Part shown: positions 1-64,000 of the stretch, one piece after another
Layout: each line of letters begins with the position of its first letter
Numbering within the stretch: position 1 is the stretch's first letter
Assembly: GCF_000210295.1 (NCBI RefSeq)
Contig: NC_026742.1
Location: 744,001-808,000 of the forward strand
DNA length: 64,000 nucleotides
Direction: 5' to 3'
Source: Trypanosoma brucei gambiense DAL972
Lineage: Eukaryota; Euglenozoa; Kinetoplastea; Trypanosomatida; Trypanosomatidae
Made by a program: the position numbers and the translations under genes
The notes under the pieces: generated by a model
What the model was told of the DNA's origin: nothing
What the model saw: the letters and a program-made list of their open reading frames with translations, nothing else
Databases searched by the model: none

Positions 1-1
1 T

Positions 2-1393
2 GGCGTCGCACACTTCCTGAGCCCCGATGGCGTCCCACTTGCTGATGTGATTGATTGCCACCGCGACATGAGGGCAGACCGCCGTTGCCAGCTTCAGCGG
101 GATTTTGCTGCAGATTATACGATGTGGTGCCGGGCAACATTAATGGACTTTGTACGTCGCCTTAACGAGAGGGACCGACGTCGCATGAAGCGTTTTTGTA
201 TGCGCGACCGAACTATGCATGATGCTGAAGTGCGCGAGTTGCTCGGTCTTGCCCCATACGTAGCCCCACGAGCACAACCGTCGCAGGAAACTGTCGGTAC
301 TAGCGCGGCACCCAAATGGGGGAGTTGTTACGAATTCACCCCTTTTGCTGTGACACAAGGTCACGCCATGCTTCCCGTGTCGCAGTGCAACGGGCCGGAC
401 GCACGCATGTACTTATCAACATTCCCACAGATAAGAAACATCATGCATACAGAGTTCGACAGCATGGGGCCCGCACGTGCCATAGCACTTCTCTCCGGTG
501 ATGATTTCTTTCCGACAGCTGAGTGCCTTCAGGAACTGGTGTTGTACCTCCGGAGCCGGGTGGGCGAAATTATCGCTGCGGAAAAGGCGTTTCGCGGTTC
601 CTCCCTGTCCACTGAGCGCGGTAGGGATGCCAATGATGGAGACCAGCATGAGGCCGATGCCGGTCAACCGTTCTCTCTTGATACACCTGTTGTTTCTTTT
701 TTTGGTAACGGGCGTCTGGCGTGGTTATTAAACAACAGCGGCCTCCTCCCTTTCCCTGTGGTGCCTGTGCAACCTCCCGAGTACGCCGCGAGAAGACAGC
801 GCCGCAACAAACATTTGCTCTCCCGTGATGGGTTTGTTTCAGAATTATTTGGGCATGGAGTACTTCCTGAAAGCTTCACTACCGTGTTTCCTTGCGAGAC
901 AATCACCGTCCCTGATGCCCTTCGCAAGTACCGCCCGTGTGTTGTGCTTGTGGAGCCGCATGTCGATAGGGACTGGTTGTGCGATCTCCGCGGGTTTTAT
1001 ACAACGAGGGAGGTGGTGTTGCTCGGGTCCGTAGACTCGCCAGCGATGTGCTCGTTTGGTTTTCCTTTTTTGTCTTTCGGCGTTATGGCCGGGCCCACTA
1101 CCTATTGGGCATACAATGAGGCATTACAACGAGTGTCAGCAGCCGAGAGAATTCAAATGCCTGTGGATCCACCACACGTGTCACAGGGCTATGCGCGCCG
1201 TCCAATCGACAATATATCGTCCTACCTGATTTCTCCAAACGACTGCTATGCGTTCAGCTACCAGCATCGATGTCTTTCCTTCATTCGCAAGGAATGCCCT
1301 ATTTCCAGAGGGCGGTACACAGAAGCAGTATGCAACACGTCACCAGAGCTTTGTCCCTCGAATATGGTTGCCGGTGAGAAGCACCAAATATGA
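2..1393 (+). CDS. Partial protein with a probable degenerate Rossmann methyltransferase fold, 5' end outside window
   Basis: The frame is open from the first bases of the window to the TGA at 1391-1393, so this is the 3' part of a gene whose start lies upstream. The first in-window ATG in frame comes only at about 68. The C-terminal half contains a glycine-rich segment (GNGRLAWLL, near 700-725) resembling the SAM-binding loop GxGRLAxxL. Further on it has a V-L-V-E-P stretch (about 943-960) and a strand V-V-L-L-G (about 1012-1026), in the order seen in a group of poorly characterised eukaryotic methyltransferase-like proteins. The acidic SAM-ribose residue is not obvious, so activity is doubtful. 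The fold is inference; otherwise this is a trypanosomatid hypothetical protein. Confidence 0.75.
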   Translation, partial: GVAHFLSPDGVPLADVIDCHRDMRADRRCQLQRDFAADYTMWCRATLMDFVRRLNERDRRRMKRFCMRDRTMHDAEVRELLGLAPYVAPRAQPSQETVGTSAAPKWGSCYEFTPFAVTQGHAMLPVSQCNGPDARMYLSTFPQIRNIMHTEFDSMGPARAIALLSGDDFFPTAECLQELVLYLRSRVGEIIAAEKAFRGSSLSTERGRDANDGDQHEADAGQPFSLDTPVVSFFGNGRLAWLLNNSGLLPFPVVPVQPPEYAARRQRRNKHLLSRDGFVSELFGHGVLPESFTTVFPCETITVPDALRKYRPCVVLVEPHVDRDWLCDLRGFYTTREVVLLGSVDSPAMCSFGFPFLSFGVMAGPTTYWAYNEALQRVSAAERIQMPVDPPHVSQGYARRPIDNISSYLISPNDCYAFSYQHRCLSFIRKECPISRGRYTEAVCNTSPELCPSNMVAGEKHQI

Positions 1394-1816
1394 GTTTCAC
1401 GGGGCATCAAAACTATAAAACACCAAAAAGTATCGACTTTTCATTAGCCCCTCTCCCAGTAATCCGTGCATTTTTTTTTTTGATACACCTATCAATTAAT
1501 GCGTGTTTCCGGTACCACATCGGGTGACAGTCATCGAAAAAACTGGCGATGCAAGTGACGAGATATTCTTCATTCACCGGCCGTACCCAAAGCGATTAAA
1601 GAAAAGAAGTTATAGCGGCAATGTGGCAAAAAAAAAAACAACAGCTAAAGTTTAGAAAGCACAAAAAAAATTAACCAGTGCACGCTGAAAAGTGTGGATT
1701 AACTTAACGTTTGTTCAGCGCGTATGTTCCCTCCTTTTCCTACTGCAACGCCACCGTTTTTATTAGTTTCTACGAAAAGCTAACAAATATCTACCAAACA
1801 AGAAAAAAAATTAAAG
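1394..1816 (+). other. Intergenic spacer and 5' UTR of the damaged arginine kinase copy
   Basis: This is AT-rich spacer with A-tracts near 1628 and 1665. The last ~30 bases, a block containing ATCTACCAAACAAG followed by an A-run and TTAAAG, are nearly identical to those just before the intact arginine kinase ATG, so the immediate leader is shared. The upstream part differs. No gene seen. Confidence 0.6.
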
Positions 1817-2117
1817 ATGGCTACCCGCGACGTCGCTGCCGAGTTGGAAAAGGCCTTTGCGAAACTGCAGGCTGCAAAGGACTGCCACTCGCTGTTGAGG
1901 AATATCTGACAAGTGATGTCTTCAAGAAGCTAAAGGACAAGAAGACGAAGTTGGGTGCTACCTTACTTGATGTCATTCAACCTGGTGTACGAACCTCGAT
2001 TTCCGGGGTTGGTTTAAATGCCCCCCAACCCCAAAGCCTACCCTGGGTTTGCCGACCTCCTCGAATCCGTCAATTGGGGATAACCCAACAGGCTTTAAGG
2101 GAACGGAAAAACACCCC
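1817..2117 (+). pseudogene. Arginine kinase copy, 5' portion only, frameshifted and cut by an assembly gap
   Basis: From the ATG at 1817 the sequence matches the intact arginine kinase gene (2501 onward) almost base for base for ~80 bases. One base is then lost around 1896-1902, relative to the intact CTGTTGAAGAAACAT, and a TGA follows at 1907-1909 after 30 codons. Beyond about 1979 mismatches and small indels multiply towards the N run: doubled C and G runs and lost bases, all within a still recognisable alignment. Error density that rises towards a gap is typical of poor read ends, so the damage may be sequencing error in a real tandem copy. A genuine pseudogene is the alternative. The 3' end, which would show whether this copy carried a peroxisomal tail, is missing. 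Confidence 0.7.
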
Positions 2118-2217
2118 NNNNNNNNNNNNNNNNNNNNNNNNNNNNNNNNNNNNNNNNNNNNNNNNNNNNNNNNNNNNNNNNNNNNNNNNNNNNNNNNNNN
2201 NNNNNNNNNNNNNNNNN
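2118..2217. other. Assembly gap of exactly 100 N
   Basis: One hundred consecutive N. This is a conventional placeholder for a gap of unknown size. It sits inside a tandem arginine kinase array, where repeats commonly collapse in assembly, so extra gene copies may be hidden here. Confidence 0.98.
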
Positions 2218-2378
2218 ATGTCAAAACAGTATTGACATTGGAAACAGAAATGCATAACCACAGGACGGACAGCAAAGAAGTTAAAAAAATGAAAAAGCAA
2301 AGGAAGGACCGGTTCCCGCTTTTGATTATTCCTAACGCTGCGGATCACAACGCACCATCTTTAACAGCACGTCCCCTA

Positions 2379-2431
2379 ACTTTAACTTCATTTTCTTCTT
2401 TTCTCTTTTATGTGCGTCCCTTTAATCAAAG
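2379..2431 (+). promoter_or_regulatory. Candidate trans-splice acceptor for the intact arginine kinase
   Basis: A pyrimidine-rich stretch (about 2379-2425) is followed by the first AG at 2430-2431, about 70 bases before the ATG at 2501. This is the pattern of kinetoplastid spliced-leader acceptors. Confidence 0.5.
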
Positions 2432-2500
2432 CTGAACAGCTGTTCTTGTTGCACTATCACAAAAACAGCGAGTATCTACCAAACAAGAAAAAAATTAAAG

Positions 2501-3571
2501 ATGGCTACCCGCGACGTCGCTGCCGAGTTGGAAAAGGCTTTTGCGAAACTGCAGGCTGCAAAGGACTGCCACTCGCTGTTGAAGAAACATCTGACAAGTG
2601 ATGTCTTCAAGAAGCTAAAGGACAAGAAGACGAAGTTGGGTGCTACCTTACTTGATGTCATTCAATCTGGTGTACAGAACCTCGATTCCGGTGTTGGTTT
2701 ATATGCACCAGACGCAGAAGCCTACACTGTGTTTGCCGACCTCTTCGATCCCGTCATTGAGGATTACCACAACGGCTTCAAGGTAACGGACAAACAACCA
2801 CCAAAGGATTTCGGTGACTTAAATACGCTGGTTGACGTTGATCCGGAAGGTAAATATGTCATTTCCACCCGTGTGCGCTGCGGCCGCAGTCTCGCCGGTT
2901 ACCCATTCAACCCATGCCTAACGAAGGAGCAGTACGAGGAAATGGAGTCACGTGTGCGGGAACAACTGAGCACAATGACAGATGATCTGCAAGGTACTTA
3001 TTATCCGCTTTCTGGCATGACGAAAGAAACACAACAGCAGCTAATTGATGACCACTTCCTCTTCAAGGAGGGCGATCGTTTCCTGCAAGCTGCCCGCGCA
3101 TGCGAGTATTGGCCGACTGGTCGTGGTATCTACCATAACAATGACAAGACATTCCTCGTGTGGGTGAATGAAGAGGACCACCTGCGTATCATTTCCATGC
3201 AGAAGGGCGGGAACTTGAAGGAGGTCTTCGGCCGTCTTGTGAAGGCAGTGAACATCATTGAAAAGAAGGTGGAGTTTTCTCGTGATGACCGACTTGGTTT
3301 CCTGACGTTCTGCCCCTCGAACCTCGGCACGACGATCCGCGCAAGTGTGCACATCAAATTACCGAAACTTGGTGCTGATCGCGCTAAACTTGAGGAGGTT
3401 GCTGCAAAATATAACCTGCAGGTACGTGGGACAGCTGGTGAGCACTCTGACAGCCCTGACGGAATTTATGATATCAGCAACAAGCGCCGCCTCGGCCTAT
3501 CGGAGTATGAAGCCGTAAAGGAAATGCAAGACGGTATCCTTGAGCTCATCAAACTGGAGAAGTCGAAGTAG
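2501..3571 (+). CDS. AK: Arginine kinase, cytosolic-type isoform
   Basis: A 356-residue ATP:guanido phosphotransferase that makes phosphoarginine from arginine and ATP, buffering energy supply. The protein is full length for the family. It has an N-terminal helical domain (about 1-95), then the catalytic domain with the CEYWPTGRG segment (201-209), the NEED loop carrying the catalytic glutamate (E225), and the reactive cysteine C271 in CPSNLGTT. It begins directly at the conserved N-terminal domain, with no extension of the kind known for the flagellar T. brucei isoform. It ends in EKSK, which is not a PTS1 tripeptide, unlike the glycosomal isoform. A cytosolic location is therefore inferred. 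It lies directly downstream of a damaged copy. Confidence 0.97.
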
Positions 3572-4893
3572 TGCGTTTTCTTTTTCCTGATGGAACTGAA
3601 ATGTACAGTTGGTTGAAAGGGAGACTCATGTTAGGAACATTCTTATGTATCTATGTATCCATAACAGGTGGGAAAGGAAGAAACAAATGGGTGAAAATGT
3701 CCGTTGTCCCTCTGCTTCGTCAGCCTGTATTAATTGATACGTGCTGATATCTCTTCTTTCTAAATCGTACTTTTTTGGAAGTGTCGGAAGTGTGAGAAGT
3801 TATTGGTGCTTTCAGGTACACCCACGCAACTGTAAGTGCTGGTGAGTAGATGCAAAGAAATATATGATTGGTTTTTGTATATGTGTGAAAATAAGGAGAC
3901 TAGGGAAGTTGAAAGAGAGAGGAAAGATGCTCTGCTGCTGTCTGTTACTCGCGTTTTTTTTGCTAAAACTTTTTTCACTGAAAGTGGCTTTGAAGGCTGC
4001 TTCGTTGTTCACGCTTATGCGTTAACGCAAGCACGCGTGCTCATATCATATTAAGCAATATAATATATATGTATGTGAGTGTGTGTTTGTGTGTGTAAGC
4101 GACAAAAAGTGACTTTCTGATATCCTTCGTTTTTGACTCGTTACTGTTAGGAACCGAGAGCCTTTTCTTCATTTTCTGTTGACGGCTTTTTTTTTCTCTC
4201 CCCTTTTTTCCTTGTTTGTATGCACCTCTGCGATCCCAACATGTATTCAACCCCTCCGTGTGTGTTTGTGTGTTCCCACCCATTTGATATGTATTTCGTC
4301 TTCTGCTGGTTTTATTTATTTATGTGCTTATTTTTTTTTTTTGTTCGATGGGAAATAACTGGGTGATGGAGAGAGTGAAAAAGAGGTGATGAATGGTTAG
4401 TTTGTTTGTCTTTCTTTTTTTTTTTTGTGAGGGAAGGGAAAGGGAAGCAATTTTTTCTCCTGCTTCCTATTTTGTTTATTTTGATAAAACGCCTTTTTTT
4501 TATTCCAGTGTCTGCTTCGTTCTTTGATTCATCAAATTAATCGGTGGTTGCGAGCATGTAGGCCTTTGGGCACTGCTCCCTCTGCCACCTGTTCTTTCAT
4601 TTCACCCTTGTGCGTATTTTCTTCTTTACATCCTTTCGCTTTTCTTTTTTTTTCCCCCCCCCTCTTTATTATTTTATTTTTATGGTTTCGTTATATGCTG
4701 CTTCGCCGTCACAATTGCTTAATTGATTGTTTCTGTGTAGAAAACAGTACCTAAGTTCGAAAACTATCATCCCTTCTAAACCACAATCGCGTCCACACGA
4801 TCTGCACTGTAAAGCAGCAGGCCGACGGAGAATAAGAAACGAAAAAGCAAAAAAAAAAATAAAAGAGTATTCAGTGAGTGATACAAATAAGAA
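3572..4893 (+). other. Intergenic region between arginine kinase and ABC transporter
   Basis: About 1.3 kb made of the arginine kinase 3' UTR and the ABC transporter leader. It holds TG-rich stretches (about 4066-4100), several T-tracts of 8-10 bases and a long pyrimidine block at 4626-4690. Short open frames here are low-complexity and have no homologous look. No gene seen. Confidence 0.6.
4626..4740 (+). promoter_or_regulatory. Candidate trans-splice acceptor for the ABC transporter
   Basis: A strong T/C tract (4626-4680, including a run of about 10 C) is followed by ~50 bases with no AG until GTGTAG, whose AG is at 4739-4740. This would give a leader of about 153 bases before the ATG at 4894. 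Confidence 0.6.
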
Positions 4894-6834
4894 ATGCCGG
4901 ATTCACCTGAAACTGGAAGAGCACCAATAAACCTCGAGGGTGAACTCTGCATGGAGAGGGTAGTGAACTACACTTGGGAGAACTTGGCCTTTCAGGTGCC
5001 CGCGAAGGACAGTGATGGGCGTAAGATAAAAAAAACGCTGATCCACAAGATGAGTGGGACGGCTTTGGGAGGGCGGGTCCTCGCAATCATGGGGCCATCC
5101 GGTGCCGGAAAAACTACATTGATGAGCGCCATCACGGGAAAACTGCACGGCACAGAAAAGAACCTTGAAGGATGTTGCTTCCTTAACAATGCGATATTCA
5201 CAGATCGGTACAGGGCGGTCGTGTCTTTTGTGGCGCAGGATGATATTGTCATGGCCATGGACACACCGTATGAAGCCACTTACTTTGCATGCCGCGTACG
5301 TCTCGGGTTGGGGCCTCGCGAATCAGAAGTCCTTGTGAATGAAGTCATTAACCGTCTGCACCTTGTAGAGTGCCAGGACACCGTGTTGGGTATTCCAGGA
5401 CTTGTAAAGGGTGTGTCGGGTGGTGAACGGAAACGAGCTAATGTGGCCACGGCTCTCGTGGCAAACCCCTGTGTTATTGTGTTGGATGAACCAACCACTG
5501 GCCTCGACTCCGTCAACGCCCTTCGCGTGGGTCAGATGCTTCAAGACCTCGCAAAGAAGGAGAAGCGAACTGTTATCGCAACCGTTCACTCACCATCTTC
5601 TGAGCTCGTAGAGACATTCGATGACCTATTATTACTCTCTGAGGGTCATGTGGTATATCATGGACCGAGGGAGGAGGCCACAGCATACTTCGCATCTATC
5701 GGTCATCAGGTGCCCCCGCGGACAAATCCCTGTGAGTACTTCATGGAACTCCTTCAGCTTCCGAAGGAGGAGTTAGAGGTGTTGTGGCGGGCGTGGGAAC
5801 TTTATCTGACGACGCCAGCCGCGAGCACGAATCCCTGCCTGTTAAAGGTGTCGGGCCCCATTACGGAGAGAGACCCCTACCTGGAAGACCATCTAAAGAA
5901 AAAAGGATCCAGCTGGATTGTCCAACTGGTTGAACTTACGAAACGCTCCTATCGAATGTATCCCCGCCACCCAAGCGCTGTCTTTGTTCGACTCGTGCAG
6001 ACACTCTTCGTTGGTATTCTGATGGCCCTTTTCTATTTTCGGATTACTTTGGATCAAAATGGCGTGAAGGATCGTCTCGGTGTTCTACATATGGTGTTAA
6101 TTAATGGCATGTTTTCGTCCGCAATGTACGGCGCCGCTGCTTACCCACCGGAACGTGCTGTGTATCTTCAGGAGCAATCCACCGACTCGTACAATGCGCT
6201 GACTTACGTGCTCGCAAAGTTTATCGCTGAGACGGCGTTTCAGGTTGCGTTCCCCACGGCGTTCGCTCTAATCACCTACTTTACGATCGGGTTTTACGCT
6301 TCATTTTCCGCCTTTATGGTGCACTGGTTTCTTTTGGTGCAGTTAGCCCTCACAGCGTATGCCTTTGGTCTCGCCTTCGCAACGTTCTTCAAGTCCATCA
6401 ACACAACCTACGCGCTGCTTCCTGTTGTGTTTCTCCCGCTCATTATAGTAACCGGGTTGTACGCCAACACAGAACGGTTGCACCCCTATTGGTCGTGGTT
6501 GATCGTCATTTCTTTCCCTCGTCACGCCTACCTTGGTGTCGTTATCAATGAGTTCAGCAGACTTGAAAAGATTTGTGACCCACCTGACCTTCACTGCCGC
6601 TATCCCGATGGTCAATCTGTCATTGAGTTCTTTAATTTTGACAGTTGGAGTTGGTGGAAGTCCATTGTCGTGCTCCTGGCGTATCAAGCTGTGCTTATCA
6701 TCATTACATTTGTGTCCCTGCTCATTCAGGGGAAGCGAAGCAGAGGACGTTTAGTATTCAGGAAGAATCTTGACTCCCGTAGCGACCCTGCTCAGACCGC
6801 TGCTTGCGCTGGTGAAACGGAAGAGGGGAAGTGA
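4894..6834 (+). CDS. ABCG-subfamily (White/BCRP-type) half transporter
   Basis: A 646-residue half transporter with the ABCG order, nucleotide-binding domain first and membrane domain second. ATP-site motifs are intact: Walker A GPSGAGKT (67-74), Q-loop glutamine near 115, signature VSGGERKR (174-181), Walker B VIVLDEP (194-200) and H-loop histidine 232. From about residue 355 there are roughly six hydrophobic segments, with the usual extracellular cysteine-containing loop before the last one. Half transporters act as dimers, so a homo- or heterodimeric partner is expected. The substrate cannot be read from sequence; ABCG members often move lipids, sterols or drugs. The ATG at 4894 is the first in frame after the predicted splice site. 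Confidence 0.95.
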   Translation: MPDSPETGRAPINLEGELCMERVVNYTWENLAFQVPAKDSDGRKIKKTLIHKMSGTALGGRVLAIMGPSGAGKTTLMSAITGKLHGTEKNLEGCCFLNNAIFTDRYRAVVSFVAQDDIVMAMDTPYEATYFACRVRLGLGPRESEVLVNEVINRLHLVECQDTVLGIPGLVKGVSGGERKRANVATALVANPCVIVLDEPTTGLDSVNALRVGQMLQDLAKKEKRTVIATVHSPSSELVETFDDLLLLSEGHVVYHGPREEATAYFASIGHQVPPRTNPCEYFMELLQLPKEELEVLWRAWELYLTTPAASTNPCLLKVSGPITERDPYLEDHLKKKGSSWIVQLVELTKRSYRMYPRHPSAVFVRLVQTLFVGILMALFYFRITLDQNGVKDRLGVLHMVLINGMFSSAMYGAAAYPPERAVYLQEQSTDSYNALTYVLAKFIAETAFQVAFPTAFALITYFTIGFYASFSAFMVHWFLLVQLALTAYAFGLAFATFFKSINTTYALLPVVFLPLIIVTGLYANTERLHPYWSWLIVISFPRHAYLGVVINEFSRLEKICDPPDLHCRYPDGQSVIEFFNFDSWSWWKSIVVLLAYQAVLIIITFVSLLIQGKRSRGRLVFRKNLDSRSDPAQTAACAGETEEGK

Positions 6835-7172
6835 GAAACCGATTAACTTACTGGCTAGGAACTTTTTCGTTTGTGCGGAGGTGGCTCGGGGTGTTGATGT
6901 GGGAAGAGAGAGGGAAAGACAGTTCGGGAAAGGCTCAAACCCTCGTCACCCAGTCTTCCATTTTAATTTGTGTGATGCCCATTTCCGTCAGTTGCCCGTG
7001 TGATGGAGCGCTGGAAGCTCTCTCGCATGCGGGAGCAAGCAGTTATATATCTGTATATATGTCCATCTACTTGATAAAACGGCCAGGGACTACTGCAGTT
7101 CTGCAGTGCGTGGGGTCTTTGGGCTAAGCTTTAAGTTTCTATTATGGCACAGACAACTGGTAAAACGTGCGG

Positions 7173-7196
7173 ATATATATATATATATATATATAT
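7173..7196. repeat. (AT)12 microsatellite
   Basis: Twelve uninterrupted AT dinucleotides, followed by further interrupted AT-rich sequence to about 7212. It lies in the 3' UTR or spacer after the ABC gene. Confidence 0.95.
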
Positions 7197-8386
7197 GTTA
7201 ATATATATTAATGTACATAGAAAATACTTCAGGTTGGCTATGGTTGCTGTATTGTTTTATCGTTTCGCTCCGTTTTCGTAATCTTCATTATTACTCTTTG
7301 GACAGGGGCTGTGCACCCCGTGAATGAGGAAAGTGCAGTTATACATCCCCACCCCCCTCACACCAAGCAAGATACCGAAAGAACAAATAATTTTTACACG
7401 ATGACGGAGGTTTGAATGCTGACACTGTTGCACCACTTCTTCAGTACCCTTACCACAGTGGTTCCTTTCGGTATGTCTGTTTTCTACTGTTCATATATTT
7501 GTTTCGTTTATGTTTCGCGGAGGTGTATTTAGCGTGCATCTGTTTGACTCATGCGCGTCTCATAGCCTATTTCTTCCTCCAATATTCATCCGCGGCTCAT
7601 CTGAAGTTTCACCTCATTTTATTCATTTATTTTTTTTCACTTCAATATCATAACATAAGATGTAACATGTTACATTACGTTCTGTATTGTTATTATTAGG
7701 ACGCTAGTGAAGGGGAAGAGATGGGAAAGAAGTTGTGTGCCTACGGTAATGCATAAAAGAGAGGGGGGAAGGAACGGTTCTTTAAATTTCCCCCCTTTCT
7801 TCTTTACTCTGTTCCTATGTGTCAGGCCCCCCCTTTTTTTTTACGTCGCTTACCTACTTGTTTATCTTTATTATCATGTTTCCTTTTCTCAAGGCAGAAA
7901 GTTGTAGGAAGAGGGAAGCAAAGGGGGAGGAAAATGGGTGAGGCGCATTTATTAGAAATATGTTTAAAAACTTCACCCATTTAGTATGATTGTTTATTAG
8001 TAAACGTTTGTTTGTGAGGTTTGTTGAGTACTAATCATTTATACATCCATCTATTTGATTACTTATTTATTTTGTTTTTCCCCCTTCTCTTCCAAAGTTT
8101 GTGCTTGTGAGGAAGCAAAGAAATAAATAGAATTGAGGTTACGGCAACGTGTGTATTTGTCTATGTTTTTACATTTGTTCCCAAAATTTATCACCTCTTT
8201 CCCCCATATCATCAGCAGCGCGCTGGTGTTGTGAATTGGTGTGGTGTCACCAAGTAATATAAACTGGTTTGCGTTGCTTCTCCTTCCGGTCGGTATTCTG
8301 TTGTTCGCAAAAAATTAAATAAATAAATGGGGGAATATGTGAGGACACGAGGAGAACGGCACGCAATGCCGTTACGGACGAGATAT

Positions 8387-8440
8387 GCCCCCTGTTTCGT
8401 TTTTTTTTATTTTTCGTTCACTTCACTTTTGTGCTTCCAG
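8387..8440 (+). promoter_or_regulatory. Candidate trans-splice acceptor for the SAP18-like gene
   Basis: A T/C tract from 8387 ends at TTCCAG, first AG at 8439-8440, giving a 180-base leader to the ATG at 8621. A second T-run (8594-8607) sits almost on the start codon; its first AG (8616-8617) would leave a leader of only three bases. Confidence 0.5.
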
Positions 8441-8620
8441 CATCTTTCCATGCATTACATCTTGATACATGTGCCGACGTAGATACATATGTGCATTCAC
8501 CAGTGCGTTTGTGTTCCGTCGTTGCTATTCACATTCTGTTTTCATCTGAACTTTTAAAGGGGTGAGAGTGACACTTCTGAAAGTAATAAGTGGTTTTTTT
8601 TTTTTTTGTGGGGGGAGGGA

Positions 8621-9496
8621 ATGAGGTCGACATTACCCTCTGCTCGTAGCGAAATTGCTCAGGCGCGCAAGGAGTTTTGGATAGCTCCCAGAGGGCACCT
8701 TGCCATCAATCGTCTCAAGCCCACGGAGGTGCCGCAGAGTTTGTCCGTAATTGTGGCGACGAGTGTAGATGAGGTTCAACCTGTTGCATTCACTCGGCCT
8801 GTTGCATCCTTAGTTCCCAATGATACGAAAAGCACCAGGATACACGGAATTGGGGCAAGAGGGGGCTCGGGGAGGCATGGAGCCATCCCTCCTCTTTTCA
8901 AGGCTCAAATATACGTTTGGAAAGACACCACAATCCGGGAAATATTCGAAGAGGTTCTACGGTCGACTCCAGCTGCAGCACTAGTGTTGTTGCCGCCGTC
9001 TTCTAGAAAGTCAGGGGAGATTGCATCCCATACTAATGATGATATGAGCCCTGATGTCTCCGCGGAGGACGGGACTCACAAATGCGATAGTTATAAGCTG
9101 AATGGTCGCGATGGTACTGAGGACAGGAGGTACGGCGATGAGGCAAATGGCGAACATCCGGCTAAACGCGTGTGCACGGAAGCGCAAAGAGGTAATATGG
9201 AAATGGGAACACATAAGGGAGGCGCTGCATCATTTTCTGCTGGTCACCATAGTGAAAGCGGCCGTCGGCCTGCCGCACCCGCTGCAAAAGTGTGTGTTTT
9301 TCATGTCTACGCAAACGTTGACAGAAGGGTGCAGGTGCAGAGCATGACGGTTCTGCGCACAGATAAGCCCTCCTTTCACACGGGAGATTTCTTAACAATG
9401 AAGGAACTCCGTACAACTCGTGGCGCTGAGAGGGGTTGGAGATCAGGTGATTTGCTAGTATTTGCGCCTTCCGTACAGCATTACTGCCCGCCGTAA
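8621..9496 (+). CDS. SAP18-like protein (Sin3-associated polypeptide p18 family)
   Basis: A 291-residue protein whose conserved parts match the ubiquitin-like fold of SAP18. Residues 90-115 carry PLFKAQIYVWKDTTIREIFE, close to the family pattern of an LQIYTWxDATLxEL type strand and helix. Residues 223-258 carry the later strands and end in FHTGDFLTM, the counterpart of FQIGDYLDI. Between them lies a low-complexity, charged insert (about 127-222) that standard SAP18 (around 170 residues) lacks. In other eukaryotes SAP18 serves Sin3 histone deacetylase complexes and the ASAP/PSAP complexes on the exon junction complex. Either a chromatin or an RNA-processing role is possible here. The start is the ATG at 8621; a stop lies in frame at 8555 with no ATG between. 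The family call is by eye. Confidence 0.65.
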   Translation: MRSTLPSARSEIAQARKEFWIAPRGHLAINRLKPTEVPQSLSVIVATSVDEVQPVAFTRPVASLVPNDTKSTRIHGIGARGGSGRHGAIPPLFKAQIYVWKDTTIREIFEEVLRSTPAAALVLLPPSSRKSGEIASHTNDDMSPDVSAEDGTHKCDSYKLNGRDGTEDRRYGDEANGEHPAKRVCTEAQRGNMEMGTHKGGAASFSAGHHSESGRRPAAPAAKVCVFHVYANVDRRVQVQSMTVLRTDKPSFHTGDFLTMKELRTTRGAERGWRSGDLLVFAPSVQHYCPP

Positions 9497-10102
9497 TCTC
9501 TATCTAGCAGTTGTGGGGGGAAATTGCTTACAGTTTCACTGATTGAAAGATTGCGACCGAATGGATAAAAACAGTTAATGTGGAATCATTTTTTTAGTGC
9601 CACTAAATGGTTGGAAGGTGATCTGAAGAGAGCCTAGGCTGTTTCGGGAGTGCGCACTTGCTTGTTCCTTTGGTAATAGGGAACATTAATGCTTTTCTAA
9701 GAAGAATATTGTAATTGTCGTGGACACGTGGCCCTTGGCACCTGCATATACTCTTCCCGACAATGCTCTACGGGGATCGCGTGGTTATTGTTTGATACGA
9801 TGTAGCCCCTGCTCTACTCGACTTTAAAATGTCTTTCTGCGGAAACGCAGTTGCGTGCACACAGTGTCGTCTCTTCCTTCGTGATGTGCCCTTTTGTTGT
9901 CATGGATGTTGTTGATTTCATACCTCTATCACCACTCCCGCTCTTCTACGTTTGAAAGGTAATAGCTACATACATTCTCGTTAGGCGTCTTAACTGTATT
10001 AACCAACACTATATACGAGTGTATATATCCTTATATTATATTGCACCATATCCTATATACATATATTGGATTGACGTGCGATTGTCCCAACGCTCCATAC
10101 CA
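9497..10102 (+). other. Spacer and IMPase leader
   Basis: 606 bases without a gene. Near the end is a pyrimidine-rich tract followed by the likely acceptor AG, listed separately. Confidence 0.6.
9921..9958 (+). promoter_or_regulatory. Candidate trans-splice acceptor for IMPase
   Basis: The tract TACCTCTATCACCACTCCCG and its continuation are followed by the first AG at 9957-9958, about 145 bases upstream of the ATG at 10103. Confidence 0.45.
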
Positions 10103-11197
10103 ATGGCTGAGTATGACATTAATTTGGAGGAAGCGCTTGGTGCGGCAATAGAGGCAGCTCGTAAAGCAGGTGGTATCATGTGGGACTTCTACCAGTACCG
10201 CCGGGAAACCATTGCAACCATAGCGCCAAAAATGCAAAAAGATGCCTCTGACAGTGTTGATGTGTCGTCAGGCACCGAAGCGGTGAATCCCAGCGTCTCT
10301 CAGCTCCTTGACATAAAGGCCAAAACTTCAACCACAGATCTTGTCACATATTACGACAAACTTTGCGATGAAGCGATAATGAATGTTCTTCAGCAATACT
10401 CGTCAACGGTTGAAAACCAGAAGCGCGGAGCAGGTTACACTTCGTTTCGCTTCGGTTTTATTACGGAAGAAATATGCCCTGATAAGCAACTGGAAGACGT
10501 ACCGACTTGGATTGTTGATCCCATTGATGGCACTATGTCGTTTGTGCATGGGTCGTGCGACTGCTGCGTGAGTATTGGACTCACCATAAAGAAGGAAACG
10601 GTCCTTGCGGTGATTTATTGCCCGTTCCTCCCCTCTATAAACAAAAATCCCCCAGGGCCGACCTCCTCTGGCGTCTACGCTGGTGAGATGTACACTGCCA
10701 TTCGAGGCCAAGGGGCCTTTCTCAATGGCAGACGCATAGTCGTGCAGACGGACACTACTCAAGATGCGGCTATGGTGGTCTTTGGCTACCCAATGCGTCC
10801 CGTGCTATCGGCAGAGGAACGGGAGAAAAATAGCAACGACCTGGAGAAAGCCAGAAAGGAAAAGCACTGCCAAATGTTAGATGCTGCAGCACATATTCGA
10901 AAGAAGCTTGCCATGTGTCCAGTCCAGGGACTGCGCAGTTACGGCGCCTGTGCACTCATTTTAGCTTTTGTTGCTTCGGGTCGGATTGACCTCTACATGG
11001 AGCCCTCCGGCAAGATATGGGACGTCTGTGCAGGGAACCTTCTGGTCACTGAGGCGGGGGGTGTCGTGAAAAATATATGGGGGGATGAGTTCGAAATGGA
11101 GCGGACAACAACAATCATCGCAGGTGCAAACGAGAAGCTCGTGTCTTTTGCCGCAGAAATCTGCAATGAGGTGAGCTATGGAAGATTTTGGCTGTAG
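10103..11197 (+). CDS. Inositol monophosphatase family phosphatase
   Basis: A 364-residue Mg-dependent, typically Li-sensitive sugar-phosphate phosphatase; the likely reaction is myo-inositol monophosphate to inositol plus phosphate, feeding phosphatidylinositol and GPI synthesis. Metal-binding motifs are all present: the glutamate pair in TEEI (122-123), the DPIDGT motif (139-144) preceded by WIV, and WDVCAG (306-311). The protein is longer than the usual ~275 residues because of insertions around 45-70, 105-116 and 175-190 and a charged stretch near 235-262. The ATG at 10103 begins the conserved helix; upstream in-frame sequence has no ATG. Other phosphatases of the superfamily (such as 3'-nucleotidases) are less likely given motif spacing. 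Confidence 0.93.
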   Translation: MAEYDINLEEALGAAIEAARKAGGIMWDFYQYRRETIATIAPKMQKDASDSVDVSSGTEAVNPSVSQLLDIKAKTSTTDLVTYYDKLCDEAIMNVLQQYSSTVENQKRGAGYTSFRFGFITEEICPDKQLEDVPTWIVDPIDGTMSFVHGSCDCCVSIGLTIKKETVLAVIYCPFLPSINKNPPGPTSSGVYAGEMYTAIRGQGAFLNGRRIVVQTDTTQDAAMVVFGYPMRPVLSAEEREKNSNDLEKARKEKHCQMLDAAAHIRKKLAMCPVQGLRSYGACALILAFVASGRIDLYMEPSGKIWDVCAGNLLVTEAGGVVKNIWGDEFEMERTTTIIAGANEKLVSFAAEICNEVSYGRFWL

Positions 11198-11695
11198 ATT
11201 GGAGCCGGCCCCATAAAGGTTCTTTTGTCATGTATCATCCTCCGTACGAAATCACACCAGCATTAACGAAAGCAAAACGGTTAGATCGTTTGCCGCCATT
11301 TCCATTTCTCATATATGTTGCTCTCAATAAACGCTTGCACTCCCATGCTAGGAGGAGAGTGAATACGGTACTAGAAAGACACACCTTCACGAACATCAAG
11401 ATAACGAACTAGGGAAATCATCAGAAACTACTCGACGATTGAGCAACAAGACAACGAGAAAGATGTCTGCCACCTTAAGTATAGCTTGTCTTTGTCCACA
11501 ATGAATACAAAGGACAGACTAGACAACATAAGAACACTCAAAACGACAATAATGCTGAGCGTGGCATCTCCATTACTTTTTCGAATCGATTATACCCACA
11601 ATGTTATAATTCACCGCAAAATGCTCGAGCCAATAGCATTACATTAACAAACGACAAAAATCCTCAAAATGAAGAAAAATGAGGTATTAACGAGT
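11198..11695 (+). other. Spacer upstream of the MFS array
   Basis: About 500 AT-rich bases of unique sequence up to the abrupt start of homology with the MFS genes at about 11696. No gene or pyrimidine tract of note. Confidence 0.55.
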
Positions 11696-12006
11696 TTCCT
11701 CTTGTTGCGCTTCTACCGATATATGTTTGCCGTAATGCTTTAATGAATTCCACCGCGGGAGTTACACGCAGTATCATTATGGACTGCGCTCGCAGGGAGA
11801 ACCGTGCGATGTGGGCTGCATTCGAGTGTTTTGTTTCTTTCATGTGGTCGGCAAGTTCTGTAATGGGCGGATACATTGCTAGTGCGAAGGGATATAAGTA
11901 TACATTTGTCATCACTGCCCTAATTCACTTTATTGCTATGTTTGTATTGGTGCCGGCCATATCTGGTGTGCGGCAGTTGGATAGGCGCGGCAAGGTTTTG
12001 CGGTAA
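11696..12006 (+). pseudogene. 5'-truncated MFS transporter remnant
   Basis: The frame begins inside an MFS gene at TTCCTCTTGTTGCG and runs to the TAA at 12004-12006. It encodes only about the last 100 residues, identical to the C-terminal membrane helices of the full gene that ends at 14024. Upstream of 11696 the sequence is unrelated and a TGA lies in frame at 11680-11682. The only in-frame ATG is internal (11743), giving at most an 87-residue fragment with two or three membrane segments. An ATG at 11669 is out of frame. No function is likely unless the fragment is translated. Confidence 0.85.
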
Positions 12007-12590
12007 TTGAGTTTGTGTTGTTGGGATGGTTCAGTATTCTGCTGACCATTTGCTGTACGTTTGTGTTTTTGTCGACATAGTTTTTCGTTATGTGTAGTTT
12101 GCTGCAAGTTAGGAAGTTGAGTCATCTAGGAGAGTACGCATTTTGCCCGTATGTGGAATTGGTATCTTAATTGAGAATATAACGTCTCCAGTTGTGGGAT
12201 ATATATATATATATGTATATATATTCTACATGCATATCTAATTCACAAACAATGCGTCACCTTGAGGTGGCTGTTCACTACGAACTTTGTTACGCTTGGT
12301 TCCTCAATTTTTGGGTTGGACTCACCACTCATTGTGATCGGCTACGTTGTGGTACCCGGTTTATTGACTCTCTGCCTCTAGTGGCACATTATTAACTGTG
12401 CATGCCACTGTGCTTTTCGCCCTTATTTGCTCCCTTTACGGTGGCCAATTTATATTTAACTTCTTCTTCATTTTGAGTGCCTTATTTGCTGTCATCACTC
12501 TTTAATTTTATATTTGGGCTGATTCTTATAACCTTGTCACTACTATTTATGCATACCCTTGTATCTTACGTTAGATCACACTTCTTACCT
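12007..12590 (+). other. Intergenic region of MFS repeat unit 1
   Basis: 584 bases of 3' UTR and leader with an AT microsatellite (about 12199-12228). A CTTCTTCTTCATTTTGAG tract has its AG at 12476-12477, a plausible splice acceptor for the next gene. The same sequence recurs at 14025-14608. Confidence 0.6.
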
Positions 12591-14024
12591 ATGAGCAGCA
12601 CAGACAATGATATCGTTGAGGAGCCCCGCAGTTTCCGGAAGGAATTAGAGAACAGTAACGTTAGGGGTGTGTTGTTGTTTGTATTCATTGATGGTGCTGC
12701 GTCCTCCATATGGTCTTCCCAACCGTACCAGGTGATGGTCAGTCGCCTTGCAGGTGATACTGCGGTTGGTTGGGTATCCGCTGCCGCTGGAGTCGCACAA
12801 ATCGTTGGCGCATTGATAGCTGGTGGTGTTCGCAATGTGCCCCGTCAAGTCATCTGCCGCCTCAGCGCCTTTTGTGGTTTGGTTGCTGTGATCATGTCAG
12901 TTTATGGTATTACAACCCAAGATATAATGATATATTACTTTGCTTCTGCGCTGTGGGGCATGTATGGAGGGATGGCGTTCACGGGGACTGAAGCGCTGTT
13001 TGCTGACAGTGTTGAATCAGGAAAGCGCGGCTTCGTGTACAACCTGAAGTGGATCAATGAAACAACAAGCTCATGCGTTGGCTCCCTTATCCTGCTTATC
13101 ATGACACTCTACCTTGGAAACGACTGGGATACAAATGTCTTGAAGATTCTCATGTATACCGGTCTTGCCGTTCACCCCACCGCTTTCTTTGCTTTACTCG
13201 GCATGAAAGACAAAAACATTCTCCACGTTGATGATGGGTGTGAAGATTGCGAGCAATTCGCATCGGAAGCAAGCCAACGTCGACTGACTGATGGTGACTC
13301 ATCAACCAAACCTTTACTGGGAGGAACTAAGGATATAATCGAAGAGGACGGCTGGGATGAAGAATCTGAGGAAGAGGAAAGAAATTGCTGTGACTACCTC
13401 TGTACTGGGGTCACATCCTCCTGGCAATGGCTCTTCACTGTGTCAGCTTTACCGTTTTTGCTCGCGTTGGGTAATTTGCTTATTTCCGTTGGCTCTGGAG
13501 TCACAATGCAATACATTTCCCTTTATTTTATAAAAGAACGACACGTAACTCCTATTATGTTTTTCATTACAAACATTGCTGTCAATATCTGTATCGCGCT
13601 TTCTTCCACGATGGTGCGTTATCTCAGCGAGCATCACCTTGATCGTGTGAGTGCCACCATACTCGTACGCACACTTAGTGCATCACTGTTACTAACAATG
13701 GGTGTGATTGAACTTCCTCTTGTTGCGCTTCTACCGATATATGTTTGCCGTAATGCTTTAATGAATTCCACCGCGGGAGTTACACGCAGTATCATTATGG
13801 ACTGCGCTCGCAGGGAGAACCGTGCGATGTGGGCTGCATTCGAGTGTTTTGTTTCTTTCATGTGGTCGGCAAGTTCTGTAATGGGCGGATACATTGCTAG
13901 TGCGAAGGGATATAAGTATACATTTGTCATCACTGCCCTAATTCACTTTATTGCTATGTTTGTATTGGTGCCGGCCATATCTGGTGTGCGGCAGTTGGAT
14001 AGGCGCGGCAAGGTTTTGCGGTAA
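12591..14024 (+). CDS. Major facilitator superfamily transporter, copy 1
   Basis: A 477-residue multi-pass membrane protein with roughly 12 hydrophobic segments split by an acidic cytoplasmic loop (about residues 205-255, with an EESEEEE run and a CC pair after it). This is the usual MFS layout of two six-helix halves. The substrate is not evident; the family is broad and includes nutrient, drug and folate/biopterin-type carriers. Start choice: ATG at 12591 begins a soluble N-terminus; an in-frame ATG at 12549 would add 14 residues, and both follow a possible acceptor at 12476-12477. It is nearly identical to the next gene, differing in one short membrane segment and in the C-terminal tail (RRGKVLR here). 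Confidence 0.9.
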   Translation: MSSTDNDIVEEPRSFRKELENSNVRGVLLFVFIDGAASSIWSSQPYQVMVSRLAGDTAVGWVSAAAGVAQIVGALIAGGVRNVPRQVICRLSAFCGLVAVIMSVYGITTQDIMIYYFASALWGMYGGMAFTGTEALFADSVESGKRGFVYNLKWINETTSSCVGSLILLIMTLYLGNDWDTNVLKILMYTGLAVHPTAFFALLGMKDKNILHVDDGCEDCEQFASEASQRRLTDGDSSTKPLLGGTKDIIEEDGWDEESEEEERNCCDYLCTGVTSSWQWLFTVSALPFLLALGNLLISVGSGVTMQYISLYFIKERHVTPIMFFITNIAVNICIALSSTMVRYLSEHHLDRVSATILVRTLSASLLLTMGVIELPLVALLPIYVCRNALMNSTAGVTRSIIMDCARRENRAMWAAFECFVSFMWSASSVMGGYIASAKGYKYTFVITALIHFIAMFVLVPAISGVRQLDRRGKVLR

Positions 14025-15731
14025 TTGAGTTTGTGTTGTTGGGATGGTTCAGTATTCTGCTGACCATTTGCTGTACGTTTGTGTTTTTGTCGACATAGTT
14101 TTTCGTTATGTGTAGTTTGCTGCAAGTTAGGAAGTTGAGTCATCTAGGAGAGTACGCATTTTGCCCGTATGTGGAATTGGTATCTTAATTGAGAATATAA
14201 CGTCTCCAGTTGTGGGATATATATATATATATGTATATATATTCTACATGCATATCTAATTCACAAACAATGCGTCACCTTGAGGTGGCTGTTCACTACG
14301 AACTTTGTTACGCTTGGTTCCTCAATTTTTGGGTTGGACTCACCACTCATTGTGATCGGCTACGTTGTGGTACCCGGTTTATTGACTCTCTGCCTCTAGT
14401 GGCACATTATTAACTGTGCATGCCACTGTGCTTTTCGCCCTTATTTGCTCCCTTTACGGTGGCCAATTTATATTTAACTTCTTCTTCATTTTGAGTGCCT
14501 TATTTGCTGTCATCACTCTTTAATTTTATATTTGGGCTGATTCTTATAACCTTGTCACTACTATTTATGCATACCCTTGTATCTTACGTTAGATCACACT
14601 TCTTACCTATGAGCAGCACAGACAATGATATCGTTGAGGAGCCCCGCAGTTTCCGGAAGGAATTAGAGAACAGTAACGTTAGGGGTGTGTTGTTGTTTGT
14701 ATTCATTGATGGTGCTGCGTCCTCCATATGGTCTTCCCAACCGTACCAGGTGATGGTCAGTCGCCTTGCAGGTGATACTGCGGTTGGTTGGGTATCCGCT
14801 GCCGCTGGAGTCGCACAAATCGTTGGCGCATTGATAGCTGGTGGTGTTCGCAATGTGCCCCGTCAAGTCATCTGCCGCCTCAGCGCCTTTTGTGGTTTGG
14901 TTGCTGTGATCATGTCAGTTTATGGTATTACAACCCAAGATATAATGATATATTACTTTGCTTCTGCGCTGTGGGGCATGTATGGAGGGATGGCGTTCAC
15001 GGGGACTGAAGCGCTGTTTGCTGACAGTGTTGAATCAGGAAAGCGCGGCTTCGTGTACAACCTGAAGTGGATCAATGAAACAACAAGCTCATGCGTTGGC
15101 TCCCTTATCCTGCTTATCATGACACTCTACCTTGGAAACGACTGGGATACAAATGTCTTGAAGATTCTCATGTATACCGGTCTTGCCGTTCACCCCACCG
15201 CTTTCTTTGCTTTACTCGGCATGAAAGACAAAAACATTCTCCACGTTGATGATGGGTGTGAAGATTGCGAGCAATTCGCATCGGAAGCAAGCCAACGTCG
15301 ACTGACTGATGGTGACTCATCAACCAAACCTTTACTGGGAGGAACTAAGGATATAATCGAAGAGGACGGCTGGGATGAAGAATCTGAGGAAGAGGAAAGA
15401 AATTGCTGTGACTACCTCTGTACTGGGGTCACATCCTCCTGGCAATGGCTCTTCACTGTGTCAGCTTTACCGTTTTTGCTCGCGTTGGGTAATTTGCTTA
15501 TTTCCGTTGGCTCTGGAGTCACAATGCAATACATTTCCCTTTATTTTATAAAAGAACGACACGTAACTCCTATTATGTTTTTCATTACAAACATTGCTGT
15601 CAATATCTGTATCGCGCTTTCTTCCACGATGGTGCGTTATCTCAGCGAGCATCACCTTGATCGTGTGAGTGCCACCATACTCGTACGCACACTTAGTGCG
15701 TTTTTCATGCTGATAATGGGTATGGCTGAAC
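13714..15731 (+). repeat. Tandem repeat unit 2 of the MFS array (2018 bp)
   Basis: Second copy of the 2018-bp unit, including the C-terminal part of MFS copy 1, the intergenic region and most of copy 2. A partial third repeat of the gene tail follows at 15732-16017, after which the sequence becomes unique. Confidence 0.9.
14025..14608 (+). other. Intergenic region of MFS repeat unit 2
   Basis: Same content as 12007-12590: shared 3' UTR, AT microsatellite (about 14217-14246) and candidate acceptor AG at 14494-14495. No additional gene. Confidence 0.6.
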
Positions 15732-16048
15732 TTCCTCTTGTTGCGCTTCTACCGATATATGTTTGCCGTAATGCTTTAATGAATTCCACCGCGGGAGTTA
15801 CACGCAGTATCATTATGGACTGCGCTCGCAGGGAGAACCGTGCGATGTGGGCTGCATTCGAGTGTTTTGTTTCTTTCATGTGGTCGGCAAGTTCTGTAAT
15901 GGGCGGATACATTGCTAGTGCGAAGGGATATAAGTATACATTTGTCATCACTGCCCTAATTCACTTTATTGCTATGTTTGTATTGGTGCCGGCCATATCT
16001 GGTGTGCGGCAGTTGGACAGACACGCAAAAGCGAAATCACGAACTTGA
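14609..16048 (+). CDS. Major facilitator superfamily transporter, copy 2
   Basis: A 479-residue transporter identical to copy 1 over most of its length, including the acidic loop. Two differences are visible. A patch of ten residues in a late membrane helix reads FFMLIMGMAE instead of SLLLTMGVIE. The C-terminus reads RHAKAKSRT instead of RRGKVLR because homology ends at about 16017. Its 3' UTR is therefore unique, so copies 1 and 2 could differ in mRNA stability even though their 5' regions match. An upstream in-frame ATG at 14567 is possible. Confidence 0.9.
   Translation: MSSTDNDIVEEPRSFRKELENSNVRGVLLFVFIDGAASSIWSSQPYQVMVSRLAGDTAVGWVSAAAGVAQIVGALIAGGVRNVPRQVICRLSAFCGLVAVIMSVYGITTQDIMIYYFASALWGMYGGMAFTGTEALFADSVESGKRGFVYNLKWINETTSSCVGSLILLIMTLYLGNDWDTNVLKILMYTGLAVHPTAFFALLGMKDKNILHVDDGCEDCEQFASEASQRRLTDGDSSTKPLLGGTKDIIEEDGWDEESEEEERNCCDYLCTGVTSSWQWLFTVSALPFLLALGNLLISVGSGVTMQYISLYFIKERHVTPIMFFITNIAVNICIALSSTMVRYLSEHHLDRVSATILVRTLSAFFMLIMGMAELPLVALLPIYVCRNALMNSTAGVTRSIIMDCARRENRAMWAAFECFVSFMWSASSVMGGYIASAKGYKYTFVITALIHFIAMFVLVPAISGVRQLDRHAKAKSRT
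15732..16017 (+). repeat. Partial third repeat (MFS gene tail)
   Basis: Matches 11696-11981 and 13714-13999. Homology stops within the codons after GCGGCAGTTGGA, near 16017, just before the stop codon. Confidence 0.88.
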
Positions 16049-16685
16049 GTGGCATTGGTGAGGGAATGTTGTTTGTTGCTTTGTTGGTGTCGTATCTGCA
16101 ACTCATATTTGGGAATGCGTGGGATCAGGAGCGATTGCCATGGGTCTTTGCTTTGGAAAAGATCTCTTTTTTTTTTGTTGATTGCTTACTTGTACTACGT
16201 GTTGGTAGAACGGGCGCTTACGGGACTACATGCACTACTCAATATTCACCATTGGTAAGTTCCTTGGTCAGTGCCTGTTATTTTCAAATCTTTTTTTTCT
16301 TTTTTCGTTTTTCAATGGGGGTAATAAGTAGACGGTAACATTCATCCTTGTATTATCTGTGAGTGCCTGTCTGGCGTGTGTGGCCTCCATTTGGTTGAAT
16401 AATTGTAGGTTCCCTTCTATGTGTCGCTGGCGTTTGCCACTGATTTTATTACCCTTTTCCGCTCTTATCTGCTGTTGCGGCCGTTATACCTCTGCTCCCA
16501 GTACCCTATTTTTCTTGGTGGGGGAAGCCGCTGTATTGGCGTGATGCATTATATATGCAGATGCACTGTCTAATCTCCGCGTTTTGTCCTTTCTGTGTTG
16601 TCCCTGTCCATGCTTAGTTGGTTTTCCTCCTGGCTCTCCTTTGTTATTTGTCGTTCAATTTTAATAGGCGATTCTGCATTCTTTG
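16049..16685 (+). other. Spacer after the MFS array
   Basis: About 640 bases with T-rich runs (16168, 16289). A pyrimidine-rich stretch at 16620-16662 is followed by AG at 16666-16667, probably the splice acceptor of the next gene. No gene seen. Confidence 0.55.
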
Positions 16686-17321
16686 ATGTCATGTGGGAAG
16701 CCCACGGACAATAATTCCAGGCTTGGTGGCGGTTGCGATGAAGGTGCCCCCGATTTTTCCTCACAGCAAGTAACGGATAGGCATTTGCATGGCTACATCG
16801 CTATGGCGCTGCCTCTTGTTCATGTTCTGCGGGAGCAACACACGTTGCGTGCCGAGGCAATTGCTCGCCAAATTACGGAGAAGTGGGGTGGTGAAGCAAC
16901 TGCCGTGGAAAACTTGTTAAAACTTTTGGAGGAATACAATGCGGAAACGGGTAGCAATGTTGATGATACTTCCAGTCGTAGCACTAACTCGAGCCGGGAA
17001 GGTAGCACAGATGATGATGATTCCTTAAGCGAAGACTGTGAAGATGCGTACTCGGGTGACGAGTGTAATGGAAGTACCCTGCAAACCCTACATGATGTTG
17101 TTGAGCGTGTGCGATCATTGGAGTCTTATACACATTCTCTTCCTGAGGCTGTTCGCGAGCCATCAACTGTTGCCGAGGCCGCAGAACCGCCGGTATTGCA
17201 CGGAGATGATGGAGAGGAGTGTGAAGAGGAGTGTGAAGAGGAGAGACGACTATTAGAAGACATAGACCGCGCTGTGAAGCGAGAAATGGATAGATTGTCG
17301 ATAATCAGGAAACATCGGTGA
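16686..17321 (+). CDS. Hypothetical acidic protein
   Basis: A 211-residue protein I do not recognise. The first ATG after the likely acceptor (16666-16667) is 16686. An alpha-helical N-terminal half (about 35-90) with HVLREQHTLRAEAIARQI is followed by a serine- and aspartate-rich low-complexity stretch (about 95-130). Near the C-terminus is an acidic repeat of ECEEE type (from GAGTGTGAAGAG duplications, 17215-17245), then a basic helix ending in RKHR. No signal peptide or membrane segment. Coding potential is supported by length, splice context and codon use like its neighbours. Confidence 0.7.
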   Translation: MSCGKPTDNNSRLGGGCDEGAPDFSSQQVTDRHLHGYIAMALPLVHVLREQHTLRAEAIARQITEKWGGEATAVENLLKLLEEYNAETGSNVDDTSSRSTNSSREGSTDDDDSLSEDCEDAYSGDECNGSTLQTLHDVVERVRSLESYTHSLPEAVREPSTVAEAAEPPVLHGDDGEECEEECEEERRLLEDIDRAVKREMDRLSIIRKHR

Positions 17322-18052
17322 GGAACATGTACAGGCGTCAAAGGGTTATGCATATAATAGTTATGTTAGGGGGCTGTGTACGATCAACAAACTTATGCTC
17401 ATCAGAAGAGGATAGTGAAATCGTTTGTGGAAACCGACTGCAACCTACGGAACCCACTGGCGGACGCAGAAGGGAGTTGTATGTGCGATGCTGAGCCGCG
17501 CGTTTCTCATCTTTCCACATATTTTTAAAGAGAATATATACGATATGATGACGTTGCTTTTCTCGTCGGTCCCATAGCTTTGTGATATCAAACCATGTTT
17601 CATTTCCCAGAGATGCTGATGGTGAAGTGGCCGCGAACAGCAAAGAAGCGTGAGTGGCGTGTGCTGATCGGCGGGTAATGGCCCAGACATGGTCTGCCTC
17701 CAGCCATGCACTGTTTGTTGGATCATGCAACCCACTATCCTGCCGATTTTATTAAATTTCGTGCATCTGTCTGCCGTTGCTGTCACAAGCACCCATATTT
17801 ACCCTACCTCTGTTCTACCTTACCAGTGGCGAGATACTAGCTAAACCTGCGCTAAGGGGGGGAATTGGGCACCACAGTTCTCACCTCCGCGACCTCACCG
17901 TGCGTGGGGTGGGTGAACGGCGGTTGTACCCTGCTTCTCTACCCGTAGCGAAAAGGCAAGGAAAAGGGAGGGTAAAGACGGGGGGACTGCGCAGTGAGGT
18001 AGCAACCAAACGACTGAGGTGAAAACGAGTTCAACAGAATTACACCAAAGAG
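17322..18052 (+). other. Spacer before the 670-residue protein gene
   Basis: 730 bases. Possible splice acceptors are AG at 17825-17826 after an ACCTCTGTTCTACC tract and AG at 17947-17948 after CTGCTTCTCTACCC. Open frames on the minus strand here are not convincing. Confidence 0.55.
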
Positions 18053-20065
18053 ATGATTCTCCGGGGACGGTTAAGCGCCGCCCTAATACTTTCTAGTTAC
18101 AGGACGGTAGTGACACCAGTCGCTCCACCACGCTACGTTCGTCGTCGAATACGGGAAAGTATGGTTCGCCATGTTCTAACCGCAGCACAACCCTTGACAG
18201 TGAGTGATCTCATAGATCTTGTGCGAGGAACTTGTGATGTTGAAGGTTACGCGTCAGCCCACCGTGAAGAACAAGGTGACGCCAGTTTTCCGAATTCATC
18301 ATCTGATGAGCAACCCCCAACGCACGCGGTCGGGACAGAGAAAGAGAGGCAAGTTAGACATCTCACCAACTTTCTGGTAGCCAACACTCCCGAACAGGGT
18401 GACACTTCGTCATCATCATACAAGAAGCAATCAAACTACTTGATAGAATCAACGGTTCGACTTCTGCTCGCCGTTGACCCCCAGTTTCGCGTTTCGGTGG
18501 GAGGGTATGTGTGCTACCCCAATTTGCCATCGATGATCATTGCATCAACGAATGTTGAACGTAACGAATCATGGGTGCGGTCGATGCGCTCTCTTGTGCG
18601 TGCGGAGGAGGCCGCACATAGGACTACCGTGGACTGTAATGACAACAGAACCACACGACGTATCGTCTCTGCACGAGCAGAAGAGGGTGCGCCCTCCCGG
18701 GGGTGGAGCTATATTGTAAGTCTTTGGTGCATGTTGGATCCCCTTTCGGAAACTCCGGAGGAAAATGATGTGGGGCGAAGGGATCTCAAGCAAGATACAC
18801 AATGCTCTAAAAGAAACGCGAGTCGCGGAGGGGGCTCCTTCTCCGAACACCTTGCCGAGCTCTGGATTAAAACATATGACTCGAAGGAACTGCCCCCTCT
18901 TTTATGTGAAGGCTCACCGACGGGTGGTTGGCCTGGGGCTCGTCCTTGCGAGTTCCGTGAGTGTACTGAGGGAAACGATGCGCTTCGACGCTGGTGCGCC
19001 GAGACGCGTGAGGGATATGTGAACGACTTACTCTTGGCGAAGGCGGTTCTCGCGCCAGCGGCGAAGACGCTTTTGCAACAGGTTAATTTTCACATGGCGT
19101 ATTTGTTCAACCTCATTGTAGGTGTGCCTATTACATTGGGGCGGTTGTCAGCCCTTGTGCAGTGGGAAAGCCATCCGTTTGCAATGCACTACCGCTCGTT
19201 TCTTCATTTCGTCGTTCTGTTTACTGGTTGCTCTGCAGTCCTGCAAATGGAGCGCTATGAAATGCGACGGCGAGAGGTGCAAAAACGGTGGAGAAGTTTG
19301 CTATGGGTTCAGGTGCACGAGGAGTGGGAGCGCCAGCGGCAACAGCAGCTGGTGGGCCGTTTTGCCTCGCGCACACTCGTAGATGAGGCACACGCTAATA
19401 CACGTACCGGGCAGGTTGAAGCGGCTTTGGCGAATGTAAGTGGCACTAGTGACGATTATGGTGATATAGGTGGTACTCCGAGAGTTTCTCTGGGCGCAGA
19501 GCATTACCGATTCTGGGTAACCAGTACTAGTGGCCCATCTGTGAGTCCGAAGTTTGCGGACGTGTGTCGATGTGTTTTCCTTATGCCGTCGGCGGGTATG
19601 GCACCGGTGGACGTGACAACGCGAAGTCCCTCTGAGGTGATGGACGACCTTGCGGCTATGGAGCAACGAAACGGTGAAGAAAAGGGAGGCACGGTGAATG
19701 ATATCGTCGTGTTTGCTGCTACTCCCTTTGTGCTCGAGCAGCGAATATGTCGTCTTGTAAGACTGTGGTGGTTACTTGAGGGACAGCGCACATCCCAAGA
19801 CCGCACGAATGATGTTGTTATTACTATACGGCGGCTCTCCCAGCTTTGTTTGTGGGAACACGAGTACGGCAATCCAGCTGCGTCACGCATGATGCTCCAC
19901 TACCTTCAATCTTCCGAACATACAGAGGGCGTCATAAAGCTGGTGCCACCACCTGAACAGTCAGTGACAAAGCCTGATAGTGTTGACACTGCCGGGCAGT
20001 GGTTGGTAGTTGTTTCTCGGGCAAAGAAGACGGGAAAGAAGAGCGCGGAAATTGACGGTTCTTGA
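18053..20065 (+). CDS. Hypothetical protein, probably mitochondrial
   Basis: A 670-residue protein of unknown function. The N-terminus (MILRGRLSAALILSSYRTVV) is basic, hydroxylated and free of acidic residues, which fits a mitochondrial presequence. A helical stretch follows (about 30-65), then serine-rich and variable sequence. Residues about 340-385 are fairly hydrophobic and include FNLIVGVPITLG and FLHFVVLFTGCSAVL, which may be buried helices or weak membrane segments. A basic helix rich in R, E, Q and W follows (about 395-430). I could not match it to a family. The ATG at 18053 is the first in frame in its leader. Confidence 0.8.
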   Translation: MILRGRLSAALILSSYRTVVTPVAPPRYVRRRIRESMVRHVLTAAQPLTVSDLIDLVRGTCDVEGYASAHREEQGDASFPNSSSDEQPPTHAVGTEKERQVRHLTNFLVANTPEQGDTSSSSYKKQSNYLIESTVRLLLAVDPQFRVSVGGYVCYPNLPSMIIASTNVERNESWVRSMRSLVRAEEAAHRTTVDCNDNRTTRRIVSARAEEGAPSRGWSYIVSLWCMLDPLSETPEENDVGRRDLKQDTQCSKRNASRGGGSFSEHLAELWIKTYDSKELPPLLCEGSPTGGWPGARPCEFRECTEGNDALRRWCAETREGYVNDLLLAKAVLAPAAKTLLQQVNFHMAYLFNLIVGVPITLGRLSALVQWESHPFAMHYRSFLHFVVLFTGCSAVLQMERYEMRRREVQKRWRSLLWVQVHEEWERQRQQQLVGRFASRTLVDEAHANTRTGQVEAALANVSGTSDDYGDIGGTPRVSLGAEHYRFWVTSTSGPSVSPKFADVCRCVFLMPSAGMAPVDVTTRSPSEVMDDLAAMEQRNGEEKGGTVNDIVVFAATPFVLEQRICRLVRLWWLLEGQRTSQDRTNDVVITIRRLSQLCLWEHEYGNPAASRMMLHYLQSSEHTEGVIKLVPPPEQSVTKPDSVDTAGQWLVVVSRAKKTGKKSAEIDGS

Positions 20066-20992
20066 CCACAGGAGTGAGTGCGTGTCCTTTGAGAGCGCAG
20101 AACGGATATCAGTCATCTGCCTATGGCGCGTCTCCCACGATTGATCGCTGTCGCACGTGTAGTTCGATGTATCACCCAGACACTCGTTTCCTCTATTTAG
20201 ATTCCATGTTTCGGTGATTGCAATATGGCGGTCTTTCTTTAACCCGCCTTCCATTATATCGCGTGACTCACGGTTCTGCAATGGCCTCCGGTTTGGATTC
20301 AATCAAGATGGTTTCTGCTTCCCGAATTGAGAATGTGTAAACGTATTTTCTAAGTTTGTATGAATATATAACGGAGGAAGATATGCTACACCACCCCCAC
20401 TGTTGGTTGATGTTTTGTAGCAGCGCCCTTTATGCGGAGAGACCTTCTGGTATGCAGTTGCTACGTCCAGCATGCTCGGGTAATGCGAAATTTTTTGTGC
20501 GTTGGAGCCAGCTTATCGTGTGTGTGCAGTGCCGCTGTACCTAGCTACGGATTGCGGTTCGGTTAAATGTGGTTGCATGCACGCGGTTACGTCCAGTGAC
20601 GGGAAGCCCCATTGGTTATTGCGGGTAGCAAGCGGTGAAATAGTCACCTTAGCGATTATCACTGTGCGCGTGAGCCACGTGTGCATTTGTGTTGCGCGGC
20701 ATGCTTTGTCATCTTTTACTCCTTGGCAATAGTGTGAGTGACGGGCGTTACCGCACTTGCTGTTCGTTTAAAAAGTGACAAGTACGGACGTGCGTTTTTG
20801 TGGTGTGCTGCAACACCTCTGTTATTTTCCTAAAAATAGAAGTTGTCAACAGATGATGCAAGTAAAGTATTCGAGGTTTCGTGTCGCCACGTAACGCTCT
20901 TCACTTCCTTCGGTTGCCAATTCCACATTCGTGCATTTGGTGTTCCTCCTTTTTAACTAGACACATCACACCCCAGGCAATAACCTAAAAAG
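20066..20992 (+). other. Spacer with candidate splice acceptor at its end
   Basis: About 930 bases. Near the end a tract with GTTCCTCCTTTTTAAC is followed by the first AG at 20959-20960, 32 bases before the ATG at 20993. No gene seen in the rest. Confidence 0.55.
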
Positions 20993-21907
20993 ATGGTAGG
21001 CTCCAGCTTTTCCTCACGGCACGAAAGGCGAGATATGTCCCCTTATAGTACACGGGAAAATTTGGAGGCCGCACCGGTCCCACAACGGTGGTCACTGCTG
21101 TTTGTACACAGACATATGTGGCGCACAAAGCGTAGGAAAGTGGAAGAAAATAATGTGGGAGGCCTGCACTTGACACCATCCCTTGAGTTGGAGGAGATAA
21201 CGGATGACGGTGATGTATGTTTACGGTGTTCGCAAGAGGAAGGGACCGAAAGGGACAATAGTAGCGAGAATGAACGGAGCTCTTCACCTGTGCCGGTACC
21301 ACTCAATTCTGTTAACCCTCAGTTTCGACAAGCGGACGGAGCTGCACTGCCCGACGGTGACGTCGATACTTTGGGAATTTTACCGTCGCTGGCGCACCCA
21401 GTGGTGTTAGGGAAAGTCTTGGATGCTATTGAACTTGTGGCAAAGCATGTACAACATCTACACTGCACGAAATGCCCGCTTTGCGGGCCGCCGAAGCCGC
21501 CAACTTGGTGGTCCACCCCGCGCGCAAGAAGGCGTCTGAGAAGGGAGGATAACCAAGTTGGGATACGCAGCAGAGCTGACTGGGAAGCCGGGGAAACCTC
21601 ACACAACAAAGAAAATATCTCTTCACCGTCATCTTTGATCGGAGCAGTACCACAGCGCAGCACGGTAGCGGCGTCTAGCACTTGCTGTAGTCACAAAGAT
21701 GATGTGCGGCGCGCACACGTCCTTTCCAAAGCTGAACAATTTCTTCAACACATATATGACAGACGGAACCGGTTAATCGCGTCGCGGCCACTGATGTACG
21801 CTGTACCTGCCGAATCCCATGTGCTTTGGCGGGAGTGCTCCCAACTTGGTGGCGTTGCACTACTGGAGGCACTTCTTCTGGGGTTCACATCACAGGAAGT
21901 AACGTAA
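20993..21907 (+). CDS. Hypothetical protein with a Cx2CxxC cysteine cluster
   Basis: A 304-residue protein I do not recognise. It has a basic N-terminus, then a short hydrophilic, serine- and glutamate-rich region (about 65-105). A helix precedes the cluster HCTKCPLCGPPKPP (about 156-169), which could bind a metal but has only three closely spaced cysteines and a nearby histidine. Arginine-rich sequence follows (RARRRLRRE), then a C-terminal helical region. No targeting signal is obvious. The ATG at 20993 lies 32 bases after a good splice acceptor. Confidence 0.75.
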   Translation: MVGSSFSSRHERRDMSPYSTRENLEAAPVPQRWSLLFVHRHMWRTKRRKVEENNVGGLHLTPSLELEEITDDGDVCLRCSQEEGTERDNSSENERSSSPVPVPLNSVNPQFRQADGAALPDGDVDTLGILPSLAHPVVLGKVLDAIELVAKHVQHLHCTKCPLCGPPKPPTWWSTPRARRRLRREDNQVGIRSRADWEAGETSHNKENISSPSSLIGAVPQRSTVAASSTCCSHKDDVRRAHVLSKAEQFLQHIYDRRNRLIASRPLMYAVPAESHVLWRECSQLGGVALLEALLLGFTSQEVT

Positions 21908-22318
21908 TACATATATACATCGAGGGCAGCATACCTTGTGAAACTCATGACTGGTGCCATATTCCTGCATCTCTCTTTCTGCGACTTTCATAACTGATGG
22001 CACTATGAACATCGTCTTTTTTCATCACATTCAGCTTCTGTGCTGCCTTTTAGTGTGTCCACTCAATTTTTTTGAATTCATTTTGCGCTGTTCTGGGCCT
22101 TTACGGATAGTAAGTTAAATTCAGTGACTAAGGTAAACCCTACAGGGAGCTTGTTTATCATTTATTTATCTTACTACACCAGTTTATACAAGCTCATACA
22201 CACTTTCTCTCCACCTTCCTTATTTCTTTGTTAATTTCCCCACCGAGCTATATACTCCGCAGCATAAAGTGTCAGGTTCAAATAGCTGCCAGTTTTTGGC
22301 GTCTGTGGAAAGCGAACG
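21908..22318 (+). other. Spacer with candidate acceptor for the methyltransferase-REP gene
   Basis: Contains a clear pyrimidine tract (22200-22244) followed by the first AG at 22246-22247, giving a ~71-base leader. No gene. Confidence 0.6.
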
Positions 22319-25246
22319 ATGAAGTCATCTGATCATGACGAAGAGGGCTTAGTCGATTTATTTGCCGCGGGTGACGAAGTAGAACCCGAATACACAATTG
22401 AACAAATGATTATCGATCGCCAGGAGTTGAGTCGTGAAGGGGAGACAGCTTGTGGCTTCACTCCGCTTTTCGACCGCTTCGACAATCCGACAAAGCGTGA
22501 GGAAGGTGTGGAAACGTCCCCCAAGTTGCCTTTACGGCCGATGCAAGTGTACTTCCGCAATAAGCGACACAGCCTTTGGGGTCATAAACTATGGAACGCG
22601 GCACGTTATTTTGTAAAGCGGATAGACAGCGGTATGATCGATGTGCGCGGGAAAACTGTGTTGGAACTGGGGGCGGGACTTGGTGTACCATCTCTCGCAG
22701 CATTCCGCAACGGCGCACGGTGCGTTGTAGTGACGGACTATCCGGACGAGTCGCTGATGGAGATATTGAGAATGAATACCGAAACAAATTGTACGTTGGA
22801 CCAATTGGACCCTACTGCCGCAGAGTTTCTTAGGCAGGAAGCGGTTCGGTTGAAATCTGCGTATATGTCTGTTCACAAAGGACAGGAAACAGGGAAGGGT
22901 GATGATCGGGAAGGAAAAGGTGTTCCATTGAATTCGCGGTGTGTCGTTCAGCCTCTACTGTGGGGTAACACTGATCATATTCGTGAAGCCCTCAAGCACA
23001 CTAGTGGCACGGGCTTTGACGTGCTATTACTCTCCGACATTCTCTTTAACCATGTTTGTAACGATGACCTCGCGGGTACTGTTGTTCAGTTACTTCAACG
23101 TAGTCCAAAAGCGGCGGCGTACTGTGCCTTCTCCCACCACCGCGCGCACAGACAGGTGGAAGACTTGATGTTCTTTGATATATGTGCATCACGCGGCCTT
23201 TTGTGCGAGCAGATTGATGAGGAGGATTACCCTCTCATGTTCCCCGACGACCGTGGCCCGGAGGAGATACGGCGGCCGGTGAAGGTGTATAAGTTGTCAC
23301 ATCGGTTTGATGCGGCAGGTGTGCCGCTGGAGCCGGGGCAGGAAACGTATGATGTGGTAGTGCAGGGCACGGGCATGGTGGAGTGCTTTCTTGCCGCTGC
23401 ACTTGCACGCAGTGGGGTGCGTGTGTTACAATGCGATGCCCAAGGTGAATATGGCGGACCGTTCAAAACACTGACGGTTCAACAGTTGCGAAAATATATT
23501 CTACAACCGCCCAACGACTCAGGTGATGGATCAAGCCCATCTGATGGCTACGCAGGTGGGAGCCAGCAGGTTAGTAGCAGGGGAAGTAATAAAGATCCGA
23601 GTGGTGTTGGGAACAATAACGGCAATGGGGACGAAAACACCTCGACCATATCGGTGGATTTAATGGATACACTCGATGTCCGAACGCAGCACCGCTTTCT
23701 GCTTGACCTCCTCCCTGTACACTACTTCTCTAAGGGTGATACCGTTCGAAAGTTTGTGGAGTCGGACATGGCACGGCATGCTGAATTTCAATGTTGCAGT
23801 AGTTTTGCCTTTTTGTTTCGGTGTGGTGAGACTGACGAAAGCTGTGCATTCCGACTGCAAAGCGTTCCGCTGACGCGGGCACAAGTATTCTCTGCTGATC
23901 ATATTGGACTGATGCAAAAGCGTCGTTTAATGAAATTTGTGAAGGATGTGGCTGCCCCACTCGCCGAACACCTGCATGCCCGGACAGCTGCTCTGGGTGA
24001 GGAAGAGCCCGGGCACACCGATGTGCAAGAGGTGGGAGAGCTTTTCCAGCAAGAGGTTTCCCAACATCCCAACGAAACACTTAGCGAGTTGCTGCGCCGG
24101 AAGTACGCTGTTGATGAGACGACATTAAATATTGTGACGCTTCTGGGGCAGTTGGAGACCTCATCTGAGCCCTGTATGCTGCGCGCTGTAGACCTGGTGC
24201 GCCAAGTATTAACATCTATTGGGGCTTACGGGGGTTCAACACCTTTTCTTGTGCCTTTGTATGGCGCCTCAGAGGTACCACAAAACATGTGTCGTATCGC
24301 AGCCGTATGGAATGCTGTGTTCGTGTTACGTCGGAGTGTAAGCCGTGTCTTGAAGGGTCTTGATACACCGACAGTGGAAATGAGCAACCGACAACATGTG
24401 AAGGCTAAAGTTGTGGTCGTACCCCGTGCGTTGGCCTCCAAGTTCGCTTCGGTGTCTGGCGCTAATGATGCTAATGATGAGAATATAACACGTTTCTCTC
24501 GGGTTGTCATCGTAGCTAAGAAACCGCTGGTGACGTGGAAAGCGCTATCTTCCTCCGGGTGCTGTGAAGAAGAGGTAACCACAGCAACTGAAGGTTTGGA
24601 GGGAACGGCCAAGACATCTAGCGTAGAGGGGATCCCGCCGTTGGTGTTCGCGCTGTGCCAGGCTCAACCCGGTGTGGTCGTTCATGTTCAACAGCAAAGC
24701 GCATCGTCCGAACAGGCGCCCAAAGAAGGCAATGCCGTTGTCGTACATTTCACTGTAAACAACTGCCAAATGAGCGCCAAGCAACTGCACAGATTCGTCG
24801 AGGAGTCCTTCATAGCATCTGCTGCTTCAGCTGGTGAAGACTGTGTTGTGCTGGATAAAGATGCAATACTCTTTTTCGCTTCCTTCGTACTGGATGAACG
24901 AGAGGAAGCACTCCGTGGGGTTGCCCATGGCGCCTGGGATTTCCTGGCTAGTGAAACGGAGAAGGCCCATCCCTTTGCTGTGGAGGAGTATCGCAAACGC
25001 CAGAAGAAAAGCAAATGCGATTTAGTCGAATTCGATGATGACGGCGTGCTAATTGTTCCGGTGCCCACGCTCCTACAGAATCTTATGGACGATGGAGCCT
25101 ACCTGAAGGAAGCGCAGCAGGCGTATGAGACCGTGGTGGCACGACTTCAGATGCAGATGAAGGAGGAGGAGGAGGAGGGTGACAAAACCAAACAATACGT
25201 GTTTCTCGAGCCCCTACCACCCGTTCCCTCAGTAAGTTCCCGATAA
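22319..25246 (+). CDS. Fusion of EFM7/METTL-type methyltransferase and Rab escort protein (REP)-like domain
   Basis: A 975-residue protein with two recognisable modules. Residues about 50-325 form a Methyltransf_16-type enzyme: LWGHKLWNAARYF (87-99), SAM motif I ELGAGLGVP (116-124), acidic loop VVTDYPD (137-143) and LLLSDILFN (237-245). This pattern is like the eEF1A methyltransferase EFM7. From about residue 343 the sequence becomes a GDI/REP protein: the dinucleotide-fold start YDVVVQGTGMVECFLAAAL (344-362) and GEYGG (376-380). The HFLLDLLPVHYFSKGDTVRKF-type block, AEFQCCSSFAF, LMKFV and LYGASEVPQN segments all occur in REP order. REP presents Rab GTPases to geranylgeranyl transferase; length and large insertions favour REP over GDI. 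Both halves are in one uninterrupted frame. The fusion is seen directly; the functions are inferred from the families. Confidence 0.85.
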   Translation: MKSSDHDEEGLVDLFAAGDEVEPEYTIEQMIIDRQELSREGETACGFTPLFDRFDNPTKREEGVETSPKLPLRPMQVYFRNKRHSLWGHKLWNAARYFVKRIDSGMIDVRGKTVLELGAGLGVPSLAAFRNGARCVVVTDYPDESLMEILRMNTETNCTLDQLDPTAAEFLRQEAVRLKSAYMSVHKGQETGKGDDREGKGVPLNSRCVVQPLLWGNTDHIREALKHTSGTGFDVLLLSDILFNHVCNDDLAGTVVQLLQRSPKAAAYCAFSHHRAHRQVEDLMFFDICASRGLLCEQIDEEDYPLMFPDDRGPEEIRRPVKVYKLSHRFDAAGVPLEPGQETYDVVVQGTGMVECFLAAALARSGVRVLQCDAQGEYGGPFKTLTVQQLRKYILQPPNDSGDGSSPSDGYAGGSQQVSSRGSNKDPSGVGNNNGNGDENTSTISVDLMDTLDVRTQHRFLLDLLPVHYFSKGDTVRKFVESDMARHAEFQCCSSFAFLFRCGETDESCAFRLQSVPLTRAQVFSADHIGLMQKRRLMKFVKDVAAPLAEHLHARTAALGEEEPGHTDVQEVGELFQQEVSQHPNETLSELLRRKYAVDETTLNIVTLLGQLETSSEPCMLRAVDLVRQVLTSIGAYGGSTPFLVPLYGASEVPQNMCRIAAVWNAVFVLRRSVSRVLKGLDTPTVEMSNRQHVKAKVVVVPRALASKFASVSGANDANDENITRFSRVVIVAKKPLVTWKALSSSGCCEEEVTTATEGLEGTAKTSSVEGIPPLVFALCQAQPGVVVHVQQQSASSEQAPKEGNAVVVHFTVNNCQMSAKQLHRFVEESFIASAASAGEDCVVLDKDAILFFASFVLDEREEALRGVAHGAWDFLASETEKAHPFAVEEYRKRQKKSKCDLVEFDDDGVLIVPVPTLLQNLMDDGAYLKEAQQAYETVVARLQMQMKEEEEEGDKTKQYVFLEPLPPVPSVSSR

Positions 25247-25590
25247 GTGGTATGACGGAAACCGGAGCAAAATCACTATTCAAGAAAAAGAAAAAAGGGG
25301 CGCCGTCTCTCCATCGGGAGTGTAATCAAGGGGAATGTCACGGCGCGCAATGGTCACAGTGGTGAAGTGACCATACAACACTTGAGCAAGTGGTTGCCTT
25401 TGGAGGGCAACAAAGGCAAATAACAATGTCTTACCAAATAATACATACATGTCTAACGTTAACTGTGCTCTGCTCCGCTGGAAACGGCGGATCTGCCCTT
25501 TGCTATCGGTGTTATTTTCCTTCCTGCGATATGTGGCTGCGCGCGTGCACACAAGAACGTAATATCTGCCGTATTCCCTGTGCTTCATGG
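25247..25590 (+). other. Spacer before the DPM2-like gene
   Basis: 344 bases. A pyrimidine-rich stretch at about 25496-25526 is followed by AG at 25554-25555. If that is the acceptor, in-frame ATGs at 25426 and 25531 would be removed and translation would begin at 25591. Confidence 0.5.
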
Positions 25591-25977
25591 ATGCTTTACC
25601 TCCTGTTTCTTCTCACATTTATGTGCCCACTACCCATCTGCAATCAAGCAACCAATTTGACTGAGGAATTAAATTTGCTACGCTGTAGCGATTGGTTTGC
25701 GTACGCGTATGCGCTTAGGGATATGTTATACGACCGCAGCATAGCGAGGGTTTTCATCGTTTTGGCAACGCTTTTGTATGTTTACTACGTTGTGTGGATC
25801 GGTGTTACACCCTTTATTGTGTCGTCCCACTTCACGCAGAATTTTTTTCCTCCCCGTGAGTATGGCATATTCGTTGCTGCTGCTGTGATGACGCTTATGC
25901 TGGGCGTCACTGTCACGTTGGCGTCTGTACGAACCATATTGTGGGCCGGGGCGGTGGGTCCGGAGGAAAGCGGGTGA
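25591..25977 (+). CDS. DPM2-like small membrane protein
   Basis: A 128-residue protein whose C-terminal half resembles DPM2, the small two-helix ER subunit of dolichol-phosphate mannose synthase. That subunit also associates with GPI-GlcNAc transferase in animals. Membrane segment 1 (about 52-77) ends in VVWIGVTPFIV, then SSHFTQNFFPPREYGI (78-93) matches the family loop pattern PFIDS-H-FLPR-YA, then membrane segment 2 (about 93-116). An N-terminal hydrophobic stretch (1-19) may be a signal or a third segment, and a potential N-glycosylation site NLT lies at 22-24. The frame is open further upstream (ATG at 25426 or 25531); 25591 is chosen from the likely acceptor and from family length. Family assignment is by eye. 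Confidence 0.65.
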   Translation: MLYLLFLLTFMCPLPICNQATNLTEELNLLRCSDWFAYAYALRDMLYDRSIARVFIVLATLLYVYYVVWIGVTPFIVSSHFTQNFFPPREYGIFVAAAVMTLMLGVTVTLASVRTILWAGAVGPEESG

Positions 25978-26594
25978 AACGAGGTTTGATTGAAAGGGTT
26001 GTTTGCTTTGTGTGGTGGTACGCATGCACCTATTTGAACTAATAGCGGGGTAAATAGGTGGGTGCACTTCTGTTGCCTGAGCTCCCAGTGCCGTTTTACT
26101 ACACGGCCTTTATTGTTGCTATTATTGCTATTGTTCACTTCTGCGCACTGCATGTTGTTGCTTCATGAGGGGGGGGGTGACATTCTGGTAGTGCAGCGTG
26201 GTTTGCTGGAGTTGTGGTGACACGATTATATTTTTACGGTTTCTGGTACTGCTTTATCTGTTAGGTCTTTCCTTTCTTTGCATTATCTTATTTTCGTGTA
26301 CTCTTCTGCTGTTTGTTGGGTTTTATTTCCTAACCAAATGGGCTGTTTCTTGAAACTTTGTCTGTGCACTTCTCCCGCACGCACTGTTCTGATCTGACTG
26401 TAAAATTCTGCTCCGTCGTGTGGTTCACAGGACCGTGAAATAAACCAGATTACATACGCATATACCTAACGGTGATTGTACGTCATTTGGCACAGCAGAC
26501 AAGTAACGCTTTTAAAAGGTACAGCGGGGTGGTAGGTATTTTAACAAAGAAGAAACGAGAACACGGCATCAAACATACTTGTGTCACCTGCTTA
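25978..26594 (+). other. Spacer and PEX16 leader
   Basis: Holds a G9 run (26169-26177), several pyrimidine tracts from 26264, and a TGTGGTTCACAG site with AG at 26429-26430, a plausible acceptor. The PEX16 frame is open back into this region but has no ATG before 26595. Confidence 0.5.
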
Positions 26595-27956
26595 ATGGTG
26601 TCCCGGGTATTCAGTGCGTATGCGGAGTGGGTCCGTAGGAACGCCGACAATGTGGCCTCCATGGAGCGGTTTACGCACATGCTCACGATTATCCTTATGA
26701 GCCCTAACAACATGTTAAAACACGAGATAGGGAACACCATCGTTAACATACAGAACTTCTCTAACCACGCTATCATTTCTTCTGCTGGAAGAAAACTAAG
26801 TGTTGCGGAGCAGATATCTATTGTAGGACAAATTATTCGGAAAGCGGAATGCCTACTTGAGTTGCTACTACGCCGTTACCGAGGACATAGGACAGCATGG
26901 AACTTCTTGTTGATTCTGCAGCTCCTGAAGTGCTTCCTAAACCTGGTTGCGCACCAACAAATGTGTCTTCTGCCTTCCATATGGCAAGCTTTGCGACGCC
27001 AGCTCCGGCGCCTTATCACGTTTCCAAAAAAACTACTCGGGCCATCAGGTGTATCGAGTGGTAACTCTGGTGCCGCCTTATCCAATTTACCCCAGAGCAG
27101 TCAAGCAGCGGAACGGACTACACCACTCGTTATTCCACGTGTGGTTGCCACCCGTATGTTCAGGGACCGGAGTTCCGAAACTGTGGGTGAGGATGCCGAT
27201 TTCTCTGAAGCTGGAAAGGGCAGTAACAGCGGCGGGGGTAATCCCGATGTGTTGCCATGCACGGCGTATGATGTGCTGGGTGCTGTTGTGGATTTTTTGT
27301 TGTTGTTGCGCCCACTCTTTTTGTTGTACTGCGCCCGGTCTGCGTTCCCGACTACTGCTATGGATGCTTGCTCCCAAATAGCCTCAGAGGTAGAAGACAC
27401 AACCCTCGATGATGGACCACGGGATAGCAATGTTACCGACAAAAAGTCCGATTACGGCAGCTTCTTTTCTGTGAAGTCGTTGATAGCAGATGGTCTCAAG
27501 GAATCGCTTCTGGGAAATTGGAGTGTCTGGACCCTTTTCTTAGGTCTAGATGTGATTTTTGCAGCCTTGGCTCGTTACATTTTCCATTACCGTAAGCCCA
27601 TTGTGTGCATCAACAGGGATGCTAGAAACTACAGCGGCGTCGGCAGTAATGATGGTAGGCAAATTGCACATGACGGCGAAGTGCCATCTCCGGAGTTGAG
27701 TGGCGTCAATTCAGCGGCAGAGCCCGACACCGTCGTCTCCCGTGACAGCCTCCGCGTGCAACAAACGATGCATAATTTAGTTTGCTGTTTCCTTCGTGAT
27801 CCTTTCTTCGGTTCTGTGCTGCGGAGGTTCATTTACGACAACTTCATTATCGGACGAATTAACGGTATACCACTGGTGGGATCACTCCTCGCGCTGCATG
27901 TTGCCTCTTTCCTCTGCAGGCAACACTACTCGTTCATGTACTCTATCGGAGAGTGA
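26595..27956 (+). CDS. PEX16: Peroxin 16 (glycosome/peroxisome membrane biogenesis)
   Basis: A 453-residue member of the PEX16 family, which recruits peroxisomal membrane proteins; in kinetoplastids the target organelle is the glycosome. The start aligns with the family: a YAEWVRRN segment (9-16) like the YQEYVTRHP of other PEX16 proteins, then a helical region to about 140. A long variable insert follows (about 180-225). The conserved VVDFLLLLRPLFLLY (about 231-245) matches the family's EFLYIARPLLHLL block. The segment WSVWTLFLGLDV (about 310-321) matches W-PWLLAGVVDV. Near the C-terminus is the RDPFF block (about 400-415) and a final HYSFMYS like the family's KIYFYSW. Divergence is high but block order is complete. 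ATG 26595 is the first in frame. Confidence 0.82.
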   Translation: MVSRVFSAYAEWVRRNADNVASMERFTHMLTIILMSPNNMLKHEIGNTIVNIQNFSNHAIISSAGRKLSVAEQISIVGQIIRKAECLLELLLRRYRGHRTAWNFLLILQLLKCFLNLVAHQQMCLLPSIWQALRRQLRRLITFPKKLLGPSGVSSGNSGAALSNLPQSSQAAERTTPLVIPRVVATRMFRDRSSETVGEDADFSEAGKGSNSGGGNPDVLPCTAYDVLGAVVDFLLLLRPLFLLYCARSAFPTTAMDACSQIASEVEDTTLDDGPRDSNVTDKKSDYGSFFSVKSLIADGLKESLLGNWSVWTLFLGLDVIFAALARYIFHYRKPIVCINRDARNYSGVGSNDGRQIAHDGEVPSPELSGVNSAAEPDTVVSRDSLRVQQTMHNLVCCFLRDPFFGSVLRRFIYDNFIIGRINGIPLVGSLLALHVASFLCRQHYSFMYSIGE

Positions 27957-28613
27957 ATGCAAGGACGATCATGTGGAGGTTGGAAGGAGTCGCTACCTTG
28001 TATGCATACACAAATTTTAAACGAACAAAAGTAAATGAATGCATCTCTTTTTGGTGCTGAGTTGGGTGAAGAAGCAATATGAAAAGATGATGTGACGGGG
28101 AAAGCTACCGGCAGCTCCGATAAGTGAGTGGGGTGCTGTTCTAAGCAATGAGAAAGAAATGTACGGAACAACTCGTGGCCATTCCCCCCCCCCCAGGACG
28201 TGGAGAATTCGAAATCCCTCTGTTTCATTCTATTTAAAATGCTAAACAGAAAGAGGGTAGTAACTGCTTACACGCGTGGAGTTCTGCCTAACTACTGGGC
28301 ATAGGCGCTGCAGTAACTATCCGTTCGCGGTTCACATTCACGCTCACGTATGTCTAAAATTGGTGGCGGTATTACAATCCTGCAACTTCTTTCTTTTCGT
28401 CCCCCTTTTGCATTTTTTGTGCAACTTTACGAATTTCACAACGGAAAGCAAAGAATATATACATATATACGAGAGCGCGAGAAGGCCGCGCAAACTTTGG
28501 GGGGAGAGAAGCAAACGGGTGCTATTAAGAGGGCATTGTTGGGGTCTCCGTGTTCTACACGTCCTTACTCCAGGTGAAGTGAGTGACGGGAAAGAAGAAA
28601 GGGGAAGGAAAAC
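27957..28613 (+). other. Spacer before the large coiled-coil gene
   Basis: About 650 bases with a C11 run (28184-28194). A pyrimidine tract at 28385-28420 is followed by AG at 28447-28448, a likely acceptor. No gene. Confidence 0.55.
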
Positions 28614-31600
28614 ATGATCGCTGCGGGCAATGAAAGCGCAATGCCAGAAACTGCGGAGGAACGCGTGGTGGAAGCAGTGCGTGCATTTCACAGTGATTTG
28701 TGCAGCGGGTTAACGGCTCGGGCAATTCACGAGTCTTCGAGCAACGCCACGGTTGCACTGCAACAGCTCACCGAGCTGCATAGCCGCACAGTGGAAGACT
28801 TGAACGACCAGATTGACAGACTCCAGAAGCAACTATTTGAAGCAGTTGAAGTTATTGAAAAACTTGGAGCCCAATTCGCTAGAAACGAGGACGAAAAGTC
28901 GACAGATGACCAACGTTCTTTTACTGTTGATGTTTTAAGCATCTCCCATGGACTGGAAAGCGAAGTGGAGGTAGGTCAGCAAAATACTGAACACGCGTGC
29001 GAACGGGGTAGGGAATACCGACCGTCCAGAGAAGAGTTGTCGTCGGACGCATTCGCCACTGCTAAAAGTGGTAGCAGCCTCAGGGACACTGGTGTAATGG
29101 ATGACGAAACAGCGGATCCCTCTCTTCTTAGAGACTTGTGGCGTGGACGCAGGACACTGCAGCAACAACAACAACAGCAGACTTGGCTTGTGGACCAGAT
29201 CAAGGAGCTGACATCACTTCTGGAGAAGGTGGTGAAGGAAAACGCTGTGTACAGACGGGAGTTAAAGCTACTCCATGCCACGTCAGTCCCTCTCGAGGAA
29301 CACAAGAAGTTGCTTGAAGAGCGAGACAGGCTTCTCCACGACTGCAGTAGTATTAGGATTGAGCTTCAGCGTCTACATGAAGAGGTAGAGGCAACGTTTG
29401 ACTCCGCGCATGGAGCACACCGGCGGCAACGAGATTTTGTAAGCAGTTGTGCAACTGCGAGTAGTCTTTCTGAATACAAGGGGGAGGGTTCATTCCCGCT
29501 ACAAATGCGAGAGCCAGAAGGGCTGGTGCATTCACTGACTACACCGCTCGAAGGAGGGGAGAGTAATGACCCAGGTGCCCAATTCGCTGGCGGTTGCCAC
29601 TCCGGGTTCGATGATGGTGCTCTTCTTCACACTGGACTCTGGAAAACGGCCATGCGGGAGCTTGAGCAGCAGGCGGCACTCGCAGCTTCTCAGCTCTCAG
29701 CCGCTGGCCGGCTGCGCGAGTTAGACGATCGTGTCGCAGAGCTGACGAGGGAACTGGATGAACTACGCGCCTCGTACAAGGAACTCGCGGCAGAGGATAA
29801 GTGTGTTCGTGAAGATTGTGAGCAACTAACGTTCCGTAATGCTGTTCTGTCGCAGCAAGTAGCGTCACTACTTGTGCGGGTGGAGCGGCAATGCCGCAGC
29901 ATACATCGGCTGTCGCGGCAACACGATGAACAGAAAGAGGAAATAGAAACGCTGTCCGAATCGGAAGAACTTACCGATCGCGGAAGGGATGTGGGAAAAG
30001 TTCGGCACCGTGCGGACCGGGGTCGCACTGCCGCAGCTGCGCGAGCGCTGCTCGAGCGGCGGAGCGCCGTGATGGGCCAGTCGCCGCTCCCCTCAACCCC
30101 CACAGCGGGGAGAGGAACGGATTGTGGTGTTAGTCATGTTCTTGATGTAATGTTGCCTCAACTAGAGCCTCTGCAAGTTGAGGGTGGGCTTCGCTCAGCT
30201 GTTGGTGTGTTTGCCCGGGGACCTCGCCGGTCGGTGCACCTTCGGAACCTCGGTTCACCTCCGGTCACCCTTGAGAACACGCAACCCCCAAGGCTCCCAC
30301 CATGCGAGGAACTAAGCGGCGTAGCCCTTGGACGGCCCTCCGGATACGCAACTGTTTATCCTTCCCAACTGAAGGGCCAGACAGGTCCCAGCAGTGTGAA
30401 CAGCAAGGGCTCTTTTTATTCAGAGACTTCAGCAGCATCCGGACTAGTCGTTAGCGAGGACGAGGAAGAGAACAAGCGATTTGTTGAACTTTTGCGTGAG
30501 GACGAGAATCTGGAACGGTTCTCCATCAATTCTGTGAAGGACTTACTAAAGCGCAACCAGGAACTGTTGAAGCAACTGTATATAATGACACAGCGCGCAG
30601 ATAGCGTCCCCAAGCAGACTTCAAGTGAGGTTGCGGCCGAGGAAGGAGAAAAGAGCCGCAGCACCTCAGATACAGAAGCAGCAGTGCCACTGCAAAGAAG
30701 TAACCGCAAGCGGCGGAGAGAAAGCACATCATTTTCTGGCGAGGAAGTTAGGGAGCAAAGTGGGAAGCTGCAGAGGTCATGTGAAGAAGTGGGATCTCCG
30801 GACCAAGCGGTAAACGACTCGTATGTGCAGTTGGAGCGACACGTCCACGAGCATATTGATGCAGTGCTAAGAAGCCATGAGGCGCAGTTAACCCTCACGG
30901 ACAAGGGGCTGGCGTCATCGCTCATTCACGTAATCGAGCTAGGTCGGGAGTTCAATACAAGTGCTGGAAACAAGCACTTTGAAAACTGGGTGGATGTCAC
31001 TGCTAAGGATAACATCATTACCTCTCTCGTTAGGCTATGTTTGCAACAGGGAATCCGTGCTGCAGATCAGGCTATTGCACTTGCTGCGGCGCAGCAATCG
31101 ATCGATATACCCTCAATGAAGGATTGTTGGTGCGAGGCCCAGCGTGTACTGAAACAATCCGCCAGGGAACTTCAATCCGCCGTCTCCCAACTTCAGCGGG
31201 ACAACCCTGCAATAACGGTGGTGGAGGGAATAAGCAGTGCGTCTGTAAGTGCATCTGAAAAAGAAGCGGATGAGGCGCAGCTGTTGCAGAGCATCACACA
31301 ACTTCTGCGAACAGCTTCTCTGAGAGAACATACTGTTCAGCGTGTACTAAGATTGGCAGCGCGGCGTATGCGTGCAACACGGCGAGCCTGCGACGTTTCT
31401 AAATCCGCGCCGTTGCAGCCGTGCGAAGACACACAGGAACAATGTGACCAGCCGGCCAGGGACAAAACCAATGAGACGCATGATGTCCCGTTCGGTGATA
31501 CTGACGATGACTGGGACAGCGACAGTGACGGTGACGATGGGCCTCGCCAGCTTCGATTACAAGTTGATGCAGCACATGCTCAGTATCAGAAATTGCTGGC

Positions 31601-33179
31601 GGCACACCATGAGGAACGAAAGCAACACACTGTACTACTAGACAGAATGTGGCGTCTTGAGGAAGAGATGGTTGCCGCCAGGCGTCAGCGGGAGGAGGCA
31701 CTAGAAAGTATGGCAACGATGATGAAACGTGAAGACTACGAGGCAACAGTTGCCGCACTAGACAATGCAAACGCGACGGTGGAGATGTTGGAAGAACGTG
31801 TGAAGCAGCAGAGTGCAGTCCAAGGGCTCCAGCAACAAGAGCTGGAGCGCTGCAAGCAGGAACGCGAGGAGGATGTGCGTCGTCACGCCGAAGAAGCCGC
31901 ACAGAGGGCTGCTCAGTTTGCCCACAAGGATGAAATCATAGCGCATTACGCGTCGCAGCAACAGCAGTTGGAGCAGCGCATCAGTGACTTGCAGACGGCA
32001 AACCACCAACTGGAGGCGCAGGTACAACAAGGACAATGCGTGATCAATGCGAAGGAAGAGGAGGTGACAGAGTTACAGAAAAAACTGTGCCGGGCAGAAC
32101 TTGCGCTGCTAGAGCAGGAATGCACACAAGGGCTGCTTCTCACCATGTTTCCTGGTGATGAATTCCTCGAAAAGAACAGTAACCTCATTCACGAGCAAAG
32201 ACGTGAGAAGGAAGTCTTGACGCAACAGGTGGCTTTACTGAAGGTAGAGCTTGACACTGCCCGTCAAGACATGACGGAACAGCGACTACAGCTACAGCAG
32301 GCAGTGCAGATGCGACAGGAGGCGGAACTGCTTCTTCAAGAGTTGGCTCTGGGACATAAAAGAACAGTTGAGGATCCTTTAGACGCGTCGAGCACACAAA
32401 CCCCTTGTGCGGCCATGGCCTCTGAAACATACCAGGCGGAACTCGAGTCATTGCGGCGTGCTAATGCATTACTTTTAGTAGAAAAACAGGGGTGGGAAGA
32501 GCGGGAGGAACTCCTTCGAAGGCAACTCGACGCGTTGGGTCGTAACCCGGTCAGCGAAACTGCCCGGCGCTACGGGTTGCAGGGAACACAGTCATTTGAG
32601 GAGCAACTTGAGCAAATGCAAGTGCGTTGTGCCGAGTTGCAACAAAAGCTTGAAGAAGCGGAGGCTCTTCGGATCACGCTGAAGGAACTGACGGAGGAAA
32701 AGGTCCATTTGGCCTCCCAACTGGATGAGTTACAAACCGTTCTCTCCGAGCAGCGAGAAACTAACAAAGCCCTCGAGAGGGAGATAAAGAAGGTCCATGA
32801 ACGACTTGTGGAGAAGGAGGAGTCACACGATGCGGTGAAGATAACACTGGCAGAAAAGGAAGAAATGATCAACAACATCAGCGATGCGATTCGCTCACTG
32901 GAGGCTCAAATTAAGAATTTGGACAGGTCTGTGAGCGAAACGGAAAAGGAACGAGACAAGCTGCTGCAAGATAATGTGAAACTTATTGAAAGTGTGAAAG
33001 CGCTAACGGAGGCTGTGAAAAAGAAGGAGGCGGAGCGGAAGGCGGCTCAAGCGGCGTTGGCACAAGGACTGGCAAGTGCTTCTGCCTCGTCTCAACGACG
33101 AAGAGGTCGCACTTCCGGTGGGGCAGGTGGTCCCACTCCCGTTTCCATTACTGGCTCGCTTGGATTGAAGCCATCGTAG
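28614..33179 (+). CDS. Large coiled-coil protein
   Basis: A 1521-residue protein dominated by heptad-like, glutamine-, glutamate- and leucine-rich sequence. Coiled coils are likely at about 45-95, 175-255, 340-445 and, most extensively, 990-1490. Between them lie a serine/proline-rich section (about 470-600) and a globular-looking helical section (about 735-870, with HVHEHIDAVLRSHEAQL and an LCLQQGIRAADQAIALAA stretch). The C-terminus is basic and glycine/serine-rich. There is no signal peptide or membrane segment. Such proteins in trypanosomes are often parts of the flagellar, basal body or attachment-zone cytoskeleton, or Golgi tethers; the sequence alone does not decide. Start at the first ATG of the leader (28614). 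Confidence 0.9.
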   Translation: MIAAGNESAMPETAEERVVEAVRAFHSDLCSGLTARAIHESSSNATVALQQLTELHSRTVEDLNDQIDRLQKQLFEAVEVIEKLGAQFARNEDEKSTDDQRSFTVDVLSISHGLESEVEVGQQNTEHACERGREYRPSREELSSDAFATAKSGSSLRDTGVMDDETADPSLLRDLWRGRRTLQQQQQQQTWLVDQIKELTSLLEKVVKENAVYRRELKLLHATSVPLEEHKKLLEERDRLLHDCSSIRIELQRLHEEVEATFDSAHGAHRRQRDFVSSCATASSLSEYKGEGSFPLQMREPEGLVHSLTTPLEGGESNDPGAQFAGGCHSGFDDGALLHTGLWKTAMRELEQQAALAASQLSAAGRLRELDDRVAELTRELDELRASYKELAAEDKCVREDCEQLTFRNAVLSQQVASLLVRVERQCRSIHRLSRQHDEQKEEIETLSESEELTDRGRDVGKVRHRADRGRTAAAARALLERRSAVMGQSPLPSTPTAGRGTDCGVSHVLDVMLPQLEPLQVEGGLRSAVGVFARGPRRSVHLRNLGSPPVTLENTQPPRLPPCEELSGVALGRPSGYATVYPSQLKGQTGPSSVNSKGSFYSETSAASGLVVSEDEEENKRFVELLREDENLERFSINSVKDLLKRNQELLKQLYIMTQRADSVPKQTSSEVAAEEGEKSRSTSDTEAAVPLQRSNRKRRRESTSFSGEEVREQSGKLQRSCEEVGSPDQAVNDSYVQLERHVHEHIDAVLRSHEAQLTLTDKGLASSLIHVIELGREFNTSAGNKHFENWVDVTAKDNIITSLVRLCLQQGIRAADQAIALAAAQQSIDIPSMKDCWCEAQRVLKQSARELQSAVSQLQRDNPAITVVEGISSASVSASEKEADEAQLLQSITQLLRTASLREHTVQRVLRLAARRMRATRRACDVSKSAPLQPCEDTQEQCDQPARDKTNETHDVPFGDTDDDWDSDSDGDDGPRQLRLQVDAAHAQYQKLLAAHHEERKQHTVLLDRMWRLEEEMVAARRQREEALESMATMMKREDYEATVAALDNANATVEMLEERVKQQSAVQGLQQQELERCKQEREEDVRRHAEEAAQRAAQFAHKDEIIAHYASQQQQLEQRISDLQTANHQLEAQVQQGQCVINAKEEEVTELQKKLCRAELALLEQECTQGLLLTMFPGDEFLEKNSNLIHEQRREKEVLTQQVALLKVELDTARQDMTEQRLQLQQAVQMRQEAELLLQELALGHKRTVEDPLDASSTQTPCAAMASETYQAELESLRRANALLLVEKQGWEEREELLRRQLDALGRNPVSETARRYGLQGTQSFEEQLEQMQVRCAELQQKLEEAEALRITLKELTEEKVHLASQLDELQTVLSEQRETNKALEREIKKVHERLVEKEESHDAVKITLAEKEEMINNISDAIRSLEAQIKNLDRSVSETEKERDKLLQDNVKLIESVKALTEAVKKKEAERKAAQAALAQGLASASASSQRRRGRTSGGAGGPTPVSITGSLGLKPS

Positions 33180-33595
33180 TCGTGACGACGGGCACACACC
33201 CAAACATATATATATATATATACATTATCTATTATATGGAAGCGCTACTGAATCAATAGTTGAGTAAATCCACCGCTAGAAGAAACATTGTATTCCATTT
33301 AGGCACGAAGTCACTGCCTCATACCCCCCCCCTTCGTGCTTCGTAAGCACGCTAAGCGCAGATGGTATTTGTAATCTTCAACTACCCTTATTTTCGACGA
33401 TAGAAGTCCTCCTATGATCGCTAATTTCACCCTTTTTTTTTTCATTGTCAGATAACATACACAGATATTTTTTTTATTCAATTTAAGGGGCATCGGTGGG
33501 TCGACATCAATAGGGATCAAAGTTATCTTTTTCTAGTTTCAGTGAGTGTAAAAGTTGAAGGCAGGGAAAAAGAAGGAAGACTGCAAGAAGAAACC
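33180..33595 (+). other. Spacer between coiled-coil genes
   Basis: About 415 bases with AT repeats (33207-33222), a C10 run near 33325, and T-tracts. Candidate acceptors are AG at 33450-33451 and 33535-33536, the second 60 bases before the ATG at 33596. Confidence 0.55.
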
Positions 33596-34300
33596 ATGAC
33601 ACTGGAGGGCAGCATCAGCGACTGGGAGGTCATCGATGAGTCGGAAGAATCATTCGATGAAACTGCGGATGAACAAACAAATGGCCGTTGCGCAAATGTT
33701 GTTGTTGTTGGATATGGCAACAATGATTGTGACGACGATGAAAACACTGGCAAGCTTTTGTCATCGACGGATCCCTTTAGTTTAGCAGGCACTCCTCGTG
33801 AGCGCAGTAATCTAAAAGATGAGGAGGAAACCCGGCGGCAGAGAAATGCTGTAAGGATGGCGGATCTGAACACGAACGCCACCACTGAAGTGGATAACGA
33901 AACACATGATGAATTAGCTGAAATAAAAGAGCTTTGTGCGGTGCAGCAGGAACAACTGAAGCGGCAGGCTGAGGAAATACGTGAACTGAAGGAACGCCTC
34001 AATGAGAGGGCAATGCATTCAGAAGAGCGCACTAGAATTATTGAGGCGCAGAGTAAGAGGATCGGTTGTCTTCTTAGGGTGGTAGAGCGACTAAAAAGCC
34101 GAGAGTCCAGTAAAGTTTTCTACCAAGATGAGGAAAATGCTGAATTGCAAATGGGGCTCGAGCATTTGAAAGTTGGCACGAATAATTCTCACCACCGCGC
34201 ACCAATGTTTAATACAGCCCCGTCACAGCGAAGGGCTTTGATATTTGAATGTCGCAAGCAGCCGAGCGATTGGGAAACGCCGATTGGCGAAGGGGCCTAA
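33596..34300 (+). CDS. Small coiled-coil protein with an N-terminal SDWEVI motif
   Basis: A 234-residue protein of unknown family. The N-terminus has a W-x-x-I motif in acidic surroundings (SDWEVIDESEE, residues about 8-18), resembling an ATG8-interacting (LIR) motif. A central coiled coil (about 108-175) with IKELCAVQQEQLKRQAEEIREL heptads follows, then a basic C-terminal third. No membrane segments. The frame stays open upstream to a GTG at 33542, but the first ATG is 33596. The coiled coil suggests a dimer, adaptor or tether. Confidence 0.75.
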   Translation: MTLEGSISDWEVIDESEESFDETADEQTNGRCANVVVVGYGNNDCDDDENTGKLLSSTDPFSLAGTPRERSNLKDEEETRRQRNAVRMADLNTNATTEVDNETHDELAEIKELCAVQQEQLKRQAEEIRELKERLNERAMHSEERTRIIEAQSKRIGCLLRVVERLKSRESSKVFYQDEENAELQMGLEHLKVGTNNSHHRAPMFNTAPSQRRALIFECRKQPSDWETPIGEGA

Positions 34301-36214
34301 GGAGCCAAACAAATTGATAAAGTGCGAGTGTTTCGTGCCAGCACGAAAAATGGGTTCCGGAAGGGGAGCTTCATAGGAGCGTAAAGTGTTTTCCCATTTC
34401 CCATGTGTATGTACGAAATCAATTATAAGTTGTGTGGGAAAACTGTAGTAGAAGAGGAAAACGAGAAGATTTGGAGGAAAGTTTCGTTAAGCCAAAACAA
34501 GAAAGAGGTGGAAAAAGAAAACAGTAATTTTTTAATCTCTTTATTTCATTATTGAAAGGATTTCTGCCTTTTAATTTCCCTCTGTCCTTTCTTTTTTCCT
34601 TTGGTTCTTGCTTTACCGTATGAACAAACTCCACAAACAGGAAGTAGAGATGAAAAAGAGGAAAGTATTGTAGTAATAATAGCACAACGAAACAAAATAA
34701 GAAGCAGAAAACTTTCTTCGAAGGCGAATGTAAGGGGAAGAAGCAAAAATACCGTAAAAGAAAAATAGCGACCGATGATAGAAAGGGGGAGGAACAGGGC
34801 ACAAAGCACATGGTTTTGACTTGGTGAAGCGAAGTGAAACTTGACGGTTTGGTGAACGTTCTCGTTTTCATTTTCCGCGTGCATGCGTTTGGGTGTGCTT
34901 GCATTTTGATTCGTTTTTTTCTTTTTTTTTTGTACAAATAAACTATACATATGCGAAGGTACGCATGTCCTCCGTGAGTTCGGCTGCGGTCAAGAGTGCG
35001 TTGAAGGGTCGATGGTGTGTCAAGCGTTCCCCCTGGATCGTTTATTAACGTTTTGTTGTCACTAAATTTACCCTACTTTTTTCTTCCTCCTTTCCTAATG
35101 TTAAGAGGTTTGATCACCACCTATTTTTTTTTCTACTTCACATATATATGTATATCGGTGTGTGTTAGCTAATATATGGGTATTTGCTTGCTTTATTATT
35201 ATCATCATCATTATATATATATATATATATATATATTCTGGTTAACTGTGGAGTGGTGCGGTCCACGCGCACACAGAAATGCCACTCATTTTGCTCCTTC
35301 ATCCTTTTTTTTGTTTAATTAACAGCCACGACACTCACCAGAATTTTATGTTTCCACATCTTGTTTACTTGTTGTTTTTTATGATTTTGGAGTTCGTTGA
35401 TTCCTCCACTGTAACTTATCACCGCGGCACCACTGCCCGACATATAACCGTTGAGCGAAGGGAGGAGGAAAATAGGAACGAAAAAGTACATCTCATGGCT
35501 TACTTATGCGCCTTACTACATATTGGTGTTTATGACTCATTGGGCTTCGTTCCTCATTCCTTTCTCTTCTCTTTTTTCTCTCTTCTAGTTTTAAGTGTAG
35601 TTTTTTTTTGTCATTTATGTCTCGTTCTGTTTCTTCTTTTCCTTCACGCAACTTCTCACGACTCCTGAGTGAGGTGTGATGCTTGTCATTTATTTAAATA
35701 AACTTCTTGTGGCAGAAAATGGGAAGATGTGAGTGGCCTTTTTACTCCGGCTGCTTTGAAGAGGGTCACTTAAGTTGGCTCGGATGCAGCGAAAGAAGAA
35801 ATTTCTGAGGACAAGTGACGCCGTGATGGCGACATGTGTTAGGAATATGGTGTTGTTGTTTGTTTGCCCCTTTTCATTTGACGAACATTAAGTTTCATTT
35901 TATTCTTGGGAGATGGGGGGGGGGGGGGTGGATTTCGATTGCGTTCAGCTGTAGGGACCTCAGGTCCTGAGCGTATTTTGCCAGTCCTGACTAATATAAT
36001 ATTCGCACAATTAAGCATACGTATTACGTATATCTCAGCTGCTGTAGTCGTCCTGCTATTACTTTTGCTTTGCGTTTTGTTTCCCTCTCACATATAAAAT
36101 ACAATTACCATCGTTGTCAAAATTGGAACGCACTACACGACTCGTTGAGAACCTTTGTCGTAGCTGCCGCGGTCAATCGTGCTGCAGTAACTGTTTTTTT
36201 TTTCTACCCCTGAC
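34301..36214 (+). other. Long low-complexity spacer (1.9 kb)
   Basis: Purine-rich in its first part (34440-34800), then T- and AT-rich, with a (TA)12 microsatellite at about 35212-35236 and a G14 run at 35915-35928. An open frame at 35279-35668 (129 codons) is built from pyrimidine-rich DNA, has F/L/S-heavy composition and no recognisable domain. I treat it as spurious. Confidence 0.6.
35212..35236. repeat. (TA)12 microsatellite
   Basis: About twelve uninterrupted TA dinucleotides preceded by an ATT/ATC-rich stretch. Confidence 0.95.
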
Positions 36215-38215
36215 ATGTCAGTGAGCGGTGTGTTCAGCAAAGGCCGTGGCATTGGTCACGAGGCGGCCACCTCCATCCTTCGTTATATTCCACGTGCACG
36301 TGTACCATGGCAGCCAAGTCGCTTTGGGCGTGAGAATCTCACAGCCGCGGATATGGCGCGACTCTGGAGTCGGGGCCGATACCGTGACGGGCCTGGCAAT
36401 TACAACAGCGGATACTGCACAGAGCGCACGCATGTGCTCGAAGAAAACACTGTGTCAATCATACCGAGGCGGGAATTGGAAAAATATATGCCGGACATTA
36501 CAATCGGCCCGAAGGCATTAGTTACACCAGTTTCATTGATGAATGCACGGAACGGTCATCGCGTGACGCACGACCTGTTGCATTCATACGACCCACACAT
36601 TGGTCGACTTGGTAAACCGGCTGTTGTTGATCATGACAACATTACCGTGGAGGACCCCAACCGTGTTGGCCTCAATGCAGCGACACTTGACTGTAGGGGG
36701 CGCATTTATCGGTGGCTGCGCCGCGGCCCCTTCTTTCAGGTGGACAATTACTTCCGTCGGTCGGTGAAACTTAATCGAGACGGGACGCTTCCAACCGATT
36801 TTGTGCATGAGGCGCCGTTGATGCGCAAGATTATTCGGCTTGCGCACCGTGGGCATTTAAAGGCAGCGTGTGAAGAGTACCGTCGTGTAACGACAGTTCC
36901 ACCCGTGGAGGTTTACCGTGCGCTAACGGCCTGCTGTGTACCGGGTGCCAAACTTGCAGATGCAGTGTCCATATTTGAGGATGGTGACTCGAAACTATTC
37001 TATGTGTCGCGAGATGGGGAAGTACTCCACAACCTCATGCGATGCGCCATTGCGGCACGGCATCGCGCGCGTATAATGTGGGTGTACAATGTAATGCGTG
37101 GTCGATTCTACGAAAACGTTGTTGTGCGCGCAGAAGTGGATCTCATATGGCGTTACCGCATTGCAATGATCGCGCTTGAATACCTGCTTGACCACGAATG
37201 CGCTGAGGAGGCGGCCGCTATTTACAGCTATCTTGTTGAAGAAGAACTGTTGCGCTGCGATGTGCACGTCCGAGTCGGTCTCCACATGCGCGAGGCAATT
37301 GCAGCGGGGAAGCCAATAACGTTGAATGACGACGTAATGAATGCTACATCGCTTGTCAGGGATGCGACGGCCGTCGCACCTGAGGTGGCCCGTGAGCTGC
37401 AACGCCGCCACGCACAGACGCTTCAAAATAGCGCTGTTGAAGCCGTGGGCGCGGAAAATGTGAGAGAGGGATCCGCCCCTTGGTCAATTCTTGGTCCCCT
37501 CACGGCTATTGGACCAACAGCGGAGGATACCATGGTTTGGTTACAGCAACACTACGGTGATGTCGATGTTATGAGTATTATGCGGTGGGCCCGTTTTAGG
37601 AAAGGGAAGGATTTGATGGCGAAGGACCGTCCACAGTATCTTGCGCGCGCCGCCGCATGGATTGAGCTCCTCAGCAAACGTAACCGTGAGATGGAAGAGG
37701 TGCCTTTGACCTACATGCGCAAATCTAAACCACTGGTGCTGGACACGAACTCTAACGTGCGGGTGGCCTGGCAAACACCGTTGATGAGAAGCGGTGGGCC
37801 ACCAAGGCTGCTCGCCAGGGAGGAAGGCTACGTGTTTCACCACAGCAATAGTTCTCGCTTTGTAGAGGAAACCTACCGCCACCCGGGCGAATCATTGCAG
37901 TCACGTTACCTGGCTCTTCAACCTCTGCACACGGAGGTATCTGCAAAAGAGGACTTTCAACGGCTCTATTACCAAGCGCAGAAGCATCACAAACAACAGG
38001 AACGTTTACTTCCTGTATCAACAGCAGCGATCCCGTCTCGTATCGTACACCATTCGGTGATGAGCGCTCTGCACGGTGTAAGTGGGAAAGGTGAGCCAGC
38101 AAACCGCAGCTTGTTCACTGGTAATAGGAGTAATGACAGTCATTCCAACACTGGCGTCGCTAGTGGTACCAGCGCCTGCACCGACGGTGCGGGAAGCGCG
38201 ACTCCGGAGTTTTAG
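36215..38215 (+). CDS. PPR-like, probably mitochondrial RNA-binding or mitoribosomal protein
   Basis: A 666-residue protein. The N-terminus (1-45) has many arginines and no acid until residue 16, compatible with a mitochondrial presequence. Residues about 205-345 read as paired helices in the style of pentatricopeptide repeats: RGHLKAACEEYRRVTTVPPVEVYRALTACC, then AIAARHRARIMWVYNVMRGRFYENVVV and ECAEEAAAIYSYLVEEELLRCD. Kinetoplastids use many such proteins in mitochondrial ribosomes and RNA processing. The C-terminal third is basic and proline-rich with no known domain. The T/C tract at 36191-36210 abuts the ATG and its first AG (36220-36221) falls inside the frame. Splicing must therefore use an upstream site, or the true start may be ATG 36353. 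Confidence 0.7.
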   Translation: MSVSGVFSKGRGIGHEAATSILRYIPRARVPWQPSRFGRENLTAADMARLWSRGRYRDGPGNYNSGYCTERTHVLEENTVSIIPRRELEKYMPDITIGPKALVTPVSLMNARNGHRVTHDLLHSYDPHIGRLGKPAVVDHDNITVEDPNRVGLNAATLDCRGRIYRWLRRGPFFQVDNYFRRSVKLNRDGTLPTDFVHEAPLMRKIIRLAHRGHLKAACEEYRRVTTVPPVEVYRALTACCVPGAKLADAVSIFEDGDSKLFYVSRDGEVLHNLMRCAIAARHRARIMWVYNVMRGRFYENVVVRAEVDLIWRYRIAMIALEYLLDHECAEEAAAIYSYLVEEELLRCDVHVRVGLHMREAIAAGKPITLNDDVMNATSLVRDATAVAPEVARELQRRHAQTLQNSAVEAVGAENVREGSAPWSILGPLTAIGPTAEDTMVWLQQHYGDVDVMSIMRWARFRKGKDLMAKDRPQYLARAAAWIELLSKRNREMEEVPLTYMRKSKPLVLDTNSNVRVAWQTPLMRSGGPPRLLAREEGYVFHHSNSSRFVEETYRHPGESLQSRYLALQPLHTEVSAKEDFQRLYYQAQKHHKQQERLLPVSTAAIPSRIVHHSVMSALHGVSGKGEPANRSLFTGNRSNDSHSNTGVASGTSACTDGAGSATPEF

Positions 38216-38696
38216 GTCAGGTGTATTTGGAGTGGCGCATATTCGTGCAAGTGTAATTCACATATATGTAAACGTTGGAGGTTTTGATATATAGGGAAGG
38301 GAAACTATTTTCCTACACTCTGAGAGTGTAAGATTACGAAGGAGAAGGAAGTTACCTGGATATCTTGCGCTGGTTTTGTTCCTCCGTGTGCCACGTGATG
38401 TGGGACGGACTCTCGGGAATTGGAGCGATCGCATGTGATAAGGACAACTATCGGAGTGAGAGACTAAACCATTTCGTCCTGTTCCAGCCCCAAATTTGTT
38501 GGCGTGTGCGGGGCACTTTACTTACCGAATTTAATAACTGTGCCACATGCCCGACCAATCGTGTGCGCGAAGGTATGCCAGCTATATTCTTCATTTTTCC
38601 TTTCCTTTTTTCACTGCATTTCTCCCCGCTACTCACATGGTGTATGTACTAGGTGTGAACTGTTGAATAACTCAGCTGCTTTTTGTTTTTGGAAAG
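38216..38696 (+). other. Spacer with splice signals for a possible small gene
   Basis: Unremarkable to about 38580, then a pyrimidine tract (about 38580-38640) with AG at 38651-38652. A second tract (CTGCTTTTTGTTTTTGG) has AG at 38695-38696 directly before the ATG at 38697. Confidence 0.5.
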
Positions 38697-38930
38697 ATGC
38701 TGAATCGGCACGGTACCCGACTGGATATTGGAACCCCAGAGGATGTGGCTGAGTTGGATGCTGCAGAGGCGCTCCGGCGGCAGTACGATGGTGCCCCATA
38801 CCCCAATTGCCCTGGTGGTAGTTCCGTTCCCCTACAGGAAAGAGATGCGAGTTGCTTTGAGCGACATTGTTATCCTCAGTATTATTCTCATCACCCTCAA
38901 CAACAGCAACAGCCGCCATCGCAGCAATGA
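38697..38930 (+). CDS. Possible small protein with glutamine/proline-rich tail
   Basis: A 77-codon frame beginning at an ATG well placed after two pyrimidine tracts with AG. Composition is protein-like, not low-complexity: a charged helix (TPEDVAELDAAEALRRQYDG, about 13-32), four cysteines scattered through the sequence, and a tail of HPQQQQQPPSQQ. No family recognised. The only case for a gene is splice context plus balanced composition in a 2-kb gap. Confidence 0.42.
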   Translation: MLNRHGTRLDIGTPEDVAELDAAEALRRQYDGAPYPNCPGGSSVPLQERDASCFERHCYPQYYSHHPQQQQQPPSQQ

Positions 38931-40192
38931 GGGCGGAGGCGAACGCATTTATTGCAAAACTAATCTCTGCACTGGGAGGAGTGTGTAATTAGAGCGCCGG
39001 GAAGTCAATTCCTCACCTCTATAATGAGTGCGGTGGGACCATACAAACTCAAAGGGGCGAGGCGCCGATTTCCCGATACTTATGGAGAAAGTGGCTGGAG
39101 GATGGAGTTTCACGTTGCTGTGAGGCTGTAGTTGTCAAGTATTTATTGATCTTAAGGTTTGGAACCTGAGCTTAATGTGTGTGGCGGGCAGTGCCGCACG
39201 TTCCCCTACTCGTTCTGCATGACGGGCTGTCACCATCAATGGTCTCAATTTGCCCCTCCAGTTGCTTTTATACCCGTAGGATATAGGGAAGAAAAAATAT
39301 ATCCATCAACCGCTAGATGTGGAAATATCGCAATAGACTTGCCGCATCGGACCAGGCTGATTTCCACAGTCTGATCCCGTATGGGTGTCGTCCCTGCATG
39401 GTATCCCCGTGAGGTTTACTCTCTTCGATGCAACACTTCCTCCCCTACCCCCCCCCCTTGTCCTTCCTCTCACTCATTGGCAGTCAATGATTTACTTCCT
39501 TCCTCGATCTGATTTCCTTCGTGGGGTTCACAACGCAGCGAAAGAAACAGCCAGTATATACGTATTTGCCATGAGCTCCATTCTTACCGCGTGTATCTGA
39601 AAATGTGACTGCAATCAGTTCTTGACTCGTTTGCTCCGTTTCCACCTCCCTCCCCCCCCCCCCACAGTTGTTGGGGAAATCCTCCTGTACGTTGCGTTCG
39701 TGAAACGAAGTCGGAAAGGTTCTTATCCCTTCACTAGAGCCTTCGACGCTCGGAACTTGTTCCACACCGTGAGTTCTGAAGGTGTGACACAGGGGAAAGA
39801 TATCTCTGGAGATAATTAATCCTGACTTGCTGTAGTAACCTTGGCTTCATTGTCTAATGTGGGTTGGTGTTTGCCAGATCAGCCGTGAAGTGTATGTCCT
39901 TTTCTTCCTTATCGGTTGTGAGATCAGCTATTGAGGGTGTTCAAGTCAGCTTACTCTCGGGAGAAGGCGTGCGCTTCGCTGCATATTGCTGTGGGGTGGA
40001 TGATGGTTCCTGTCGGCCGGCTACTTCTCTCTTCCCTTCTGCTTCATCGCTCCAAGAGAATTTCGACAGTAAGGGACTTTAGTGTCACGGGGAACGGGAG
40101 ACTGGGAATAAAAGAGAAAAAAGAGAAGGGTCTGGGTCTCAAAAGCAGTGACACACTCGAACTTGTGGTGAGGCCACACGACTACCCAGTCA
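38931..40192 (+). other. Spacer before the HID1 gene
   Basis: About 1.26 kb with C10 (39448-39457) and C12 (39652-39663) runs. A good acceptor lies at its end: pyrimidines 40021-40053, AG at 40055-40056, 137 bases before the ATG at 40193. Short frames here look spurious. Confidence 0.55.
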
Positions 40193-43100
40193 ATGGGGAA
40201 CGCACAGGACATTCCTAATTCATTCCGCCGTACCGTGGTTTCCCTGCACTACAGGGAAAGTCCTTTTTCTGGGGATGACGATGAAGTATCGCAACTTTGC
40301 CGAACGATATTCTGCACGCGTTTAACCGCTGACGAGTTTGCTTGTTATTGGACTGCGGAAGATGTCAGGCAACTACGGCTCTACCACCCGAATCGACTCG
40401 CCACCATTTTATTATTGGCTATGAGGCAGTTGGAGGACTTTGTTGCAATCAGCAGCGACCCAAATGAAAAGTGGGGTAACGACAATCCTCTTCAGCACCC
40501 GGTGCGTAAAAGTAACTTTAGTGGCAGCGGTGCAACATCTGGAATAACGGAGGAATCCCCGCGATGGAGCGCGAAACGCAGGCCGCCAGTAGACTTCACC
40601 GCTGCAATCAACGCCCTTCGGCTCATTGCGGGGTCGCTGCCGTATTGTTTTGAAGATATCGACCTCTTGAGGGCAGTGGTGCAAAGTGACGAGGAAGAGG
40701 CATCCAAGGACGAGCTCAACGTCATCATTACCTCGCAGCGCACGCGTGAACTTATGGGAATGGACGACCGAACGGAGAGTCCACTTGCCGCGGGTTTTGC
40801 CCACCACTTCTTTGTCCAAGGTGGTAAGTGCTTCATGAACAATGAGCCAGGAGCACACCGATGTTTCTACGCTGATTTATTAGATGAAGAGAAACCTAAC
40901 CCACCCACCACGCCGCTCGGTTTCCGTCTTGTCGAGCTACTGGTGAAACTTTTCTTTGTGCCCAAATTCTCACAAATGGAACCGATGAAAATGGCGCCGT
41001 CAATGATGGAGGAACTGCGGGGGAGCTTAGCTTATGACCTGAAATTGCTATCTCTGACGAGAGCGTTGGTGCCTCAAAACTTCGGTAGCACCGAGGATAT
41101 TAACGAAGACGATGAGTGCTGGATGTTTTCCTTTGAGGGTACTTATGTCAAGGAAGCACGTAGCTTAGTGCTTCGCGCAATTCTACTGACCATCTCCGTA
41201 CCCATATTTTACACGCCGTCATGCCTGAGCGACGCGCAAAGCAGGGAGCCCCAAGGAAATGAAAGCAGCTGCTCCCATGAGTCGTCAGGGGTGATGTATG
41301 AGGAAGTGAGTGATGTGATGCTTAGTGGGCTCTTCGACGTAAACGAGCGACCCCTGTTGGTGAAGTTTTTCGTACTCCTCCTGCATGTTGTGCGGTGCTG
41401 CCCGAAATGGCCTGTCACGGTTCCTTCTCTCCGTGGAATGTGGGCGGCGAGACCAACTCTCACAGCAGACAACGTTGACGTGCTCAGTCATTCACTTGCA
41501 ATACTCGCCGCTGGTTTTTACACCGGTCCATACGTTGCTTCCCAGCGGTACGTCCATCGGGGAGAAAAACCCGTGCGGGTGCCGAGCGTTCTGTATGGAA
41601 TCATGCATCAAGTGATTGGTTCGAATTTCGTTCCGTGGAAGATCTTACAGGGCACGGGACTGGAGGGAATTCCTGCTTCACCTGTTGTTGCTGATCCATA
41701 TGAGGTGGGATCGTCTGGAATGGGATGTAGCAGTGCCACGAAAGAGCCGCATGATTGTGACGGTCTACCAGATTATGCAAGGAGCTTTGCCGATGGCGTG
41801 CTGGCTCTGCTGGAGGCACCTTTGATAGCAGGCAGTTCAAGCATTCCGAAACCAGAGGCACCGTGCTCATCGTTGGGTCTGCATCTAATGTTGTGGCTGT
41901 TGCAGCACAGCGAAGCAGCCATTAACGCTGTTGGACGCAAACCGCGATTATTGTTGGTTCTCGTACAGACTATTCATGTCGTCGGCACCCAATACCCGAG
42001 TTATCTTGGCGAAGGTCAAATCGCATTACTTTGCTTTCTTCGACTACTCCGGCACCAACCGTTTCTACGACTTCTATTGGAGCACCTCCCCACGGATGGA
42101 GACGCAGACCTCACACGTGAGGGAAAGGTGAACGCCACACAATTTTTGCGTGAGCTCCGAGTCGCAATGCCAACTTTACCGAATAAACTTGTTATCACGT
42201 CCAATATGAGCCCAGACAAGAGACGACAAATCGAGTGGCAGTCAGACGAGGTGCTTTGCATCCGTACATACTGTGATGTTCTTGTACTCACGCTGTGTTA
42301 CGTAGTGGCGCCCGGTTCCCCTTCTTGGTTCAGTAATTTGCACAGAACGGCTGTCGAGGTGCTGCACACGCTGCAAGTATACCTTCCTAAGGCAACAGGG
42401 CGGTTCCCGCTTGACGTTCTTAGTGAACACATCGTGTTCGAGGTTGCCGGAAGTTTCAACCACATTTGTTCCCCTCGTGTACTGATGACGGGGGCTGACG
42501 CGCGGCTAGCCTGTTTTAATATGATCAAGGCGGTTTCTTTTATGCTTGAGGCAGCGATTGCACACATTAACGGTGGCAGCGGTGCAGCACTACTTAAAAA
42601 TCAGGAACATGAGGATGTGGAATGCAAAGGTGGGGAAAGTAATATCGTGGCGCTTCTTTGGTTGCTGGTTACCCAAGGGGGGTTGTCAGAACTTACAAAA
42701 CACATACAAACACAGTTGGACAGCAAAACCAAAGCGGCTGCTGGTGGTTCCTCTTATGCCGAGCCCTGCAGTGGCAAACTAGGTGATGGTACGGGGGTGG
42801 GAGTTTTAAAAGAACTGTTGCACAGTGATGAGTTTAACTTTCTTCGTCGTGTGACTAATGAAGTAGCTCAAAAGTTAAAGGATGCACTAGAAGATTCATC
42901 GGGAAGGGGCAATGGGACAGAGAAAACAACAGAGGTCGATATAGAACCATGCCACGAGGGGGAGAGATGGATGAAGTCAAGTGGTAAACGTCTCTGGTTT
43001 GAGCGTGATGATAAGCTTTTTCAAAAAGTGTTGGAAGTCGGTTCGAGCGTAGTAAATGAGAAAGAACAGGAACGCCGTGAGAAGGGGAGGTTGGGAGGAG

Positions 43101-43258
43101 AATTCGTCACTTCCCCTGTTGCGTTGCGTGAGGCGTCAGTGCCTTTTGAAGGTGCCGCTAAGCGATGGCTGCTCCGCCAGTTGTGGGTGCAGGTACATCG
43201 TCTGAACACCGGGCCACCAGTGTTTGATTTCCGCACCGCCACCATTATCCGGGAGTAA
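40193..43258 (+). CDS. HID1-family trafficking protein
   Basis: A 1021-residue protein starting MGNAQDIPNSFRRTVVSL, closely like the start of HID1 proteins (MGNxxSKxxFRxAVxxL), and carrying a candidate N-myristoylation glycine (G2). Further family-like blocks are RLYHPNRLATILLLAMRQLEDFV (about 63-85), a RLIAGSLPYCFED stretch (about 142-154), and GFRLVELLVKLFFVP (about 241-255). It also has ARSLVLRAILLTIS (about 322-335). HID1 is a peripheral Golgi/trans-Golgi protein needed for secretory granule formation and homotypic fusion in animals; a Golgi role is inferred here. It is longer than the ~790-residue human protein because of charged insertions. No membrane helices, as expected for an alpha-solenoid. 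Confidence 0.85.
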   Translation: MGNAQDIPNSFRRTVVSLHYRESPFSGDDDEVSQLCRTIFCTRLTADEFACYWTAEDVRQLRLYHPNRLATILLLAMRQLEDFVAISSDPNEKWGNDNPLQHPVRKSNFSGSGATSGITEESPRWSAKRRPPVDFTAAINALRLIAGSLPYCFEDIDLLRAVVQSDEEEASKDELNVIITSQRTRELMGMDDRTESPLAAGFAHHFFVQGGKCFMNNEPGAHRCFYADLLDEEKPNPPTTPLGFRLVELLVKLFFVPKFSQMEPMKMAPSMMEELRGSLAYDLKLLSLTRALVPQNFGSTEDINEDDECWMFSFEGTYVKEARSLVLRAILLTISVPIFYTPSCLSDAQSREPQGNESSCSHESSGVMYEEVSDVMLSGLFDVNERPLLVKFFVLLLHVVRCCPKWPVTVPSLRGMWAARPTLTADNVDVLSHSLAILAAGFYTGPYVASQRYVHRGEKPVRVPSVLYGIMHQVIGSNFVPWKILQGTGLEGIPASPVVADPYEVGSSGMGCSSATKEPHDCDGLPDYARSFADGVLALLEAPLIAGSSSIPKPEAPCSSLGLHLMLWLLQHSEAAINAVGRKPRLLLVLVQTIHVVGTQYPSYLGEGQIALLCFLRLLRHQPFLRLLLEHLPTDGDADLTREGKVNATQFLRELRVAMPTLPNKLVITSNMSPDKRRQIEWQSDEVLCIRTYCDVLVLTLCYVVAPGSPSWFSNLHRTAVEVLHTLQVYLPKATGRFPLDVLSEHIVFEVAGSFNHICSPRVLMTGADARLACFNMIKAVSFMLEAAIAHINGGSGAALLKNQEHEDVECKGGESNIVALLWLLVTQGGLSELTKHIQTQLDSKTKAAAGGSSYAEPCSGKLGDGTGVGVLKELLHSDEFNFLRRVTNEVAQKLKDALEDSSGRGNGTEKTTEVDIEPCHEGERWMKSSGKRLWFERDDKLFQKVLEVGSSVVNEKEQERREKGRLGGEFVTSPVALREASVPFEGAAKRWLLRQLWVQVHRLNTGPPVFDFRTATIIRE

Positions 43259-44802
43259 TGTTTCTGGTTCACTGACCCCATATAAATCAAATTAAGTTTT
43301 TTTTTCGTTTTTTTTTTGCTCTCTTGGGTGCTGACAGCATTATTCCCTTGTGTTGTATTAAGTTAACTGTCTGTTTTCTGCTTTTTTTTTTTTGCTTCTT
43401 CTCCCGAGCGGCTAAGTTGGAGATGTGCCTTTTAGACAAGGCTTATGTGCCGATACAAAAAGTCTTCATATACCGGGTGTGCACCGGGATTGGTATTTGT
43501 TGTTACTTCCTCCCCCCGCTATGCATGAAAAAACAAAAACAAAAAAACAAAAGTAGGCATTAATCAATGAATAAATAAATAAAGGGGATATCACGGGCGA
43601 ATATTGTTGCTTTCTTTTGTTTTTTTTTGGTTATCTTATGATCGCCTACAGGTTTAAGGACCAGAGACGCAGTGTCGCCACGGTTGGCACCTCAACCTCC
43701 CGTTTCCATTATCTAGCCTCCTCAAACACACATGCACATGCTGTGAAAAGGGGAGGGCGAAACAGGCGGAAAAAAAAACAATAATGCCAGGTGGAAACGG
43801 AACTTTTTAGATTTGCTTTGTTTATTATTTTGTTTTTGTTCGTTTGTGTATTTACCTCTATGCTTATTCGATGTCTTATGTTAGCCACAATTGTTGTAAA
43901 TATTTTTTTGTCTTTTTCCTTCGGGTTGGGGGGGGGGGAAGGACGGTGCGGGGGTATGTGAAGAGGAAGATATGTATGTGCCGGTGTCCGTACCGTATTA
44001 CCTGCTAGTGTTTTATGTCGGTCTTGTGGCGGGGTAGCGTATTTTTCTTTTTATTTTTAAGGGGGGGGAACTGAATGCTTCTTTTCTCCTTAATGTCTTG
44101 TTGTGAGTTGTTACTTCTCGTAAACATAAGTGTCTTTAATGTCGATTTTCTTCTTATTTACTTTATTTATGTTTCATTTTGGCTTTCTGATCTCATTGTA
44201 TTCGATGATGTACTCTCCAATTTTTCATTATTTTTTTTTAAAAAAACTTTCCTTAGGAATCGAAGAAATTAAGATAAAGAAAAAGGAAGAAACAAGTGGT
44301 TAAAACCAACGAAAAGTAAAGGTGCAACTCTTTTGGTAATAAAGGGGATATTCAGCAGGAAATAGAACTTATTTCCTCTTGATTTGGAAAATAAAAAAAA
44401 GAAGTGAAAAGGAGGGACAGGAATCGTGTGATCTGAAGGGGAAAAGGGCCAACGGAGGCGATTGGGTAATCAGGGCAAACGCGTACCCAGACATACGCAA
44501 AGGAAAATAAAAAACACAAAACAACAGGTACCAAAGGACGGGGGCGACAACATTCCAAATATCAAAGAGGGAGAGAAAGGAGAGGAAAAAATTTTAAAGA
44601 AGGAAAGGTGTTCACAAAAGTGTATATATTATTTTAATATATACTTTGTTCGCCTTTGCAAACCAGCGATTACACCACGCGACCCATACACGTGGCAAAC
44701 GAATTATTTAACTACTTAGGTCAGTACCATAGTTTGGCGAGGTCACTGAAGTATTCCTCACACGAAGAAAGGAAGAAACAGAGAAGAAAAGTGAAGGAAT
44801 AA
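43259..44802 (+). other. Spacer before the pseudokinase gene
   Basis: About 1.5 kb, T-rich to about 44240 with a T9A7 palindromic tract (44231-44246) and a G11 run (43928-43938), then purine-rich. A weak acceptor candidate is AG at 44665-44666. No gene. Confidence 0.55.
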
Positions 44803-46833
44803 ATGGGCAGTGATAGTAAATCTAGTAAGTCCAAGGACAAGAACTTCTCATCAAAGGGTAAAATTGAGAAGTATAACAAGGATGGTACCGAAACAATTTT
44901 GATCATGGGGCGTCCCTTTCGTATTGTGCAGAGGTTAAGTGAGAAGGTGCTTAACCCGGAGGCGAAAAGCTCGAAGAAAAGCAGCAAGAAAGCTAAGGAT
45001 GTGTACTCCTACATTGTGGTTGTTGAAAACATTGAAGCTTTACCAATGTTTGCCAGGTATGTCGTTGTGAAGCGTACCTTTTTCAAGATAGACGAGGTGT
45101 TGTTGGCTCATCGGGAGCCTGAGATTTTGAATCGCGTTCGCGATAAGGGAATCCTGCACGTGTTCCACAGTGAAGTAACACGGAATGATGGGCGTTTGGG
45201 AACAACCGTGGCGATGGAGTACTGCCCCGGAAGTTTGGAACAGCGCCTGCAGCAGGAGACTCGGATGTTAGAAAGTGAAGTGGTACAAGTGTTGCTAGCG
45301 CTGGCTAGTGTGTTGGGCTACTTGCACTCTAGGCAGCCCCCGGTTGCACACCGTAACATTAATCCAAGCAATGTGTTAATTCACTCGGAGTCGGCAGGAG
45401 CGAGCGCATACCGCCTCTACAACTTTAGAAGTGCCATGACGGAGGCGTACCACTGCGAGAACCACGAGGAGGTAGTGGCGGCCATGGAAGACTTTGCCCG
45501 CTACACCACGGCAGGGTACCGGGCGCCTGAAATGTTAGACCCAAGTAGTCACAAGCGTATTGATGAACAGGTAGATATGTGGGCTCTTGGTGTGCTGCTG
45601 TACTACGCAATGTACCAGCGCCTGCCCTTCACGGATGCATGCTGGGGGCTGGCAAGAAAACCCAAGTTACGCTACCCCGTGGAAGCTGAAGTGTGGTACA
45701 CGGGCTCACTACGCATCGTGCTTGAGCATCTTCTTGAACCAGATCCGGAGAAGAGGTGGGATGCGTTTGCTCTCATCAACTTCATGCGTTTCGACAATGA
45801 CCTATGCAGACACATTGGACCCTTCTGCTTCTCGCAGACTGAGCGGCCCGAGGGATGGGAACCGCAGGACGTGAAGGTAATTGGCCGCCCAGTTCCAGCC
45901 AAAGTTCTCCCGGAGAGGCTGCGAAATACTGGCCAGTCCGACGATCCGGCTGCTGCAGCGCGTGACAACAGGGACGAAGCGGCTGCCAGCTCCGTCAAGA
46001 GCCGCACAGCGGCACAGGAGTCTGGAGATAATGATCAAATGGTTCTCAAGGCAGTAACTGCACTGAGTTCAGATACCGCTTCCACAGATCCCGAGGTGCT
46101 AGCCTACCGTGAAAAGCTCATTCGTGAACAGGAGGAGGCATGGCAAGTGGCAGAAAGCGCACACAAAAAGCGGGATAAGGAAGACAAGGATGGGACGACC
46201 TCTGGACCGGCAGATGTTGATTCATTGTTTGGTCCAACTGAAAAGAAGGAAGCTGTAAAGGAAAACAAGGCATCTGCTATTGACGACTTATTTGGTGGCA
46301 TGGAGACACAACCATCACAGCCTCAAAAACCAACAACGGATGACCTCTTTGGAGGCGCCTCTACAGCTACTGCGAGCAACCAAATCCCACCCCAGGGATC
46401 CCAAGTTGGAGCTAACGACAGTTGGAAGGATGATCTCTTCGCTGCGCCACCTCAGCAACCACAAATGCAACCTCAACCGGCCTTTCCAATGGCAGCTGAC
46501 AGTAGTTGGAGCACCGGAGCACCAACATCGGTGCCAATGAATCCAACCGGCGGCATGATGGGTCAACAGCAGGCCCCCATGGGATGGGGAAATGGAGCAA
46601 CAACTCCGGGTTTCCAACCAATGCAAACTCCACAAATGCAACAACAAGTTCCTGGTGGATGGGGAAATGGAGCAACAGCTCCGGGTTTCCAACCAATGCA
46701 AACTCCACAAATGCAACAACAAGTTCCTGGTGGTGCCCCCGGTTTCACGGGCGGAAACGACCTATTCCAAAGGCCACAGCAGCAACAGCCACAGCAACCA
46801 GAGAAGGACCCCTTCGCCAGTCTCTTCAAGTGA
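44803..46833 (+). CDS. NAK-family (AAK1/GAK-like) pseudokinase with clathrin/AP2-type motifs
   Basis: A 676-residue protein. The kinase fold spans about 35-345: beta-3 lysine K90 in VVVK, APE motif 241-243, and DMWALGVLLYY (258-268). Catalytic residues are degraded: the HRD motif reads HRN (183-185) with N in place of the catalytic aspartate, and the DFG position reads NFR (207-209). Phosphotransfer is therefore unlikely. The hydrophilic C-terminal half has repeated acidic-L-F or D-x-F motifs (DSLFG, DDLFGG twice, DDLFA, NDLF) and a final DPFASLF. These are typical ligands for clathrin adaptor ears. Two 25-residue GWGNG...QVPG repeats also lie there. The N-terminus (MGSDSKSSKSKDK) fits N-myristoylation. 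An endocytic adaptor role is inferred. Confidence 0.85.
   Translation: MGSDSKSSKSKDKNFSSKGKIEKYNKDGTETILIMGRPFRIVQRLSEKVLNPEAKSSKKSSKKAKDVYSYIVVVENIEALPMFARYVVVKRTFFKIDEVLLAHREPEILNRVRDKGILHVFHSEVTRNDGRLGTTVAMEYCPGSLEQRLQQETRMLESEVVQVLLALASVLGYLHSRQPPVAHRNINPSNVLIHSESAGASAYRLYNFRSAMTEAYHCENHEEVVAAMEDFARYTTAGYRAPEMLDPSSHKRIDEQVDMWALGVLLYYAMYQRLPFTDACWGLARKPKLRYPVEAEVWYTGSLRIVLEHLLEPDPEKRWDAFALINFMRFDNDLCRHIGPFCFSQTERPEGWEPQDVKVIGRPVPAKVLPERLRNTGQSDDPAAAARDNRDEAAASSVKSRTAAQESGDNDQMVLKAVTALSSDTASTDPEVLAYREKLIREQEEAWQVAESAHKKRDKEDKDGTTSGPADVDSLFGPTEKKEAVKENKASAIDDLFGGMETQPSQPQKPTTDDLFGGASTATASNQIPPQGSQVGANDSWKDDLFAAPPQQPQMQPQPAFPMAADSSWSTGAPTSVPMNPTGGMMGQQQAPMGWGNGATTPGFQPMQTPQMQQQVPGGWGNGATAPGFQPMQTPQMQQQVPGGAPGFTGGNDLFQRPQQQQPQQPEKDPFASLFK
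46582..46731 (+). repeat. Two 75-bp in-frame tandem repeats
   Basis: 46582-46656 and 46657-46731 encode near-identical 25-residue units rich in G, Q, P and M, in the tail of the pseudokinase. They differ visibly at one codon (ACT against GCT). Confidence 0.92.
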
Positions 46834-49800
46834 TGTTTTACATGACTGCAATACTGGCACAGAACAGCATCATACGCCACCCCCCCCCCCCCCAAAAAAA
46901 AAGGGGGGGGTCAGTTGGGGTACATTTTTTCTTAACAAAAAAAAAGAGAAAGGTAAAAGAAATAAAGAAATACCAACTAACAATTAAGAGAAGGAAAGGA
47001 ACCCGCAGGTCATACCCTCTTTATTCCACCTCTCTTTCCTTCTGTTTTGTTCCGTTCGGTGTTTAAACCTGTTTCAACATGTTCAATTTTCTGCTGTGTC
47101 TCCCCATTCTCAATCACATCCACCTCTTTTTTTATTTTTATTTTTAGTATCAGTGTTTCATTTTTTTTTTCTTTTTTCGTTTATCATCACTTTATTATTA
47201 TTATTATTACGTCCCTCCGTTGTTTGTGCTTTTTGATATACTTGCTAATGCTTTGAAGTGTGTGAGGGGAAGGGGAGGGAGGGAGAGAAAAAAGAAAAAG
47301 AAAAAAGGAAGAGGGGAGGGGAGGGGGATTTATCAAGAGAGGACAAACAAAAGGAAAGAAACGGTTTTGTTTTCTTTTTGAGAAAATAAATAAATAATGA
47401 ATAACATATGTTTTATCATAACCTCCATTTGCGGATTCCAATGAAGGGCGTGGCAAAATCCATAAGGAAGAGGGTTGTGCGCATGTGTTTCTTTTTTATT
47501 ATTATTTGCTTACGTTCATAAAAAGTAGAGGAATGGAATGGAAAGAGATGGGAAGTGGAGGGAATGAATGAATGAATGAACGAATTGGAAACCGAAATGA
47601 TTAGAATAAAAAAGAATGAAGGAAAAAGCAGGTGGTTTACCGCCGCTCATAGACAAAGCATTTACATACGTGCATAGATACAAAAAAAAAAAAGAAATAT
47701 ATAAATATATATTTATATACATGTACTGGTGTGTATTAATGTTTATTTGTATGTATTTTTTTATATATTTTGGTGTGCGTACGTTTGCGTGTATGAGCGA
47801 AAGGGAGAGGGGGGAGAGCAGACCGGGACGAAAAGGGGGTGGAAATATAATGTTTACTTTTTCTTCTTCTTCTTCTTTATCTCTCTCTCTTTAAAACTTT
47901 AATTTCCGTTAAGAAAAGAGGGGAAAAAAGATAACGTGTGGGTATGAGAGTTTATTAGGAAACCGTGTGTGTGTGTTGGTCGGTTCCGTGTGTGTGTGTG
48001 TATGTATGAATGTATGTGTCTCTCTCTCTCTCTCTTGTGGCCAGCCTCATGGTGGGACCGCGCGTGGAAGAAAGAAAAAAAGAAGAGGAAAAGAGGAAAG
48101 AAACAAAACAAATAGGAAGGAAAATGAAATGAAAGAGTTTTTAGTACCCATCACTGCCTTATGGGTGGATTCGTCACTAGCCATCGTCCTGTGCACTCTT
48201 TTTTTAAAAAAAAAGATTTTTCTCTCTTCCTTTTCATCTCTTTTCATACGGGGTTATTATTGCTCCTCATTCCACACATACGCAAACAAATATATATATA
48301 TCTATATATATATAATCCCTTCCTTTCACTTCACAAAGCAATTCAGGGATTCCATTTGCCATCAATGCGAACTTGCTAGGACAACATTTTCTTTTTTAAA
48401 AAAAAAAACAAATTGCAGGGGCACGTTGTGTCTGTTCGTACCGGGTTACCCCTTTTTGTTTGTCAATTATGCACAAATTTGTGCACTGCTTACGCCATAC
48501 AAACATTATTATTATTATTATCATGCAGTGATTTTCTCTCTTGTCTACAAAGAAGAAGAGGCACATGTTCGTGGTTTTTTTTTCAATTTTTTTTTTGTTG
48601 TTGTGTGTTTGTATTTAACTTCGCTGTCGTGGATGCATGCGAGTTATCGTCTTGGAGGTCATAAAACGCAAGGACGGAAATAACAAAAATAAACAATACC
48701 AACGCCACAAATGCTGAAATACCGTCTTTATTCCCTTCATTTATCTTTCCCTTGTTTTTTCTTTAAAAAATTATTTTAAGTTGTTGTTGTTTTTTTCCTA
48801 TAAATATATTTATTTATATTTCCTGTCGTTACGGCGGTCACGGCATTATTTGTGTGGATCGATTGTCACTCATATGTCGAGGAAAGAAAGTTGAAGGTAT
48901 GAAGATGAACTGAGAGCAGAGATTGGGAAATAATAATAATAGTAATAATAATGAAAAGAAAAGAAAACTCAGAAGGCGTCATTTTGTGTAAGGTCCGGGA
49001 ACTTGTATCCTTTATTATCATTATCATCATTATTATTATTATTATTATTATTATTGTGTTTTAAAAAAAAATTATATGTATTTATTTGGTTTTTTTCCTC
49101 TTTTGAAAGAAGAAAAAATACCAGAGAAAACGAAAAAAAAAAAAGGAGGACGAAGAGAAAATTCGTATTGTCAACTCACTTGCTATTTGATCTGAACGTG
49201 TGTAAGAGATGAGGAAAATGGACTTTAATGAGTCAACATATTTCAAAACTGAACAAAAGAAGAGAAAAAAAAAAAAAAAAGATGCTCGACACGATAAGGG
49301 GAGTGAAGAAGAACCAAAAGGAGGAAAAATATTTAAAAAAAAAAGAGGAGAAAAGAAACGAGAAGAGAAGAGAAGATAAAAGAATATGCGTCGGCAACAA
49401 CAAAAACAACAATTTTTTTTTTAAAAAAAGGTAAAACAGCACAAAAACAAAAAAAGTGAGAAGGCTGCGTGATGGTTACTTGGGAGTCGAAAACTGCTAT
49501 TGGCATGTTGCATCATTCCATTCAGTGTTACATGGACCCTGAGGTGCCACGCGCATTATTCCTATTGAAACAAATCTTTTTTTTTTTGTAGTTAATCTTA
49601 TTAAATATGTGTTTTCTTTTTTTTCTTTTTTCTTTTTTTGATGTTTTTAAACACCCCTCTACACCGCGATTATTCGCGTCTTCTGATGCCTTCCAACAAG
49701 GCCTAAAAAGCTGCGCGTGTCTTTTCTGTTTGTTTTGTTTTTGTTTTTGTTTTTGTTTCTCTCTCTCTCTTTTTGCTCGTAGTGAAACAACAAATGAAAC

Positions 49801-50687
49801 GAAATATTTGCTGGGCCTCACGTGTTTCTTTGCTATTCTTCTTTCTTTGTTTATTTGGTGTTTGTTTATGTTGTGTGGAGTTGAGACCAAAAAGAGATGA
49901 AAAGTGTGTAATCATTCTCAGCTTTCATTGCCCAGTCTCTTTCTGTTTTGTTAACGCTTTTCTTTCTTTTTTTTTTATTGACCTTCCTTAACTTTCGTTT
50001 TTATTTTATAAAAAAAAAAAAAAGAAGAAATTATATCTATCTTTCTTTCCTTTTCTCTTTTTTTTTATATCCTCTTTTCGTACAATTCCACTGCCCTTTC
50101 AATCTCTTTTACCCTTTCTTTTTCTTGTTGTTGTTCCTCTTTCCCACTTGTGTGATGATATCATATACGCTACCTATTCACAACTATTTTTTTTCTTTTT
50201 TTTCCTTCTTATTTCTCTCTTTTTTACTTTTCTTTTATTTTTTTTTATTTTAAAACAAACAAATATGCGCTGATGTCAAGTGGAGACGGAAACTGAGGTG
50301 CTAAAAGACAAGTTTTTAAACGTACCTGAAGCAACTAGTATCACTTTCTTCTCTATTTTCATAAAGAAAAAAAACATTGTAGTAGTTGACATATATACAT
50401 ATATACATATATCAGTCTAGCTGTTCTTTTGGGTTCTGGATAGGCAGTTAGAAGTACAAACGAATAAATTTTGTAAAAATAAAAAAAAAACAGTACAAAA
50501 GCATCGGGGGGAACGGAGCGAGTTTGCATCTTCATTCGCATAAAAATCCATTTATACGTACATATATATATATATATATATGCCAGAATCCTTGCGGTTT
50601 TATAGGATAACATTTATCTCCTTTGGTTCGGCATTATTTTGTGTTATAATATTAAATTGCAGAGTGGCGTCGTGTATCCAAGAGAAA
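46834..50687 (+). other. 3.85-kb low-complexity gene-free region
   Basis: No convincing gene on either strand. The sequence is a patchwork of polypurine (47260-47330, 49230-49380), polypyrimidine (49600-49770, 49930-50240), TG repeats (47966-48001), TC repeats (48020-48034), ATT repeats (49016-49055), GAAT repeats (47560-47582) and T(n)A(n) palindromic tracts. Open frames up to 238 codons (47967-48683) are translations of these simple repeats. Confidence 0.7.
46880..46910. repeat. C14-A9-G8 homopolymer inverted repeat
   Basis: Fourteen C, nine A and eight G in direct succession, 47 bases after the pseudokinase stop codon. The C and G runs can pair across the A loop. Confidence 0.95.
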
Positions 50688-50957
50688 ATGGGTGGTGAAA
50701 GTAGTGCCCCCCAACCGACTAATGATTCGTCCGGCAATGACTTCAGCAACAATGGCAATAATAGCGATAATAATAATTCCAATAGCAGTATTAAAAACGA
50801 CAATTATAATAAACCAGTGCCTGGAGCTGAAGGGCAAAATGACGGGTTGCATTTCCCCCAGCGTCTCGTCTGTCGCCTGCCGGAACGAAAATTTCCACTT
50901 CCGGTTTTAACCCTCAAGGGAGGTCACGGGGTTGCATCAAATACAACTAAGAAGTAA
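50688..50957 (+). CDS. Possible small asparagine-rich protein
   Basis: An 89-codon frame from ATG 50688, open upstream to an ATG at 50580 that would add a hydrophobic segment. The N-terminal half is an N/S/D-rich stretch encoded by AAT/AGC repeats. The C-terminal half is ordinary sequence (FPQRLVCRLPERKFPLPVLTLKGGHG). It is the only frame in the 5-kb gap with non-repetitive, balanced composition. No family recognised and no strong splice acceptor. Confidence 0.38.
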   Translation: MGGESSAPQPTNDSSGNDFSNNGNNSDNNNSNSSIKNDNYNKPVPGAEGQNDGLHFPQRLVCRLPERKFPLPVLTLKGGHGVASNTTKK

Positions 50958-51811
50958 CACACAAGACAACACGCGTTTGTGCATTTGTTTTGTCTGTAAT
51001 GTAATGTAATGAAATGAAATGAAATAGGAGGAAAGAGAAAATAGCGTGTTATTAGCGTAGATATGACTCAGGAAAAGGGGAAATGAAGTATTTACAAGAG
51101 TGCCATTTCCTCCCCCTTCCCCCCTTCCCTCGTCGTTATTATTTTTACCATTGTGTCGTTATCGCTTTTTTTTCTCTTTTTCACCGTTTTTGGTATTGTT
51201 GTTGTTTGTTTTTAATTTTTTTTTTGCGGTTCGGTTGAACCCTATGCGTCTCGATATCAAATCCAAGAGAATAAAACAAAAAGGGAAGTTAAGGAGCCGG
51301 AGGGCTATTTTCAAGGCCCAGCTATGTTTTCTTGCAAGGATACGTATGCGCTTCCTTTGATTTCTTTTTCTGTATGTCGTTTTATGCACGTTCTCCCACT
51401 TCGGTCATAATTAAAAAACAAGGATTCGCATCATTGGTTATTGATAGTTTTCCTTCCCTTTTTGTTTTCCCTTTTTTATATTGGTTGCGGTCGCCCAACT
51501 TTCGGTACCCCAAAGTGAGTCTCAAACATCAGCTACACTCTTCCCGTTCGTGTGAAACATTTTGATGTTCCTGCCTTTATTTTTTGGTGATTTTCCCTCC
51601 CAAGTTGAATTCGTTACTTGTTATTACCACTGTTATTCTTATCATCACACTATTATAAATTGCCTTTTGTTGTTTTTGTTGTTGCTTTCGGGTTGCCTCC
51701 CATTCCAACACGGGTGGGCATGTCATGAGAGAGAGAGACGCGTGCGGGAGAGGGAGTTGAGTAACACCCGCTAAAAACGGAAAAAAAAGGGGGAAAAGTT
51801 AGCAGCGCCTT
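50958..51811 (+). other. Spacer before the IPI1-like gene
   Basis: About 850 bases: TAATG/AAATG pentamer repeats (50995-51027), C/T-rich tracts, and a pyrimidine stretch at about 51657-51705 with AG at 51728-51729 as a likely acceptor. No gene. Confidence 0.55.
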
Positions 51812-53980
51812 ATGGTTCGTGTGAAGGAAAAGGCTCGGAAGGGTGACGATGCCTTCAAGACACGGAAACAAAAAGTCGGGCGGAAAAAACTCGCCCCGGC
51901 AACAGCCACACGGGCGGAGGTACACGCCCGCACACTCCGCGTAACGACACCAACAGCAATCACTCGAGGGATTCTCGAGAGCGAGGCCGTAAGAACGGGG
52001 GAGAACTGCCAAACTCATAAAGGTGAGAAAGAAAAACGTGTGGTGTTGGCGGAGCAATTACACCGAGACTTTAAGGAACATCTTGCGGGCACGAGGCATT
52101 ACAAAAAGGTGATTCGGTCCACATCCTTCGCATCACTCACGAGGGCCGTCGCTGGGCACTTCTCAGCGGTGGGAAGGGCGGATGACTCCTCAGCAATGGG
52201 GAATGAAACGCAACTGAGCCCGTTGGAGATTTTGTACGCCTACACGGGAGCACTCGATGCCATGACGGACACTGATGATGACGTCCGACGCGCAGCTTTG
52301 GGCACGTTGAAGGTCATTTTGTATCGACGCAAGCCGGCAGCACAAATCGATGAGCAGGGGAGTGGTGCCATGGAGGCCGGTGGCGGTTCCGCTACGGCGT
52401 TTAACGTGGACCAGGCACGCGCCGCTTTGCGTGTTGTGGATGTAACATTAACCCATGCAATGGTGTCGGTGCGGCGGTCTGGAGTGGAACTGCTACAACT
52501 CATCTTACAGGTGCAACCACTCAGCGTTAGGGCAGTGTTGAGTGAATCAACCACATGGGTGAAAATGGCAGGCCGTATCTCCAGCATCGTCCTACCCAGC
52601 ACGAGTAACGGAAGCGGCAACAGTCCATCGACAAAAATGTTTCATGTGGTTGCTGACCTACTCGAAACAATGATACCTCAGCATCGAAGTGAGAGTGATG
52701 CGTGGAATCAGGGGTGCCCGCGAGCGCGACACGCTGTGGATGAAGTGGTTGGCAAACAAGGCGAAAGTAACGTATCACTCTCTGCTTTGGTTGCTCAATT
52801 TTTTGATGAGTGCAGTCCTCGGTGGTGTGTGGCATGGAAGGAACTCATGGAGTTGCGCGCTGCATTATTCCGTGATGTGGAATGGGTGAGACACGCTACA
52901 GCGCTGGCACGTGCGTTTGCCTGCTGTGCGATGTACCTGTGGGACCATCGCCTGCTTGGCCGAAAGAACTCGCGGCTCATGCACCACCTCTTCACTGTCA
53001 AAGTACCCTTCACTATGCATGAACTGATTGCTCCCAGAGACCCCACTGCAGAAAGCGGTTGTGGGGTTGGTAATGGCAGTAAATGGCGCGTTGAATTAGC
53101 CAACGCCATAGCCAACGCTTGTCTTCCACTCGCCGCCGCAAATGATGACGCCTGGGAAGTGTTGCATAGCTTCCTCTCGATTAGTTTTCACTGTGCAAAG
53201 GATTCGGACTCCTCAGATGGGACGTCTTCCGCTGGTGAAAGCGGTAAATCCAGGCGTGCTACCCAACTTGTTGGGCCCGTGCGTACTCTGCGAACAGCGG
53301 TGGTACGCCTTCATCAGGCTTTACTTCCACGTTTGCTTCCGATTGCATCACCCCTTCTTCAAATAGTTATGCAAGCGACTAATCTGAGTGACAGTAGCGA
53401 AACAGATCGGTTGGCGTTAGTAGACGTGCTGCTGATGTCGGCGGATGTGTTTTCTTCATTTGTAACCTCGCAAGTCGCCGTGCAAAATCCTCAGAACATC
53501 CGATACCTTCGTGACGTCGTTTTGGTGGTTCCTCGGTTTTTTTTCGCCCTGCGCGGTCTCCAGATGGAAGCCGCCTGCCTCGACCGCATCGTCTTCTCTT
53601 TCCTGTATCCGTTGTGGCGGGTGGTAAGCAGCGGTCATCCGCTACTGTCTTCACCAATGCCAAACAAATTACCAGGCGGCGCGCCGTCTTCCCCACAGGT
53701 TAATAAAGAAAACAAGCAAAAGATAACAGCTTTGCAACTGCTCGCTCGTTCCTTAACGTCCCTGTTTGAGATTCGCGTACCTGACAGTGGCGGTGAAGGC
53801 ACATGCAGATCTGTTGCAGGTGTTCTGCAGCGTTGTAGCGACAGGACGGTGGAGTTAGCAGTGCACACATTGTTTTATGTGGGCGCGACGGTGCCGCCCA
53901 CGAGCTGGACACGTGAAAACAATGTACTTTCCCTTCCAACACTCGTGGACACTTTGCCGCGACCCGGTGTTTGTGCGTGA
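51812..53980 (+). CDS. IPI1: IPI1/TEX10-like pre-60S ribosome assembly factor
   Basis: A 722-residue protein. The start has the family hallmark: a basic segment DDAFKTRKQKVGRKK (12-26) followed by LAPATATRAEVHARTLRV, like the KLKVGKKK...NAT-T-FKTK-I pattern of IPI1 and human TEX10. Armadillo/HEAT-like helices follow, for example YTGALDAMTDTDDDVRRAALGTLKVIL (about 147-173), matching the family's first repeats. In yeast, IPI1 works in the Rix1 complex with the Rea1 ATPase to mature the 60S subunit in the nucleus. The remainder diverges. The first ATG after the likely acceptor is 51812. Confidence rests mainly on the N-terminal signature. Confidence 0.75.
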   Translation: MVRVKEKARKGDDAFKTRKQKVGRKKLAPATATRAEVHARTLRVTTPTAITRGILESEAVRTGENCQTHKGEKEKRVVLAEQLHRDFKEHLAGTRHYKKVIRSTSFASLTRAVAGHFSAVGRADDSSAMGNETQLSPLEILYAYTGALDAMTDTDDDVRRAALGTLKVILYRRKPAAQIDEQGSGAMEAGGGSATAFNVDQARAALRVVDVTLTHAMVSVRRSGVELLQLILQVQPLSVRAVLSESTTWVKMAGRISSIVLPSTSNGSGNSPSTKMFHVVADLLETMIPQHRSESDAWNQGCPRARHAVDEVVGKQGESNVSLSALVAQFFDECSPRWCVAWKELMELRAALFRDVEWVRHATALARAFACCAMYLWDHRLLGRKNSRLMHHLFTVKVPFTMHELIAPRDPTAESGCGVGNGSKWRVELANAIANACLPLAAANDDAWEVLHSFLSISFHCAKDSDSSDGTSSAGESGKSRRATQLVGPVRTLRTAVVRLHQALLPRLLPIASPLLQIVMQATNLSDSSETDRLALVDVLLMSADVFSSFVTSQVAVQNPQNIRYLRDVVLVVPRFFFALRGLQMEAACLDRIVFSFLYPLWRVVSSGHPLLSSPMPNKLPGGAPSSPQVNKENKQKITALQLLARSLTSLFEIRVPDSGGEGTCRSVAGVLQRCSDRTVELAVHTLFYVGATVPPTSWTRENNVLSLPTLVDTLPRPGVCA

Positions 53981-54326
53981 AGGTGATGTGCAGGCCATGC
54001 AATTTCCAGTTGTGACAGTAATCGAGTAAATTAGTAAGGAAATGGGGGAAACAAAACTTAAAACCATCAGCAAATGCGAGCTCAACAGTAGCGGAGGGTC
54101 TCTACCCCTAACCTCTTTTTGGGGGTGGGGTGGATTATGGTATTCTGTGCACAATACCCCCGCCTCTCAGTTATCTCCTTTTAGACGGTTTTTATTTTTT
54201 TCGTCTGTCCGTCCGTTTCTTTGTGGTTTATTTAGCGCAAATAAACGTGCACGTAGTTAAGGGGGAGAAAGCGCGGATAGAGTGATTCAAAAGGTTGGTG
54301 GCCGAAGTTATAGTTGTTAGTGGCGA
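53981..54326 (+). other. Spacer before the CMC2-like gene
   Basis: 346 bases with a clear pyrimidine tract (54176-54232) and AG at 54234-54235, 91 bases before the ATG at 54327. No gene. Confidence 0.6.
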
Positions 54327-54956
54327 ATGGACGCCGGAAGCGATGAGGCAGTTCAAAAGAAAATGCAGGAATTCCTGTCGAAGGATGCCATGGAGGAGCT
54401 CCGCAACATCGGTGATCGAACGGAAAGTCGCGTGCGTCATGGATTGCTCCCCCGCGACTACCAGCAGCAGCAACATCAAAAGGACTATCAGACGGCTAAC
54501 GTCACTCACGAGGAAGAAGTAAATTCGTACATACAGCAACGGCGCACATGGCGGGAAAGTGTGCTTTTGCTCCGTGATTTTGAGTACTGGAGACTCCGAG
54601 CAGAATATTATCCATACGTGCGGCGCGGCGACGAACAAAATGACAACTTTTTCATCCGTGGTATTGCCTGCCATCCTCGGCTGAGTGACTACCCAATGTG
54701 CCGCAAACCGATACAAGATTACTTTGTGTGCCGCGACAAAAATAAGATATTGCAACTGTTCAACCTGTGTGCCCCAATGAAAGAGCAGTTCTGCGCATGC
54801 ATTAACGAAGTGTTCGTGAAGAATCACGAGCGTGGTGACAAGAAGTTTAATGCACAGCGTAATGAGTACTTTGAGGAACAGCGAAATAGGCGACTCTCAA
54901 AGATGATGGCGCATGTGGAGGACTCAATGGAGAAGCGAAAGAAGCTACAGGATTAA
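54327..54956 (+). CDS. CMC2: CMC2-like twin-Cx9C mitochondrial protein
   Basis: A 209-residue protein with a twin Cx9C (CHCH) fold: C125-x9-C135 and C148-x9-C158, separated by RDKNKILQLFNL. The pattern HPRLS...C...C-K-N-I-FF-C...C-NEV resembles CMC2, which supports cytochrome c oxidase biogenesis in the intermembrane space via the MIA import route. Extra cysteines at 115 and 156 extend the pattern (C115 is also x9 from C125). Unlike the ~80-110-residue CMC2 of yeast and man, there is a ~110-residue N-terminal helical extension with a glutamine-rich patch (QQQQHQ). A kinetoplastid complex IV or mitoribosome subunit is the alternative. Confidence 0.7.
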   Translation: MDAGSDEAVQKKMQEFLSKDAMEELRNIGDRTESRVRHGLLPRDYQQQQHQKDYQTANVTHEEEVNSYIQQRRTWRESVLLLRDFEYWRLRAEYYPYVRRGDEQNDNFFIRGIACHPRLSDYPMCRKPIQDYFVCRDKNKILQLFNLCAPMKEQFCACINEVFVKNHERGDKKFNAQRNEYFEEQRNRRLSKMMAHVEDSMEKRKKLQD

Positions 54957-55768
54957 ATAAGACATCAAATTTGAAAGGGATAACGTGCGGAATGGTGACA
55001 AGAGTGTCACTTGCCACGCTCCTTCCCTCTACCCAAATCTTCCATTATCGTTATGTTCACTATTCTCCCTTGTCTCCCTTCTCTTACCTTATTTTCCGTT
55101 CATCACAACTAATGTGACTGTTATTTGTTTTTACTTACCGCCTGCGGATGTTGAACTTTCGCGGCAGAAAACTTCTTCTAGTTGCTGGGTGGGGAGGCTG
55201 CTATATTAGTATTCTTTTATCGGTTATATGTTGTTCCGGAGGCGCGCGCACGTGTTGAAAAAATGGTTACTATTCGTTTATTTACTGGGGGCTTAATGGG
55301 GGGAAAAAAAGGATAATACTAGATGTCTGACCGATGGCCAAACGCGGTACCCCCTTGTTCAGTGGGGTGCGCTTTGATATCGGCGTCGGATGAGTGACGT
55401 GAGGTACGCTCAAAGAAATTGTTCGGGTATGTTGGGCTGCTTTCCAATTCCTTGGGTGAACTTCAAGGAATGAAACTAGAACCAGTGTTTAGGAAATGGA
55501 AACCATTACAAATACATACACAACACACATACTAGGGCTCAGTGTCGTCACGCCCCGGGAACTTTCCATCCACTTCATTAAACGATGAGTGTGTTACCCC
55601 AATCGCATACTCCCATGCCACTTCCCCGTTTTCCCTCCCCTTCCCCCCCCCCTTGCATTAACAAATGCTCCGTTTTCCTCTTGTACTTTTGCCTCCTCGG
55701 AGCAAAAATACGCCCATTACTGACTGGGAAAAGTCCACGTAGAGGGACTACGTTACAGCTAGTAATAT
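54957..55768 (+). other. Spacer before the AlaX gene
   Basis: About 810 bases. The last part has a long C/T block (55618-55698, including C10-11 near 55645) with AG at 55701-55702, 67 bases before the ATG at 55769. The rest holds no gene. Confidence 0.6.
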
Positions 55769-57175
55769 ATGAAGACTGTAATTTCCACTGCTTTTGCACG
55801 CGTTGGTGAGCTTGCTTGTCAGCAGGATTCATTCCTGCGTGAGATAACCGCTCGTGTCGTATCCTGCGAGGCTGCCGCTGTGAACAGAAACAATAGTGGT
55901 GCCTCTGGTAAAAAGAGCAAAAGTAGCGGTACACAAGTGGAGCTGCCGCAAAGCTACGACGTGATACTCACCGACTCTGTTCTGTTTCCCGACGGTGGTG
56001 GGCAACCGTGCGACCATGGTGTTCTTATCCGGCGAGAAACAAACGAGGAACTGCCGGTCCGTGTGGTTCAGCGGCGAGGTGATTTGTGTGTGATGAATTT
56101 GCCGTGCATGCTCAAAGTCGGTGAGGACGTCCAACTCCGGGTTGACTGGGACCGCCGTCTCGACCACATGCAGCACCACTCCGCGCAGCATTTGTTGACT
56201 GCTGTCGTTGAAGACCCCGGTTTCTGTGGTTTGCCAACAGTGTCGTGGGCGCTAACGCAGCCATACTGTCATATCGTTCTTCCAACAGGAAAAAGGATTG
56301 AGCCTGAGATGGTGCAGCGAATCGAAGAGCACTGCAATCGTGTCATTGCGCGGGCGGTTCCTGTACGGTGCAGAGTATACAGCAGCAAAGAGGAGTATGA
56401 AAACGACTTGCAGAGGGAGCCGGAGAAAAATGACGACGGAGGAAGGCTGCGCGGCTCGCGACCCATTCCTCCAGATGTTGCGGGGCCCATTCGTATAATT
56501 GATATGGAGGGTATTGACTGTTGCACTTGTTGTGGCACTCACGTCACCAACTTGGCGCAGTTGCAAGTATTGAAGCTCCTACACCAAGAAACCAAAGGAG
56601 ATACACTGAAACTGTTCTTCATTGCAGGTGAACGCGTGAGGCGTTTCTTCGGCGACATGTATGGTCGCGAGAGGGAGCTAATGAAAGAAATGGGTGGCAT
56701 ACGGCCTGAAGATTTCGTTTCGGCAGCCATTCGAAAGGGAAAAGACTTCGTGGAGCTGGAGAAACGATTGAAGCACATGACTCAAGAGCTTATGAAACTG
56801 CGGAGCGAGAAACTTATCGCAGAGGCAAAACAGTTGTCAGAAAACGGGAAGGGTGACAGTGCCAGTCACAGGCCTCCTGTTGTCGTTTACCGTCGCGATG
56901 ATGTTGACGCAGATTTCTTCAGCGGACTTCGGGATGAACTGCGACAAGCGTGTCCCAACTGTGTCGGTGTCTTTGCTTGGGCAATGGCTCCTCTAACCGC
57001 AGCCAAAACGGGGCAATTTATGATTGTTGGCCCAACTGAAAGTGTAGAGGTTTTGGCGCCGGTTGTGTGTGCAGCTCTCGAGGGTAAGGGAGGCATGTCG
57101 AAGTTTGGCTACCGTGGAAAGGGAAGCCTTTGCGCTTGGGAAGATCTCGTGAAGGAGTTGACTTCCAAGGGGTAA
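55769..57175 (+). CDS. Alanyl-tRNA editing protein, AlaX/AARSD1 type
   Basis: A 468-residue freestanding editing enzyme that hydrolyses mischarged Ser- (or Gly-)tRNA-Ala. The N-terminal domain has FPDGGGQP (73-80). The editing core has zinc ligands HxxxH at H137-H141 (HHSAQH) and a CxxxH motif at C254-H258 (CCTCCGTH), as in AlaXp-II/AARSD1. It has no aminoacylation domain. A C-terminal region with a helical hairpin (about 320-355) resembles the oligomerisation/C-Ala region found in AARSD1 (about 410 residues in man). An insertion around 208-236 is charged. ATG 55769 follows a strong splice acceptor. Confidence 0.92.
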   Translation: MKTVISTAFARVGELACQQDSFLREITARVVSCEAAAVNRNNSGASGKKSKSSGTQVELPQSYDVILTDSVLFPDGGGQPCDHGVLIRRETNEELPVRVVQRRGDLCVMNLPCMLKVGEDVQLRVDWDRRLDHMQHHSAQHLLTAVVEDPGFCGLPTVSWALTQPYCHIVLPTGKRIEPEMVQRIEEHCNRVIARAVPVRCRVYSSKEEYENDLQREPEKNDDGGRLRGSRPIPPDVAGPIRIIDMEGIDCCTCCGTHVTNLAQLQVLKLLHQETKGDTLKLFFIAGERVRRFFGDMYGRERELMKEMGGIRPEDFVSAAIRKGKDFVELEKRLKHMTQELMKLRSEKLIAEAKQLSENGKGDSASHRPPVVVYRRDDVDADFFSGLRDELRQACPNCVGVFAWAMAPLTAAKTGQFMIVGPTESVEVLAPVVCAALEGKGGMSKFGYRGKGSLCAWEDLVKELTSKG

Positions 57176-57808
57176 ATATTTTCATTTTACTGGCGGGTCC
57201 CCGTCTCTGCACACCTGAGGAGGAGGAGGAGCCTCAGCTCTTAGCAGGGCCAAGATTCCCTTATCCGTTTCAGCTTATCGCGATTACAGAATTATTGTCA
57301 ATTTCATCCAATGACACTGACTTTGGTGGGATAATCTCTGCAGTGTGCAGTTGTTGGTCATTGTTTTTTTTTTAATTTTTCTCCTTACATGCACGGCGTA
57401 GCTGTCCCCGCGCGGTAGCAAAGTCTTCTGGGTGCGGTGGTCATTGATGGTCACTGCGTCGTGCTTTTTTTTCCTCCCATTGGTACCTCTTTTCCCCCCT
57501 TCCCCAAAGTTCGTTGTGTCCCTTTTTTTTTTTTCTCTTCTTGCTTTTATCCCACCAGCCCCTCAAGTAAGGAGTGTGCCATAACTCACCGAATACTTTG
57601 CTCTGGATACGACACCGTACGAGGCCTCCGTATAGCGTACTACAAGCACACGCTCACACCATATATAAACGTACGGAAACGCAAAGCATTTGATTTACCA
57701 AAAGAGAAGGGGGCGAAAAAAAAAAAATAGTTAAAGGTTGTGGTTGTTTGCACGTGGTGTGCGCTGCGGCACTGAGCCATCGTGAGTCTTTTACCTTTTT
57801 TTTTCTAC
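57176..57808 (+). other. Spacer before the F-box-like gene
   Basis: About 630 bases. A T-rich tract at 57519-57550 is followed by AG at 57557-57558, the favoured acceptor. A second T/C tract (57787-57807) touches the start codon. No gene. Confidence 0.55.
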
Positions 57809-59467
57809 ATGGCAGTTGATCGTATCGGAAACGAGGAGGGCACTACTAAACGGAAAGGGCATGGGTTGCTGTGCCTTCCTGCTGGTGTGATTAAGGAAGT
57901 GCTTTCCTTCCTCCCAGCGACGATAACAGTGCGGGTTATGACCTTTGTTGCGCCTCGGTTTGCATACATTACAAGGAGTGATATACATTGGATGAGCGTG
58001 TGGAACGCATACATAAATGAGTGCACTAGTCGATACTCGCAGAGTGGCCCATTATCTCATCGAAAGGGCCGTTTAGAAATGTTGTGCGCGAACGGGAAAA
58101 GTTATAGCGGGCCGATAATACTTCTCGCGTCGGTGCCGAAGCGGGCGCTACCGAACACGCGTGTCACTAGCAGAGGAAGTGGAAAAATAGCACTAGTGGA
58201 ATGGCGAGACGACCCCAACAGTGAGAAAGAAGGGGAAAAGTGCGACTGCGTGGTGCACCTTATCTTACCAATCAGGTCACTGCCATCACTGTCTGGTAGT
58301 CCGGTCATCGCCTCTACTGAGCGCATGGCTGCCCTCCGAATTTCAAGGGTGGAGGATCGCGAAGGGAATGAGGTCGACCACCCTAACGACGGCGAGCACA
58401 ATAGTTTAGGTGTTGGTGTATGCGATACGATGCTGTTACGTAAGGCACTGTGTTTCCTCCACGGTAACAACAGTAACATGCTATTTATTAGGCCAATGAT
58501 CGACGGGCTGCATGCTGTACGACTTCTCTTTTTCTCTTCCAAACAATCTAGCCTCGACCGGCGCGAGGGCACAACTGAGGAACAGGAAGCGACAATTGTT
58601 GAGTTCATCAACGCTGTTGCATACGCATTGGAGTGCTGCACTTCTCGAAAAGCGTTAGCGCCGGCGGGGACAGCTCGCTTGGCGACGCTGTATTTGGAGA
58701 CGGGTTCGGAATCTGTCTTCACGATCGGAAACGACGCTGCAACCGTTGCTGAAAATGCAATCGCCGTAGAAGCTGCCGAAACGGCATCTGGCGGGAGCAA
58801 CGATGGTATATTTTTCTCTCTATTTGACTCACAACCTTCGGAAAAACCGGAAGCCGGTGCGAACGGGCTACGGTACAGCAGTGTGAGCACCCAAGTGTAT
58901 CTTTTCCTTCTTCAGCACGTCAGCTTCTCGGACGTGCACGTGCATGTCTTGGAGAATGAGCGAAAGTGTGCAGTGTGTAGCAGGGTACTGAGTCCAACAG
59001 GACGTGCGGTAGAGTTCCGTTTTTTTTATTCATTGTTTCTTGGTGGCTATCCTCGTTTCTTCGCTAAGATGGTTTTTGCTGAGGCCGATCTCCCACGCAC
59101 GCGGATCCAGCAGGTCTTCGAGCGTAACTGTAGTCGATATGTGCCAACTTCAGCGGCTGATTATTCGTCTAACGAAGAGGATGAAAATGAGGAAGAAACG
59201 TTACCAATGCTGTGTAATTCGTTCTGTGGGGGATACGGGCGGGTGGAAGTGGACATAAAACCAACCATATCAAGAGATGGTTTTGAACGGCTGCGTGAGG
59301 CGCTTGGCTTATCCGCTGCAGTTCTTCCCATGCCAATGCTTTGGAATGTTGTGATGTTGGCAACCGGTGTGGGTGGTGTGGTACTGCGTGAGCAGCAGTC
59401 GTGTTTCGCATCCTACTACAGGACGTCATTCGCCGCCGCCTTTGAGCAGGAGTTTGAGTCCAGTTGA
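57809..59467 (+). CDS. F-box-like protein
   Basis: A 552-residue protein. Residues about 20-69 (LLCLPAGVIKEVLSFLPATITVRVMTFVAPRFAYITRSDIHWMSVW) match the F-box pattern: LP-x2-V-x2-VLSFL, a second helix, then a W-x3-W ending. F-box proteins bridge SKP1 of SCF ubiquitin ligases to substrates. The rest is not recognisable. A CxxC (AVCSR) lies near 400 and acidic stretches (NEEDENEEE) near 470. The first AG after the T-tract that abuts the ATG is inside the frame (57813-57814), so the leader acceptor is probably 57557-57558. Confidence 0.65.
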   Translation: MAVDRIGNEEGTTKRKGHGLLCLPAGVIKEVLSFLPATITVRVMTFVAPRFAYITRSDIHWMSVWNAYINECTSRYSQSGPLSHRKGRLEMLCANGKSYSGPIILLASVPKRALPNTRVTSRGSGKIALVEWRDDPNSEKEGEKCDCVVHLILPIRSLPSLSGSPVIASTERMAALRISRVEDREGNEVDHPNDGEHNSLGVGVCDTMLLRKALCFLHGNNSNMLFIRPMIDGLHAVRLLFFSSKQSSLDRREGTTEEQEATIVEFINAVAYALECCTSRKALAPAGTARLATLYLETGSESVFTIGNDAATVAENAIAVEAAETASGGSNDGIFFSLFDSQPSEKPEAGANGLRYSSVSTQVYLFLLQHVSFSDVHVHVLENERKCAVCSRVLSPTGRAVEFRFFYSLFLGGYPRFFAKMVFAEADLPRTRIQQVFERNCSRYVPTSAADYSSNEEDENEEETLPMLCNSFCGGYGRVEVDIKPTISRDGFERLREALGLSAAVLPMPMLWNVVMLATGVGGVVLREQQSCFASYYRTSFAAAFEQEFESS

Positions 59468-59819
59468 GTTTACGAGTGAGTGAAGGTAAAAAAAAAAAAT
59501 TGCGGATGGGTGTGGGTGTGGGTGTTTATTGTACGTTAAGCGTTAGTGCAGAGCATATTGCTTGTGTCGCGCCGCTGGTACCCAGTGTCCACTGGAAAAG
59601 GAGATGCCACGGCCAACTGTACGCATAGACACATCTGGAACTACTGCGTTTGCATTTGTAAATAGGTGAGATGTCGAGTATATGTGTATCTTCTTTTCTG
59701 TTGCACATCTTGGCTTGGTACGGCTGTGAGTAAGTGGGGAACTACGACCCACAAACACTGCACAAGGGGAGAATACTCAGTCAAGCGCATATAGTGTCTT
59801 CTCTATTTTTGATGTAGGC
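59468..59819 (+). other. Spacer with acceptor adjacent to the next start codon
   Basis: 352 bases with TG-rich repeats (59507-59525). The TGTCTTCTCTATTTTTGATG tract is followed by TAG, AG at 59816-59817, only two bases before the next ATG at 59820. Confidence 0.55.
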
Positions 59820-62800
59820 ATGAAGAGGTGCCGCGCTTACTTTGTCGGGGAGGTTGCGCTCACCGGGGTCGGTGCTTTTCAGGGACGGTGGTGCCAGCCG
59901 GCATGCAAGTCGCAGTTGCAAAGCACGCAGAAACAAGGACGACCCGATGGCCTTACGGTGTCGTTGATGCGCTTATCGGCGTCACAGCGGCGCACGGCCT
60001 CCGTAGCATATGCCCACGGAAATGAAGAGCGACAACTGCTCCCAACGAGTTACAAGAATGTTGCAGCACCGCGCCTCCTGCACGTACTCTTGCTGAAGTG
60101 CCGGCAGAAGACCGCCAAGCCGTCCATTTTGGATGTTGAAGCTGTACCGGAAGTCTCCATGCTAGCAGGTGCGCAGCGAGACGCGGACGAGTCCGGTGGA
60201 AAATGGCATGCGGCTTTCCGGTTGTTCAGTGAAGCGATACAGCGGCGCGGAGTGCTACCCAACATTGCTCACATTAATGTGCTGCTTGGAATTACTGTAC
60301 GTGAGCGCCGTTGGCCGCAAAAGGCGGAAGTGGAAAATTTTGTCGAACGGTTCCTTGAAGCCGCGGAGTGCATGGGTGACGAAAGGAGAGAGTATCTGGC
60401 GGAGCAGTTGCAAACGGGTGCTAAAGGCAATGAATGCACTGTAGATGATGTATCCATCCAGCAACTGATTACGGCTATGCGACCGACAGCAGAGACGTAC
60501 GAATGGCTCATGGAGGCCGCCGTAAGACAGCGAGACTGGGAAGCGGCACTCACATACTTCGGCGACGCACGTGCTGCGTGCCTACCAATTAGTGACCTCT
60601 CACTTCGTTTGTCCCTTCGCGCCTATCGAATTGCTGGCGTGCACTCAATCTTCAAGACGACCAAAAGAGATCGGCGCGCAGTGCAAATGATGTCACTCCG
60701 CACGGATCAAAGAGGGCCTGCACTCCGATCCTCGGCGGCGCCGGCGTCACTGCGCGGTGTGGCTAACGCAGTGCGGGTGGAATCGGAGGATGTGCGGTAT
60801 GTGTGGCAAGCTGCCCTCTCACTGTTTGAGTCCTACAAGCATCGTGTGCATGAGGGACAGACGGTAGGGCTCTTTATGACGATGATGACGGAGGCCGGGC
60901 AGTACCAACAGGTTATTCGTACGCACTCTGAATGTCATCGTACCCTTATTGTCGATGAAGATGTACTCCTTACTGTGAGCAGGGCAGCACGAGAACTTGG
61001 TGACTGGGTTTTGAGCCTGCGTTTGCTCGAGGAAAGCAGTGCAAAAGCTTCAGGGCTGCCGCAATCGATACTGGAAAACACCGTGCATACCTTGCGACGG
61101 ACCGGACACTACAGGGAGATACTGCTACTTCATGCGCAGCTTCCGCCCATATTCTGGTCTGCTGGGGCCTATGTAGTTCTCGCTCAAGCCGCGGTAGTGC
61201 AACGGGAGCTGCCCTTGCTCCTATCGCTTCTCACGGACGAAGAAGACAGATATGAAGACGCACAAATGCCACACGATGTGGATACTGCAGCTCATACATC
61301 GTTACAACGAAATCTTTCTTTCAACGTTACAACCGCTGCGTCGATGTGTACAGGAAGGCAAAAGCAAACACCGCTGGAAATGTTTGACGTGGCCCTACGG
61401 GCCATTCAGGTTGAGCTCATTCATCGGCGGTGCAAACGTGCTGGCGATTCTAGTACCAGTACAGGTAGCGGAAGCATTGGCACGGGCAGCGGCAACTGCC
61501 AAGCAGGGTCGGTGACGCCACGATACGATTCCGTGGCAAGTCTCGCCTCGCTCTCTGTTGCTATCTACGAAAAGTTCCTGCATGTGTCAACACGTCAACT
61601 GAAGAAGTGGGAGCGCGACAATTGGCCCTCCGGCTCCACATTGACTATCTATGCGCCACTTTTAAAGCTTCTTGCTGTACCGCTCTGTGAAAATCATACC
61701 GTTGTTTCCACTAACAAGAACGTGCGCGGCTCCCCGTGCGCCCCTTGGGAAGTGGCCCTCGCGCATGTGGCATTGATCAGGAGGCCTGACGCTCCGCTAA
61801 TATGCCTTGCCGCCCACCTACTGCAGCGGTATCAGCAATGGGAGGCAGCCTTCAAGTTACTGTCCCACGTGGAGCACAACGACGAGTTGGCTCAGTCTGC
61901 TGCTTTTAAATTACGTTGTGCTCTGCAACTGGGGCCGTCTCGGGCGTCGGCATCAGTGGAGCCATCAAGTTATCGTTGCACGATCATTTCCGCCACCTCC
62001 GTCCGTTATGCCGTGTTAAGCGCCACCGCCCACCGACCAGCTGCGGCGCTCCATCTCGTACAGTATGCACTGGCACACAGCTGGATCGACAGTGGTATGG
62101 CGTTGCAGCTGCTGCAGCACATACAACGCAATATGAAAGAACCGGTGCAGCGCCGCACTGCCGGCAGACAAGCGACAGCGTCGAATTCCCACATTGGCAT
62201 GATCGGCGGTGAAACCGATAGCTACACTCTATCATGTGATGCTATCGTTTTTTTCAAAGAATTTGTTTCTCTTTGGAGCCAGCAGAGTTGTGTGGTGGCC
62301 CCACTTGCACCTCTCTTCAATGAGATATTAATATTCCTGCAGCGTGGACCTCATACGGACCCATCAATATCGTCGTTCACTGCTTTATGTGGTTCAATAG
62401 CAAACGTCCTCCGTCGACTCTCCACCGAATGGAAAGTGGAGCAACACGCTGATGTGGAGCTGGCGCTGGTTGCAGCGGTCCACGCAACTGTGCACCACGT
62501 GGGGGCCTCTACGTTGAGCCGACGAGCTCTCTGGTCGGAGTGTCTGTGTCTCGTTCAGCTCTTCCACAGTCCACTCATTCGTCGAACCTATATCGTAGGA
62601 GTACTGGAGGTAAATGAGGCAACATTTCGTGTGCTCCGTACGTTTATATCAAATTGTAATCGGTCTGAGGAGGCGTTTGTGGAGGGTATCGCGTTTCAGT
62701 GGTTGCTGCCAGGGAAAGTACTGGAACTTCCTCAACTGGAAGAAATTTTTAGGGCACCAGGTGGCCTCACAAGCGCTGCAAATGCTTCGGTGTGGTGGTC

Positions 62801-64000
62801 GTTGGGGTTGTTGCTGTATTCACTCGTATGGGCAAGTCGGCTCCGCTCGAAAGAACTCGTGCGGCACTTTGTTGGAGTGCTGCTACCGCTGCTTCAGCGG
62901 CTTTTGCAGAATGAAGGGAATTGTACTATCATAAGTACTAGTGTTTCCCCACGCGAAATTAGGTCAGATGGGCTGGCGGCTGCCGTTGTTGCTGTGCAGT
63001 GCCTGACAAGCGGCGCACACGAAGAGGTGCTACATGACTGGCCCCACGTATATGAGCTGCTTTCAACGCTTCTCCAAGTGCCTGAACTGACTGCAACGGA
63101 GAAGGGAGAAGGGAATGATGTAAGTACCTTAGCAGATGTGTTGGGCGCAGTTCTCGACAAGTTGCGTCGTTCATTTCATTTCCTGATAAGGGGTGTTTCA
63201 CTCAACAAAGGTTACCGCACACATTGTCCGAAAGGTCCTACCACGCCGGCTAGTGACCGTGTAAAGGAACATGGAACCGCGGAAGGAAATAGTTCCGGGG
63301 AAGTGGTAGAAAGGAGTGCGTTTGTTTTTCTGGACATCTGTGAGGAGTTAACAAAGCGCCTCTCAGTTGGAACTAATGGCGAACGGCTTGTGCGAAACGG
63401 AATCACATCCTGCTTGGATAAAGTGATGAACTGTATTTGGGATGTCGGCTACGCTTTATTTGTGTGGCGCACACTTTTCAGTGGGTATCCAAATCAAGTA
63501 AACGCCAAGGTGCTGCAGCAGTTGCAAAGTCGGTACCACAGGGCCTTGTACATGCAAATGTTGCACCTTCCTGTACAGCATACAACTCCGTCCATACTGG
63601 AACGCTGGTTGGTTGTGATGAGTGGCTGTGACCGAAATGGTGGAACGACAAGGACACATGAAGAGTCGCACGAAAATAGGTTGTGTGCTGCAATAATAAA
63701 TGACATTACAACCCTGGACGCATGGGCAAGTTGCCGTTCGTTGCCACACGAGCCGGGTGCGCATGGACGCGAGTCTCGGGGAAGGGAACCATTGCTAATT
63801 GTTCCGATGGTTCTGAGAGTAATAAATTCAATTACGCAAGCTGCGATGAAGCGGTTCTCACAGTGCAAGTTGTCCCACACGAAAACGTGCTCCAAATCAT
63901 GGAGTGGTCTTCTGCAACTCGGTGGTGGCCGAGACGTGCATTCTCTTTTTGAAGATCACCTTCTGGTTACCACCATACAGCAACTACAAACCTTGCAGGA
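59820..64000 (+). CDS. Large PPR-like protein, partial (3' end outside window)
   Basis: I translated this frame by hand from ATG 59820: it stays open for 1393 codons to the window edge. No stop ends it here, so the true length is unknown. The first ~50 residues are rich in R, S, Q and low in acids, compatible with a mitochondrial presequence. Early on there are paired-helix segments of PPR style: WHAAFRLFSEAIQRRGVLPN (about 126-145), PTAETYEWLMEAAVRQRDWEAALTYFGDAR (near 225-255) and a later W-x-A-A-L-x-L-F repeat (near 330). The remainder is helical and alpha-solenoid-like with serine/glycine-rich inserts (near 555). A mitochondrial RNA-processing or mitoribosome-related role is inferred. An alternative start downstream cannot be excluded. 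Confidence 0.75.
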   Translation, partial: MKRCRAYFVGEVALTGVGAFQGRWCQPACKSQLQSTQKQGRPDGLTVSLMRLSASQRRTASVAYAHGNEERQLLPTSYKNVAAPRLLHVLLLKCRQKTAKPSILDVEAVPEVSMLAGAQRDADESGGKWHAAFRLFSEAIQRRGVLPNIAHINVLLGITVRERRWPQKAEVENFVERFLEAAECMGDERREYLAEQLQTGAKGNECTVDDVSIQQLITAMRPTAETYEWLMEAAVRQRDWEAALTYFGDARAACLPISDLSLRLSLRAYRIAGVHSIFKTTKRDRRAVQMMSLRTDQRGPALRSSAAPASLRGVANAVRVESEDVRYVWQAALSLFESYKHRVHEGQTVGLFMTMMTEAGQYQQVIRTHSECHRTLIVDEDVLLTVSRAARELGDWVLSLRLLEESSAKASGLPQSILENTVHTLRRTGHYREILLLHAQLPPIFWSAGAYVVLAQAAVVQRELPLLLSLLTDEEDRYEDAQMPHDVDTAAHTSLQRNLSFNVTTAASMCTGRQKQTPLEMFDVALRAIQVELIHRRCKRAGDSSTSTGSGSIGTGSGNCQAGSVTPRYDSVASLASLSVAIYEKFLHVSTRQLKKWERDNWPSGSTLTIYAPLLKLLAVPLCENHTVVSTNKNVRGSPCAPWEVALAHVALIRRPDAPLICLAAHLLQRYQQWEAAFKLLSHVEHNDELAQSAAFKLRCALQLGPSRASASVEPSSYRCTIISATSVRYAVLSATAHRPAAALHLVQYALAHSWIDSGMALQLLQHIQRNMKEPVQRRTAGRQATASNSHIGMIGGETDSYTLSCDAIVFFKEFVSLWSQQSCVVAPLAPLFNEILIFLQRGPHTDPSISSFTALCGSIANVLRRLSTEWKVEQHADVELALVAAVHATVHHVGASTLSRRALWSECLCLVQLFHSPLIRRTYIVGVLEVNEATFRVLRTFISNCNRSEEAFVEGIAFQWLLPGKVLELPQLEEIFRAPGGLTSAANASVWWSLGLLLYSLVWASRLRSKELVRHFVGVLLPLLQRLLQNEGNCTIISTSVSPREIRSDGLAAAVVAVQCLTSGAHEEVLHDWPHVYELLSTLLQVPELTATEKGEGNDVSTLADVLGAVLDKLRRSFHFLIRGVSLNKGYRTHCPKGPTTPASDRVKEHGTAEGNSSGEVVERSAFVFLDICEELTKRLSVGTNGERLVRNGITSCLDKVMNCIWDVGYALFVWRTLFSGYPNQVNAKVLQQLQSRYHRALYMQMLHLPVQHTTPSILERWLVVMSGCDRNGGTTRTHEESHENRLCAAIINDITTLDAWASCRSLPHEPGAHGRESRGREPLLIVPMVLRVINSITQAAMKRFSQCKLSHTKTCSKSWSGLLQLGGGRDVHSLFEDHLLVTTIQQLQTLQ

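Follow-up and report, generated by a model that had tools for sequence, protein, structure and literature searches.

The window analyzed is a 64,000-nucleotide stretch of the Trypanosoma brucei gambiense DAL972 genome (C9:744001-808000 of a 22.1 Mb, 11-contig assembly). As the first-pass annotation of this DNA had claimed, a single forward frame is open over 975 codons from an ATG. The other two forward frames contain 46 and 67 stops in the same span, and the three reverse frames contain 21-30. The predicted protein has a mass of 107.8 kDa and differs at 1 residue of 975 from a Trypanosoma brucei equiperdum database protein (P0001), which was omitted from the alignments. Just downstream, the ORF at 25390-25977 (+) contains a DPM2 domain (residues 115-175 of 195; Pfam E 2.6e-12); as listed it begins at GTG and its true start is probably internal. 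A Pex16 peroxin homologue (26472-27956, +; Pfam E 1.1e-20) lies downstream of both. The window also contains two MFS-like ORFs (12477-14024, 515 aa, and 14495-16048, 517 aa; both +), both just below the Pfam cut-off and likely a tandem pair, and an AlaX-like ORF (55769-57175, +) with a tRNA_SAD (alanyl/threonyl-tRNA-synthetase editing) domain whose synthetase match was only sub-cut-off.

Coordinates in the window of the fusion gene and of the elements assigned to it. Residue numbers refer to the 975-codon frame.
Feature	Coordinates	Strand	Evidence
Complete ORF, methyltransferase-REP fusion, 975 aa, stop included	22319..25246	+	ORF list, Pfam, homologues aligned full-length
Pyrimidine-rich tract (0.92 at 22205) and first AG downstream (22246-22247)	22205..22247	+	Pyrimidine scan
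EFM7-type Family-16 methyltransferase domain, residues 27-330	22397..23308	+	Pfam, PDB and fold matches (model residues 23-334), EFM7 profile 193-195 bits
SAM-binding motif I ELGAGLGVP, residues 116-124	22664..22690	+	E116, G118, G120 and P124 invariant in 38 rows
Family 16 active-site motif [D/E]xx[Y/F], D240-I-L-F243	23036..23047	+	D240 and F243 at 1.00 in 39 rows
Short junction between domains, residues 331-342, predicted ordered	23309..23344	+	pLDDT, no Met or pyrimidine tract, homologue lengths
Rab escort protein domain, residues 343-967	23345..25219	+	
Low-complexity S/G/N-rich insert, residues 401-434	23519..23620	+	pLDDT <50 for 401-426 and 428-434; 0/55 near-invariant columns in 401-455
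F524 codon, aligned with REP-1 F279	23888..23890	+	PDB alignment and residue counts
SCR3B-like segment E652...R659	24272..24295	+	Residue counts

The frame had been read as a Methyltransf_16 enzyme joined to a protein of the GDI/REP fold, and we found that both Pfam profiles scored above their cut-offs and that the quoted motifs are present in the translation. The N-terminal half belongs to Family 16 by its Methyltransf_16 score (39.8 bits, cut-off 21; E 5.1e-10), and its PDB sequence match was the C. merolae methyltransferase 3bzb (E 3.6e-23). The definition of [D/E]xx[Y/F] as the Family 16 motif is taken from the portion of PMC5324768 considered here. The alignment of 38 fusions, from which P0035 was omitted, shows no variation at E116, G118, G120, T139, D140, D240 and F243; W87, W92 and W215 are also invariant and are candidates for the invariant active-site tryptophan of Family 16 (W222 in Efm2). 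EFM7 profile scores showed a gap between 193-195 bits for the fusion and 38.5 bits, and the nearest stand-alone relatives, among the best 120 of 292 matches, include named EFM7/NNT1 proteins. The fusion keeps 48 of 59 EFM7-conserved columns and differs at 11, where the EFM7-like set was picked by similarity to the fusion protein and its conserved columns are thus biased toward agreement. The differing columns include 246 and 248, just past DxxF, 276 and 278, past the HHR motif, and 320. Fifteen columns are near-invariant in the fusions yet unlike the stand-alone EFM7-like majority.

We consider it very probable that the N-terminal half is an active methyltransferase. Trypanosomes do possess an inactive methyltransferase partner, the PRMT1 prozyme (PMC10908127, in the part considered), and by analogy the domain could be catalytically inactive, retained as a scaffold that stabilizes REP or senses SAM. 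The invariance of the SAM-binding and active-site residues listed above argues against a scaffold, as does the finding, described below, that the methyltransferase is the better conserved half; we regard this alternative as improbable.

The C-terminal half falls within the GDI/REP superfamily (Pfam GDI, PF00996; E 4.7e-22, 78.6 bits, cut-off 23), with PDB sequence matches to rat REP-1 (E 6.6e-24) and Rab GDI (E 7.4e-18). Scores for the profile of fusions were 198 bits with REP-1 and 116 bits with GDI, placing the domain nearer REP. F524 aligns with F279 of REP-1, which we take to be a RabGGTase contact; the residue at this site is Phe in all 35 full-length fusions and in 7/7 stand-alone REPs, whereas the organism's own GDI has Leu. 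At the SCR3B positions (E652 and R659 here), which presumably form the Rab-binding platform, Glu is present in 34/35 and Arg in 35/35 fusions, and both residues are identical in 7/7 REPs and the own GDI. Four truncated or damaged models (P0035, P0037, P0050 and P0051) were omitted from the F279 and SCR3B counts and from the conservation analysis. One of them, P0050 (T. vivax, 402 aa), bears the fusion name and stops soon after the REP domain begins, being either a partial model or a real truncation; another, P0037 (723 aa), is Arg-rich near its end, unlike REP, and resembles a frameshift or gene-model error. Assignment to GDI was rejected on profile scores, fold match and the Phe at the F279 site, so the earlier identification of an EFM7-like methyltransferase with REP, not GDI, was borne out. 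F279 goes unmentioned in PMC7839719. The low-confidence insert at residues 401-434 sits between SCR1B and SCR2, a place at which inserts particular to one lineage are known in REPs (PMC1994686, in the part considered). Taken on its sequence, we have little doubt that the C-terminal half has REP function.

Trypanosome genes are processed from polycistrons, and a splice or processing site at the junction, giving two proteins, had been singled out for checking. No Met occurs between residues 307 and 353, the latter falling within the GTGMVE motif, and no part of the junction is pyrimidine-rich (maximum 0.60 per 25 nt, versus 0.92 upstream of the ATG). Pyrimidine maxima elsewhere in the ORF are 0.80 in the methyltransferase part and 0.84 in the REP part, the latter at 24867, far from the junction. 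The tract upstream of the ATG, together with its AG, is likely the trans-splice acceptor of the fusion mRNA. Homologues continue in a single frame across the junction, the full-length fusions measuring 882-1281 aa (35 rows), and in 31 of 39 aligned fusions the segment equivalent to residues 328-345 spans 16-19 residues. Because the junction lacks both a Met and a pyrimidine tract and the homologues are continuous in one frame, we see no sign of two products. Two products by splicing were rejected on the junction scan; the sequence argues against splicing, not against proteolysis, and the junction is ordered in AlphaFold models of both this protein and a divergent homologue. We therefore consider it very improbable that internal trans-splicing or proteolysis yields two separate proteins from this locus.

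The full-length AlphaFold model, built with 38 sequences, had a pLDDT of 84.0 and a pTM of 0.86, with pLDDT values of 93, 89 and 95 across residues 321-330, 331-340 and 341-350. The model of the divergent homologue, P0028, had a pLDDT of 80.3 and a pTM of 0.80. Because the whole-chain pTM is high and the junction is ordered, the models suggest that the two domains take up a defined position relative to each other; this predicted packing rests on those two features, and 8/39 fusions have a longer junction (26-74 residues).

Both Pfam domains are listed for 36 of 42 homologues; P0037 has both by a separate Pfam scan, and the other five are fungal EFM7-type proteins. Fusions were found in Trypanosoma, Leishmania, Leptomonas, Lotmaria, Porcisia and Novymonas. 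Every named trypanosomatid match, Leishmania included, is a fusion, as is every named kinetoplastid match. A split version was not seen among the named kinetoplastid matches listed; two of the searches scored about 8000 candidates each, at which depth the absence of stand-alone kinetoplastid REPs is weak evidence. The same domain order in many separately sequenced species and in environmental contigs, and the tree-like divergence of the methyltransferase half, rule out an assembly chimera and leave an assembly or annotation artifact a negligible explanation. Four of the five fungal EFM7-type proteins (P0038-P0041) list a second, unrelated Pfam domain, and thus fusion alone need not mean coupling. 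Those extra domains may be genuine fusions or errors in the gene models.

In a tree built from 39 fusion and 22 stand-alone methyltransferase domains, the latter taken from 118 stand-alone matches, the fusions lie on one side of a 100/99 branch. Eight fusions (P0025-P0028, P0030, P0034, P0036 and P0037) lie outside a 100/100 group of 31 in which all the named fusions are found; the tree is midpoint-rooted, the order of these eight is weakly supported, and long branches were flagged. On this tree the fusion seems to have arisen once and probably predates the divergence of the named trypanosomatids. Among the 35 full-length fusions, 62 of 260 columns in methyltransferase residues 71-330 are at least 97% conserved. 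The corresponding counts for the REP part are 11/58 (343-400), 0/55 (401-455), 21/245 (456-700) and 6/275 (701-975). By this column count the enzyme half is under stronger constraint than the REP half.

It had been left unsaid whether databases already note the fusion. They do: product names state the architecture as 'Lysine methyltransferase/GDP dissociation inhibitor' and variants (L. donovani, Lotmaria passim, Novymonas, T. vivax). Rasteiro and Pereira-Leal (2007; PMC1994686) placed T. brucei and T. cruzi in their REP/GDI tree; a methyltransferase is nowhere mentioned in their REP section, and the paper uses the word once, in its reference list. 'Methyltransferase' is likewise absent from the main text, as far as it was covered, of PMC4654808 and PMC5107955. 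Full-text searches of the open-access literature, which reach few subscription journals, listed no study that we recognized as treating the fusion. The fusion is real, little studied and already recorded in databases.

A separate canonical REP elsewhere in the genome would have counted against the earlier reading. A GDI family search of the genome (at least three matches) and a stand-alone REP query (four matches) each returned only the canonical GDI gene on C3 (591 bits) and the fusion ORF, and a second EFM7-like gene was not found in the genome searches. Within reach of these searches, a separate REP or EFM7 copy was rejected. RabGGTase beta and alpha-like genes are present elsewhere in the genome. 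A second Methyltransf_16 gene that is not EFM7-like (24.4 bits) lies about 9 kb past the right end of the window (L010, G000:C9:816821-817099).

There are three near-identical eEF1A loci, and the one read starts MGKEKVHMN. In the sections of PMC6109062 considered, eEF1A N-terminal methyltransferases appear to have evolved twice. One strong match (204.7 bits) emerged from a Spermine_synth family search, together with a weak one below the cut-off, L029. The latter (L029:454-2247; G000:C8:1425824-1426099) is a 597-aa ORF on C8 with the METTL13 C-terminal domain (E 1.4e-9) as its top PDB match; Pfam listed no further domain for it at E 0.001. Its SAM motif looks degenerate (GLHSGE versus GLGGGS in METTL13), and in our own mapping of the alignment the second Post II aspartate is unmatched. 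L029 is possibly a relict or altered METTL13-C relative, and its degenerate-looking motif makes it less likely that a METTL13-like enzyme methylates eEF1A in this organism. An NCBIfam scan yielded only matches far below the cut-off.

The best explanation, to which we assign a probability of roughly 0.6, is that the protein is a kinetoplastid REP with an N-terminal EFM7-type enzyme that most likely acts on the eEF1A N-terminus. The C-terminal 625 residues would pick up newly made Rab GTPases and hand them to Rab geranylgeranyltransferase, a role suggested by homology, by the REP-specific residue, and by the finding of RabGGTase genes but no other REP in this genome. The N-terminal 330 residues, which look like a complete SAM-dependent Family-16 methyltransferase, would methylate a protein substrate. 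Analogy with yeast Efm7, which acts on Gly2/Lys3 of eEF1A (PMC5324768, PMC6109062, in the parts considered), and the start of the organism's own eEF1A make the eEF1A N-terminus the best guess, with the odds somewhat in its favor as main substrate. The sequence slightly favors retention of EFM7-type activity on eEF1A, although the 11 differing columns could mean another substrate, and L029, for all its degenerate-looking SAM motif, also speaks against eEF1A. The two domains appear to be joined via the short ordered junction, so that one protein would supply both activities and their levels and locations would be tied. Conceivably the two jobs are also coupled, with each domain regulating the other.

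The main competing explanation is that the methyltransferase was re-targeted to the Rab prenylation machinery, where it would methylate Rabs (for example near the N-terminus or in the C-terminal tail), RabGGTase or REP itself, with REP serving as the substrate-holding arm. The first-pass annotation had put forward related possibilities, namely methylation of a Rab, the prenyltransferase or a C-terminal region, or a coordination between translation and trafficking. Such a change would fit the lack of a split version among the named kinetoplastid matches listed, the appearance of the two domains as one body in the AlphaFold model and the 15 fusion-specific near-invariant columns, and the METTL13-C-like ORF could then serve eEF1A instead. 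However, the core EFM7 residues are kept, Family-16 enzymes reportedly accept very few substrates (PMC5324768, in the part considered), the HHR motif of the fusion-typical set also occurs in the unfused algal 3bzb, and eEF1A retains the target sequence. We consider re-targeting unlikely on balance. A bifunctional 'methyl-prenyl' escort, with Rab prenylation coupled to SAM binding by the attached domain or to its methylation activity, is more doubtful still; it would either methylate a Rab-cycle protein or tie eEF1A methylation to Rab delivery, linking translation and membrane traffic.

Rab prenylation is essential where studied. If this parasite lineage has its sole REP and its sole EFM7-like enzyme in one molecule, Rab prenylation and eEF1A-type methylation could not be independently lost or regulated. 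The protein would then be a concrete test case for whether fusion couples enzymes or only lets them be inherited together. It would also open a way to the purpose of eEF1A N-terminal methylation, which the part of PMC10908127 considered here calls still unknown. The parasite REP differs from animal REP by a whole enzymatic domain.

Among known systems, the C-terminal half is closest to REP-1/CHM and yeast Mrs6, with which it has in common the fold, SCR1A-, SCR1B- and SCR3B-like motifs, the Phe at the F279 site, and its best profile and fold match. In contrast to these proteins, the kinetoplastid protein adds an N-terminal methyltransferase of about 330 residues, and its C-terminal region (701-975) has diverged. 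Rab GDI has the PF00996 superfamily in common, whereas the organism's own GDI is a separate canonical gene without the REP Phe. The N-terminal half resembles EFM7/NNT1, the fungal Family 16 methyltransferase of eEF1A N-terminal Gly2/Lys3, in its DxxF and SAM motifs and in the LWGHxLWNA and MFxxDxG signatures; EFM7/NNT1 relatives, among the matches listed, are mostly short stand-alone proteins, and the fusion departs from them at the 11 columns noted above. The Family-16 protein of C. merolae in 3bzb (CMQ451C) is a 281-residue chain without a REP part. Human METTL13, which methylates eEF1A at K55 and at the N-terminus, has the presumed target site, the eEF1A N-terminus, in common with the fusion, and is of a different sequence class from the fusion's methyltransferase.
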